Assembly (NCBI RefSeq): GCF_000003815.2 | Contig: NC_049988.1 | Coordinates: forward strand, 611,679 to 675,678 | From: Branchiostoma floridae | Lineage: Eukaryota > Chordata > Leptocardii > Amphioxiformes > Branchiostomatidae | Length of the DNA stretch: 64,000 nucleotides | Direction: 5' to 3' | Part shown: positions 1 through 64,000 of the stretch, one piece after another | Position numbering within the stretch: position 1 is the first letter of the stretch | How the letters are laid out: every line of letters starts with the position of its first letter | Notes under the pieces: model-generated | Database searches by the model: none | The model's input: the letters and a program-made list of their open reading frames with translations, nothing else | What the model was told of the DNA's origin: nothing | Translations under genes and position numbers: made by a program

Positions 1-470
1 ATGAGGACTTAACTTGCATAATTAATGAGGAAATTGTATAGTTCCATTGTTTTCAATAACTGGACCTCAATACACGTAACACATGTTAATTATGATAGGT
101 GGAATATAAGCAGATACCAAATATGGTAATGAGGAACTTATTTGCATTATTTATGTAAAAATTCAAAACCGCTTTATGATCAATAATGGGAATTTTATAA
201 TTGTGACATGTGTACGTTAGTCAATGATGAACAACACCATGCATGAATTATGTTGATGTGTTGGTCAATTGCCTGAAATTTACGAAAGCTCTAAATTTTC
301 ATGGAGGTATGAGGTCGCCGAACTCTAGTTTTTAATACTTTAGTAAATCTAGTGTAGTACTTACGGGGCCAGGTCAAATATTTATTTACACAGGATGGAC
401 ACAAAAAAGGTCGATTGATGCTGATATTTCCACAAATAAAAAATTCATAACTTAGTAACAAGGATACGAA

Positions 471-534
471 TGTGTGCGTGTGTGCGTGTGTGCGTGTGTG
501 CGTGTGTGCGTGTGTGCGTGTGTGCGTGTGTGCG

Positions 535-597
<63 letters not shown>
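471..597. repeat. (GTGTGTGC)n and (GT)n microsatellite
   Basis: About 70 bases of TGTGTGCG-type octamers followed by about 55 bases of pure GT, ending about 70 bases before the first candidate start codon of the lectin/thrombospondin gene. Alternating purine-pyrimidine DNA of this kind can form Z-DNA. Confidence 0.95.
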
Positions 598-599
<2 letters not shown>

Positions 600-740
600 G
601 TGTAGACACCAAGTTAATGAATGCACATCTCTAAGAATATGATAGACTAAAGAGTTGTTCTTAATATGATATTTTCCAAAATTCTAGTGTTACTGACGAT
701 CATCTTGGCTGATACCACACAAGAATCAACCAAGAAAGGC

Positions 741-795
741 ATGGCAGCTGCGCAGGTCATCTGGCTGGCGCTAATGCTTTTCCAGGCCGGACAAG
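741..795 (+). CDS. Exon 1: signal peptide
   Basis: Starts [18 protein letters not shown], a short hydrophobic secretion signal. The ATG has a G at -3 and +4. An in-frame upstream ATG at 666 gives a second hydrophobic leader (MIFSKILVLLTIILA), so translation may start 25 codons earlier. Donor GTAGGT; ends in phase 1. Confidence 0.7.
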
Positions 796-3700
796 GTAGG
801 TTCTAATGCCGTACTCACAGTTAGACCTAACCTATATAGGCCAAATGTCAAATATGGCTCATGGTCAAATAAAAATGGAAGAGTACAATGTTGGCATCCC
901 CGCAAAAAAAAATGATAGAACATCTCTCAATGGTCGCTCATTTTTTTTAGTTAAAAGTTGGCCTTAGGGGTGGGTACCGGTACAGAAAATTCAGGTCCAG
1001 GTCCGGTTCAGATCCAGAGGATCAGGTCCAGGTCCGACCTGAACCTGGACCTGATTCAGTATGTGATAACATGTGAATGGACAAAACTCAAAACAATGCT
1101 CCATTTCGCTACAATGTTTTGTGTAGTATTCGACTTCCACTGGCGTTTCAAACCCTGCACAGCTAACTGCCTTTTGGCTGTAAACCTGATAGAAACGACA
1201 ATAAACTCTACGCTACTTCGCCCTTGTTATTTTCTTCGACCAGTAGGCCCCAAAACGTGTGAATGCCTGATCATATAATCTATTCAACATCCGATTTTTT
1301 TTTCAGGTCCGGTTTTTCCGGACCGGTCTAATAAGAAAAAAATGTTTTTGTACCGGTACCCACCCCTAGTTGGCCTGATTGAATTCATCCGAGAGGTTTC
1401 ATGTAAGCCATAAGTGCATAGCACAACATTGAGGCCCAAAAGTTTGACTGGTTAGGTGGTAAATGATTTTCTCTAGATGGACAGTCGCGAAATTTGCAGG
1501 TACGCTGTGACGATCAACGTCTCCATGTAGTTGTTATTTTTTTCTTTGAGATTTTTTCACAGAGAGTTTGCAAAAATGATCACAAAACCCTTTTTTGGAT
1601 TTTTCATATGTTGCAATATTAATGCTATTATGCTATTAATCTAAGACATTAACTGTCGGTATTATTTGGCTAGTACAAATTCCCCCGTAAGATATTTATT
1701 CCTTTCTATATATGGTACATTTCAGGTGATGGTTTTTTGACCAGAGACCTGAATGGCTACCGATATTGGGCGCTCACAGAAGTCCATAATTATGACGAGG
1801 CGGAAGCGAGGTGTGCGCGGTATTTTCAAGGCCACCTTGCAATTATCAAATCATCTTCTCAGCAGAACCTACTGAAAGAAATGGCACTGGTAGATCACCG
1901 TTCACACTACTGGATTGGATGTAGCGACAGACTGGTATAAACTTTTGATTGCAGTTATCACTAAGTCTACTTTTACATACAATGTATTTATTTAGTCTTT
2001 AGTCCGCACGCGTCGAAGGCGGTCCGGGAATGAGCCCCAGACTGTCCCGCCTGCCTGTAGCTAATTACCTACAGCTGACCGTGGCGGGTCCGTGTGTGGT
2101 CGGATCAAACAACCTCGAGCTCCTCGGATCAAAATATAAATAAACAATCCTTTATCATAAACTTATAATCAAGGGAATGGAATATGTAATGTTTGGATGA
2201 CGTAAGCCAGAAATTAATACCGCTAGCTCTATAGTCTTCGAAATACAATGGAAACATCCCTCTTCTATTCACTGCCTGTTACTCTCTTCTGTCCGGTGCT
2301 TTTGATTAAAATGTCCCGCTCCTTACAGGTATATTCCTACTCCTCTAAAACTTACGTGGCTGTTTCTTTGAGGTATGTCCAGAAAAGGGGTAATTGTACG
2401 AAGTTAGTGTGTACGAACTTGTACGAACTTGTACGAAGTTAAAGGTAGATATAGACCGTAATCGGTTAACTTCGGAAGTTTTAAGTGACGTCATCTAACT
2501 TTGTACAGGTAGGCAGGGTTGGTGTACGATGTACGATGTACGATGTACGAACTTAAAAAATCTAACTTAGTACAGAGGGGCAGGGTTAATGTACGATGTA
2601 CGATGTACGAACTTAAAAAATCTAACTTAGTACAGAGGGGCAGGGTTGGTGTACGATGTACGATGTACGAACTTAAAAAATCTAACTTAGTACAGAGGGG
2701 CAGGGTTGATGTACGATGTACGATGTACGAACTTAAAAAATCTAACTTAGTACAGAGGGGCAGGGTTGATGTACGATGTACGATGTACGAACTTAAAAAA
2801 TCCAACTTAGTACATAGGGGCAGGGTTGGTGTACGATGTACGATGTACGAACTTAAAAAATCAGAGAAAACTGGAGAGAGCAGGACTGCTGACCTTGTAA
2901 ATTATCAAAATTAATGTTCAACAAAAGATAAATGCAATACATGTTGCATTTTTATTATTTTCAGACAAAACATCGTTATTCTACATGTTTCACATTTACC
3001 ATGTGCGACAGGTGAAAGTAGAATAGAATGCTGCGTACAGAGTTAGCATAACCCACAGCATAGTCAAAATATCTTAACTTCGTACATCGTACATCGTACA
3101 TTAGGTCCGCCCCATGTACGAACTTAGCATAACCCACAAAATAGAAAAATCTTAACTTCGAACATCGTACATCGTACATTAGGTCCGCCCCATGTACGAA
3201 CTTAGCATAACCCACAAAGTAGAAAACATATTAACTGCGAACATCGTACATCGTACATTAGGTCCGCCCCATGTACGAACTTAGCGTAGCTACGTCACAG
3301 ATAATTGTCGACGTTTCCCGAACTTTGCCGACAGCGGTTGTCGGAAGTTGTCGGAAGCTAGAAGTTGTCGGAAATTACGTGTGACGTAGGCTGATCCAAA
3401 CTTCGTACATTTCACCCATTTCTGGACATGTATGGTTTCTTTCCTATAAAATTAAGTAAACAACAACAATATGAGAAGTAGATAAAACGCAGCTTCTTTT
3501 AACAGCATTAATTTTTATACTTTTATCTTATTCTATATTTTCTGTTTTGTGTTGACGGTAACAAAAATTACAGGTAACGGTTACAGATAGAGGATATAGA
3601 CATGACTCTTTTTTAGTTACTTTAGGTGTGCTTCCTTGTCTTCTATCATTATCAACGGCATGGCGCGATTAATGTTCTGATTAACAAATATGGCTATGGC

Positions 3701-6700
3701 CTGGACTTATATGTCGTGCGATTGGCTCAAGATAGAAAAGTAAGGCATTGTTGCAGGCGTGTTAAGGCTATCGTCACATTTCCAATTCGTGGCCCGGCAG
3801 GGCTGTTTGTGGAAACAAAAAAATAGAAATGTATACGTAAAGATATATATATATATATATATATACAAATAATGCCCACGACTATTCTCTTTGCGTCTTG
3901 AGTACTTTGGTGCCTTTTACATTCCAGAAAGCTGCCCGCCCGGGCCCCGGTTTGGAAATGTGACGTAGGCCTTAGTGGCTTTTATCTTACATCCTGAAGT
4001 CCGAAAGGTTCTTTCACTGCCTGCTTGAAAACCATACATAATAATTGGTGATATCGAATTACTTAACTCCCTGCCAATACCAAGGCTAGGAAAATTGAGA
4101 CTGTCTTGCTATTAGTAATTGTCTGCTATTTTTCTTAATGTTAGGTGGAGGGCCGATGGCGCTGGTTAGACGGATCATCTCTGAGCTACCAGAACTGGGC
4201 TCCGGGACAACCGAGTAACTATAACGGCGCTGACTGTGGCATCCTGTGGGGGTCCTACCACTATGATAAGTGGGATGACTCGGTTTGCTCGTACAGATTC
4301 TACTCTATCTGTCAAAAAGGTTTGATGTATTGATTAACTAGATAGTTGACTTCATTCACACAGTAGACATACTTTGATATAATGTTTATCTTTGTCCTTG
4401 GGATACTCAGTATAAATTCTTAGGAGTAAACTCTGCGATGTGTACTTGTTCTAGTTATTTACTATAATCACAAAGCGAGAGAATAATGTAAAACTTTACA
4501 TTTCGTCCAGAAATAAGGTTGAAAAGTTATTACAGTAATCTTAATCTCATCTAGGAACTGTTGTTAACACACTATTATCATTCGATGAAGTATCTAGGCA
4601 TACACTTATGAGTATTACCTTGATATCTATCAATCTAACTTTATTGTTTGCAGCTATAGTGACGATTAAGTTTACTTCGATTTCTTTATCTACTGTCTCT
4701 AGATTTGAAAAAAAACTTGAAGAGTAACTTGTACTTTGTAACTAATACACTGTCTGAGGGAGGTCTCCGTGAATTGTGCGAAAATCAGTATTAGAATATT
4801 GAAGTCCATAGTTCACTTTCACACCAGATTTATACCGATATGGTCTGGTCATCATATAGAATTACTGGTGGTATATTTAAATGTTTTGAGAAAGTTATCT
4901 TTAGCATGTCACTGTTTTGACTCAGAGATCAACGAATGTTCCAGTAACAACGGAGGCTGCGAACATAGCTGTGAAAACACTGTCGGGAGCTACCGCTGTA
5001 CCTGTAGGACTGGGTACCAGCTGTATGGTTCAAGATACTGTAGAGGTAAGTGATAATATACGACACTAAGAATTGTCTCTAAATGGTTGAAACTCTCCGT
5101 GAAATACTAATTCTTCAACTCTGCAAATTGCGTCAAACCGTAGCCAGATCTAGATGTTAGAATATACAGGAAGTTCCCATATATATTATACATCTATTAC
5201 ATTTATTGATTGATAATAATAAAAAATGCATTGATAAATGAAATAAACAAAGTGTGGGTTGGAAGCTGTTATCATTGATGATAAACATTTATTGTGGAAA
5301 TACTACTTTGGAATCAACAAAGTTTGTCATATAGCCTTGGCGGCTAAGCATGCCATACGCTCTGCCTAGCGTATCAAACCAGTGTCACGGCCGAGAGGGC
5401 GTTTTGTCGCGTTTGGCAACACAGGATTGCCAGCCGAGAATTGGACTGTACAGTCACGGGATTCAGAGGACCTGTTGCATGAGGTAGTGTGTGTCATCGT
5501 TTCTTCAGACGGAGGGAGGCCGATGTTGAAGACTAATCTCCAAGCAGATCCTACGATGGCATAAGATAGTACTAAACTGGTCAAGGAGTGTAGTCAGCCA
5601 AGTGTCCATTCCCCGGTAGCGAAACACGCTCCTAAGCCGGCTTCACTCCTCTGCCAGCTTTTGATACTATCTTATGCTACCGTAGGATCTGCTTGGAGAT
5701 TAGTTGAAGACGGATTATACAAGAACCTCAACACGGCCGCGTGCCCCTTTCGTGATGACATGACGTACACAATGACGACGCGTTCACGCCGCTATTAGCG
5801 TTTCCCGACTATTTCCTGATACTACGGCGTACACAAGGACTGCGCGTTCGGGCATGGAGCCTGATAATACTGCCTGGTCACTCTGTGAATAAGCTTAAAT
5901 AATAGCAGGTAAAGCGATGGTTACAGCGTTTGATCTGCGATAGTTGAAAAGTTGACTGTGACCCTTACCCTTTACAGATGTAAACGAGTGCTCGAGTAAC
6001 AACGGAGGATGTGACCACAACTGTGAGAACACTGACGGGAGCTACGACTGTACCTGTCGGGATGGGTACCAGGAATCTGGATCAAGATGCTACGGTTCGT
6101 AGATATCGGGAATCGAATCATTTCAAGTTATTTCTTAATATCAAGATATTCCATGTTACATTCTACAAACAGTGGGGTATATTTGGCAGTTTACACCAAA
6201 GTTAAAATGATCAAATCAAACTTGCGTTTTGGTACAAAGATAATGGTTCACCGTTACAACCGGCTTCTTAATTCTCAATCTGTTGACACATTATTAAAAA
6301 AATATGATGTTTTGGTTATCGGTTAAATCTATTAAGCTCAAGAATACCACTCTTTTTTCCCTCTTAGATATAAACGAATGTTCCAGTAATAACGGAGGAT
6401 GTGACCACAACTGTGTGAACACTGGTGGGAGCTACGACTGTACCTGTCGGGCCGGATATCAATTGTCTGGATCAAAAGATTGCATTAGTAAGTGTTGTTT
6501 ATTTGCACAAGAAAATAATCAAATAAGAAATAATAAGAAATGATAACAGCACAAGTATGCAGGGCCTTAAACTGCCAAGCCCTGATATATACACACATAC
6601 ACCCTGTACGGGCGTCGGCCTTGTTCGGGGGTTCTTTTCGGAGGTCAGCGGCCAATCCTGGTACTGAGAGCATTTTATTGGGCTGAAACTCTGGCAGTTT

Positions 6701-9700
6701 AAGAGTTTTAACTTGCGCTTACACATTTTAAGCTTTTAAAAAAGCTTAATATGTGTAAGCGCAAATGTCCTTGTTTTCGGTCCACGGCTAACTACTCGCA
6801 AATCTACTTTATGTCATACCTGATCTTACGACGTACTTCTGGGATGAGAAATTTTTAAGTAGTGATGTTGCCTTTTTTGCCTATCAGATATCGACGAATG
6901 TGTCAGCTCGCCTTGTCAAAATGGCGGAACCTGTCACGACCTCATCAACGAGTACCGCTGTGACTGTCAACCTGGATGGAGCGGTGGCAACTGTCAGGAA
7001 GGTGGGTGAAAATTTCTTTTATTGCTGCCAGTTGTATAGCCTGGGTAAAGTAATGATGGAGCGCCTCTGCTGTGTTTATGGCGATTCGTGGGTTTATAGT
7101 GAATCACTACCATAACTCTAATTAAAGTAAAAGTAAGTGTTACAATTTATGTTTCTGTGGCTAATTTATTACTGTAACAATGGTGGGAAAATGTCCACGG
7201 GTCATTTTTGTTAATTGGCCTTACTCACAAGCTCCGCCCCTCCCCGGGGTGCCAGGCGAGCACATGGTCCAGGCCTGGCGTCGCCCACGCTCATTCCCGC
7301 TCAGGACGAGTCCGCGGGCAGCACTCTTCGGTAGTCAGCTCTGTCGTTTTCTAAAGTTTCTTCGTTTCGCGGTCTTCTTTTCGACTCTCACGGACCCAAA
7401 CGCATTCATGACGGGTACGAAGTCTTGTCGGGCCTGCTCCCTTCCCGTGAAGGGACACCCGTGACCTCATGGAGTTGGAAAGTGTCAAGTGTATAGTCCA
7501 CGCACTCGTCCACGCTCAGAGGAGGAGTATGAATACAACGAGTATAAGTATAACGTATTTTGTGTATTTTATCTTTAAGTTGACTTTTTTTCAATTTAAA
7601 AACGTTTAGATGCCGATGAGTGCTTGACTAACGGAGGACGAGGACCATGTGACCAGATCTGTACCAATGAGTATGGGAGTTATCGCTGCTCGTGCCAGGC
7701 AGGATATCAGCTATATTCGGACAGCGTCTCTTGTGTTGGTCAGTTTTGATGCAATGTTATGCACAGTTCCCATTCTGTTTTACTTGCTTTCTGTTAATTC
7801 GGAAGTAAGTTCTATTAAGCGTTGAATTGTGATCTTAATAAGAGCCATGATTTTACTTGATCGGAGAAAAGTAGCCGATGTTATTTGTATAGTTAATATT
7901 GATATCACCTTTATATCATTAAGTAGTAGATAAAGTAAATTTAAGCAAGAAAAAGAACCCTGTTCATTTTGCATGTATTTGAATGATTCCTGACCTGTCA
8001 TTCATCAGATGTAAACGAGTGTGACGAAGCCCAGCATGACTGTGAGCAGACATGTCTGAACATTGTTGGCAGCTTCACTTGTGGATGTGAGGACGGGTTC
8101 CTTCTCAGTGCAGATGGAAAAACCTGCTCAGGTATTTGATAAAGATGTGTAAATACAATTAATGAAATATTCTCCGTTAATGACACGTTGAAAGGTGTAA
8201 CGTTGTAAACACGAACCTCCAAACTTTCAAAGTCTTCACAGTTTATTTTGTTTACACATAGTACCGTGACCAAGTTTCGCACGGAACTAGGTCCGAGACT
8301 TGCGTCGATCTTCTGCCCAAACTTTCGTATAGCTTCCGCTTAAGCCAAGTCATCATTTAAGTTCTTTTCATATTTCGTTTACATGTTTTTCAAAATGTAA
8401 GTTCTACTTCGCAAAATCGAGTCCTAATTTGCAAAAATATCTATACTATTGATCTCTATTGAAGCTACCTTCAAGTCCAAATATAACGAAATTGATTCAA
8501 CTTATCTATCTTTGAAGTCTGCAACTAAAAGGCCCCTTGAAGTTTTGAACAAAGCATAGGACCAAAATTTTGTCACTTCTTCCTGGCCTACCAACTAAAA
8601 GTCGTAATCATTGCTTGTGGGCATTACGAGATTTTAAACCTATTTATTTGCATTACCATCTAATCTAATCAGTCTGGGATCTTACCCACACCTACCTACA
8701 TATCAACTACCAAGTCATTTCAAAGTAGTCGTGACGGCCGACATAGAGGTACACACACACAGTTGGAGATGTTTAAAATTCATGTCCTGAAAGCAACAAG
8801 CTCTAAGACTTGTACTATGACTTACTGCTTGGATGAGCAAACTGAAATAACGTGTAACTTTGTATGTTAGATATCGACGAATGTTCCAGCTCGCCTTGTC
8901 AAAATGGCGGAACGTGCCACAACCTCATCAACGAGTACCGCTGTGACTGTCAACCTGGATGGAGCGGTGGCAACTGTCAGGAAGGTGGGTGCAGAGTTTT
9001 CCGCTAGGTTATACTGAATAACGTACGGCTTTTACTAAATAACGAAGCTTTAACTTTTAATTCGATTAGCAATGTCCCAAATAACTCATAACATTGTCGA
9101 TTTTACTGATTTTAATTAAGATTTATTAATCTAACTTTATCATGAGCAATCACTTCACGTTTTAACCATTTGTATGCACGTCTGCAAGAAATTGTCGTAT
9201 TCTACCTCATTGATTAAACATGATATTTATTTGACGGTGCCTTGGCAGGCCTTAGAGTTACACCTGCCCACGGGAAGCATAAAGCGAAAATAAACTTAAA
9301 TAAAGCTTCTTAAAAGAGTTGACTTAAATTTCAATTTTAAAAAGTCGTTTCCAATGTAATGTTCTTTCTTATAACATACCAAGCAATAAAAACAGCTAAA
9401 AATCCCAATAAACTGAACATTTGACTGCATCCACAGGACCATACAGCTCAAATCTCTCCTTACGCCAATTCAACTCTTCAACTGAACAGATGTTCACCCA
9501 AATGGGAAAGCTTGGACCCTATATGTTCCTTCTAACCCATAAAAGTCTTTGCATAGGCCAAAAAGTTCCAAGGAGAAGAACAGTTGGCAACGGGATCTTC
9601 TGAGGTGGCACTATAATTGCATTCCTATTTTGAGTACTGCGCAATTTGACTGTTACGTCTACCCCACGACATTGTATATCTCTCGTTTTTAATCATTTCT

Positions 9701-12700
9701 AGATGTGAACGAGTGCGACATAAATCTTCACGACTGTCAACAAGTATGTCTGAACACCTTTGACGGGTTCTCGTGTGGATGCGATGACGGGTTCTCTCTA
9801 AACACTGATGGGAAGTCTTGTTCAAGTAGGTGATTTAATTCGATAATTATTTTGTAACAATAACTTCATGAGAAAAACTTGGTTTTTTATTCTTAGTTGT
9901 TTTGGTAGGCGACCAGGTAAAAGCTTTAAGTGTTTTGTTTCGAACTTGCTGTTGATTTCACTCTAGTCCAAATAAGGAGTGATTTTGCTCCAAATCAAAA
10001 ATATTTTGACACCCCGTTACCATGGCAGAATGTGTACAGTTTGCCTTATGAACGTTACGAATGTTTCAATACAATTTTTTATTCAAACATTTACCTTGTA
10101 ATAAGTACATTGTGTAGAACTTAGTACTACTCATGGTCCTACGAGACCAATGAGTGCCTTTACTACTACTACTACTACTGCTAAAACACACTGCATGTAT
10201 GGGGTTTTAGACTCTCCGTTGTATAACCCCTGAAAACAAGAAGAACCAGTCGTCTACCTATTTTGGAACTGTCATATAACTGCATAATTTTGCGGTCAGG
10301 TGGAAGACTGGCTCTTCAACTTACCATTTGCATATTAACGCCATTAATATGATTGTCGGTACTTTATGTCATTCTTGCCCGGTTCTACCAAATGTTTCCC
10401 TTCACCTTGGGAAGATGTTGGTTGTTAAAAACCGGTATAACCGTAAATATTCTTTAAAATTGGCAGCCTATATCTTTTGTTTCCCACTTTTATAAATTGG
10501 AACTGAATATTGCATATAGACAAAGTATACTACATAAACACAATGGTAGGTGGGAAAACTCAATACGTTATTTTCTGGTAAATAGCGACGTAAATATGGC
10601 TGGTGGTCGGGGTGGTTGGGAGTAGGTTAGACAGCATTCGGGGCTAGGTTAGGAGATGGTAAGGAGATGTTCGGCGCATGTTCGGCGCAAGTTCAGCACC
10701 TCAAACTGGTCAGACTGCACCCGAACTACAGCCGACCTGGGTCGGCTAAGGGTTGGCTAGTGTTCGGGAGCCAAGTTCGACTATGTGTTAATTTCTCGAT
10801 CACACTGTTCTAGAAATTTTGTCTTTCTTTACTGTTTCCGTTTTTCATGTGATTATAGGCAAATGAGATAACAAATCTAACGTTAGTATTTCTTGCCTTC
10901 CTGTGCTAGAGCCGTAACTTGTTTTCTTGCAGAAAACTGTTATTGCATCATATTTCAGCAATTATCTACTATGTTTACCTTGTGTACCTTCGATAACGTT
11001 AACAGAAACGGACAACTGCGTCCCAGGAGCCTGTGAAAGCGGCGGAACATGTATCGACGGCAATAGCACCTTCTCTTGTGTGTGCCTACCTGGATTTCTG
11101 GGAGAGAGATGTCAGACTGGTGAGTTTAGCAAACTTATGAATCGTGAAATGATTTAGTAGCATATGAGATCAACTTCGGCATCTACACCATTGAATTACT
11201 TTGATGAGAGCTTCAAAATCCTAACTTGTAGTACAAAGAAATACTCGTTGTGTGCTTAAAGGCATATTTTCGGACTTCTTCCTATAGCAAACAACTACAC
11301 CGATGACGTGCTATCTATCTTGTATTTGGATGTGCAAGACTAGAACTTATGATTCACTTCCCAGCTCCATGCAGCGAAGACTACCCACCACCCGTTAACG
11401 GTGGCAAAGCCTGCTCAGTGACGGATGACACAACAGTGGCCATGTACTATACAGTCTACTGTAGGGACAACAAGGAGTTCGCAATAGAACCTGCCCAGGC
11501 GTACACCTGCAGGGCCGATGGGAGCTGGTTTGCTGGCTCTAATCTCGTGGTGGGCCAGAGTAGTCCTTGGCCAGACTGTTCAGGTGATTCTAGTTTCATG
11601 AAACAAATTGCTCTGTTCTATATCAGTGTTTTGCTTTTAATGCTTTGAATGACTGCTGCATGCCTATTTCAGTAAAGAATATGAATTGAAATTGAATTTT
11701 CTCTTCATTTTTTTTCTATAGCATTAAAATCATGAACTGAATTATATTGTGACAATATTTAAGGGTAAATGACCCGCCCCGAGGTGTATATGGTGTCATG
11801 ACGCCTGGTCATTTGCTATAGCCACCGCAAAAACTGGTTTTATGATGTGGTTATAGCAAAGGACCAGGCGTTATGACACCATGTACACCGAGGAACAGGC
11901 GGGGCATTCACGTTATCATCACATAGCCTACCCAAACTTGCAAACTCCTGTATGACGCATAGATGTCTTGGTACTATACGTGTGAATTACTTTGTCAAAT
12001 TTCCGAAAATTCACATTTATTCTTTGGTACATACATTTGTAAGGAGATTACAGATTGCATTTTGAAACCAAAATGTCCACAGAAAATATTCAAAACATAG
12101 CAGTCTTTGGCTTTTTAGAACAACAAAAAATCATCATCAATGTTAACAGAAGGAACCATTCTCCCCTTTCAGTCTGTACTTATTCCCTCTGCTCTGCCTT
12201 ATGTGTCGTTCCTTTTGATTGCTTGTGTGTATCGCTCTTCTNNNNNNNNNNNNNNNNNNNNNNNNNNNNNNNNNNNNNNNNNNNNNNNNNNNNNNNNNNN
12301 NNNNNNNNNNNNNNNNNNNNNNNNNNNNNNNNNNNNNNNNNATCAGAAGGAGGATACACACCGGCCTGACGCGGTGTTGCCGCGTCATAACCAACGTGGA
12401 ACGGGGCCTTCAAATTGGTCCGCGGCGCCTGGCTATATGATAATATGTTTTGTATATTATGTATATCATGCAGTAGACTAAACGGGTCATTATGTCACAT
12501 CAGGTAGGCATAGATTTAGCAAGACACAAGCAGTCGGAAATATTTGGAAATATTAGGTTAGGTGGGCAACGCAGTCGGCTGATTATGTTGCAATGGTATG
12601 TGCGACAGGAAGGTACCGTCCGGGACGCCCTCATATGGCAGCAGAAGTCCACTACTTCTCCGGCACGGACTGTTCAAGCAGCATAAACGAGATCATCTCC

Positions 12701-15700
12701 AACTTTCAACAGCTGTTCAGCCAGATGGACTCCTCTCAACCAGGTGGTAATATGACAATCGAGCTACAAAACGTTGATGTGGAGTGTGGAGCAGCATCCA
12801 GACAAGTCACTTCAACAAGAGGGCGCAACTTCATCTCAAAATCCGAGAGATCCGCAAATGAATTCACAGTAAAGTTTATGGTAGTTGCCATCAGCTCGCT
12901 GGCACCAGCGGATGTCACTGAGACTGTGCAAGCTAACCTCGTTTATGCTCTAGACGATATCTATTTTGATATCGAAGACAAGGTTGCAAGCCAACAATTC
13001 AACTTAAACATTAACGGACAACAAGCCACAGTCGACACATTTGACATAGGGTTTGCGGAGTTCGACCTCAACTGTACCGAGGGACAGCTGAGTTTTCAGG
13101 ACAGCTTTGAGGCGTATTGCCGTAAGTTAAATTTTGATTGCTTTAATAAACACTGTCTTATCATTAGGTTCAACGTTTATCTTTGTTTTAAAATTGATAA
13201 AAATATAATAGATTTTATAATAGAACCTTATGATAGTATCGTTGCTGTGCTAACAATAAGGTGTATATTTGAACGTATTTTGGGTTAAGAATGGAAGGTA
13301 ATAACACACAACGTCACTTGCAATGTATACATTCAAGCAAACATATGACACATTCAATAAAACTTCATTCATCCATGTGTTCCTTCTATGATGAATTGAA
13401 TTTCAGTTGACTGTCCGCCTGGCACGTTCCATGACCTGACCACAGACACGTGTGAGTACTGCCCTGTTGGTGAGTACCAGAACCAGCCGGTACAGACCGC
13501 CTGCAAACCCTGTCCTGTCAACACCTGGTCCGTGTTTCCTGGAGCAAAGGAGGAGGCACAATGCATGTCAGGTAAGGATGGCCGTTTTTTTTTCTCCTCA
13601 ATTTTCTATACCACCATAGCTTTTATTAAATGTTGAAATGCATTCAAATCTGTTGGGGATAGTATTAACTTGATTACTTTATTACTAATACATGTTCTTT
13701 TGAAACCATGTAGTTTGCCTGGGCAAAGACGATCTGTGTTCCAGTTGTGTTCACGCAAAAGGGCAACTGACCTGCAAGGTAAAGTGACACTTTCATTATC
13801 TAGACAGCTTTATTGAATATTGTAACTTGGAAAAAGCCATGCTTAGGAAAGTGTGCAATATTTTGCTAAACGCTAGCTTAGACGTAACTGACGCCTGATT
13901 AATCTTGAATGAAGTCACAAAAGATACAATTAGTTTATTTTGAAAACGAAACGGTCATTCTAATAATTCATCTGCATTGACCGAAGACCGCATGGCGTGG
14001 AAGACTTATAACACAATCCAAATCTAAAGGGGACAATCCCATTTATTCCCCTTTTTTCGTCTTAAATCTTGAAATATCAAGACGACGAAATCTTGAAATC
14101 AGAGCGTTTTAGACTGTGATATCAAAAATTAAAGACACTGAGAAATTCAAAAAGAGAACTCAAGATACTTAGATCTCTGGGGTAACGAGCGAACTCCCCT
14201 CTTGTGACTGACACAAAATGAAAAGGACATCCATTGAGACTTAGATCTCTGGGGTTAAGGAGGAACTCCCCTCGCCTTACAGTCAAAAGAGATTTCATCT
14301 TCACCAACCACGACGCGAGGGGACTCCCCTTGCCAAATCCGCCACAGGAGAAATAGAATTCTGTTTTCAAGGCCGACACAAGGGGCACGCTGTCTTCAGT
14401 TCCAATGCGAGGAGACTCCCCTCGCGAGTCCTTCATAAGGGGCACGCTGTCTCTAGGTCCTACACGAGGGGACTCCTCTCGCCAAGTCTGACTCAAGGCG
14501 TACGCTGTCTTCAGGTCAAACATGAGGGGACTCCCCTCGCCAGTCCTACATAGAGAGAACGCTGGCTGTCTTCAGGTCCTACACGAGGGGCCTCAAATAA
14601 TAAGACAACAGTGTTATATTTTATTGATCGACCGTTTCACTACACGTAGTGTGAAGTTGGCTGGGCGGGGTCAAGAGACGGACTTACCTGTGGACTTGAC
14701 GGTGACCAAGACGGCTATCCAGATGTATCTCTACCCTGCAATGGTACAAGGTGTAAAAAGGTTTGCATCCTTTTTTTCCATTTATTCCTGCTAGTAAACC
14801 ATGACTTTCAGATTTGATCACACTCTATCTTTAAAAGACTCTAACCTAAGCATGTCGTGGATAAAATATCAAATACACTGGTTATCAATATCAATAGTTC
14901 TTTTGAAAATAAGATTACAACATACACAGTGTGTTCCAAAAAATGGGTACCACTCAATCATTTGCCTAATGATATGTTGACTGTATATGTCATTGCAACG
15001 TTCTAGGACAATTGTCCGGGTATCCCTAACAGTGGTCAGGACGACACAGACGAGGATGAGATGGGAGACGCTTGCGATTACGACATGGACAACGATGGAT
15101 TACCCAATGTCCTGGTAGCTATAATGGCCAATGATATCAATACCTTTCGTTATAATTGTAGGTGAAAGGCTTGTCTTGATAAGCCATAGAATTTTATTCA
15201 GATACATATCATAACCTGATTATTTTGCATGTTATCACTTTTTTATCTCTACAGATATATTGCACCATTCAGGTAGAAGGAAAATTATGTATAATTGAAC
15301 TTTAATTAAAGGTAAGAAGTAATGGTGTGGGTTTCTTATAGTTTGCGATTTCTTTTTAAGAGTCATGTATTCGAATTATGTCATTCCTTTTTCCAGTTCT
15401 ACACACAATAATGATGTGACCCTGTTTATGTATGTAATATGATAAGGAACAGAATTACCAATATGCATATACAGACATCTCTATAAGTATAGATACCGGT
15501 AAGCTGAGATTCTACAAAACTTGTAAATCTGTATACGCTAGAGAGAAGTACTTAGAACAAGTTAATTTCGAGCTGCGCTCCGCAATAAGCAAAGTCAGAA
15601 TTAGCGCTCATCCTCTTGAATTAGAAAGAGGGAGATATAAGAGATTACCAGTGTGTGAAATAATTTGTAAATATTGTACAGCCAAAGCAGTGGGAGACGA

Positions 15701-18700
15701 AACACATTTCATTTCCAAATGTTCATTCAACGAAACCGAAAGAATCACTCTGTTTAGAGAAGCCACAAAGACTTATCCCAACTTCCCGACATTGACAGAC
15801 GAACAAAAAGCCACTTTTCTCTTGAAATCGCAGAGATTCAATCCATTAAGAGCAATGACACTAACTTTTTTGTTAAAGAAGCAAGCTTAAGCTATATCTC
15901 TCTTGTTGTTGTTGCCAATTTCCCAACAAGGACAACTGCCCGCTAACAGTGAACGTGGACGAGACGGACAGTGACGGAGATGGAGTAGGTGACGTGTGTG
16001 ACAACTGTCCCATGAACATCAACACTGACCAACGGGACGCTGATAGGGACGGTGTGGGGGATGTGTGCGACAGTGATGCCGATGAAGATGGTACGTTTGC
16101 GTCCTTCGATCTCTGTAAGCATACAATCAGTAACGTTACAATCTACCATCTTGATATCAACACATCTATCTATCTAAAGTTTATCAGTCTATCCAATCAA
16201 CAATTTGGTCCGAAAGGGTATGTCACCCCGTAAGGGGCGGTATAACCCCGTCGTGTGTAAGCACGTCGACCGATGACGATGGTGATAACCAATATAAAAT
16301 AACAAAGCTAAAGGGTTCTTTTTCAATCCCCCTTCAATATCAATTCTATTTTTTTCAGGGGTCATCGACAATCAAGACAACTGCCCATTTATGGCCAATG
16401 CCCAACAGAAGGATTCAGACGGAGACGGGATCGGAGATGCCTGTGACAACTGCCCAACTGTCGCAAACGTGGATCAGGTGGGTCAGTCATTAGGGTTCAC
16501 ATACTTTGAGAAATGGCAAGAAAAATAAACCGTTGACCACTCGTGCACTGATACGTTTTGTTGTATATTTCTATGTTCCAGTTTGACTTGGATCAGAATT
16601 CCATCGGGGATGCTTGTGTAGACAATGATGACAGGTACACATCTCAACGTATTTTCACTTAAATCAATTTATCTGTAGGAACATATCCATTCTTGTTTAA
16701 TTTGTTTTTATTAAATAACGATTACTATAGCTTCCAAATGTTCGTCCATTGCAACAGGGATGCAGACGGGGTACCGAACAGCTTGGACAACTGTCCGGAC
16801 ATCCCCAACAGTCAGCAGCTGGATACCGACAAGGACGGAGCAGGTACAAGTAACCACGGCTTCATTTATGTAAAATTCCTCAAAGCTTCAGATATTTGCC
16901 CCAGAGATAACGAGTTCGAAACAACCAATTTGTCCCGCTGTTGTGCCATTGGGAAAGACACTTAACACGACTTTTCACTCTTCACTTAGGTGAAAATAAG
17001 TACCAAGCTTCGGTTAGTGCAGTCTCTTGGATAGGAGGTTAACTTAATGTCCCGTGTTTGCTTTAGCAAAAGTTATAAAACGTTACTAAGAGGATGATCA
17101 TGAGGATAAAAATACGTAGTTGAAATATTTACAATAATTCAAATAAATTTACAATAAATTTAATCTGTAGCCAAGCATCATTTGCAATCAATTGCATTTA
17201 GTGCGTTCATGTTGCTGTTCTGTGTATTCGTCATTTGTAATTGACTGATGCAAAGATCTGACCTTCATAGATGCTTTGCTATCCTTGAATCAAAATAATC
17301 ATAACTAGCATCTCTGTTGTAGGGGACGTTTGTGATGATGATGACGATGATGACGCAATATTGGATGACGTCGACAACTGTCGCCTCGTCCCCAACCCGG
17401 ACAATGCAGACTTTGATGGTAAGAAGATTTATACAATTATTAAGAATATAGAATTGGAACTACACGCCATGGCTGCTGTTTTGAAATACTGAAAGCCCGT
17501 ACACTAGGGATGGGCACCGGTACTGAATATTCAGGTCCGGGTCCGGGTTCAGAGGATCAGGTCCAGGTCCGGAGCTGAACCTGGACCTGAATCAGTATGT
17601 GAAAAAGTGAATAGACGATACTCAAAATAATGGTCCATTTCGCTACAAAGTAATCTGTTTTGTGGAGTATTCGACTCCCACTGCACTGACATTTCAAAAT
17701 TCTACAAGGCCTCTGTACTAATGACTGTAAAACGTAAGCAGAAATGATTATAGATTTTGCTTTGCTTTGCTTTTATTTTCCTCGACCGGTAAGCCCCAAA
17801 ACGCTAATGCCAAATCATATAATCTGTTCATTTTCCAATAGGTCCAACATCCGGTCCACCAAAGTTTTTGAGGTCCGGTTTTTCTGATCCGGTCCAATAA
17901 CAAAAACCGGTTTTGTACCGATACACCGTACAGGTATCCACCCCTACCTTACACTATATATTGTTTTAGGAGATGGAGTAGGCGACGTCTGTACCGATGA
18001 CTATGACATGGACGGCGTCCTAGACGCCGATGACGTCTGTCCTGAGAGTGAGGTCATCGCCCGCACGGACTTCAGGAACCATCAAACCGTAAACCTGGCC
18101 GGCAGCACCAGCAACCTGCCGGTGTGGGAGATCTTCAATGAGGTATTACCAAATTACCAAGTATAGACAAAACAGCCTTAGAGTCAACGACGTTGAATGT
18201 ACTTAGTTCATTCATAAAACATTGTGCAATAATTCCACGACATCCATACAGCACCGTGAAGATTTTTGGACACATAATTTGATTACAGTGTTGAATACAT
18301 TTTCTTTTATGTTACAGGGAGCAGAAATTGTTCAGACAATGAACAGTGACCCAGGTCTAGTGCTCGGTAGGTGTCAAATAAGGATGATCAAGAGAATGAG
18401 GATGATTACCATAATGATAATGATCACTATAGAGAAAATAATGATAATCACCATTTGTGTCATCATTATGATTATATTAATAGCATCTTACAATACAAAC
18501 TATTGCGCATTTGATATTAGTATCATCTTTTAAATGCAAATGATTACACACTAGATCTGGATAACTTGAAAGTCTTGTGCAAATTGATATGTTCATATGT
18601 TAAGCTTGTGACTTGCCGGTACGTGAATATTTGTACAAAGTTGTAAACGGCTATTTTGCCATAGGTCCGAATTACTTCGGCAACTTGGACTACAGTGGAA

Positions 18701-21700
18701 CTTTCTTCGTCAACACCCAGGCTGATGACGACTTTGTGGGGTTCGTCTTCAGCTATCAGAGCAACTCCCGCTTCTACCTGGTGTCCTGGAAACAGGCAGG
18801 GGACAGCGAGGGAGGACAGGCTGGGGTACAGCTGAAGGTATAATCTTTCTATTGTGCTGTGTAGCTTATCTTCCCTAAGCACATTCTTGATTCAACTTCA
18901 CTTTACTGTATTTGAATGTGAACTCTCCGGTGATTGTGACAAATATACAAACCTATTGCCATTATAACGGATTGTTTTGATATCATTGTTTAGATGTACA
19001 GCGCTGTACCCTTCATGGTCCGCCTTTTGAACAAGTACATGTAATTGTCTTCTCAGTGCAGTGTTTTTGAATCAAATAGCATTATGTATTTTAGATAATT
19101 ATGTAATGATATTAATGTGTTAAGTAATACTATATTAAAGGTTTTGGTAATGACACTTCATTTTATCCCAATACTGTTTTAATTTGTCTGTCTACAACGC
19201 TTTTTAACGAACTGTGTTATTGCTTCGATTTTAACCACTTTGATGTTAACGGTTTGTAATGACAAGTCGTAATTCAGCCGTGTGGCTGCAATGTCAATGT
19301 CAGTTTGTTGAATTTCGAAATAAACCAGTCATACATATATAGATGTAGGCATGGAATAATTGGTGATGATAGTAATCATTGGTGGCATAACATTTTCAGT
19401 TCAAGCTGCTATTTGCTTTGACCTGTTTAAAAAATCCCACCATAAAAGACATCATTCTGAGTAACTAGCAGAGAGCCCATCAGCCCCATTTCGTCATGGC
19501 GTCAGAAGTTTGAAAAGATTATCTGTTTGTCACCAGTTGGTAGACTCGACGACCGGACCTGGTCATGACATGTCGCTGGCTCTATGGAAGGGAGTGGAGG
19601 TCCCGGGACAGGTTAGTTTGTTCCATTACTGTATATAGCTGAAAAAGATTACCGATAACAACATTACCCAAAACTTTGAGGTTTAGGAGTTAAACCGGTA
19701 AAGAGTGGTAGCCGTTGTGTTTGATAGATATAAGCGAGAAGCAGCACTCCAGTCAGAAGCTTGAGGATGATTTCTGATAGACAGATAAGAAACAGTGTAA
19801 AAGGAAATTCCGATAAACTAGAACATTTGCCTGTTTTCCCAGACCAAGCTGCTGTGGGAGGATCCTAACAAAGTGGGGTGGAGCTACAACACCGCCTACC
19901 GCTGGGAGCTGAAGCACCGGGCGGACATCGGACTCAGCAGATAAGGTGAGTTCAGGTTTCTTTGACATTTTTGGTTTACTCCCAATCAACATACACTTGG
20001 TCTTTTTTGCATTCAAGAAGAGTTTGTTTAAACGCACCCATTCACATATGTTATTCATGTCTGTCTGTAACTTAACCGTAACTGTCTCAACTGATGGCGC
20101 ACACGCATATGCTGATGTATCGTCTGCGTACATGGCGGGGGTGGTCTCCGTCACGGTAAGTGGCAAGTCGTTGGTAAAGATCGTAAACAACAACGGACCA
20201 AGGCAACTCCCTTGAGGAACGCCACAGTGTATCTCTCTGAAGGTTGAATTCGTGCCGTTGAAGTGTACACACTGTTTTCTCCCTGTCAAGGAACTGCCCA
20301 TCCAACCAACCGCTGTATCTGAGAAACCGTAGCATGTCAGTTTTTGCAACAAATGACTGTGATCCACCAAGTCAAAAGCAGCGGAGAAATCCAGAAAGAT
20401 GACCCCGACTAGGAAAACTAAGGCCCCAAAGACTCAACCACGTGTAGTCTACAAAAGGTCCTACGTTGAAAGTCGTCTCGGTGGAACTTGCTGTAGGACC
20501 TTTTGTAGACTACAGGTGGTTGAGTCTTTGGGGCCTTAGTTTTCCTAGTCAAGTAGATAATGTTGTGGTCTGAAAAGCCCACAGCCGTTGATTTAGCTGA
20601 TGTACACTTTTCCTGGCAGTTTGTAAAGGCCAGATCAATACAGGTAGTTGTTCTATGATGCCTCTTGTTAACTGCAATCCTGGTAGGGGCTGTCACCGTT
20701 TGAAATAGGTTGCATCTTACTGCAGTTTGTGCTAAACGTTCCTTCAGTGAACACTCTGAGTTGGACCAGTCAACATTAAAGTCCCCTAGTACGAAGACCT
20801 CTTTGTTCGCGTCTGTTGCGTTGTCAATGGCATCCAGGATGCCGTCGAAATACTGAACTGAGGATCCAGGCGGTCTATAAATACAGCTGACCAGCATTGG
20901 TTTGGACCGTGGTACATTAACCTCTAGCCACAACATCTCGACATTATCATTTTCAAGTTCATTTCTTTCTTTCCAAGAAAACCCGTCCCGTATTAGAAAG
21001 GCCACACCCCCTCCATGCCGATTACGATCCTTCCTGACCACTGACCACCCATCAGGGCACAGTTCGTTGTCGTTTACACTAGAGTCCAGATGTGTTTCAG
21101 TCAGCGCAAGAATGTGAAAACTGTTATGGTCCAGTAATCCCTGCAGTTCGTGGGTTTTGTTTCTCCAGCTGCAGATGTTCAGATGGCCCAAGTGAATTCC
21201 CTTTTTAGGTAAGTGTAAGTCTGTTGGACCTGGATTGGTATCTATGTCTCCACAAAGTAGTATCAATACACACATGACTACTTTAACTGGACAATCGCAG
21301 TTTGCATAACTCAGGTGTTGTTTTGTTTTCATGACAGTACTGGCCCATTGTTATACACATCTTTGGTACATGTTTAGTTTTTACAATATTCCAAGAACCA
21401 TCATCAATCTCGTGTTTACTTAACTGACCGATACATTCATGTGTGCTATGAGATGAGCTATACACAGTTCTGGATATTGGTAGCAAGATTGAAAGACATA
21501 CTATATATACTGTGTACAGGCTGACGAGCGACGGCATTTTACTTGAAATCCTAAATGTTTGTAACGTACAATAGCAGCAACTTATTTCTCACTCTTAACT
21601 AGCTATAAGTATAACAACAGTGATAGACATATAACCCTAAAAATTACTATCTAAAAGCTGGTACATAACAAGCAACAGTCAAGGAATGAAACGCAATGAT

Positions 21701-22624
21701 CTTCTCAAATTTGCAGCTGTTTTGAATTTACATAACAATGGGGTTAAAATGCTTATACTAAACGCTTACAGATCAATTACAAAACAGATCACAGGAAAAT
21801 TTACTACTACTCTATCTAACACTGCACTCAGTCTAACGTGGTCTTGCTACAGTAGAATATTGCGCAAACTAGGAGTAAAATAGCACAGATTATCATAAAG
21901 GTAGTGCAGGGAGGTAAGAGGTCTTCAGAGGCGTGCCCTCCCCACTATTGTCATCAACAACGGTGGGGTTAACAGACTATCAAATATAACAATTTGCAGA
22001 AATAGTTATGTAAAAATGATACAACTAGGTTGTTCTTGGGTATCTAAGTATTGAATTGGATACCATAAAGAGCATAGATTAGCAAAGGAAATGGTTGGAT
22101 TTTTGTGGATTGATAATGAACTTTTCTTGGAACAAAAAATATGGCTACCTGTAAGCTGATGAACTCTGACCTGTGGTGGACTCAGGTGACGTTCTAAAGT
22201 CTGATCCCTCTGTCTCTGTTCCTCCAGGTTCCACCTGTACGAAGGCAGCCGCCTTGTGGTGGACTCAGGTGACGTTCAGGACGCCTCCCTCCGCGGAGGC
22301 CGCCTCGGGGTGTACTGTTACTCCCAGGAGAACGTCATCTGGTCCGATCTCGTCACCAAGTGCGATGGTGAGGAATCACAAATATCGCTTTGTTCAAGCA
22401 AAATACTAAAAACATTAACCAAGAAAATCTTTTTCGTTCAGCAGAAGACAAAGGAGTATTCAACTGGCGTTTTGTAGAAAGGAGGGGATCTTTTTATCAA
22501 TTTGGTTGCTTTTGTAACCAGTGGTACCTTCTTTCAGCATACCTTTTATATTTTTCTCCTTTTTTCAAATACCCGTGCGTAATGGTAATACGTTGTGTTT
22601 GCAGGTGACACTTCATCCGTGTAA
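741..22624 (+). CDS. Secreted mosaic protein: C-type lectin, 9 EGF, Sushi-like, GCC2/3, thrombospondin type 3 and C-terminal domains (30 exons)
   Basis: Assembled by eye from 30 GT-AG exons whose phases all join: about 1311 codons if the native splice at exon 28 is used. Order: signal peptide (residues 1-18), CTLD (19-146), nine EGF modules (147-504), Sushi-like (505-577), unrecognised domain (578-748), GCC2/GCC3 cysteine module (749-803), thrombospondin-type EGF (804-862), type 3 repeats (863 to about 1090), thrombospondin C-terminal domain (to the end). Thrombospondins are calcium-binding matricellular proteins, and the C-terminal 'signature' is specific to that family. Unlike them this protein has no laminin-G-like N domain or oligomerisation coiled coil and carries a lectin domain instead. 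A stop in exon 28 (19942-19944) would end the protein at about 1259 residues unless an unusual donor is used. Function is inferred: a secreted or matrix adhesion or recognition protein. The assembly is strong; the exon 14 start and a possible exon in the 12242-12341 gap are uncertain. Confidence 0.85.
965..1368. mobile_element. hAT-like MITE, family D
   Basis: Perfect 19-bp terminal inverted repeats TAGGGGTGGGTACCGGTAC and an 8-bp target duplication GTTGGCCT (957-964 and 1369-1376), as for hAT elements. Interior has CAGGTCC-type repeats and no transposase. Other copies in this window: 17505, 30776, 40692, 44163. Confidence 0.88.
1726..1934 (+). CDS. Exon 2: C-type lectin domain, N-terminal half
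   Basis: Encodes the first half of a short-form CTLD, with the conserved EARC cysteine, the HLAII strand and the WIG core motif. Odd: the core reads WIGCSD, with an extra cysteine where Leu is usual. Acceptor TTTCAG, donor GTATAA, phase 1 to 0. Confidence 0.88.
2521..2862. repeat. 60-bp minisatellite, about 6 copies
   Basis: Units of GTACGATGTACGATGTACGA plus an AACTTAAAAAATC tract, almost identical, exact period 60. Because 60 is divisible by three it leaves open frames on both strands, which are not genes. Confidence 0.95.
3040..3285. repeat. Tandem repeat of about 77 bp, 3 copies, inverted relative to the 60-bp array
   Basis: Units share ATCGTACATCGTACATTAGG, then GTCCGCCCCATGTACGAAC and CATAACCCACA. 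The core is the reverse complement of the core of the preceding array, so the two could pair. Confidence 0.88.
4145..4319 (+). CDS. Exon 3: C-type lectin domain, C-terminal half
   Basis: Continues the CTLD: W-L-D-G, the long-loop [17 protein letters not shown] (WND position) and the final SVC and SIC cysteines. QPS replaces the EPN or QPD sugar-specificity triplet, so calcium-dependent sugar binding by the usual site is doubtful. Ends in phase 1. Confidence 0.9.
4926..5045 (+). CDS. Exon 4: EGF module 1
   Basis: [16 protein letters not shown] start with six cysteines, the calcium-binding EGF type. One module per exon, phase 1 at both ends. Confidence 0.92.
5531..5705. repeat. Inverted repeat with about 42-base arms
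   Basis: Arms 5531-5572 and 5663-5705 are reverse complements with few mismatches, flanking about 90 bases. Probably a palindromic MITE remnant in intron 4. Confidence 0.75.
5978..6094 (+). CDS. Exon 5: calcium-binding EGF module 2
   Basis: [16 protein letters not shown] consensus with an aromatic-Gly-Tyr tail. Donor GTTCGT is weaker than its neighbours. Phase 1-1. Confidence 0.9.
6368..6487 (+). CDS. Exon 6: calcium-binding EGF module 3
   Basis: [16 protein letters not shown], a close relative of modules 1 and 2, suggesting local exon duplication. Phase 1-1, donor GTAAGT. Confidence 0.92.
6888..7001 (+). CDS. Exon 7: calcium-binding EGF module 4 (twin of module 7)
   Basis: [16 protein letters not shown], a Notch-like hydroxylation-type calcium EGF. 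It differs from exon 10 at only five of 114 bases, although their flanking introns do not resemble each other. Phase 1-1. Confidence 0.93.
7610..7738 (+). CDS. Exon 8: calcium-binding EGF module 5
   Basis: [18 protein letters not shown] with Y-G-S-Y-R-C core, fibulin or fibrillin-like. Phase 1-1; donor GTCAGT. Confidence 0.9.
8009..8131 (+). CDS. Exon 9: calcium-binding EGF module 6
   Basis: [16 protein letters not shown] with six cysteines and a C-G-C-E-D-G-F tail. Closest to module 8 (exon 11). Phase 1-1. Confidence 0.92.
8871..8984 (+). CDS. Exon 10: calcium-binding EGF module 7 (twin of module 4)
   Basis: [16 protein letters not shown]. The last 64 bases are identical to those of exon 7, and the donor GTGGGTG is shared. 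Phase 1-1. Confidence 0.93.
9703..9825 (+). CDS. Exon 11: calcium-binding EGF module 8
   Basis: [16 protein letters not shown], paralogous to exon 9. With the exon 7/10 pair this suggests block duplication of several EGF exons. Phase 1-1. Confidence 0.92.
11006..11119 (+). CDS. Exon 12: EGF module 9
   Basis: [16 protein letters not shown] with a F-L-G-E-R-C end. It lacks the full D-x-D/N-E-C calcium motif. Phase 1-1. Acceptor GTTAACAG has a poor pyrimidine tract. Confidence 0.87.
11365..11583 (+). CDS. Exon 13: Sushi (CCP)-like module
   Basis: 73 codons starting [14 protein letters not shown], with Cys-rich pairs, Y-T-C-R-A-D-G-S-W and a terminal W-P-D-C. This is the Sushi/CCP signature with a longer middle loop than usual. 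Phase 1-1. Confidence 0.8.
11768..11908. mobile_element. Palindromic MITE-like element
   Basis: Arms 11768-11825 and 11847-11908 are near-perfect inverted copies apart from a 4-base indel, around a loop of about 21 bases. Intron 13. Confidence 0.75.
12242..12341. other. Assembly gap, 100 N
   Basis: Exactly 100 N, usually a placeholder of unknown true size. It lies in intron 13 and could hide sequence or an exon. The sequence to its right (12382-12444) is also found right of the second gap. Confidence 0.98.
12609..13121 (+). CDS. Exon 14: unrecognised extracellular domain
   Basis: About 171 codons. The start is uncertain: three AG sites (before 12609 and about 36-39 bases downstream) give the same frame. 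I do not recognise the domain. It has alternating beta-like hydrophobics, few cysteines and two N-glycosylation sequons (NMT, NCT). By position it resembles the spacer between EGF and cysteine modules of SCUBE proteins. Phase 1 at the 3' end. Confidence 0.78.
13407..13571 (+). CDS. Exon 15: GCC2/GCC3 (ephrin-receptor-like) cysteine module
   Basis: [10 protein letters not shown], then C-E-Y-C-P-V-G-E-Y and C-K-P-C-P-V-N-T-W. The C-P-P-G-T and C-x-x-C-P-x-G pattern is typical of SCUBE, SVEP1 and ephrin-receptor-like modules. Phase 1-1. Confidence 0.88.
13714..13778 (+). CDS. Exon 16: first half of thrombospondin-type last EGF
   Basis: [21 protein letters not shown]. Short, phase 1 to 0; joins exon 17 at Lys-Cys to complete the six-cysteine module that precedes the type 3 repeats in thrombospondins. 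Confidence 0.8.
14318..14595. repeat. Imperfect tandem repeat of about 58-60 bp with palindromic core
   Basis: Repeated GAGGGGACTCCCCTC cores separated by CACGCTGTCTTCAGGTCC-like spacers. It ends about 55 bases before exon 17. Confidence 0.75.
14650..14760 (+). CDS. Exon 17: end of last EGF and first thrombospondin type 3 motif
   Basis: [14 protein letters not shown] followed by [11 protein letters not shown] and C-K-K, colinear with the EGF-to-type-3 junction of vertebrate thrombospondins. Phase 0-0. Too short and in the wrong frame to stand out as an ORF; found by homology. Confidence 0.87.
15007..15114 (+). CDS. Exon 18: thrombospondin type 3 repeat
   Basis: [13 protein letters not shown], then D-x-D-x-D calcium loops ending DMDNDGLPN. 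Phase 0-0. Donor GTAGCT is weak. Confidence 0.87.
15450..15890 (+). pseudogene. LINE fragment: C-terminal end of a retrotransposon polyprotein
   Basis: An open stretch ending in TAA encodes KLRFYKTC, then [18 protein letters not shown] and a C-x2-C-x8-H-x4-C zinc-knuckle-like motif, the tail found after the reverse transcriptase in several animal LINE families. No start or reverse transcriptase is present, so it is a 5'-truncated relic inside intron 18. Confidence 0.7.
15931..16090 (+). CDS. Exon 19: two thrombospondin type 3 repeats
   Basis: Two DNCP units with [12 protein letters not shown] and [12 protein letters not shown] calcium loops. Its acceptor lies about 40 bases after a LINE fragment. 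Phase 0 to 1. Confidence 0.93.
16206..16284 (+). mobile_element. SINE 3'-tail fragment
   Basis: Matches in reverse complement the tail of the SINE at 44563-45059: CACCCCGTAAGGGGCGGTAT and CACGTCGACCGATGACGATG. Only the tail survives here. Confidence 0.6.
16359..16477 (+). CDS. Exon 20: thrombospondin type 3 repeats
   Basis: [29 protein letters not shown]. Strong acceptor (pyrimidine tract then CAG). Phase 1 to 0. Confidence 0.93.
16582..16634 (+). CDS. Exon 21: short thrombospondin type 3 exon
   Basis: [17 protein letters not shown]; 53 bases, phase 0 to 2. Completes the loop opened at the end of exon 20. Confidence 0.87.
16758..16843 (+). CDS. Exon 22: thrombospondin type 3 repeat
   Basis: [20 protein letters not shown] then DTDKDGAG. 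Phase 2 to 1; joins exon 23 within GDVCD. Confidence 0.9.
17323..17418 (+). CDS. Exon 23: thrombospondin type 3 repeat
   Basis: [11 protein letters not shown], then [12 protein letters not shown]. The seven-Asp run is encoded by GAT/GAC repeats. Phase 1-1. Confidence 0.92.
17505..17946. mobile_element. hAT-like MITE, family D, second copy
   Basis: Same CAGGTCC-rich interior as the copy at 965, decayed TIRs (TAGGGATGGG and CCACCCCTA) and a near-perfect 8-bp target duplication CCGTACAC/CCTTACAC. Intron 23. Confidence 0.8.
17970..18142 (+). CDS. Exon 24: last type 3 repeat and start of thrombospondin C-terminal domain
   Basis: [17 protein letters not shown], then D-D-V-C-P-E and the [13 protein letters not shown] entry into the C-terminal L-lectin-like domain. 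Lies just after a hAT-like MITE (17505-17946). Phase 1 to 0. Confidence 0.93.
18318..18366 (+). CDS. Exon 25: thrombospondin C-terminal domain
   Basis: [17 protein letters not shown], matching the conserved G-x-E-x-x-Q-x-x-N-S/C-D-P-G segment of thrombospondins. Phase 0 to 1. Confidence 0.92.
18665..18837 (+). CDS. Exon 26: thrombospondin C-terminal domain core
   Basis: Contains [26 protein letters not shown] and [10 protein letters not shown], the family signature. Phase 1 to 0. Confidence 0.95.
19537..19611 (+). CDS. Exon 27: thrombospondin C-terminal domain
   Basis: [19 protein letters not shown], equivalent to the 'NSTTGPGEHLRNALWHTG' region of thrombospondins. 75 bases, phase 0-0. Confidence 0.92.
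19843..19940 (+). CDS. Exon 28: thrombospondin C-terminal domain, with disrupted donor
   Basis: [21 protein letters not shown] onward to IGLSR. The phase needed to join exon 29 puts the native end after base 19940, but the next bases are ATAAG and the nearest GT donor is at 19946. Splicing there adds ATAAG and an in-frame TAA at 19942-19944. A LINE fragment starts immediately after. Confidence 0.87.
19950..20410 (-). pseudogene. LINE reverse transcriptase fragment
   Basis: Residues [11 protein letters not shown], then [20 protein letters not shown] and the catalytic YADDT, ending at KKPELTL. Palm-to-thumb portion only. The open frame continues antisense through exon 28, but that part is not retroelement. 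Same reverse transcriptase group as the copy at 48454. Confidence 0.85.
20407..20550. repeat. 58-bp inverted repeat inside the LINE
   Basis: Arms 20407-20464 and 20493-20550 are reverse complements with one mismatch, around a 28-base loop. It sits exactly where the middle of ORF2 is missing. Confidence 0.93.
20418..21332 (-). pseudogene. LINE ORF2 N-terminal part: 2A-like peptide and APE endonuclease
   Basis: 304 residues. After a hydrophobic leader comes GDIDTNPGP (residues 28-36), a 2A-type ribosome-skipping motif with Asp for the usual Glu. Endonuclease motifs follow in order: [37 protein letters not shown] and a catalytic SDHN. The last 15 or so residues are translated from the inverted duplication and are not native. 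An overlapping frame upstream (21283-21537) has another hydrophobic start, so the true N terminus is probably frameshifted. Confidence 0.82.
22172..22277 (+). repeat. 23-bp direct repeat of exon 29 sequence in intron 28
   Basis: A perfect 23-base copy of exon 29 (22255-22277) lies at 22172-22194, 83 bases upstream and before the acceptor. Confidence 0.9.
22228..22367 (+). CDS. Exon 29: end of thrombospondin C-terminal domain (possibly not translated)
   Basis: [14 protein letters not shown], then [13 protein letters not shown] and S-D-L-V-T-K-C, the usual family ending. Entered in phase 2, so it is in frame only if the five bases after exon 28 are excluded. Confidence 0.87.
22605..22624 (+). 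CDS. Exon 30: last codons and native stop
   Basis: Acceptor TTTGCAG; GDTSSV then TAA at 22622-22624. Phase 1 agrees with exon 29. Short terminal exon, so less certain than the rest. Confidence 0.65.
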
Positions 22625-22824
22625 CATGGGACAAACAACCCAAATGGACGAAGGAAAACAAAGATGGAAGCTGTCACTTCTATCGGCTATTTTCATCTTT
22701 CGTGATATAAACTCTAGTAATTGATTTAGTCAAGTAATACATTACTTTGCGTACAGTACGTAACAAGGTGTGTTCATTTACTCAAGATTAAGAATGCGCA
22801 GTATATATACCCAAGAAAGTGAAC

Positions 22825-22830
22825 AATAAA
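22825..22830 (+). terminator. Candidate polyadenylation signal of the thrombospondin-like gene
   Basis: AATAAA about 200 bases after the stop codon in exon 30, followed by an A-rich and then GT-rich stretch. The first canonical signal after the coding end. Confidence 0.55.
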
Positions 22831-24548
22831 GAGCATATTCAAAACACCTTATCTTGTGTGATCCTACCTTGTAGAGTGGATGTGACGTGTTGAGATACGT
22901 CAATATACATGTTGTCGAAGAGAGTCAACAGTCATTTGCATATATAAGGCCACAGCAAGTAAATTTTATGGATGACATTAGCGAGCTCAATAATTTTCGC
23001 CTGATTTCAGAAAAAAGATTTTTGTCCTCTTCGAGGATGGCCAGATAGACCAAAATAGGCAAGCATGTTGTGTTGTAGCCTAGAGCTAATAATAATACTT
23101 GTAGAAGTGACACTAGGGAGGTAGCCATGACTACAGTTGCAGAAGTGAAACTTGTTGGATAGTTGTAAGAGTGCCACCAATATGGAAGCAATGAATGTAT
23201 TTACCACCTTGGCAAGTGATACCAGTGCACCACACTAGTATCACTTTTACTACACTAGTTTACTTCTTTAATTCAGGAATGAATGCCTTGTTAGTAATGC
23301 CACGTTTAGTCACTTCAGATCTTGTTACGGCATTTATGGTGTCTATTTTGAAAATTCAGCCATATTGTTTTATTTTACTCATCTTGTTGTTTTATCGCAC
23401 TTTCTCATCACTTTTTTCTCTTCCGCTCAAGAGCGTCCTCTGTGTGTTCAAGTAGGAAGTGCAGATTGGCGATGTTAACATTGCGCACCAGCTTCCTAAC
23501 GCTTAATATGGCCATCCTGAATACTGCCTGTTCTTTTCAAGACCGTGAGACTCTTGAGAAGACTAGAACGAACAGGAATTCGGTACTAACTAAATTGCTA
23601 ACTATTAAATTACAGCGGAAGGTAAATCCACGGCAAACTCAATTCCACAGAAAACTCCCCTCCTCGGCAAAATCCCTTTCCCGGCACAAGAGAACCTAGC
23701 CAACGTTGAAAATCGCGAACCAACAACCCCCCCCCCCCTTCCCTAAAATAAATACCAGCCCCGTTCGAAGACTGCAACGGAGGCTAGTATTTATGTATAA
23801 GTTTCGAGGCATTTGTTAGAGAGGGTAGATTATAAGATGCACCGAATAACGTTTTCCTGATTGATTTCTGTCACTGATGACGTCACTGAGTCGTGTGATG
23901 ACACCCACAGGAGGTCATGTGACGTCTTGTGACGTAATGACGCGTGTGCGTAGGCGGAAATCCCCCACCATGCGTGACTGTACGTTTTGTATCAAAGACT
24001 CGGTACATTTGTAGGTCATATCTGACAACATGAAATATCAGTATTAACTCCAGGCGACCAGAAGATAAGCTCTTGAAATGCCATTTTTGCTCGGATGTAT
24101 ATTTTCTCTTTGGTTTCTGATGTCCTTAAGCATTGTTCGGGCGCGAAGAAAGCATTTTCCTACGCGCGGACAGACAACATAAAATGTTTCCTTTAGGCAT
24201 TCTCTGATTGGCTGACAGCTGGTTGTAAGCCACGCCCATAAAAATGACATGGAAACCTTAGGCCGGTTTAGCAGAGCCTTTATATATTGTTTTGGCTATA
24301 GGCCACGCTCTGTGGAGGAGAATGGAAAAAAAGACAATCATACAGACGATGAAAATTCGCTAAGATCATGTGTGTACTTGAGACGTGTGAGATTCATTTT
24401 AAGAGTCAGGTTGCAGTTCTACTTTTGTACTTTCGAGCAATATTTACCACAAACATAAAACTAGCCTTTAAAAGCTAATTTTCCATCAGGTCTAAAGGAG
24501 AGAGAGAGAGAGAGATGGTTAATTAGATTAAGAGCTGTTGCAGCCTAA
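22831..24548. other. Intergenic, no gene seen
   Basis: AT-rich sequence between the two genes with short open frames lacking family resemblance. It holds a C10 run near 23730 and a cluster of TGACGT motifs near 23878-23945. Confidence 0.6.
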
Positions 24549-25123
24549 AGCCCCCTTCACACGAGAGCAGGAATGAGCCAGGAATGCCGTCGGAATGAAA
24601 ATTCTTTTCAATTCCTGGCGATTCGTATTGTGTTCTAACTGCATTCCAGCTATTCGTGTCCGTTCTTTTGGCTAGCCAGAAAGTTTTTGACATGTTACAA
24701 ACTATCGAGGTGCATTCGAAGTAGAGAAATATCGAATGACATTCAAAGTGGATTCTACGTGTATTCTAACCATTCCTACTGCAGCCTTACAGCATTTTGC
24801 GGCATTCCAACATTATTCGAAACATCCTTATCTCATTCGATGGAGAAGCGAAACGGCAAGCCATCTCGAATCCTGCCAGAATGTGGCCGAAGTAATATCT
24901 GGAATGTAGTCGGAATGTCTAGAATACACTACGAATGCAAAGGAATAGAAAAGAATTTTCATTCTGACGGCATTCTTGCTCATTCCTTCTCGTCTGAAGG
25001 AGATTTAAGGCCTATCTGGAATTCCCACCCGAATGGCCCCGAATGTGGCACGAAATTTGCAAATGATTCATTCCGGTTGGTTCTGCTTGATTCCTGCTGA
25101 TTCCGTTTCAGTGTGAAGGCCCT
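24549..25123. mobile_element. GAATG/CATTC-rich MITE, family F
   Basis: Dense GGAATG and CATTCC words, with ends CCTTCACAC and GTGTGAAGG inverted. Shares long segments with 51553-52152 and, reversed, with 60726-61304. The 137-codon frame inside it is not a gene. Confidence 0.75.
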
Positions 25124-25244
25124 ATAAGGGCTGAATTGCAAGTTTTTGTACATTGTTCTCTTCACATTAACGGTATAAGTACGTGCATACAACATGTTAG
25201 ATTCGTTAAAACTCACGTGTCCTATTCTTTAATAAAACACTACA

Positions 25245-27204
25245 AGTTTTCATTGAGGAGTCTGACGCAATAGTGTAGAGTACTGTTACTAAACCGGGAC
25301 GTCCTACGTCCTATTTGAAACTGGTCAAGCTGACATTATTTCTTAAAGTTCTGTTGTGGACATCCCCCCGCCGCAATATCAATGGGAGTCATGAACTGTA
25401 TCTGCTGGAGTTCGCAAGAGATTGCGCATATCTAAGACATATGCTCTCACTTTGGACGGGGATCGGTGACCTTCGTACCCCGACCGATCCCCCAAAACTG
25501 ACGTCATCCAGCTCAAGAGGACAAGTTCAACCTTCATGGTAGTTTACAGGCCAAATATGAAATGTCCCTTTTAGAGTTCGCAGATTCACATGGAGTGCTA
25601 TTTTCGTGCTGTTTGACGTCAACTTTACCTACTGTTCTCATTTTTTCTCTCCAAACCTCCCATTGCAATTACTGTGTATAAAAAGCATTCCTCACTATGC
25701 GAACGTCTGGACATAGAGATAAGGAAATTGTTCGGAGAAGTCACAGAGCGTTACCGTTAACGTTAACGTTACGCACAGCGAGGGTTGTTGCGTTCAGGCG
25801 ACGCCCCGTCTACATCCGTCTGCCTGTCCGGCATAGATAACAGGGGCAGTCAGACGGGTTAAGTTCATCGTACTCCTACAAGTGCAGACAAAGGGGGACG
25901 GCTTATGCGAGGGTCACAGTTCCAAACCGGTAATATGTGGGAACAAAAACTATGATATAACAGTAACATAACTTTAAGAGAAAATGAAACACAAAAAGCG
26001 TAAAAAGAATGAGTCATGAGCATACTTTGCGTATACTGTAAATGTATTCAAGTTCACGGGGATTTAATTTCGCGGTAGCGAGAAAAAGGACTTTTCGCGG
26101 TGGTTTTAAGTTCGCTTTAGCACCATGCACTTAAGTCTCTTAATGACATGGAAAAATGTTCGCGTTGGTTTTAAGTTCGCGATGAAGGGGCAACCGCGAA
26201 CACCGCGACCATTAAACCACCGCGAAAGCCTCTGCATTCACAGTATTTCGTGATATTACGTACAGTTTTTATTTTTCTTCGAGCCCTGGTTTAAAATGTT
26301 ATCCCAGTATAACTGGGGTATGCTTTAGAACTATTTCTTTACAAACCCACCAAGGAAATTATATATAACGTTTATATATAATTGATGTGAATAAAGATAC
26401 TTCAATACATGTATAAGCTGTGAAAGAATCTTATGGCATTTCAGGTGCAACACATGATTCCGTCTCCGCAACAAGACTGCAGACTTTCGCACGACACTTC
26501 CAGGAATGGCACCAATTTGCTGTTGTAAACCAATCGTACGACGTACACGACAGAGCCCTTAGAGAAATATGACTAATAGTAATACACGCACTACATTCAT
26601 ATTCTATATTTGTTGGAATCCATCTGTCTCGGAAGACAATAGTAGAGAGACAATGTGGGTTAGGCGCCCCGTCTGCCTGGCCTGCATGTGACTTTTTAAG
26701 GTGAAGTAGGGATGTACACTTCCTTCTCCACCCTCTCGTCTACTGGCGCACTACTAGTAAGTCCTACAGTGGCAAGTGCGTGCAAAGTGTAAGACGGCCC
26801 CCACAGATGCTGGTTTGTTGTTTGGAGTTTCCGTCTCCTAGGAGGACTTCCGACCAAGGATGCAAGGATTCCTACCCCTGACTCGTGTATGGCGGGTGCG
26901 TCAAGCCCGAACATGCCCCTATGGTCTGCCACTGCCACCAGCCGCAGCTAGAGATTCCCCGAGTGCAGATGACAATGACTGCTGCACAAAACCGGCATCT
27001 TCACATCCCTGGCGGCGGGAATGACAGATCGCCCACGGCGTCGCCCCGCCGGCACCAGGAGCTTTAGCACAGTTCCTGTTGACGTGATTGACGTTGTCTG
27101 TACCAGATAAAACATGACGCACACGTCACGCGCTAGTCTATTATCTTCTTGTTGGAAATCCTGCGAAGAAATGCACCTAAAATATCGCTGTGGTTACCGT
27201 CACG
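25245..27204. other. Intergenic stretch outside the MITE, no gene seen
   Basis: Apart from the family E element at 26035-26244 I see only short unsupported frames. TGACGTCA occurs near 25499. Confidence 0.5.
26035..26244. mobile_element. Palindromic GCGGT MITE, family E, copy 1
   Basis: Ends ACTGTAAATG and CATTCACAGT, with repeated TTCGCGGT and ACCGCGAA that allow the element to fold on itself. About 210 bp; five related copies in this window. Confidence 0.78.
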
Positions 27205-27206
27205 AG

Positions 27207-28137
27207 TTAAAGTGGGTTCACACGTGCGTATATTTTCAAGTGCGTATGGGGTCCGCACGAAATGTTGTTAATACACTGCCGTACGTCGAGCATATGGAAT
27301 CTTTCGGAATAAAACAAAGTCATGTTCATCTGGCGTATGAATACGACTTCAGCATATCCATTCCGTATGAGGTGCGTATGCAGAGCGCATGAAATACTGT
27401 CAATACGATGCCGTACGTCCAACATTTGGAATCTTTCGGAATAACATAAAGGCATGTCTATTTGGCGTATGAACACGACTTCTGCATATCCTTTCCGTAT
27501 GGGGGGTGTATGCAGGGCGCAACATTGTTTCCTTGCAGCGATTGTGTACGTATGCATGGTGCGTTCAGACAGTATTCCGGACACACCTAACTTATGCTGA
27601 TCGTATGCCTAACGCATTTCCGACGGATACCAAGCGTACTTATCTTTTTAAACGATTAAAAAAACAGCTGCCTCCTACTGTTTCTATTACTGGGTGTTGA
27701 TTCCACAGCGTGATCTTCAAACAGTGTAATCATGGGCCGCCCAAAATCTTAATCAGCCATCGTGTTCATACTAATCCTCGAGTACATCCTTCGATTTCGT
27801 TAAATACCTTCAGATACGCACGCTATCTGTGTGTTTGTTATAGATGGGGTCACACATGCGTATATATTCAAGTCCGTTTGAGGTGCGTATAAAGCTCTTA
27901 GTCTCTACCAGGCTCCACGGGTCGAGGGAAAATAGTACAAATTGGACAAATATAGATACATAACATGCCAGATGAGTTAGCTGATCGAGAAGTATGGTTA
28001 GCGACCCAGGTAACTCGTCTGACATGTTACCTGTTTATGTTTGTCCAATTTCTGTGACCAATGGGGCCTGGTGGAGGTAAATACTCCCATGTGCGCCTCA
28101 TACGGACTTAAATGTATGCGCACGTGTGAAACCACCT
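27207..28137. mobile_element. Harbinger-like non-autonomous element, degraded
   Basis: Starts AAGTGGGTTCACACGTGCG and ends in its approximate inverse, related to the better preserved element at 28947. Interior has repeated GCGTATG words and an internal partial copy at about 27841. Confidence 0.65.
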
Positions 28138-28946
28138 TATAATGCTCTAATAAGCACAATGCGCAATAGTCGGCGTCGTACCTTGTATCGTCGCTGCACC
28201 ACGTATGGCGATGAAGCGGAAACACATACTCACGCCGTACGACGTACGATAGTTCCTTATATGTACAAAACCATCAGCATGCAAACTGACGTCGACACAA
28301 AATGATTGAGATACGTATGAGGCTCGCACCATGTTTACGGCTGCATATAAAACTAGAGTTCCATGACATCATACCTTCGCCAAATGATATTACACTTTTT
28401 GAGTGAAGCATTGTGATTTTTCCCACCGACTATGACAGTGGATCATCTTCTCCACTGAAATAGTATAAGTTGTTCAAAATATGCAAGTCGTATCTCAACA
28501 GAGACGGGGCCGATACCGACTGCCGACTAACGTCATACATATAAAAACAAACATTAAAAATATTCAAACCGCAATTCGAAATCTAACAAGTTTTAGATAA
28601 AATGATAATTATTGAGTAAAAGTTTTCATTTCCTCTGAGTTTTGAGAGTAAGAGAAATCTTTTCAGACACGAAATATTTGAATACTAGTACGAAATGCAA
28701 TCAAACGATACGATTTTCAAAGCTGGAGAGAAAAATTGGCATGCGCAAGAAATCGTGAAAATGATTTACGTACTAGGCACTTCTGGTAATAGCGATATCG
28801 CTCTTGCTTCTGCAAGAAAAACTAATCGCTCCTGAGAGCACTAAACAGCACTTCATGTGGGTCCTCCCCGACTCGAGTGTAGAAAGACACCAGCGACACG
28901 TGAGACGGCGACACGTGGGACTGAAAAACGAGCACATCGAACGTTA

Positions 28947-30490
28947 AGGTGGGTTTACACCTGCGTATATTTTCAAGTGCGCGTGATTTCCGAATGAAAT
29001 TTTGTCAATACGCAGCCGAACGCCCAACATTTGGAATTTTTTTGGAATAAATCAAATTGTACGTCGATCCCATCTGGCGTTTGAATTACGACTTCAGCGT
29101 TTTCATTTCGCATGAGATGCGTATGACTGCAACTGAAATGCGCAACAGAATTTTCAGTACTGCGAATAGATTCCAATGGGGTACGTATGTTGGGCGTAAT
29201 CCGGACGCACACAACGTCTACCGACCGCATGCCTGACGCACCTGGTCCTAACTGCATTACAAACGCATTTCAGGTGTGTCAGAGGAACAGTTTCTGTTAC
29301 ATATACTTTTGTTTGCGAGCATTGCCAATAGAGTATTTTTGTTAGAGGAACCCTTTGTACTACGTATGCTTTTGTTTACAGGCAGTGCAAGTAGAACATT
29401 GACAAGTAAACAGTGAAGAGGTTTTTTTATTCATTTGCGAAGCAGTGAAGCAGTGACACTGTGCTTTTACAGTAATGTGGGCCATCATTTACCTTAAGAA
29501 ATAATGTGCACTGTTAAGATTGTGTTTGTTTTCACTTTGTCCTTAATGATTTTCCCTATCATCTTAGTATTTCAACTACTATAAAATTCACACTCATACA
29601 CACCACAAAACGTATTCAAGATCTTTATCAAACACGTAAATTAAACAATTATGAAACCTTACGCCCTCTTTCAAAGTTGTAATATGGGTCTATATTGCAC
29701 CTTTATATCATGTGGTTTTACACACAAAAAAAGTGCCATTATCAGCAAATTACGTTACACAAAATATCTGTTACACAAAATGGCATGTGTGTCACACAAG
29801 TTGACCCAGTGCTTGAGCAAGTTCCTCTACATCTTCCCGTCCCTGGAGGCTCTGTTGGGACCAGTTACATTTATGGTGTCCTGCAAGTTGTGACCATCTC
29901 TCCATGCCCCCGGTACAAATTCGTCAGTCCTGGCCTGGATCTGACATCTTGAGATGATTTTTTTTTCTGGACTCAGATGCACCTTCGTATTTATTCCAAA
30001 TCTGGAGTGTGCGTCGATCACGCTATCAGTACGCGTAGTATGCGCAAAGCGATCGCAGAACGCACGGTACTAAATCGTGATCTATGTGTGCATTCGTTAT
30101 ACGGTCGCTCATGGTGCGTTGTGTCTGCGCTGTAAGAACGCTATGTACTCGCAATACCGCGATATCCGCGCATTACTGCGTATAAAGCGCAAACATGTAG
30201 CGTCTTCATAGCGCAATCGACCGACGTGGGGCCACTGTATTGCGCATCCATAACGTTTTGGCCACCAAACTGCGTACGAACGATAGTTTTGTGCATGTCC
30301 AAAACTATCGGGTGTACTGGGCGTATATTTTCGTTTGCCTGCGTTCGTGAAACTTTCTAAATACGATTCAGATGCGTTTGAGGTGCGACTTGTGCGTGCG
30401 GCCGCGTATTGAAGAAATCAGTCAAAATGTCGAAAAATGTCAAAACGGAACTCATACGGCATGAAAATATACGCAGGTGTAAACCCACCT
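28947..30490. mobile_element. Harbinger-like non-autonomous DNA transposon, 1.54 kb
   Basis: Terminal inverted repeats identical over about 29 bases (outer end AGGTGGGTTTACACC), flanked by TTA on both sides (28944-28946 and 30491-30493). This fits the 3-bp TWA target duplications of PIF/Harbinger elements. No transposase frame is visible, so it must be mobilised in trans, if at all. Confidence 0.83.
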
Positions 30491-30775
30491 TTAACAAGCG
30501 ATGTTAATTTAGATTCCAACTGACTGGGGATTTGTGCGCCACCAGCAAAGTACCCCTTAGGGATAACAAAACAGGTGTTAGAGTAGAATAAGATGAGACG
30601 TTCACTCTGTGGTTGCCTGGTCAGAACTGATTGTGGACAGACTGTGGTCTGTCCCTTTATTGAACTCTTATCGGAACCATATGTGGGCTGGCCCTGTCCT
30701 AGCTAGGACCACCTATGGCCAGTATAATAGATCTTCCTGTTATCTAACATTGCGCCATCCATATGTGGTTCTAAG

Positions 30776-31108
30776 ACAGGTTTTTCTTATTGAACCGGTC
30801 CAGAAAACCGGACCTGAAAAAATTGGGTGGACCGGATGTTGGACCTATTGGAAAATGAATGGATTATATGATCAGGCATTCACCGTCTCAGGGCTTGTCG
30901 GTCGAGGAAAATAACAAGAGCGAAGTAGAGTAGAGCCTATAGCAAAGTTCTACAGAGGCAATGAGCATTGTAGGATTTCAAAACGCCAATGGGAGTCGAA
31001 TACTCCACAAAACAGATTTCCTTTTGTGAAATGCACCATTGAGTTGAGAAAAGTCCATTCACAATTTCTCACATACTAAATCAGGTCCAGGTTCAGGTCC
31101 AGACACCC
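30776..31108. mobile_element. Family D MITE fragment, reversed
   Basis: Reverse-complement interior of the element at 965 (CCGGTCCAG..., ATATGATCAGGCATTCAC, AACAAGAGCGAAGTAGAG), without the terminal repeats. Confidence 0.7.
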
Positions 31109-31574
31109 TTCTGATGTTATTAAGAATCAAATCTTACAAATTGTACTTCTTATTCTTGGTTTCTTTTCATAGGCAATCAAGTCAATTTCATAGTAAACGC
31201 GGCAGTCGATTTGGAGCACCACGACACGCGAAAAACGTCCTTTTGAGAAGCAGAAAAGCAAGCAATGTGAAATCTTGCAATTTATAACGTTATGCACCGT
31301 TAACTTCTCAAAAGATTAGAGGCGCGGTGCAAGGTTCCGAACCGGCTGCCGTCTATACCATAAGTATGTGCTTGTGTCAGTTGTTAATAAGATAGATGTC
31401 GTTTAAAGAAAGTACGCGCTCGTGGAACTCATAGTTTTGTCTGGAGAAGCCTAACGCGGTGAGCGAATGGATTCCACCATACAATGTAGTCCATGCCAAT
31501 TGCAATTAAGAGGTCTGACGTTACCGCGCAGCTGCACATACGCGCGACGCTCAAGAATCACGTTTCATCTTTTT

Positions 31575-31635
31575 GAAAGAGTTCATACGTAACGTTACCT
31601 TTGATATCAGTGCGTAACGTTACCTTTGATATCAG
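31575..31635 (+). repeat. Tandem duplication of about 26 bp
   Basis: CGTAACGTTACCTTTGATAT and its flank occur twice in direct succession. Small local duplication in intergenic DNA. Confidence 0.7.
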
Positions 31636-32790
31636 TATAAAGTTAACATGAATGTAAATTTGCATCGCGGGAGACAGCGAGCTAAATCCGATTCTGACAA
31701 TAGATACTTAACGTTGTATACGACGTTTGGTACAAGACGATTTTTCAGGCTTCTCTTGTCGGACATATCAAAGAATGGAGTTCAATGAACGCGCTATGTA
31801 CATGTCAAACAGTGACTGGGATATAGGAGAATTCTTTTTGTAAAACACAACCCGCAGGTACTTACACTGCTTACGTTTCGATGTCTCTCAGACATCTTCG
31901 TCAGAGCTTCTAAGTGGAGTTCTGCTTCTCACCGCTATATGTAGCCGATGTAGGTGGCGCTTTTGCGGTGAGAAAACAATCCCAAACGGGGTTAAGCTTG
32001 CATCCCCCCTCGTCCCTGTTCATCACTGGGGTTGACTTTCTTATCCAGATCGCCGTGCCCGCCTGTTGTCTTCCCTGTCTGTGACTCCCCCCCCCCCCAC
32101 CCCCAAGACATCTGCTAAAAGAAGAAAAGAAGTCGGCAGTTACAGGCCATATATCACCAGGAACAATTGCGTAATTGACAGGGAGGGGACGAAGGTACCT
32201 GCTAGTTGTGTAAAAAGAATTCTCCTATATCCTATATTCTACCAACCTAATGAAACTATTTTCTGAAGTGACACGTGACTGTTTAATTTTTCTGCAAGTG
32301 GAATCCTCCTTTACACTCATCAAATTTGTATTTGTCCGTGAACAAGATATGATCAAGAATAGCTGAGTGAATTGGTTTCATATTTGGTGTGTTGGTGGGG
32401 TGTGATGAATACCGGAAATAATTAGATTTTGGGCCCCTTAGCGACTTCCCTTGGTACCGTAGTGCGACTTCCGGTTTTTCTATCTCGTATTCTGAACAAG
32501 CTATGCCACAATTTTTGGGTGTTAGATACATGTAACGTTAGCTCTTGTTTTTTTATTTATTTATTGATCTTTAGGGTAGTCCCTTCGATAGTTCTTTTGT
32601 TTGCCCGCCTTTTCGTTGATTCAATCTGTCACTTCAGACAATTCATGACTTTCGTCCACCCTTCCTTCCGTCATCCTACTTTCATCCCTCTCTTTAATAC
32701 ATCTATTCATTCAGTCATCCATTCCTACTTCCTTCCTTTCTTTCTTTCTTCTACCATTCTACTCCATTCAATTGGCTGCAGTCACTATTC

Positions 32791-32992
32791 ACTGTAAATG
32801 CAGAAACTTTCGCGGTGGTTTAATGTTTGCGGTTTTCGCGGTGGCCGCTTCACCGCGAACTTAAACCCACCGCGAACATTTTTCCACGGCAGTAAGAGAC
32901 GACAGTGCATGGTGCTACCGCGAACTTAAAACCATCGCGAAAAGTTCTTTTTCCGCTTCCGCAAAATAAAATCCACGCGAACTTAAATACAT
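32791..32992. mobile_element. Palindromic GCGGT MITE, family E, copy 2 (reversed)
   Basis: ACTGTAAATGCAGAAACTTT start with the same GCGGT/ACCGC palindromic interior, ending TTAAATACATTTTA. It lies about 110 bases before the promoter of the PTPRN homologue. Confidence 0.78.
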
Positions 32993-33109
32993 TTTATTCA
33001 TTGCATGGTTCATATACATTCGATCATTCTTGCATGAATCCCCCATTCGCAAACCCATATTTTCGATTTCATGTGTGTTTACTTCAGGTTATTTGTTTAG
33101 TAGGTGTTG

Positions 33110-33182
33110 CACGTGTGACGTCACGTTTCCACGTGCCGCCAGGTGGGCTGGAACCCAGATAAATATGTATGACGTGACGTCA
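33110..33182 (+). promoter_or_regulatory. Promoter region with two CRE palindromes and two E-boxes
   Basis: Perfect TGACGTCA at 33116-33123 and 33175-33182; CACGTG at 33110-33115 and 33130-33135; an ATAAATAT TATA-like stretch at about 33159. All lie 160-230 bases before the start codon of the PTPRN homologue. CRE sites bind CREB/ATF factors, which fits a secretory-granule gene. Activity is inferred. Confidence 0.55.
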
Positions 33183-33338
33183 TGACGGGACATCCGGGCA
33201 CTGTGGGGGTAATTCGCCTTGCCTGTGGCTAAACAGGCGGTGAGACGGGATCGTTCGTAGGGAGAGAGAAACATTCGCCATGCCTGGCCTCTAAAATCTG
33301 GCTTTGAAGGCGGCCCGACTTCGAGGAATGGGAGAACG

Positions 33339-33426
33339 ATGTTGCTGCCGAGAATCCTAGCCATTCTCGGGGTGATCGTGTGCGTGTGCGGCGGCGGGAG
33401 AGCGGAGAGAGGCGAGCGGGTGTACG
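33339..33426 (+). CDS. PTPRN: PTPRN homologue exon 1: signal peptide
   Basis: MLLPRILAILGVIVCVCGGG, a clear signal peptide, then a short charged stretch to VY. An upstream out-of-frame ATG at 33328 could reduce initiation. Donor GTAAGC; phase 1 end matches the next exon. Confidence 0.8.
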
Positions 33427-35918
33427 GTAAGCCTTGCCCGACAACATCCCGGGTTGAACAGACATACAGTTGTCGCTGTTTTTCCTCAGCTTATAATCTT
33501 ATGTGGGTGGATTTGGCGAACAGCCATGTTTGGACGACATATCTGGGGAAACGTCAGTCTTCTAACGCTCACGTCAGCGGGAAACGGGTTCTGAAAACCG
33601 AAAATGTCGTCCGAAAACCAGCAGTGAAGGCTTAGTGATTGCGGGAGGGCGGGGGAGGTCCAACATATGTTGGCTCCCCTGCCGCCAAAAATCCGTCATT
33701 TCCGACCTATCAAACATCATTCTTTTGAAATTACACTTTCCTATCTACGTTTTATGTCCTACTAAATGACATAGAATGATGGTTTTTTAGAAACATGGAA
33801 AGTGCAAGAAATGAGAACCCACTCCATAATGTGAAATGAAACGCCCCTACTAAATACATTACATCAATGCGAACAGGTGGTTTTGAATGTTTACAGATAG
33901 ATAAGTTTACATTCAACAACAGTCAGTATGGTTTTACACCTTGTTTTGTCACATTATCTGACAGTTACAAGCATGTAAGCTTGTTGTTTAAGAAAATATG
34001 TGTAGTTGTAACAGTTTGTGGTTAGAAAATAAGGAAAAGAAAATAATGACTGGACTGGTTTGGTTTACTTGTATGTCTCTTTCATGTCATTTTTAAACAT
34101 CTTATTGTTTTAATGTAATATTACCTCAGACTGAAATAAGATCAGAATAAGAAAAGACATAAAAAATGAAATCCCAGAGCCATTTGACGATAAATATTCT
34201 GTTTTGTAGTTACATGAAATATATAATGTTAATAGAAAAATATTTTGGGTCTTCACATGTTCAAGACTGTGTGCTTGTAAGGAATCATAGACAAAGAAAA
34301 TATAAAAATGAAATGGTCCGATTTCTGGTGCAATTCAGCACTCCTATATACAGTTACTGTTACACTACTAAGTAAAGGTGGTTTCTCACTGCACTTGGGG
34401 TACCAGTGTGGCAATGCAGGGTTCAAAAATTACTAAACGAATTTCAGTGATTTTGTTGTCTTCTACGTCATCCTTTCATGTATTACATAATATCTAGATC
34501 GGCGAAAGTAACACAACAGTCCTGCAGTGAACGAACACTGCAGTGACACACCGGTGCCCCAAGTGCAGTAAGATACCTCATAAGTGTTGGTAACAAATAA
34601 ACTCATATTCCCAGTGACGTCATTTCCGTACAAAAAAACAAAAACAAATATAAAGCTGCCCAAAAAATCAATTCATAGTATCTTATATTGCATATTGATG
34701 ATATTTCATTGTCATTGCACGCTGCAACATTGTGACATTTCCACTGTGAATTCATGACACTACAAATATGCATTTCCAGTGTATTCCTACTGGACTATTT
34801 GGAATTGTTTCCATTGTAAATCTTGACTCGTTTTCCCTCCTAGTGCAAAATCTAACTAATGTAAAAGTAAATGAATATATATATCAAGAAATTGATAAAT
34901 TTTTGCCAACTAAAGGATTTTAGGAAGGAAAGACTAAATCCTCAGATGAAGGTTATACATAAATACTTGTATGTGTACTGTACTGTATAACTAAGTATCC
35001 ATGGGAAGTAGGTGGGTGGGAGTTAAGGGCTTATTTCAGCATTTCCTGCCCTTCGTGCAATCAACCTTATCTGTGCTGCTTTCTTAAAGATACCTTGTGT
35101 ATGTATTGCAGACAGTATCTGAGCGATCAAAACATATAGTCACTGTTTTTGGTCATTTTTCTACTTTAAAACTAAAGTTAAATGTACCTTTTTACACTTC
35201 ACACAATTATATTCACAACATACGAAGATGACTTAAGATATGCTCACTTCACAATGCAGCTTGAGTTGTCAGCCATTTTGTCCAACTTTGATGTAATGTT
35301 ATACTTGTATCTCAAAGTGTATTTTTTTCTGTCAATCTTAGCTTTATAATTATAGTCATAATATACTAGAAATTCAAACTATTATCAGCTTACCAGCAAT
35401 AGTGTGAATGATCATAAATATCCTTGTATCATTATTGAGTGGGTAAAAATGTAATCAAATCAGGATATAAACATATTGATTTTATTGATTTTCCAGCAGT
35501 AAGAATCAAAGCAAACATAAATATGATAATAGTCAAGACTATGGTCATATTTTTGCAGATGTTATAATAGAAATAACAGAACAGAGGACACATGATGTAA
35601 CAGTAAATTAGATTAATCAGTTGAATGTCACCGTTTTGCTTTACTATCTTAGTATCTATGACAGAAAAAGGTTTAAAAAAGATACATTATACATTATCTT
35701 CCAAGTATGGAAGTATATTTTGTCAAGCAAAATCTAACACAAAATCTACAATTGTATAGTTTATAGTGTCAATATTAACCTCATGAATAGTTCTTTTTAG
35801 TCCTTTTTTTTATTCCGAATGTAAAATCCATTGTAGAATAAGGCAGTTAGAAAGGACAGAATTGTACAAAGGAAAGTATAGTGATGTTATATGCATATTG
35901 GGAAACATAGACACAAAC

Positions 35919-35971
<53 letters not shown>

Positions 35972-37641
35972 TACATTCGTACATACACATAAGCACATAG
36001 ATGCACACACATATATAAGAATATACACACAGATGCACCTATTTAGACACATGCACACACACACACAAACTGATACAGATGCAAACACATACATGCTAAG
36101 GCAGAAACATGACATCTTAAAAATCATCTTGTAAAATCATGCAATCCTTTAAACAAATCCTTGTTGTAAGACACATTCTCAACTAAGACAAATCTACTTG
36201 CAACTTGTCGTCATGTTAGTTTACATAAACCACCCAGAGGAATGGTAAATGACATGTGTGCTTTAGGGACAGCTCATTTGCTGTAGAACTAATAGTACTT
36301 CTGTGTGTGTCTATTAAGGGTGTGGTTGGTGTGCAATCAGGTGACCTACTTTTAAAGGGATTATTGTAAAATATGAAGTCACTGTTTTTGGTCATTTTTC
36401 TATAATGCATTAAATCTACCTTGTTACACTGCACATCAATATTCATAATGTATGAAATTGACTTTGTTTGTAGTCTGTTGACGTCTTGAAATAAGCGTAT
36501 TTCCCACCGCCGCTTGAGTCTGCCTTTTTGTCCAACTTTCCGACGAAAGATGGACCGTATGCGTGCTAGCAATTAAGTTTGTTGAAAGTCCCCGCAAAGC
36601 CCCAGACAGCAATGGTGACTTTAAAAATCTATGTCTCGCTTACTTCCGAGTAGGCTACCCAAAAGATTTGGTTGCTGCTGACTTTCGCGTTGTCTACCAA
36701 TTGCTTAAAATGTGAGAAAATGACCCAAATATGTTGAAAATAAGTCACCGATAGCAAACTGACTGTAGATTTTAGCGTTGAGAATATTTTTCTGTGCCAA
36801 AATGCTGCAACAATGCATACCTTTAAAGGTGTTACAGTGTACACGATTGTACATTTAACAAGGAGAGATGTACATTCCTTGTCAACATAACAGATATGAA
36901 TCATAGAATTATTCGTCTTTGATATAAAAAGTTTTTTTTTTTAATAACTACTGTACGTATTATATGCTGAATCTGAGACAATGTTACACAATTGTGTTTA
37001 AATATCAGTGGATAAAGTTCTCCTACATGTGTTTAGAATGTTAAAGTTGCTCGTATGCAAGAATCAGACTGTTCAACATTTTTTTTACTTACTTGAAATC
37101 ACTCTAAATTACCTTCTAAGAAAAAAGCAGACCCTTAAAATGGCTGGGACCATCAACGCAATTATTCTGTTTTGGGTTTCTTCCCTGGAGGCATTTGTAC
37201 TCCAAAGGTTACTGCATTCTGAACAGTCACTTCGTCTTTTGTGCTCGTTGTCGCCAGCATACCCTACATTGAATAATAATTGGACCTGATACAAAATATC
37301 TATCCCCTGTAGACTTTTGAAGATGGACTTAAGATTTTTATAATCTTTGATTGCTTCAAACTCTGCATTCTAAAGAGCAGATCCTCAGAAAGAAGGGCGA
37401 TCCAGTACGTGGGATTTGATGACAGAGTAGGGGTAATTATGCATGTATAATCCCTCATTATGAGCTACATGCTCTCTGCTTATTAGGTATGACGCACGTC
37501 GTGCCTTGGGGCTCCAAATGACAGGGGACACCTACAAATTTGTTGTCTTTCCCAAGAAGATTATAATTTGTCAGTGACCCTGTGTGTGTGTGTATGTGTG
37601 TGTGTATGTGTGTGTGTTTTTGTGTGTGTATGTGAGTGTGT

Positions 37642-37677
<36 letters not shown>

Positions 37678-37848
37678 CCCTGTGACTCTGTGTGTTTGTG
37701 TATGTGTGTGTTTTTGTGTGTGTGTGTGTGTATGTGAGTGTGTGTGTATGTGTGTGTGTGTGTGTGTGTACCCGTGTGACTCTGTGTGTGTGTTTACCTG
37801 TGTTTGTGTATGTGTATGTGTGTGTTTTTGTGTGTGTGTGTGTATGTT

Positions 37849-37913
<65 letters not shown>

Positions 37914-40900
37914 CATGGATAGTTGTGGAATGTTAAAATGCCCTGTGCATGGTAGGTGTGGATGTAAATGATAAGATTTTTGGCACCCTAGAGGCTTGCT
38001 ATGGTACTGCGCAGTAGAACTTACGGTTTTCATATCGCTAGTCAGTTACAGTACTTTTGCATAACAAAAAATTTTATGAACTGATAGTATCATTAAGGAT
38101 CCCCGAAAAAGATCTTAAGGGTCTTCACACTTTGCTTTAAGATCTTTTAATGAATTCTTGTGTAAAATGTTGAGAAAATCTCAAAATGCAGCATTTCCAA
38201 TCAAGGAAAAATAGGGCATGCACTACAGGCATTAAGGCCTTAGTCCTACTGGACCAATTAGTCTGATGAATAATGTTCCATAATTGGCTTTATTATTAGA
38301 TATTCAGCCCTGTAATAGATGGTCTTGCTTCTTTGGATGAGGAATGAAAGAAACATACAACAATTGGCAGGAACTCTCACAGTGGTAATGAAATCAGAAG
38401 TCAGAGAATTCTCCTAGGATACCTCTTAGGAACTTTGAGCGAAGTTTCCGGCAGAAAATTAGGGCTTACTGTAAATGCATTTAAGTTCGCGGTGATTTAA
38501 TTTTGCGGTAGCGGGAAAAAGGACTTTTCGTGGTGGATTTAAGTTCGCGGTAACACCATAGACTGCAGTCTAATTCCATAATAGAAAAATGTTCGCGGTG
38601 TTTTTAAGTTTGCGGTGAAGTGGTCGCCGCGAAAACCGCGAACATTAATCCACCGCGAACATTTATGCATTTACAGTACCTAAGGCGTACATTCCCCAAT
38701 CAGGGCGTACATTTTCCGATATTTTTAGTAAAGGGCCTGTAAGATGGTCTTGCTTCTTTGTATGAAGAATGAAAGAAACATACAACAATTGGCAGGAACT
38801 GTGGTAATGAAATAGGAAATCAAAGAATTCTCCTAGGAGATATCAAGGAATGTTTGTTGGAAAATGTGTGCTGGTACTTGCAATTTTATAATTATAGGGC
38901 AAAAATGTCAGACTACGCTTGGGTACATTGTAGTTCTGTATTACTATTAAATAATAAGCTTAAAAGCCAAAAAGTATCATACTTATAAAGTAGAAATATC
39001 ATTCTGAAATGCAGAGAGTAATGTAAAAGATTGGTAGACAGATTGCTAGCAATGAGCATGTCACATAGTACTGTATATGGTCTTATATACATATTTTTGT
39101 GTACATAAGGTTGTGTAGGTATGGTTGTATATGATAAGTGTGTTTTTTGTATAGTTGTTTGAGAAAAGAAATCTTTAACTGCATATTTTATACAACATTG
39201 ACCTTGAATAACTTATGTAAAGAGTTTTTTTTTTCAATTGTTTGCAACATTTAAGAAATTGATTGGACAGGTGAAAATGCCTTAGAATAAAGGAAAAGGA
39301 AGCAGGTCAAACCTCAGACTAAGGACTAATTTATTATTACATTACGCTATTTTGTAAGCAAATGCCTTTAGCCAGATATTTTGCCCAGATGTCAAGATGT
39401 GTATTAACTTGAGTTTTTAATAACCTTTCATAGTAGTTTGTGGCCACCTTTTTTAGCCTTTTACTAATGATCAGTCGCTGAAAATTATACAAGACTCTGA
39501 CAATATCTTTGATATGGATTGTTTTTGTTATAATAAAAGGTACTAACCATCTAATATTTTGCAGGGTACTTTAAGTTTATTTCCATAATAAATTCCAACA
39601 TTTGATATTTTGTTTTGCAGGGTGCCTGTTCCAGAAAGATCTATGCAGGAGGGATGAGATATGTGTGGTTGGTGAGTACACATTCAACAACATTTGCACT
39701 ACCAAAAATGATTTTTTCTTATTTTGCTTACCCCATGGACAATTCTTTTAAGAAGAAAAAAATTCTTGCAGGAAGAAAATTGAGAATAAAATTCAAGCAA
39801 AACGAGAAACCACAATTTTTTTTTTAGACATTTAAGCAAAATCGTCTTATTTTTTCTTTTTTTTCTTATAATGAAAAAACAAAATTCTACAAATTCTTGT
39901 TTTTTTCTAACCAGATTCAACTCTTAAGAAATACAAGAATTTTTTTCTTCCTGGAAGATAAATTTTCTGTGAGGAAGCAAAACAAGATAAACAAGAAAAA
40001 GCATTTTAAGAAATACAAGAAAACAAATCTCAAATTTTCTCAAAAACTTGACAAGCAAAAAATTTGCTTGCCCCATGGACAAGCACATTTTTCTAAGATT
40101 TCTTGGGGACAGAATAATTTTCTTCCTGGAAGACAAATTTTCTGTGAGGAAGCAAAACAAGATAAACAAGAAAAAGCATATTTGGTAGTGTGGATACAAA
40201 TATCTTAAAAAGGGAATTGTACCAAGTTAGATTTATTCATTTGATTAGTGATTTGATAGACAGAATTTTTTTCCAAGATCACAAAGCAAAAAGGAATGAA
40301 TATATATTGATGATAGAAGATTTCAGAAGATAAGCATTCAGCTACAGTACATCAATGGAGCAGCTACAAGTCAAAATAGTAACTACATGACATTATATAC
40401 TACAAAGGAGGCACTGCCCCTGAAGTGTTGCCAAAATAGATTTCCTGTGACTCTATCGTTAAAAAATGCCATTTATGTCTTCCTTTTTTCAGAAAAACAG
40501 GACTTTTTACTGTAAAAATGTTGATGAATACAGTTTGTATGGCAAATAGTCATACATGTCACCCCACATTTCCCTTAAGGGTTTTTTTAGATACATTTGT
40601 ACAATATTTCAATCTCAGTGTGACACACTTTCTGTGACGCTATTTGATGAACGCGTACATTGTATGTCACATATTACATAGCCATGGGGACTAGGGGTGG
40701 GTACCGGTACATCAAATTCAGGTCCAGGTCCGGTTCAGGTCCAGAGGATCAGGTCCAGGTCCGGACCTGAACCTGTACCTGATTCAGTATGTGATATCTT
40801 GTGAATGGACGATACATTACACTACAAAGAAATCTGTTTTGTGGAGTATTCGTCTCCCACTGACGTTTTGAAATCCTCTGTACAATTGAATGTAGAACTT

Positions 40901-43900
40901 GGTAGAAATGACTATAGACTCTATGGTAATTTGTTCTTTTATTTTCTTTGACTGGTAAGCCCCCAAATGTGTGAATGCCGGATCATATAATCTGTTCATT
41001 TTCCAAAAGGTCCAACATCTGGTCCACCACTTTTTTTCAGGTCCAGTTTTTCTGGACCCGTCCAATAAGAAAAAAAACAGTTTTTTACAGGTACAGTCCC
41101 TAATGGGACTGCTGCAGCATGTGAGACCATTGTTGTTGCGATAACATGAAATTACCACTTCCCATGACGTAGTGATAGTTGCCTAGCAACAAGTCATATA
41201 GGGGCCAATGATAAGAGGGAAGCTGCACTATAGAGGCAATTAAGGATACTAGGATTCAGAGAATATGATTTTCTTACTTGGTATATTGGAAATGTAATGA
41301 AGTTGAGTGATTTCTGCCAGGAAACAGGTTTATATAGTTTCAATGTAGTTTGGTACCTGATTTGGGCTATAGGACACTCTATAGCTAGAACCATAATGAC
41401 ATTATTTCCTAGTTAAAAAGAATGGTTTACTACAGCTGAAAAGACAGGCCTATTTTTTTGTCATGACTTTGAAGGAAGGAAGTAACATGTCAACCTTGAC
41501 CCTTGTATCATCTTGCAATTGCGTCCAGCTTTCTCTACTTCTATGGCCTCATCGTCATTGGTTGACGTGCTTACACATGACAGGGTTATACTGCCCCTTA
41601 TGGGGTGACATACCCTTTCAGTTTCACTGGCTTATTACAAGACGGGGATGCGCCAGGTCTCCCGTCAGACTTCTATGGCCTAGTTTGTTGGAACCCCAAA
41701 GTAAATGCTGTGCTGAGAAAATTCCCAAGCTATATTGACATACATTGGTTACTTGTGCTTACGTAAAGCAAGTTGAAACAATATTTGACATTTACCAAAC
41801 CCATTAAAGATAAGCCTGAGTTGTGAGAATGGCTCAGGTGCGACATTAGGAAACTTTTTATACATCAGATTCTATATATATGCCCAGGATGTTAGGTGTT
41901 GATATACAGCAAATAGATGGTTTTGGAATACATTTTGTAAAAAACGAGGGCGTACATCATACTTATAATTTCTGTCAGAGGCTATTTTGCTTGCAATTAC
42001 TATAACATTGTTTTGGGGCCAAAAACATCTGTTGAAGACTTTTTTGTAATCTTTTGTTTAAAATACACCATAGTCATAGCCTCAGATAGTTTTGATGAGC
42101 AAGCCATAATAAGTAAAAATTGAGTACTATGAATATCAATACTGTTATTTTGAGCTGTGCATAAAGCCGTAGATGTCATAACCTGATCCACACAGACACC
42201 CACCAAGGATAAAAGGTCCTTACATTGTTTACATTGAACAGTCGCAAATAACCACAGGTTTGAACGTGCGTTTGGTTCAAATTACGTGATAGAAAGTCAT
42301 CAAACATGGTTCAAATTCAGCAGGACAAAGGGGACATGCCCCCCAACTCAAACACGAATTGAGCGTATTTGGGCCGCCTTAGCTCAACTGAGAGTGCTCA
42401 TTTCCACAACCTTAAAAATGTTAATACTTAAATGTTGTTACATCTCCATTTCTTTTTGACATATATAGTTGCCTGTCCATTGAAAATAACATCATTCTGA
42501 TGTACAATTTGAATTTACTTTGTAGCCCTCACAGAGACCTGTACCATATTTTACAGCAAGACAGTCAGGTACAGGTCTCTGCTACAGGTCTCTGCTACAG
42601 CACTACGCGGTGACTCTCACCACCATTATTGCTCTTCATTTTCTGATTGCTCCAAAAACAAGTCTACCGTTTTTTCCCTTCCATTTTTATTCTACTGTTC
42701 AAACAACAAGTACATTAATATTTTGTAGGTTTAATACGAACCCCTATCCACTACAATTCTGGACTAAATTGTATCCCCCTGAGATACCAATCAGCACTCA
42801 GATTATCATCCTGTGTTGTCACCCATGATGAGGCATGATCAAACATATTACATGTATCTGGGTCAAATGGCTAGGGGATTAATATTAATGGCCACAGTAC
42901 AGAATTCTCCAGGGGGCCAATTCTATGGTTACGTAGCAAATTCCGTCCCAAGCTGATGCAGGGTTTCTCTCCACAATTTTTTCATATAAGTGAAGGGACT
43001 GGCAAAAATAACCGGACAGTCAGAATACCACAAATGATTATTTTTCTGAAAATCAAATCTTTTTTTCTGACAAGTTGATTGTAATTCATGAAGTAAACAG
43101 GGACAGTTAGCACTGTTTTCATGAAAACAAGCTCATATTGCAATGACAGAGGGTGTCAAATACTCCAAGAATAATAACAACTCCTTTTGTCGTATAGTAG
43201 TGAATTCGAAATGACTATTGTTTTGATCATGGCCCATTCAAGTTTTTGCAGACAATGCTGACTGGAAAAGTGATGCCGCTTGGCACAAAAATCTGTGAGT
43301 TTTCATGAATTTTAGCAAACCTAACCAGGAAAATAGGAGAAACACACTAAATGTTAAAAGTAGTATAGTGGTGCTGGGCTAGGAGTATAGTGGAGGGCCA
43401 CCACTGTTCCATCCTCTGGGGAGGACTCTGATGATAATGGCCACAGTAACATCCTTTAGCACAGTTATTTGGGCATTAACATCATTCAACAACATGGCGT
43501 CATGATTGATCGTAGGCATGCAGCCATGTTTGCAGCCGGAATCATGACTGCCGTTTAAAACCTACCCGGAGCTGAAGTTAAAAGAAGATTGATTTGTCTT
43601 GTTCTGTCTTTGTACCTGTTGGCTAAGGAAATATTGATGTCTGGTCGTTTAAGAGGTCCCCTGTCTCTTCAGTGTATGGTGAGAAGTCCTTTGGCTCTTT
43701 TTGCCTCAGATTCTGAACAGAACACAGTTTACAGCTTCCTACCAATGAGTTTGAGTATGGCACAGTGTTGTAACCAGCATCCGTCCTCCGTCCTTTGACG
43801 ACATTTTGTAGCTGGGGACGGAAATTTTTTTGCCCATTCCGCCCTCTCTTTCAGACAAAAATCGATATGTAAAGATATAAATAAACCATCTCCCTTCAGT

Positions 43901-46900
43901 AGTTTTTCACCAAAACAGATGCCATTGAAGTTTAGTCTACCAGCAAAATTTTTACCTCAAAATGCAGCAAATATATTTTTCAGAGGGGCTAGATTTCAAC
44001 ATTTTCCCCTGGATCCCCTAGGAACATTGCACCTTCGGCTCTCGATAGGATTCAAACGGGACGGAAAATAATATCAGACTGGCTACAACCCTGGTATGGT
44101 ATTAGTCATATGTATATATATTTATATATATATGAATTGACAACTGGATATGGGTTGTTACTAGGGGTAGATATTAGTAAAAAAAAAACAGTTTTTCTGT
44201 TTGGACTGGTCTGTATAAACCAGACCTAACAAAATCACTGGACCAGATTTTGGACCAATTAGAAAATAAACAGATCATACTGGCACTACGGCGGCAGGCT
44301 TTCACATGTTTTTGGTATACAATAAGAAAATAACAATAGCGAAGTAGAGGAGAGTTGATAGTCATTTCTACTGGTTCTACAGTCAGTCTCCGTTAACTTA
44401 GACCAAGTCTGACTGTAGAACCAGTAGAAATGACTATCAACTTTCCTCTACTTTGCTCTTGTTATTTTCTTGGACAGTTTTTTTTTTACATGAAGATCCA
44501 GGGATCATTTGTTAATGTCCTAAGAAGTCTATTACTCCACCAATTGCAAACAGATTCCTTTGTTCTCATCATCATCGGTCGACGTGATCAAATGTAGACA
44601 TGTTCACACATGTCTACACACGACGGGGTTATACCGCCCCTTACGGGGTGACATACCCTTTCGTAGGCTAATTACAAGACGGGGATGCGCCAGGTCTCCC
44701 GTCCGGGTGAATGATGTAATTCACCATGTGGCTGATACGAGACAGAGGTTCGCCAGGCCTCCATCCGGGTGATTTGAAGTGAATCACCAACTCCCGACAG
44801 AAGGATTTGCACCAACGCACACCGCACCATCGCACGTGTGGGGGTTCTTTAACGTGCATGGGGTATGGCTCTCCCCATACACGGGACCTCCATTTAACGT
44901 CCTATCCGAGGGACAACTCATTTTTCACTTGAGTAAAGTGAGGAAAGTCGTGTTAAGTGCCTTTCCCAAGGGCACAAGACCGGCAACACGGTAGGCGGAT
45001 TCGAACCGGCGACCTCTCGATCACGGGCCGAATACAATACCACTGTGCTACGCGGCCCCTTTGTTCTAGAAATAGACCTTTTTTTGAGTATCATCAATTA
45101 ACAAGTTTTCACAGACAGTTAGGTTCAGATCCACACCTGGAACTGCTTGACTTTCATAATTTCAATTCTATTCTTAGTAAGGCTTTATCTCGTGCTCATG
45201 CGCACTGGCCATTAGTAGTCATGGTCTTTCTCAGCACTGGCTCTTATCCAAGTAATCTTGTATAATCTGTAGTGTCAGTGATCCACATGTTGGATTGTCA
45301 CGTGTATCTGGGAGCATTGATGAAAGTTGTTCTTTGTTGAAGCTCATGCTCGAGAGAATTTGAATGGTTCATTCTGGATTTATGACTGATCTGTTTCTTC
45401 TAGTTCTGATGTAGTCTTTTTTTGCACAAGGCCTGGACCTGATTATAGTACTATATCATATTTATATTATTTTGCCGTGGATAATGTTTTTTTAATTATA
45501 AGTGGCACTAGAAAATTATAATTACATTAAGTTTATTTCAATGTAATCAGCAGGAATGTTGAATTAGCAGCATATTGTATCAATATGTAAATGTGTCTAT
45601 AAATATGAAAATGCATATAAACTCCACTCTACTCTTGTTATTTTCTTGAACCAGTAACATGTAACCGCCTATATGTGCTGTTATGTAATGTGTTCATTTT
45701 CTATTCTGTCCCAAATCCAGGCCAGTAAAAAGTAACATTTTCATACTGGCACTAGCTCAACTCTTTGTATTATCTACATTCTAGAACTTATAGATTCCAT
45801 GCTCTGTCGATGGTGCTGAAAATTTGGTTATTCTGTACAACAGCTTTCTGTTGGAGATCCTTATGATTATTATGATGATATTATCATAGTATTTAGTTTG
45901 GTACATGTGCTGATGTAGAGGGTTGTCTAGGACAAAATCTGAATCAATCTGCATATCCTGAAATGTTTGTAATGTTATTAATTTTTCAGTTTTAGAAAAC
46001 TCTTTTAACAGTCTCTCACAAACACTGCCTTTCCTTCTGATGTCTATAGCTTCAATTGCGACCTTAAAGATACCATCATATTATTCGTATCTTCAACAGT
46101 ACAACAGATTTTTATGCTGCCAACTTAAATTTATTGCTTGAATTTATCAGATCAGTTTTGCATGGTCTGTGAAAGATCTATTATGATAAACACTTCCCAA
46201 AAAATTGCGACAATCTATGTGATAACATTCCACCATTAGAAAATGTGAATTAAATATTCAGTACTGCAGGACTGTTCAGGGATTGCTTCTACAAACTGTT
46301 GTATGTTTTGTTTTAACTCTGTTTTTCCTTCCATTGCATTAGTTGCTTTTTCATTGAAAATCTTAAAACCTTTACAATTTTAAGCACTAATCCGTAATCA
46401 CGTCTCCCTATCCAACATATAGTACTCAGGGCTCGAAATACCACCTGCATATGCAGGTTAGTGCAGGTAAAATTGGAGCTGTGCAAGTATTTCTGGTGTC
46501 TACCTGCACCTAACCTGCACTGGTTCATGTACTGGGTTTTATACATAAATGTCCTATGATGCAGGTGTATATGGATTGTTATTAGCTGCATTGACTGTTA
46601 CCACATATATAAAGTATTTTGAAAAATAGCAATGGTTCCAGAACAAGTATGATCCATACTTATTAGATTCAGAGTGGTGCAGGTAAAATTTGTCTGGTGC
46701 AGGTACTTTTCAATATTACCTGCACCAGTGCAGGTATGCAGAAAAAAGTATTTCGAGCCCTGAGTATTACAAGAGTACTACAACTGAAATCAGGGAATAT
46801 AATCTTTTGAAATGCTATGAGAACTAGACTAAATTTTCTGCCATGTGCAGCTTTACAGTACTGAGAAAAAATAAAGGACAGCAGGACAAGAGTCATTTTT

Positions 46901-49900
46901 GAATTTGATGATATATACTGTAGGTGGTTTAACTAGATTTTGAGTCCATAAAGGCTCACATCATCGGTTTCACAAGATAGAAATTGACCCACATGCATAT
47001 GGCAGCATGTGTACTTGTTAGTGTGGCACATTTTTGTTGTACAGTCACATGCAGGCACATGTGAATTACATTGCATCGATACAATATATGTCAATGGAGG
47101 TAATAAGATATGCCAAGTAGCAGTTACTCAAGCAACTGGATATGACTTATGAAAGGGTCAGACATTTCAGGTAGGATCTACTGCATTTTACGAGAGGCAC
47201 TGAGCTAGATCTGTTGAAGAGTATGAATTGATATGCAAATGAGATAAGGACAAATTATACAATATAGATAGTCCAATAGGTAACAAAAATGAGACAAAGT
47301 CAAGCCAAGTTGATGCTAATTCGTTTTCTTTTTGGGGGTGGGAGGGCTTGGTTCAGAGTGACCAAACGTTCAACCCTTTGGCTACCTTTCCTGTTGATGG
47401 TAGGATTGTACATTCTCTCATATCTTTTGTATATTGCCTCTCTAAACATGGAGTATTTATACTTTTACTGTAAGTGCATTTGGGAAGAAACTGTAAAATA
47501 ATGCATTTAAGTTTGTGGGAATTTACTTTTGCGGTAGTGGGAAAAGGGACTTTTCGCGGTGGTTTTAAGTTCGCGTTAGCACCATGCACTATAGCAGGGC
47601 TCTAGCCAGGTCGACATTTTTTTCCGTCAGCCAATTCCCATTGTCGCGAAAACACTATTCCAGGAGTTAGAGAGACTGAACTGAGACCTTGAAAAATGGG
47701 TTTTTAATGAGATTATCGTATGCGAAAGAGCACCAACACACATTGTCAACAATCATAACAATAGCAATACAAACATTGTGTGGCTTTTACGACCGTGGAC
47801 GGCGTCTCCAAGCAGCTTGTACATGAAGCTTCCACCAAGGAGCTTTTATCAGATTTTTGTCCGTCAAAGTTGACGGATTAGTTTTGAAATTTTTCCGTCA
47901 CACGCAGCAAATTTCCGTCAATTGACGGGAAAACGGACGCTGGCTAGAGCCCTGCACTATAGTCTCTTACTGCCATGAAAAATGTTTGCGACGGTTTTAA
48001 GTTTGCGGTGAAGCGGCCACCTCCAAAACTGTTTCTGCATTTACGAGTGTAGTATGAACTAATTTGGGATGCTTTGTCCAGCACTGGTTCATGTGAAATT
48101 CATGGCACGTACATGTCCTGGGAATAGACCACAATAATCGTGCTAATATTGGGTTTGGCAAATTGCCTTCCGATTGCTGTTTTGTGTTTCAAGAATAAGC
48201 ACAGCACCATTGGGAACATAATGGTAGCTACAGTACAACATTTCCTACATGTAGAGAATAGTTCAACGTTTGCCAAAAACCATTCGTTCAATTTCAAGCA
48301 ACTGGATATGATTTTGGAAATGGTTTAAGGTTTCAGGGCTTTAGATAGTATCCACTATCTTTCGTCAGTGACACAGAAGGTATTTGGTCTTTTATACCGT
48401 TTAATGTTTGATAATGTAAGTCTTGACAGTAGTAGTCCTACTAGACTACAGCGGTAGTCCTACTAGACTACAGCGCAGCATTTGATCTAGTAGACCACGC
48501 TCTTCTTCTAAAGAAGCTGATGACGTACGGGTTCACTGAAGATGCGCTGTCCTGGACTGAATCGTACCTGACGAACCGCAAATGGCAAGTATATACAAAT
48601 GGGGCCTACAGCAAGCAGAGAACCTTGCACTGTGGGGTACCACAGGGCAGCTGCCTAGGACCACAGCTGTATAACATATATGTAAATGATATGCCGGAGG
48701 TGGTACAGAATGGATTATTAGACCAATATGCGGATGATAGCACGATTCACACGCGAGGACACACATTGGATGATATAAGAACAGAAACCAAAATAGACCT
48801 AGAAAGGTTGGCAACATGGTCAGATGAAAACATGCTAAAACTGAATAATAGAAAAACCAAAGTGATGCTTGTGGGAACAGCACAGAAAACCAGGAAAGCG
48901 CCACCTTTGGAGCTGGAACTTAGGGGGCAACGTTTGGAACAATGCCCCACAGTAAAGCTACTCGGACTGCACCTTGACCAAAACCTCACATGGGACAGCC
49001 ACGTAACTCAAATAGTTAAGAAGTGCAACAGAAGCTTGGCACAGGTGGGGAGAGTTAAGGACTTATTACCACGTCAGCAGAGAATAGCCGTAGTTAACGC
49101 CTTGATAATTCCACATATAGACTACTGCTGCTCCGTTTGGGGGAACACAACACAGAACAACATAAGAAGACTACAGGTGGTTCAGAACAGGGCCGCAAGA
49201 CTTGCTCTTGGTTGCGATCGCTACACACATGTGGACTCTATGCTGAAGACCTTAGGCTGGCTGACTGTAAGGGACAGGATTCAACAGAAAAGCCTTGCCA
49301 CTTTCAAAAGAATAATGCTCACCAAACAACCAAAAGCTCTGCACGACAAAATCACCTTTCAGTCTCAGATTCACAACTACCGAACACGCTCAATGAACAC
49401 GATCAGACTACCAAAACCAAAATCCAACTCTCAGAAAAGACGTTTCCTGTACAGAATGTCACAGTTATGGAACAGCAACTAGCAAGTATTGGACTGCAAA
49501 ATTGGACTGTAAATATCGATGATGAGAAATTGTGTTACAACTGCTATGTATATTACTTTGTATGTTTTTAACTGTATGTAATGTGTAAATATGTATGTGA
49601 CCATGACCACAGGAAGAATAGCCTCTGAGGAGGCTAAATGTGGATCATAATAAACTCAACTCAACTCAACTTGAAATGCATTTTTGGAGTGTACACCATT
49701 GTTGCAACCATGAACTGTAACATAGCAAAAGTAGTCTTTTACTATTAGTTTTTGTAACATAAAGTCCCCTCAGAAATGACAATTTTGAATTTTTTTTGTC
49801 ACACTTCTAAATTACATTTCTCCCCATTTTTACCAACATGTCCCTTTTTGGTTATTACTTGACAATAAGCTTGTGCAAAAGTCTGCTATGATCAGTTTGG

Positions 49901-52900
49901 ACGTTACATTCATTTGTTACTTAATGATCTTATGACCAGGGTTGTAGTCAGCCTAAAGTCATTTTCCATCCCCTCGAATTTTGAATCCTATCGAGTACCC
50001 ATGGTGTGAGATGTCGAGCTGAAGTGGCAATCTTCTAGGGGAATTCGGGGGCATGCTGCCCAGAAAATGTTGAAATCTTGACCCTCTAAAACACTATTTC
50101 CTGCATTTTGAGATGTAAATTTTGCTGGTAGACTTAACTGCTCCACGACATCTATTTTGGTGAAAATTACACAAGGAAGACATTCTTATTGTATGATCTT
50201 AACATATTGATTTTTGTCTGTCACAGAGGACGGAAAGGGCAATTTTTTTTCCATTTCCAGCTGCAAAATTCTGTCAAAGGACGGAAGGATGGATGCTGGC
50301 TACAACCCCTTACCCTGATCTTTACTTTAATGAGATGCCTTGTACTGTCAGACACTTTTTGTAAACAACATTTGAGGAATAGTAAGAGGTCCATCACTGC
50401 CCATATAAGGACTCTCACCACTGCTTAGAATACATCATAGGGTTTGCTGCCATCTGTTCCAGAAGTGTTAGAAAGGTTGAGCTCCAATTAGACGTACTTC
50501 GAGTGCATATTCCAGTTGTTGTGTTGTAGTGTATTGTATTCAATTTGTACATTTTTTCATTGTAGTCTTATCTGCCGCTTACATTGTGTAGTTTCTTTTT
50601 GCGTAGTGTCACAGTCTGTATAGACTGACTGACAGATTCCAGTTCTTAGCAACCCTGCCTCTAGACCATGAAATTGTTACTCTGACCCAGGGATGTAGCC
50701 AGCACCCGTCCTTCAGTCCTTTGAAGGAATTTTGCAGCTGGGGACTGAAAAAAATTTGCCCATTCCGTCCTCTGTAATGGACAAAAATCTATATGTAAAG
50801 TCAGTAAAGATATAAAAAAAACTTTCTTCCTGTGTAATTTTTCACCGAACAGATGAACAGCTTAGTCTACCAGCAAAATCTACATCTCAAAATGCAGCAA
50901 ATTGGTCTTCAGAGGGTCTAGATTTCAAAATATTTCAGGGGATCCCCTTAGGCTCGACGTCTCGTTCTTTCTGATTCAAAATCGAGGGGACTGAAAATGA
51001 TTTCAGGCTGGCTACAACCCTGCTCTGACCTTACGGATACCCTCCTTAGGATGGGGTCACACAAATGCATATATCCAAGTCCATGTGAATTCCATATTCA
51101 TTTGACATTCTTTAAAATTTAAGTAAAGTTTGTGTCTGTTTTTTTTTCTTTCAATTCTATAAAAAAAGTGCTCAGTAGAAGTAAAAGTAAAATATATGCA
51201 AAGACTTGTTAGGACTTAAAATGATGTAAAGTATGCCTCTGTAATATATTTTGTCCAGGATGCAGTGCCTAACAAGTAACATAGACATGACATAGAATGG
51301 TTTCTAAAACCATAAAGCAGAAGCAGAGAAAACCCATTATACATTGTATATTATATCATATATTATATGTATTTAAGACAAATACTTTGTGATATATATG
51401 AAGAATACTTGTGAATACACTGGCCTCATACAGTCCCTTTGATTGCATTGTTACGGTAAAAGTCATGTTAACCTCTGACCTGAAATGAATTAGATATCCA
51501 TTAGCCTAATGCTTGCATGAATTGAGTTCGGTGAGGGTCTTATCTGTCCATTAAGGATTCGTTTCAAACAAGAGCAAGAATGAGCCGGAATGTCATCAGA
51601 ATGAAAATTATTTTCTATTCCTGGGAATTTGTAGTGTGTCCTAGAAATTCTCACTGCATTCCAGATTAGAAATTCTCACTGCATTCCAGATATTTGTGCC
51701 CATTGTTTGGGCTGGCCCGAAAGACATGCTGAACACTTTTGAGGTGCATTTGAAGTGGAGAAATATCGAAGGGCATTCAAAGAGTATTCTACATGTATGT
51801 GTATTTTAACTCTAACTGCAGTATGACCTCATTCTGTGACATAACAACATTATTCGGGACATTCTTATCTCATTCGATAGAGAACCAAAACGGCAAGCCA
51901 CTTCGGATCCTGCCAGAATGTGGCCAAAAGAATATCTGGAATGCAGTGAGAATTTCTAGAATACACTACAAATTCTCAGGAATACAAAAGAATTTTCATT
52001 CTGACGGCATTTTGCCTCATTCCTTCTCGTGTAAAGGGGGGATATAAGGTTCATTTGGAATTGCCCTGATTATGGCACAAATTTTGCAAATACTTCATTC
52101 CAGCTGGTTCTGCTTGATTCCTGCTGATTCAGTTTCAGTGTGAAGGCCCTATTACAGAGGTGTGTTTCCTCAGCAAATTCAAATCATCGGAACATACATG
52201 TAATACCTCAATTTGACAATTCCTATTTTTCCCAGATAACTTGTTTGGGAGTTGTCAGGAGGACCCAGTAGAAGCCATCTACTCCTACAACCCCTCCAGT
52301 CAGCAGCTGAAGGATCTCCGGGATGACATCACAGAACTGGTGACTGATGGGTACGGTTGGAGAGAGGACATCACACAAGCCACCATAGGTGGTCACCTCA
52401 ACAGGTATTAACTTATTCATTATGTTTGATTTTCAATGTGAGGGACTTACTTAATGGCAGTTTTAAAAACGTTTTTAGATTGCAGATTATCTAAGAATAT
52501 ATATCACATGACATATGTCACAGTATAGAGATCACAATCCAGGACAATCGCCAATTGTCCTAGGACAGATCACGATCAGAGTTGGTCCTAGGATAGGCTG
52601 CGATCGGGTTCTGTCCTAGGACCATTGGCGATTCTGCTAGACAAGTACAGATTGTGATCGGAATCTGTCTTAGGACCAACTCTGATCCAAACTCAAATGG
52701 TGATATATAATATATGACAATTCACATGGTAGAAAATAGCAGACTTGGTATGATAGTAGATTTCTAAGAGGAATATGTGAAAGCATATGAAGTCGACCCA
52801 TTTGCAAAGGAAACAAACGCATTAAATGATAGACTGGGACTGAAAATTATATTTCTGTCTTGTCGAAATATTCAGTAAACACGTTATTTATATTATTTTT

Positions 52901-55900
52901 ATTTATTCATAAGACTTTTTTAAAACAAATTTACAAATAAGTTCAAGCCTTACAGAACAAAAGTATTCAACTCCTGACATTAACCATTTACATAAAAAAT
53001 TTTAAATTCTCGGAGTCAAAACCGTGTTTTTATTTCAACACTTGGCTGTAAGTCTTGCAGAAAAGTCAGGACAATTTCAAAGATAATGTCTTTTAACAAG
53101 ATGCACTTTGTGTTCAAACAATAGTGTTTCCTCTGCTTCTTCCAATAGAATACATCAGGACTATGTAGCAGAGCCCCCTGGCAACCAGGAAGGGTATGAC
53201 AGCCTAGGCAAGGCTGATCCCTACCTGGGCCAGCTGTACCCTGGGGCAGCCCAGCTGAGTACAGGGGTGGAGAAGAGACGTCAGGAGATGGTAGATCAGC
53301 TCAATAAACAGTACCTGGATCTCATGGATAGGGAAAGGGCACTGGAGCAGGTATTAATAGTAAAAAAGACCTTTTGCAGGGTAAGAAAAGGAGATACTGT
53401 ATGTTTGTCCAGATAAATATGTATTTCCAGAACATGGCAAGTTGATGATTCAACATGGTAACTACAAACAATATTCAAATTCACTTTGTTTCAATATTTT
53501 GAAATGGATATCTTTGTCATTCACACATTTTGGATGTAAGTACATTTTATGTAAATCTGAAATTTGGTCTGACCATTCTTAAGTACAATTTTACATTTTT
53601 GTTCAGATGAAATTCCTTTTTACTGAATATAAATTATTAGTTTTGATGTCGTAATACTGTAACTCATGAAATATTTGCTCCTCAAAGCCATGACACTATG
53701 AATATGCTTTTCATAGTATTTCTACAGTGTGAAAATTGTTTCAAGCACAAGTCTACAGTCTGCAAAAACATCTTCTGTAAAAGTCTCTGCAAAAATAACT
53801 GAACAGTTACTGTAGCAGACTGAATCAGAAGTTCTCAGCTCTTCCTTGACTGAGTTGTAATTTTCTCCTGTTTAGCAGGCAGTGGAAGAGAGGCATATGA
53901 AAGAAGCCCTACAGTGGCAGGCAGGGCAGCAAGGCATCCTGGGAGATGACCGTAGCGAGGAGTTTGTCAACTCCTGGTTGGACGACCCCGAGATCCGAGC
54001 CAAGCTGAAAACGCTACTGAACACCATCGTTCAGTATTACGGCAACGACATCGACACGCCCAACGATGACTACGTCAAAAAAGGTGGCGACGGCTCGTAT
54101 TACGACTATGAAGGTGTAAATTCTCCTAACCGTGGTGAAGGTGATGGGAATAGGTTGGTGTGGGGAGATTTTGGTGGCGGTGGTATGGATGAGGATGGTG
54201 TACCCGACGAGAAGTTAGTCGCCGTGCCAAAATGGCAAGACTATTTCTCGGATGCGGACATGACGACAACGGCTACTAAACCGCTAACAGAAGCTGGCAT
54301 GGTGTTCGGTGGTGGTGGTGATGAAATAGAGTCTAGAGAAGACCCTGTAGATGATGACATCATTCCCACTCCTGATGCTGACATGCTTCTATCTCTTGTG
54401 GGTAAGAAGCCATTGACATCTCCTACAAAATACGTATAGTACTTCTATCCACACTTTTTTGCTCTTAGACTAATAGGCTCTTAATTCAATTTGAAATTGC
54501 ATGCAGAAATAGCACGTTATTTATGACCTGACTTTAAAAATTATTAGATTTTATATAATGTGTACATAATATAATAAAACAGCCTCAGATTCTTACAGTT
54601 GGGGCCATCTTGCTTTCAGAATGATATCAATGAACTTGCCTTATTTAGCTCAAGCCAATCAGTGCCCAGATTGCAAATTTTGAATATCTGGACATTAAAT
54701 TACCTGTAGCACATGTATATGTACGTTACAAACGACCGCGGGAATGATCGCTCTACAGCCAAAGTCCTGAGGGTGATCCGACCTGCGGGAGGGCTTGGAC
54801 CAAGGGTGATGCGGAATACTCCGTGTTGTATTTTATTTATGTCATCCCCATCTGAGAAAACACATATTTCGATACAAAATGCCTAGAAGTTGAGAAAATT
54901 TTGGTGTCATTGAACAAAAACAGTTGCAACAGCAATTCTAATGTCCGAATCAGGTTACTGAATTTTCGATCGCGCCGCACTCAGCATGGCTAGAGCACGT
55001 CGAAGTGTTCGATGTTCGATGGAAGCCTGTGTGATACAACTTTTTATCACCTGGTCCCTATCGAACGTTGTCACGGACCAGGTATGACATAAGATTAGTG
55101 ATCACCCTCTGGTAGCCACATAAACCTGACTGTATTCTGTTTGAACCCTTGTTGTAGGAAAAGAGCTGAACAGCCTGTTGGATGGGACCATACGACTGGA
55201 GGACCTAACTGTTATTGTTGCCACATGCACCTGATGTAGAATGTTCGAAACTTTGTTGTAGGAAAAGAGCTGAACAGTCTGTTGGATGGGACCATACGAC
55301 TGGAGGACCTAACTGTTATTGTTGCCACATGCACCTGATGTAGAATGTTCGAAACTTTGTTGTAGGAAAAGAGCTGAACAGCCTGTTGGATGGGACCATA
55401 CGACTGGAGGACCTAACTGTTATTGTTGCCACATGAACCTGATGTAGAATGTTTGAACCTTGTTGTAGGAAAAGAGCTGAACAGCCTGTTGGATGGTACC
55501 ATACGACTGGAGGACCTAACTGTTATTGTTGCCACATGAACCTGATGTAGAATGTTTGAAACTTTGTTGTAGGAAAAGAGCTGAACAGCCTGTTGGACGG
55601 GACCATACGACTGGAGGACCTAACTGTTATTGTTGCCACATGCACCTGATGTATTCTGTTTGAACCCTTGTTGTAGGAAAAGAGCTGAACAGCCTGTTGG
55701 ATGGTACCATACGACTGGAGGACCTAACTGATGAGGAGTACAAGCTGCTGGCTCAGGCTGTCAGGGAAACCATCAGTCTTCTACAGGATGATAAGGAACA
55801 AGACGGTGGTGAGTTTATTGTAAAATTGAAGGTAGTCCCATTGCAGTAAGTTGTTATCCACCATGTCTAGAAATGTTATTGGAAGATGAAGCTCAACCCT

Positions 55901-58900
55901 TTCCCTTATTTTCTGGGTAGACTAAAAGTCTTTTGTAGTTTCATTGTTGTGCAATGCCCCCTAGCACAGTAAGTATGAGAGGCAACACTTCTGATTCCTT
56001 CAGTTAGGATTTACAAAGTTTTCAATGTTGATCATGGGTTCCAAGTTTTGTTGACGGATGCCTGTTATCAAATGGCAAAGAGTGAGTCAATCTTCTTTTG
56101 AAAATCTTATACAATTATGTTGACGCATGATTCACAAGACACATGATGTAAAAGAATGATTTAGAATGATAACAAAGCATGACAACCTCATAATTCTTCA
56201 ATGAAATCTGTCTTCAAGATACTTATTGAGATGGTCACTCAGCAGTTGCCAGTTCCAGTTTGCCAGTGGAAGGCAATATCAGCATGACTTTTTTGTGTAC
56301 TAGATACTTACTGAATGAATACTTTCTTCGGACTCAGATTCAGGAGGCCAGGAGGATGCAATTGATGAAGAAACAAGAGACTCAGAAGGAGAAATTGAAG
56401 ATGGCACTGGGGAGGCACCAGATGGTAGTGAAGAAGACACCAAGGAGAATCCAGAAGAAACATCTGACCCAGAAGTTACTAAGAAGGACCCTGAAGAAGG
56501 AGCTGTGGAAGAGAAGGAAGCTGAAGATGCTGACAGTGATGGGCAGGAGGAGAAGAAAGATGAGGAGACATGGATTCAGGAGGACCAGGGGGAACAGAAG
56601 AAGTCTCCTGCCTCTCAGCAAAGCTTCTTCAGAAATGGTCCACCTTCATGTAAGCACTTTCGATGTTCATTGGAAGTTTTTTTTTTTTTAAACAGTGAGT
56701 TTCAGTTTTATTTTATCTGTTTAACCAGGCAAGTACACATTGCCTACTGGCATTTGAGTAACTGATTTTTTACTATTAAACAGTAATTCTTGACTAGTAG
56801 TAGCAGTATGCAAGTTTTTGTGTGCTTATTTCTTGTTAAAAGAATTGAAAGAAAACAGAGAAAATATGACTTTACACTTTATATAATTCCACAGTCTTTC
56901 TGTGCAATGTGCCTGTACCTAAGGTTTGGAGTAAGTACATGTCAGTCTCATAGAAGAGTATTTGGAGGAATGGTCCACCTTTATGGATATGGAAGGGTTT
57001 GCTCATTACAAGTTTTAAGACAGATCTGCAAGAAGATTGACATCCATTCAGCAAATATGTCATTTTCTCTACACAATATCCTTATTCTATAAGTTAAGCA
57101 ACTTTGCAACTCTGAAACTAGTTCATGTAGTATGTAAAATGTCTTCAGTTTGCATTTTAAAAAAGAATACTCGGCCAATTTTTTTTCTTCTAGAATGTAT
57201 ATATAATCCCCAGTCCTAAAATTCTTACTCTGTCACTATTTCTGCCATTGTTTGTTGCACCAGAACTTATCTGATTACGTTANNNNNNNNNNNNNNNNNN
57301 NNNNNNNNNNNNNNNNNNNNNNNNNNNNNNNNNNNNNNNNNNNNNNNNNNNNNNNNNNNNNNNNNNNNNNNNNNNNNNNNNNNNNNNNNNNNNNNNNNNN
57401 NNNNNNNNNNNNNNNNNNNNNNNNNNNNNNNNNNNNNNNNNNNNNNNNNNNNNNNNNNNNNNNNNNNNNNNNNNNNNNNNNNNNNNNNNNNNNNNNNNNN
57501 NNNNNNNNNNNNNNNNNNNNNNNNNNNNNNNNNNNNNNNNNNNNNNNNNNNNNNNNNNNNNNNNNNNNNNNNNNNNNNNNNNNNNNNNNNNNNNNNNNNN
57601 NNNNNNNNNNNNNNNNNNNNNNNNNNNNNNNNNNNNNNNNNNNNNNNNNNNNNNNNNNNNNNNNNNNNNNNNNNNNNNNNNNNNNNNNNNNNNNNNNNNN
57701 NNNNNNNNNNNNNNNNNNNNNNNNNNNNNNNNNNNNNNNNNNNNNNNNNNNNNNNNNNNNNNNNNNNNNNNNNNNNNNNNNNNNNNNNNNNNNNNNNNNN
57801 NNNNNNNNNNNNNNNNNNNNNNNNNNNNNNNNNNNNNNNNNNNNNNNNNNNNNNNNNNNNNNNNNNNNNNNNNNNNNNNNNNNNNNNNNNNNNNNNNNNN
57901 NNNNNNNNNNNNNNNNNNNNNNNNNNNNNNNNNNNNNNNNNNNNNNNNNNNNNNNNNNNNNNNNNAATCAGGGGAGCGATGGCCCCCTGCCTGGCCTGAA
58001 TCTACGTGTATGGCGTCATAACCAACGTGGAACGGGGCCTTCTGATTGGTCCGCGGCGCCTGGCTATATGATAATTATGAATAAAACCCAGTACATGGAC
58101 CAGTGCAGGTTATGTGCAGGTAGACACCAAAATACCTGCACAGCTCCAATTTTACTTGGCACTAAATGTGGTATTTTGAGCCCTGAAGTCACTTGCGATT
58201 TTAAGCTAAAATAGCTGTTAGTATTAATTTCTGGAAGTACTGTGTTTTAAACTCTAGATGCATAATACAGATCTACAATGTAGAAGCCACAACAGATTTG
58301 CAATTCATGCATGAAAAGTGCATTTTATGAAGAGTGTCAAATAGCCTTTGTTAGGCCATTCACAGTTAAAGTAAATGAACAAAATTTAAAATTGATTTCT
58401 GACCGTTGCTTATTCTAACAAATTGAATGTACTGCCAAAAATTCTTCACATGATGATGTTTAGACATGATTGCGTGAAGAATTTTTCAAAAACTTCAAAG
58501 TTCAAGTGGTAACTTTTGCTACAAACAAGCAAGACATCTCTTGTACTGTCAGACATTTTGTTGTCACGATGCCAAGAAACTCTACCCTACAGGAAATTTT
58601 CCACTTTTCCCTGGTGTAATGGAATGGTCTTTTCTGTCCTGCTGATTTCAGGGTTCTAAGAAAAAGCCATTGGCGAGCCTATTTAACCTAGAACTGGAAC
58701 CGTTTTGCCGTGATGCATGGCTGAAAAATATTACACAGGCTTGCACTGATTGCAGTCATTTGCTAGATGGGCTTTTGGATAGGCAGCAAGGATATGTTTC
58801 CATATGTCTGTGCTGACATGAATGCCATGTTATCAGGCACACTGCAGAGTCAGATATGGTGGAACTATGTTGAATGCTATGTTTTTGCTGTGTGCATAGC

Positions 58901-59938
58901 GCAGAAAGCAGTACTGTAAATGCATTTAAGCTCGTGTGGATTTAATTTCACGGTACTGGGTAAAAGGACTTTTCATGGTGGTTTTAATTTCGCGGTAGCA
59001 CCATGCACTGTGGTGTCTTACTGCCATGGAAAAATGTTTGCGGGGGTTTTGAGTTTGCAGTGAAGTGGCCACCGCAAAAACCGCAAACATTTAACCACCG
59101 CGAAAGTTTCTGCATTTACAGTGTCTTTTAATGTCTTTGATAGACCTGGTTTGAACCTCTGACTGCAAAGTAAGCATCATTTTCATTTTGATTCACCAGT
59201 CTATTGAACTGGTTTATCAGTAAAAACTTATTTGGATGTATAAAACACAGATCTGTGAAATTAAAATCAATGTCTTGTTTGCAGAGTGACATATGATGAT
59301 GGGACAAAGGTTCGTGATGCACTTGCTGACATCATTGGAGTTCCAACTGAGATCTTCTCCGATATAAGGTTAGTATATATAATAGAGGTCACATTCCTTT
59401 TGTAACAAACTTTTTGATATGTATAACAAGTTACTCAAATCTATCCAGGTAAACAATGTAGATATCCTCTTCATAAAAACAATGCCAATGCTTGTTTATT
59501 CTAACTGTTTGTTTGTTTATTTAGTGTTCTGGACAACCATGTTTCCTTCCTGGTCAGACCCAACGACAAGGGACTCAACGCATCAACAGTTGCACACCTA
59601 GCAGGTACATGTATGCACATTGCTGGCTCAGTACACTGAAGAAGAAATAAGAGTGTTTACCAAAATAAGATATTGGCTGTTGTAGCAATATGGATTTTGA
59701 ATTGTCAGGTATGAGGTGTCTGAATTTGTTGTTGCTCAAATATATTGAAAATTAGTCACCAATGTTAATCCGAATTTGATATTTTTAACTTCAGAATATC
59801 ATTTTACAGTTTTGTTGCCAGAACTCCACAATAAATGTTTTGAATTCTCATCGTGTCATTTTTCCAGAAAACAACAAGGAAGCTCTACAGAAGGCAGTTG
59901 GTATGGAGCTGGTTGGTACTGGCATCGGCAGTAATGAG
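33339..59938 (+). CDS. PTPRN: PTPRN/PTPRN2 (IA-2/phogrin) homologue, 5' half, partial
   Basis: Ten exons recognised: signal peptide, RESP18-homology domain (GCLFQKDLC, DEICVV, DNLFGSCQ, and the helix ending in WREDITQATIGGHLNR), an acidic lumenal region, and the membrane-proximal mature ectodomain (SVLDNHVSFLVRPN to GMELVGTGIGSNE). Vertebrate family members span the membrane of neuroendocrine dense-core vesicles, where the RESP18-like part helps sorting and the cytoplasmic phosphatase-like domain is catalytically poor. Transmembrane and phosphatase exons are not in the window, so the gene runs past 64000. At least one exon between 56649 and 59285 is missing, probably in the N gap, because the phases do not join. 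Introns 1 and 2 are 6.2 and 12.6 kb. Confidence 0.85.
35921..36066. repeat. (CA)n microsatellite
   Basis: Pure CA at about 35921-35968 followed by degenerate ACACAT tracts. Open frames across it are artefacts. Confidence 0.95.
37581..37911. repeat. (TG)n compound microsatellite
   Basis: About 330 bases of TG with interspersed TATG, TTTG and two CCTGTGACTC or CCGTGTGACTC interruptions. All six-frame open stretches here are low-complexity. Confidence 0.95.
38468..38677. mobile_element. Palindromic GCGGT MITE, family E, copy 3
   Basis: ACTGTAAATGCATTTAAGTT at the start and TGCATTTACAGT at the end, with GCGGT/ACCGC palindromes between them. The best preserved ends of the family. Confidence 0.8.
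39621..39671 (+). CDS. PTPRN: PTPRN homologue exon 2: start of RESP18-homology domain
   Basis: GCLFQKDLCRRDEICVV, the hallmark start of IA-2/phogrin proteins with three of four conserved cysteines. 51 bases, phase 1-1. Confidence 0.87.
39940..40178 (+). repeat. Direct duplication, about 63 bp, 176 bp apart
   Basis: The segment with GAGGAAGCAAAACAAGATAA occurs at about 39940-40002 and 40116-40178, with CCCATGGACAA words nearby. A-rich, no coding potential. Confidence 0.75.
40692..41102. mobile_element. hAT-like MITE, family D, third full-length copy
   Basis: Left end TAGGGGTGGGTACCGGTAC identical to the copy at 965; right end decayed to GGTACAGTCCCTA. Interior CAGGTCC repeats conserved. Confidence 0.78.
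41545..41670 (-). mobile_element. SINE tail fragment
   Basis: Shares TGACGTGCTTACACATGACA, then GGGTTATACTGCCCC and GACGGGGATGCGCCAGGTCT with the SINE at 44563. Lacks the tRNA-like head. Confidence 0.65.
43763..44093. mobile_element. hAT-like MITE, family A, copy 1
   Basis: TIRs CAGTGTTGTAACCAGC and its inverse GGCTACAACCCTG, flanked by GTATGGCA/GTATGGTA, an 8-bp target duplication with one change. Related copies at 49937 and 50688. Confidence 0.82.
44163..44475. mobile_element. Family D MITE derivative folded into a hairpin
   Basis: Starts TAGGGGTAG and continues as a reversed family D interior, then turns back on itself: arms 44324-44386 and 44409-44471 are 63-bp reverse complements with about three mismatches around a 22-base loop. 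Confidence 0.78.
44563..45059 (-). mobile_element. tRNA-derived SINE, nearly full length
   Basis: On the minus strand, a tRNA-like head (45059 down to about 44990) reads GGGGCCGCGTAGCACAGTGG, with an A-box-like TAGCACAGTGG, then the B box GGTTCGAATCC. A body of about 400 bases follows, and a tail with a CGATGATGATG-type short repeat. Transcribed by Pol III if active. Confidence 0.8.
46427..46762. mobile_element. hAT-like MITE, family C
   Basis: Perfect TIRs CAGGGCTCGAAATAC. Interior has CAGGTGCA-type words (TGCAGGTAAAATT twice). No clear target duplication. A truncated relative lies at about 58080-58187. Confidence 0.75.
47491..48045. mobile_element. Palindromic GCGGT MITE, family E, copy 4, split by a second MITE
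   Basis: Left half about 47491-47594, right half 47955-48045. Interrupted at the GCACCATGCACTATAG position by the element at 47595-47954. Confidence 0.82.
47595..47954. mobile_element. hAT-like MITE, family B, nested copy
   Basis: TIRs CAGGGCTCTAGCCAG, with an exact 8-bp target duplication CACTATAG (47587-47594 and 47955-47962). Interior has TTTTTTCCGTCAG near the left end and TTGACGG near the right. Closest copy at 60257. Confidence 0.9.
48432..49670 (+). mobile_element. 5'-truncated CR1/L2/Jockey-group LINE
   Basis: Begins within reverse transcriptase motif A and ends in a 3' UTR with (AACTC)n, the short terminal repeat usual for CR1-like elements. A 22-bp unit is directly doubled at the 5' edge (48432-48453, 48454-48475). 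Same strand as the host gene, in intron 2. Confidence 0.88.
48454..49482 (+). pseudogene. LINE reverse transcriptase, C-terminal part
   Basis: An intact frame of about 343 codons from [15 protein letters not shown] through [12 protein letters not shown], the catalytic QYADDST, KLLGLHLDQNLTWD, the thumb and RLQVVQNRAARLALG, stopping at TAG. Lacks endonuclease, start codon and most of the fingers, so it cannot act alone. The undamaged frame suggests a recent insertion. Confidence 0.9.
49937..50309. mobile_element. hAT-like MITE, family A, copy 2
   Basis: Starts CAGGGTTGTAGTCAGC, ends GCTGGCTACAACCCC. Inverted in its interior relative to copies 1 and 3. Target duplication not evident. Confidence 0.7.
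50688..51022. mobile_element. hAT-like MITE, family A, copy 3
   Basis: CAGGGATGTAGCCAGC at the start and GCTGGCTACAACCCTG at the end, with an exact 8-bp target duplication CTCTGACC (50680-50687 and 51023-51030). The best evidence that the family is hAT-mobilised. Confidence 0.88.
51553..52152. mobile_element. GAATG/CATTC-rich MITE, family F, copy 2
   Basis: Same GGAATG/CATTC interior and GTGTGAAGGCCCTAT end as 24549-25123. It stops about 85 bases before exon 3 of the PTPRN homologue. Confidence 0.75.
52236..52404 (+). CDS. PTPRN: PTPRN homologue exon 3: RESP18-homology domain
   Basis: DNLFGSCQED carries the fourth cysteine, then helices with L-K-D-L-R-D-D-I and G-W-R-E-D-I-T-Q. Acceptor CCCAG, phase 1 to 2. 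Confidence 0.93.
52530..52695. repeat. Inverted-repeat cluster of GTCCTAGGA words
   Basis: Segments such as GATCAGAGTTGGTCCTAGGA recur inverted (AGGACCAACTCTGATCC) over about 165 bases. Intron 3, probable decayed palindromic element. Confidence 0.6.
53149..53350 (+). CDS. PTPRN: PTPRN homologue exon 4: lumenal region
   Basis: IHQDYVAEPPGNQEGYDS to a charged, probably coiled-coil end with EKRRQEMVDQLNKQYLDLMD. Phase 2 to 0. Confidence 0.88.
53879..54401 (+). CDS. PTPRN: PTPRN homologue exon 5: acidic lumenal region
   Basis: 174 codons rich in Asp, Glu and Gly, from AVEERHMKEALQWQ through SWLDDPEIRAKLK to PTPDADMLLSLV. The acceptor is a TAGCAG tandem (NAGNAG), so an extra Gln may be included from 53876. 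Phase 0 to 1, donor GTAAGA. Confidence 0.88.
55108..55676 (+). repeat. 104-bp tandem repeat of intron end plus exon start (5 extra copies)
   Basis: Acceptor-plus-exon starts at 55158, 55262, 55366, 55469 and 55573, spaced 103-104 bases. Each copy carries 50 bases of intron end with TTGTTGTAG and the first 54 bases of exon 6. The copies lack a donor and reach an in-frame TGA in the next repeat, so only the sixth copy (55677) makes a functional exon. Confidence 0.95.
55677..55808 (+). CDS. PTPRN: PTPRN homologue exon 6 (last of six tandem acceptor copies)
   Basis: GKELNSLLDGTIRLEDLT, then DEEYKLLAQAVRETI. Resembles the lumenal L-x-x-L-T-x-E-x-x-x-L-L motif before the mature ectodomain. Only this copy continues into a full exon with donor GTGAGT. 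Phase 1-1. Confidence 0.9.
56338..56649 (+). CDS. PTPRN: PTPRN homologue exon 7: highly acidic lumenal region
   Basis: Phase 1 frame gives DSGGQEDAIDEETRDSEG onward: about 104 codons that are mostly Glu, Asp and Lys, then SPASQQSFFRNGPPS. The overlapping basic frame is a shadow. Donor GTAAGC, phase 1 end. Confidence 0.8.
57283..57965. other. Assembly gap, 683 N
   Basis: Lies between exons 7 and 8 of the PTPRN homologue, which cannot be joined directly because their phases differ. The missing exon is most easily placed here. Confidence 0.98.
58013..58187. repeat. Gap-flanking repeat and truncated family C MITE
   Basis: 58013-58075 matches 12382-12444 beside the other gap (GCGTCATAACCAACGTGGAA and GGTCCGCGGCGCCTGGC). 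From about 58080 it runs into the reverse of family C (TACCTGCACAGCTCC), ending TTTTGAGCCCTG. Confidence 0.75.
58913..59122. mobile_element. Palindromic GCGGT MITE, family E, copy 5
   Basis: ACTGTAAATGCATTTAAGCT at the start and TGCATTTACAGT at the end, with a decayed GCGGT/ACCGC interior. It lies about 160 bases before exon 8. Confidence 0.78.
59285..59368 (+). CDS. PTPRN: PTPRN homologue exon 8: start of mature ectodomain
   Basis: VTYDDGTKVRDALADIIGVP then TEIFSDI, equivalent to the Y-G-x-I-V-T-x-x-x-x-L helix region of the family. It is entered in phase 2, which does not match exon 7. Confidence 0.85.
59525..59604 (+). CDS. PTPRN: PTPRN homologue exon 9: mature ectodomain
   Basis: SVLDNHVSFLVRPNDKGLNA, then STVAHLA, the beta strand and helix of the SEA-like mature ectodomain. 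Phase 2 to 1. Confidence 0.9.
59868..59938 (+). CDS. PTPRN: PTPRN homologue exon 10: end of mature ectodomain
   Basis: ENNKEALQKAVGMELVGTGI then GSNE, equivalent to the family's L-x-I-L-x-x-G-V-G-x-x-E segment just before the transmembrane helix. Phase 1 to 0. No later exon found in the window. Confidence 0.9.
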
Positions 59939-60256
59939 GTACGTCTACTATGTGTAATTTCCTAGAAGCCAGCCTGCCAGTGAATTGATATCCAAAAAAA
60001 GCACAAGAGCAGCTGCTCTTTTATGTTAGGTTTTCATGTTTCTCCTTGATGTATTTGTTTGTGGATCAGAAATCCCATTTGAAGGCATTTACTACACAGT
60101 GCCACACGGTGAGAGATGTTGACATTAAACATTTCCATCAGTCAACTCCTAGACAGATGTTGAAGCTTTCTGTTATGCAACCCTTCTTGTTTGTCTCTTG
60201 TGATCACACACATGCAAAATGTATCCTGCTGGTTTACAAAGGGTGCTAGTCCCTTA

Positions 60257-60595
60257 CAGGGCTTTAGCCAGCTCGATTTTTTTTCCGTCAGCCAATTACA
60301 ATCGTCGCGAAAACTGCGAAAATTAATTAGAAGGACTGAGCTGAGACCTAGAAAAACGGGTTTTAATGAGATTATCGTATGCGAAAGGGCACCGACACAC
60401 ATTGTCAACAATCATAACAATAGCAAAACAAACAGTGTGTGGCTTTTACGGCCGTGGACGGCGTCCCCAAGCCGCCTGTAGCTTCCACCAAGGATTTTTG
60501 TCCGTCAAGGTTGACGGATTGGTTTTAAAATTTTTCCGTCAGACGCAGCACATTTCCGTCAATTGACGGAAAAACGGACGCTGGCTAGAGCCCTG
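60257..60595. mobile_element. hAT-like MITE, family B, copy 2
   Basis: CAGGGCTTTAGCCAGC at the start and GCTGGCTAGAGCCCTG at the end, with an exact 8-bp target duplication GTCCCTTA (60249-60256 and 60596-60603). Open frames within it are not genes. Confidence 0.9.
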
Positions 60596-60725
60596 GTCCC
60601 TTATAGGTTAGAAAATTGCTGATAAGTGGCAAAAAATATTGGAAAATGAATAGTAAGTCAGTTTCAAAGTCAAAAGAGAGGTGAGTGAAAATCAAGCTGG
60701 CCCCAATGTGCACAATTAATGCAGT

Positions 60726-61304
60726 AGGGCCTTCACACTGAAACCAAATTAGCAGGAATCAAACAGAACCAGCCGGAATGAAGTATTTGCAAAATTCTTG
60801 CCACATTCGGGGCCATTCCGAGTGGGAATTCCTAATGGACCTTACCCGGTATATCCCCTTCACACGAGAAGGAATGAGCCAAAATGCCGTCAGAATGAAA
60901 ATTCTTTTTCTATTCCTGTGAATTCGTAGTGTATTCCAGAAATTCTAACTGCATTCCAGATATTCTTTTGGCCACATTCTGGCAGGATTCGAAGTGGCTT
61001 GCCATTTTGGTTCTCCATCAAATGAGATTAGAATGTTTCTAATAATGTTGTGATACCATAGAATGCAATCATACTGCAGTTAGAATAGTTAGAATACACT
61101 TAGAATCCTCTTAAAGTGCCATTCGATATTTCTCCACTTCGAATGCACTTCAACAGTTTTTAACATGTCAAAAACTTTCGGGCCAGCCAAAAGAATGGGC
61201 ACATATAACTGGAGTGCAGTGAGACACTAAGAATTGCCAGGAATAGAAAATAATTTTCACTCTGACGGCATTCCGGCTAATTCCTGCTCTCGTGTGAAGG
61301 TGGC
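60726..61304. mobile_element. GAATG/CATTC-rich MITE, family F, copy 3 (reversed)
   Basis: Begins AGGGCCTTCACACTGAAA and ends CTCGTGTGAAGG, the reverse of 24549-25123. Confidence 0.75.
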
Positions 61305-61309
61305 TTAAC

Positions 61310-62390
61310 TGAAGCATTACAGTGATATACCAGCACCTACGGATGACTAGAACTGGCAATCTTGCTAGTTCAGTACCAAAGAATTGTCAAGGGAAATCAA
61401 ACTAAATTGCTTTCAGGATTGACATTTCTCAGTACAACCTTTTGTGCTTGTCACATCCTATTTCACATGTAAGACAGTAGGCAGATGAGTCTGAAAGACC
61501 AGTAAAAGTTCAACGGCTTCTTCCAGTGTCATATTCATTGATTGTTGCAGAAGAGGGAGTGTGATGGTCATGCATCTCTGATATTTCCCTTGTGCCAGTA
61601 TATCATGTTGATCCTTTGTGTTCCTATTGTGATTTTGTTTGTATTTAGTGGGTCTACCCTCTCTTGGCAGCCAGTGGCTGAATTCCACGGAGCTTACGTA
61701 CAATAGGCTGGGGTAAATTTGCAAGGGTCTGCAACTGACTGCCATTTGGCAAGAACCCATGTGACCTTAATACATGTACAACAGTTATTGCCCCAGATGC
61801 AGTCAAAGGACTGTACGTTTTGAACCACTCACATGGCGTAGGAACCCTACTCTTTTCACTAAGTGTCCAGGTTCTTTAACATGCTTTTTTAATGTCTCAA
61901 ACACGGAGGCCCTACACCCATCTATAAGACAGCCTTATTTAAAACTTATTCCAATTGAGTTCTGTGAGCAATGTTTTCTGCAAAGTGCCCCTACCAAGGA
62001 CTAGTGGCTTGTGAATGGATTTAAACCCGGCAGGGTCTCTTTACTCTGGGTCAAAAACCCAGTGCTGTAATTGTTGATAAATTCATTGTAGCTCTATTAC
62101 TTGAAGGCATGACTATTTTCCTCTGTCCGGAGCTGGCTTTAGATACTTACAATACTAGTATGACCAGTTTATTATTCATTTTAGCATAGTCTGGACATGT
62201 GTCTTCTCACAGTCTCTGTTGTAGATCTGTTCTCATCTTGGTGACACTAGCACTGCTGTTGTACTTGTTTGTACAGAATCTGGCAGCTTTGTTCTATTGT
62301 TCATTTTATTGCTGTACTCTTTCCAGTCTATCTTCATCCTCTTTTGTTCTGTGTATGGGTCCCATACTGTTGTATCTGACCCTGTGAGTG
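61310..62390. other. No gene seen
   Basis: Apart from a doubtful SINE relic I see no exon with family resemblance. Presumably intron of the PTPRN homologue, whose transmembrane exon is still to come. Confidence 0.5.
61774..62040 (-). mobile_element. Possible degraded SINE
   Basis: Similar layout to the SINE at 44563 (GTTCTTTAACATGC, then GGATTTAAACCCGGCAGG near the tRNA-like end) but strongly diverged. Tentative. Confidence 0.35.
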
Positions 62391-62395
62391 AGTGG

Positions 62396-63196
62396 TTCAG
62401 ATACATTGAAGTTTCCATGTATATTTTTCATGGTAATCTAGAGACCAGCATAGACTAGTTTTCATTTTGATAACAGTATTGGCTACACCACAGAAGATTG
62501 TAGTTGAGATAGTGTACTAAGGTAGCCTGGGTACCTTTCGGATTATAGTAGTTCGCTCCTATGTTTGCTTCTGCTACATGTATCTGTCTGGAGACGTGCA
62601 CATTCAAACCGTTTGGTGCTAACGTCAGTTATTGAGCGAATCAAGGAATAGGATCTAGAGCGCTCGTTCGATGACAACAGGCCTCCCTCAAGCGGACTGA
62701 TTATAAGGCTTGTCTGGTGTTGGAACGCCTGTTCGAACGATCGCTTGAACCCATTCCATAATTCGCTCATATGTGGGGACCAATCAGCGCCTGCGTCCAA
62801 AATTTGGACGATTCCAGACGTTAAGATGGTCCACGTTCCCAGACAGAAACACAAAGAAGCGACTGTATATAGTGTATAATGAATGTCAGAGCTAGAAGCG
62901 ACAGTTTATACTGTATTATATAATGAACGCCGGAGCAAACTACTTTCCGGATGGTACCCAGGCTAGTACTAAGGGTCAGTTGGCACAAATCTGGTTAATG
63001 GAGATAGTCGGTGTGCATTGTTCAGATACATTAAAATTCTACATGTATATTTTTCATGGTAATCTGGAGACCAGCATTACAAGACTAGTTTTCATTGATA
63101 ACAGTACTGGCTACACCACAGAAGGTTGTAGTTGAGATAGTGTACTAAGGGTCAGTTGGCACAAATCTGGTTAATGGAGATAGTCGGTGTGCACAC
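62396..63196 (+). repeat. Tandem duplication of about 175 bp, one copy split by an inserted element
   Basis: Copy 1 is 62396-62522 plus 62966-63020; copy 2 is about 63021-63196, uninterrupted. Shared words include ATGTATATTTTTCATGGTAA and GTTGTAGTTGAGATAGTGTA. Confidence 0.88.
62523..62965. mobile_element. TIR element with 9-bp target duplication (Mutator-like or hAT)
   Basis: TIRs TAGCCTGGGTACC and GGTACCCAGGCTA, continuing imperfectly, and an exact 9-bp duplication GTACTAAGG (62514-62522 and 62966-62974). Nine bases is the Mutator-like length. No transposase. Confidence 0.85.
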
Positions 63197-63700
63197 GTGA
63201 GATCCCGCATGCCTGCCAGTCTCCATTAGTCCCCATCCTCTTGAAAATGTCAGATCACTTCGAGTGTTGTTGTCTGGCTTTGTATCCATCCACCCACATA
63301 GCACACTCAGGTATTTCTCTAAGAGGTTTTGCTCACATCCTGCGGCGTTTTCTGCCAGGACTAATTGGTTTTCGGAAAGTGATACAGAACACTTCAGGAC
63401 TTGTAAAATCCTTGTCCTTGGAAAGGTGAGAAAATAAACAAATGATATGAAATGTACATGAAGCAGGAAGGAGAAAGACTTCAACCTTTAAAAAAAGTAA
63501 TTAAAAGAAAAAAGTCTACAAGTTTGAATTTTTAAAAGATAGACCAACATTGTCTGAAGGACATGCAAGGTCATCAGAAAAGGCTGCTTAGTTAATATAT
63601 CATGGGAAGGTGTTGTTTTTGTCCATTTTCTAGTTACATGTATGCTAGTCACATTCACTGTGACAGGAAGTGGTCAATGGACATGTAACGTTCAAAAAAA

Positions 63701-63830
63701 CTTGACATATTCCATGGAGGAACTGACATATTCCATGGAGGAGCTTGACATATTCCATGGAGGAACTTGACATATTCCATGGAGGAACTTGACATATTCC
63801 ATGTACAAAAAACTTGACATATTCCATGGA
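63701..63830 (+). repeat. 22-bp minisatellite, about 6 copies
   Basis: Units of CTTGACATATTCCATGGAGG plus AA, some shortened. The 71-codon minus-strand frame here is only this repeat. Confidence 0.93.
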
Positions 63831-64000
63831 CGTATGAGATCTCAGAATTCTGTGTTTCAATGTTCTCCTCCTCTCAAGGCCTACTATTGTTGACTAACTG
63901 TCTTGATTTAACTGATACATGACATTGTAGCAAGGTGATAGCAGCTATCTTTAGCTATTTCTGCACCTTTGAAGTAGTAGAATGTGCAGATAACAATGTC

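What the first reader, a model, noticed from the sequence alone, without database searches (positions are those of the whole stretch)
19843..22367. LINE fused to an exon end, supplying a replacement splice donor that brings an in-frame stop
Phases show exon 28 should end at 19940, yet the following bases are ATAAG and then GTGAGT. The GTGAGT lies in sequence that reads, on the minus strand, as LINE reverse transcriptase (PELTL). A deletion seems to have removed the native donor and the LINE 3' end together. The LINE-derived donor then adds ATAAG and the TAA at 19942-19944. The last 50 or so residues of the thrombospondin domain would be lost, and two downstream junctions would make the mRNA a target of nonsense-mediated decay. 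Alternatives: a rare AT-AG intron starting ATAAGG, or an assembly error.
Basis: partly seen in the sequence, partly recalled or inferred. Interest (0 to 1): 0.85.

Follow-up and report, generated by a model that had tools for sequence, protein, structure and literature searches.

The report
Jumping gene clips a thrombospondin gene
In this lancelet genome copy, a retrotransposon fragment is fused onto the end of an exon of a thrombospondin-like gene, so the normal splice signal is gone and a substitute signal from the transposon would cut the protein short by 52 residues; it looks like a young, ordinary kind of disabling allele.

Summary
Exon 28 of a thrombospondin-like gene (TSP_3, TSP_C) runs directly into an antisense LINE. 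Seven of seven paralogues examined end this exon ...ATCAG or ATAAG, then GT. The window reads ...GGACTCA|GCAGATAAG|GTGAGT. GCAG, the stop and the new donor are LINE sequence.

The LINE keeps its 5' end (22171) but lacks about 0.8 kb at its 3' end, the opposite of normal 5' truncation. It also has a ~1 kb internal deletion with a 58-bp foldback. Its donor scores highest of 4128 + strand GT sites in the window (recalled table). Use of it puts TAA at 19942-19944, removes 52 residues and leaves a junction 141 nt downstream, a setting for nonsense-mediated decay. Exons compared from 11367 on are otherwise open; dN/dS is 0.22.

LINE divergence (0.9-1.9%) lies below published lancelet diversity (about 4%), suggesting a young, probably polymorphic allele. 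Splicing and decay are inferred; no RNA was available.

The parts
19537..19611 (+). exon 27 (phase 0 at both ends), donor CAG|GTTAGT
19843..19936 (+). exon 28, host-derived part (TSP_C), ending ...GGACTCA; the last 3 bases (19934-19936, TCA) are shared by exon and LINE
19934..19936 (.). junction overlap TCA between exon 28 and LINE
19937..19945 (+). LINE-derived exon extension GCAGATAAG, with in-frame stop TAA at 19942-19944
19946..19951 (+). LINE-derived antisense splice donor motif AAG|GTGAGT; AAGGTGAGT present in 6 of 7 other LINE copies examined
19934..22171 (-). LINE (Exo_endo_phos and RVT_1 parts), 5' end at 22171, about 0.8 kb of its 3' end absent
20407..20550 (.). 58-bp foldback (arms 20407-20464 and 20493-20550, 28-nt spacer) at the site of a ~1 kb deletion inside the LINE
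22172..22227 (+). remnant of an 83-bp tandem repeat that carries the splice acceptor (three paralogues hold 5.6-6.0 copies)
22228..22367 (+). exon 29, end of TSP_C; behind the stop if the LINE donor is used
22605..22624 (+). last coding part (exon 30, ...DTSSV stop); AATAAA at 22825

Best explanation
This is a gene-disrupting allele. A LINE inserted antisense into intron 28, within an 83-bp acceptor-bearing tandem array. A later deletion then joined exon 28 at TCA to a TCA inside the LINE. Judged by the paralogues, it removed the last four native exon bases, the native donor, the start of the intron, all but about 1.3 array units and about 0.8 kb of the LINE's 3' end. Transcripts are then most likely spliced from the LINE's antisense donor AAG|GTGAGT to the old acceptor at 22227/22228. 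The message ends ...GLSR-stop, lacks 52 residues including the end of TSP_C, and is expected to be degraded by NMD, or to give a misfolded protein if some escapes. Shown: the anatomy, the missing native donor, the frame and the stop. Inferred: order of events, donor use, NMD, and polymorphism in the population.
For: Paralogue donors: 7 of 7 examined have GT at the exon end. The LINE side of the join is seen in 3 near-identical copies and 4 relatives. The LINE 3' end is set by 6 other copies that share it with C6 (L013 1993-1998); four of them end early towards the 5' side, as target-primed insertion predicts (two of the four re-aligned). The 5' end: the window and three further copies stop at L013 6015-6018; those three belong to another LINE that shares this 510-bp 5' part. 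The donor scores 12.3 bits against 4.5-8.7 for the native donors of six paralogue loci, and its U1 duplex energy is -10.7 against -6.5 to -8.5 (score table and U1 tail recalled). Stop to next junctions: 1 and 141 nt; skipping exon 28, or using the best GT inside the exon, also gives early stops. TSP_C profile coverage is 3-197 of 198 with normal splicing and 3-149 when truncated. Exon blocks from 11367 on are open, and over exons 24-29 dN/dS is 0.22, 0.14 and 0.20 to three paralogues. LINE divergence K2P is 0.009-0.019, against pi 0.0397 (PMC12862219, passages seen).
Against: No RNA and no second haplotype were available, and one reference haplotype cannot show the order insertion-then-deletion. 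A search for a second haplotype of the downstream flank did not complete. No target-site duplication can be tested because the 3' flank is gone. Three bases of overlap at a join are weak evidence for any one repair pathway. An ATTAAA at 20775 leaves room for intronic polyadenylation, which would avoid NMD.
Confidence: 0.6

Rival explanations
1. One-step origin: the LINE was laid down by endonuclease-independent retrotransposition at a double-strand break. The broken end of exon 28 (...GGACTCA-3'OH) paired with an internal site of the LINE RNA and primed cDNA, which ran to the RNA's 5' end and was joined to the far side of the break in the array. The effect on splicing is the same.
For: Geometry fits: the exon end lies at an internal LINE site, the LINE 5' end lies at the other side, there is 3-nt complementarity, and intron sequence present in paralogues is missing. 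PMC9237045 (passages) says EN-independent insertion is hypothesised to occur at damaged DNA and need not start from an intact LINE 3' end.
Against: In the same paper, insertions at Cas9 breaks were found to start at the LINE 3' end and to be 5'-truncated, unlike here. Such EN-independent events are rare among LINE insertions (recalled). The internal foldback contains sense-strand LINE sequence that cannot be copied from LINE RNA directly, so at least one DNA-level event is needed anyway.
Confidence: 0.25
2. The native intron is still removed as an AT-AG intron (CAG|ATAAGG ... CAG), with or without A-to-I editing of 19941, so the stop is bypassed and full-length protein is made.
For: It restores the frame exactly...[10 protein letters not shown]...DTSSV. 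AT-AG introns and edited ones are reported in human (PMC4176328, passages).
Against: A strong GT donor lies 5 nt downstream; the AT site has donor score 1.4 and U1 energy -4.8 (tables recalled). Base 19941 is not in any of the 4 inverted repeats of 16 nt or more found at 19500-22700, so no local duplex for editing was seen.
Confidence: 0.06
3. Assembly artefact: a false join between exon 28 and a LINE from elsewhere, for instance during haplotype merging.
For: The published B. floridae assembly, which this genome may be (not confirmed by a call), came from about tenfold Sanger reads of one diploid animal merged with HaploMerger2 (PMC7269912, passages).
Against: No N run at the join; the LINE ends cleanly in the same gene's array and differs from the C6 copy at single bases and by a private foldback. 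Reads of Sanger length would span the join (inference; no reads seen).
Confidence: 0.07
4. The whole gene copy is an old pseudogene and the LINE fusion is one of many lesions.
For: Three other close copies exist in the genome (C10:372k and two on C180), so one could be free to decay.
Against: No other stop or frameshift was seen in the exon blocks compared from 11367 on; exons further upstream were only looked at for open frames in nine blocks. dN/dS is 0.22 to the nearest paralogue. On the window branch 7 synonymous and 5 non-synonymous changes were counted (in which one small exon was read in a wrong frame).
Confidence: 0.02

Closest known systems
Retrotransposon-derived splice sites (exonisation; antisense LINE donors)
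   Same: An antisense LINE supplies a strong donor motif that would change a host transcript (anatomy shown; use inferred).
   Different: Here it replaces the exon's own donor and adds a few bases to an existing exon, rather than creating a new internal exon.
Retrotransposon-associated deletion alleles / endonuclease-independent LINE insertion
   Same: LINE 3' part missing, host sequence lost at the join, short overlap.
   Different: Which of the two routes made it cannot be decided from one haplotype.
Thrombospondin C-terminal domain proteins (COMP 3fby, TSP-1 1ux6, TSP-2 1yo8)
   Same: The normally spliced end matches them over TSP_3 and TSP_C (E 2.7e-76 to 1.3e-74).
   Different: This allele, if spliced at the LINE donor, lacks TSP_C profile positions 150-197.

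Membership tests
Thrombospondin-like gene (TSP_3 + TSP_C) | TSP_3 repeats followed by TSP_C over Pfam cut-off | tested here: met
   TSP_C 254 bits (cut-off 25.6), TSP_3 34.3 bits (cut-off 25) on joined exons 24-30
LINE (non-LTR retrotransposon, apurinic-type endonuclease) | Endonuclease and reverse transcriptase domains on one strand | tested here: met
   Exo_endo_phos 1e-11 and RVT_1 2.1e-20 on the minus strand
Ordinary target-primed LINE insertion | Intact 3' end, truncation if any at the 5' end | tested here: not met
   3' ~0.8 kb absent, 5' end present
Ordinary target-primed LINE insertion | Target-site duplication | not testable with these tools
   3' flank lost in this haplotype; no empty allele available
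Endonuclease-independent LINE insertion | 3' truncation, overlap at the join, loss of target sequence | tested here: inconclusive
   All three present, but a later deletion gives the same picture
Retrotransposon-derived splice donor | Donor motif lies in element sequence present in other copies | tested here: met
   AAGGTGAGT in 6 of 7 other copies examined, AAGTTGAGT in C6
Retrotransposon-derived splice donor | Transcripts use the donor | not testable with these tools
   no RNA data held
NMD target | Stop more than about 50 nt before the last junction (rule recalled) | tested here: met
   141 nt to junction 29/30, assuming splicing at the LINE donor

The most novel reading that the evidence does not exclude
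A chromosome break at the end of exon 28 was healed by reverse transcription of a LINE RNA primed by the broken exon itself. In one step this destroyed a splice donor and installed another, giving a segregating truncation allele of a thrombospondin-like gene.
Probability: 0.25. Interest if true: 0.45.

Novelty: new member of a known kind. Interest (0 to 1): 0.32.

Why it matters
It is a clean, base-level example of a mobile element both removing and replacing a splice donor in a constrained gene with close spare copies. In a lineage with about 4% diversity it should be polymorphic, so the effect of the donor swap and of NMD could be read directly in heterozygotes. It also warns that a reference gene model ending at ...GLSR may describe one damaged allele and not the species' gene.

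Tried and rejected
Contig C155 carries a 139-bp piece 98.6% identical to exon 29. I thought it might be the other haplotype and fetched C155:90001-122251 of 122251 bases. Apart from one 92-bp match at 83.7% to window 31819-31910, nothing else of the window aligned there at E 1e-20, so I do not take it for an allele. The C180 and C10:372k copies were also considered as alleles and rejected: their aligned exon blocks are mostly 84-96% identical (the block around exon 27 in L009 only 73%), and their intron 28 gave no match to the window outside the 83-bp array.

The three further LINE copies sharing the 5' end (C12, C13, C17:12.06 Mb) match C6 only over L013 5508-6018. They resemble one another beyond that point, so they belong to another LINE with the same 5' part. 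They support the position of the 5' terminus, but are not full-length copies of this family. The genome searches scored only the best 40 candidates (of 216, 355 and 612), so copy counts are lower bounds.

In one search exon 25 was read in a wrong frame; the dN/dS values I rely on come. The polarised counts (window branch 7 synonymous, 5 non-synonymous; L009 branch 9 and 15) come only. L010 lacks part of exon 24 and all of exon 25 in these alignments.

Papers. A search with the terms 2a-like, amphioxus and retrotransposon gave 0 papers. A search for thrombospondin with amphioxus and Branchiostoma floridae listed 15 papers; none was opened and no title concerned this gene. Searches were seen as listings; passages were seen of PMC12862219, PMC7269912, PMC2881922, PMC9237045 and PMC4176328. 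I make no claim that such an allele is absent from print. A search of window 22170-26000 for a second haplotype did not complete.

Full report
What was checked. The window lies at G000:C10:611679-675678 of a 513.4-Mb, 431-contig genome. The gene is thrombospondin-like. Joined exons 24-30 hit TSP_3 and TSP_C over cut-off and the solved ends of COMP, TSP-1 and TSP-2.

The junction. Exon 28 begins at 19843 in phase 0. Seven paralogous loci were compared (C10:372k, two on C180, C4, two on C19, C1). All seven end ATCAG or ATAAG followed by GT. Four other TSP_C clusters on C1:23.2, C2:15.9, C10:14.56 and C10:14.65 Mb were not aligned. The window reads GGACTCA GCAGATAAG GTGAGT. LINE copies on C17 and C3 read GTCAGCAGATAAGGTGAG, and C6 reads the same with AAGTTGAG. 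The join therefore lies in TCA, 19934-19936.

The LINE. On the minus strand, endonuclease and reverse-transcriptase parts are found. Against the C6 copy the window holds L013 2796-3271, an inverted 4304-4361, and 4276-6017. Six other copies share a 3' end with C6 at L013 1993-1998, and four of them break off early towards the 5' side (C11 and C8 re-aligned), as target-primed insertion predicts. One more copy (C4:33.4 Mb) starts 34 bases further in. Only 40 of 355 candidates were scored. At the 5' side the window and three further copies stop at L013 6015-6018; the three belong to another LINE with the same 5' part. The window copy thus has its 5' end and is short by about 0.8 kb at its 3' end.

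The far side. At 22172 the LINE meets an 83-bp tandem repeat that contains the splice acceptor and the first part of exon 29. The copy numbers are 6.0, 5.6 and 5.8 in three paralogues and about 1.3 in the window (22172-22277). The missing units and the missing native start of the intron fit a deletion, or loss at a break.

Expected transcript. Among 4128 GT sites on the window's + strand, only 19946 reaches its score of 12.3 (human-like table recalled). Native donors of six paralogue loci score 4.5-8.7. Spliced there, the message ends GLSR-stop. The stop lies 1 nt before junction 28/29 and 141 nt before junction 29/30. Skipping exon 28, or using the best GT inside the exon, also gives early stops. 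Of the outcomes tried, only a cut at 19940 (AT-AG) restores the frame. The truncated form keeps TSP_C profile positions 3-149 of 198, the normal form 3-197. One ATTAAA at 20775 lies in the intron and AATAAA at 22825 behind the gene, so intronic polyadenylation is not excluded.

Age and state of the gene. Exon blocks from 11367 on, compared with the C10:372k copy, are open; nine blocks further upstream were only translated. Over exons 24-29, dS is 0.242 and dN 0.053 to that copy. LINE divergence from C6, C17 and C3 is 0.9-1.9%. Published B. floridae synonymous diversity is 0.0397 and the mutation rate 5.89e-9 per base per generation (PMC12862219, passages). If 1.9% is split equally between the two copies, the insertion is about 1.6 million generations old, against about 3.4 million for the mean coalescence of two alleles; if all of it fell on the window copy, the two ages would be about equal. 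The allele is therefore probably, not certainly, polymorphic. LINE source copies may be under constraint, which adds error, and the argument assumes the species.

Origin. Insertion followed by deletion, and one-step endonuclease-independent insertion primed by the exon end, both fit. The second explains the 5' end and the lost intron in one event, but the foldback needs a DNA-level step anyway, and Cas9-break insertions in PMC9237045 started at the LINE 3' end. I favour two steps, because deletions in and beside repeats are common (general knowledge).

Verdict. It is a well-resolved example of a known kind of event; what remains open is donor use, decay and population frequency.

Noticed in passing
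L009 3035-3536, L010 3397-3846, L011 3431-3910; remnant at window 22172-22277: 83-bp tandem array spanning the intron 28/exon 29 boundary, so that three paralogues hold several near-identical splice acceptors in a row (6, 4 and 6 counted by motif); 83 is not a multiple of 3, so reading on from an earlier acceptor shifts the frame.
   Followed up: partly
C155:110749-110887 (L046 749-887): A lone 139-bp copy of exon 29, 98.6% identical to window 22234-22372, in unrelated surroundings and followed by GTAAGA.
   Followed up: partly
window 20407-20550: 58-bp foldback with 28-nt spacer marking a ~1 kb deletion inside the LINE; 3-bp overlap at one side, none seen at the other; resembles templated insertion during end joining.
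   Followed up: partly
L013 5508-6017; L032 5019-5532: The first ~510 bp of this LINE are 95% identical to the 5' part of a different LINE (C12, with a 1003-codon open frame), suggesting exchange of 5' regions between LINE families.
   Followed up: partly
window 20418-21350, minus strand: LINE frame contains GDIDTNPGP, resembling the 2A ribosome-skipping motif (motif recalled).
   Followed up: no
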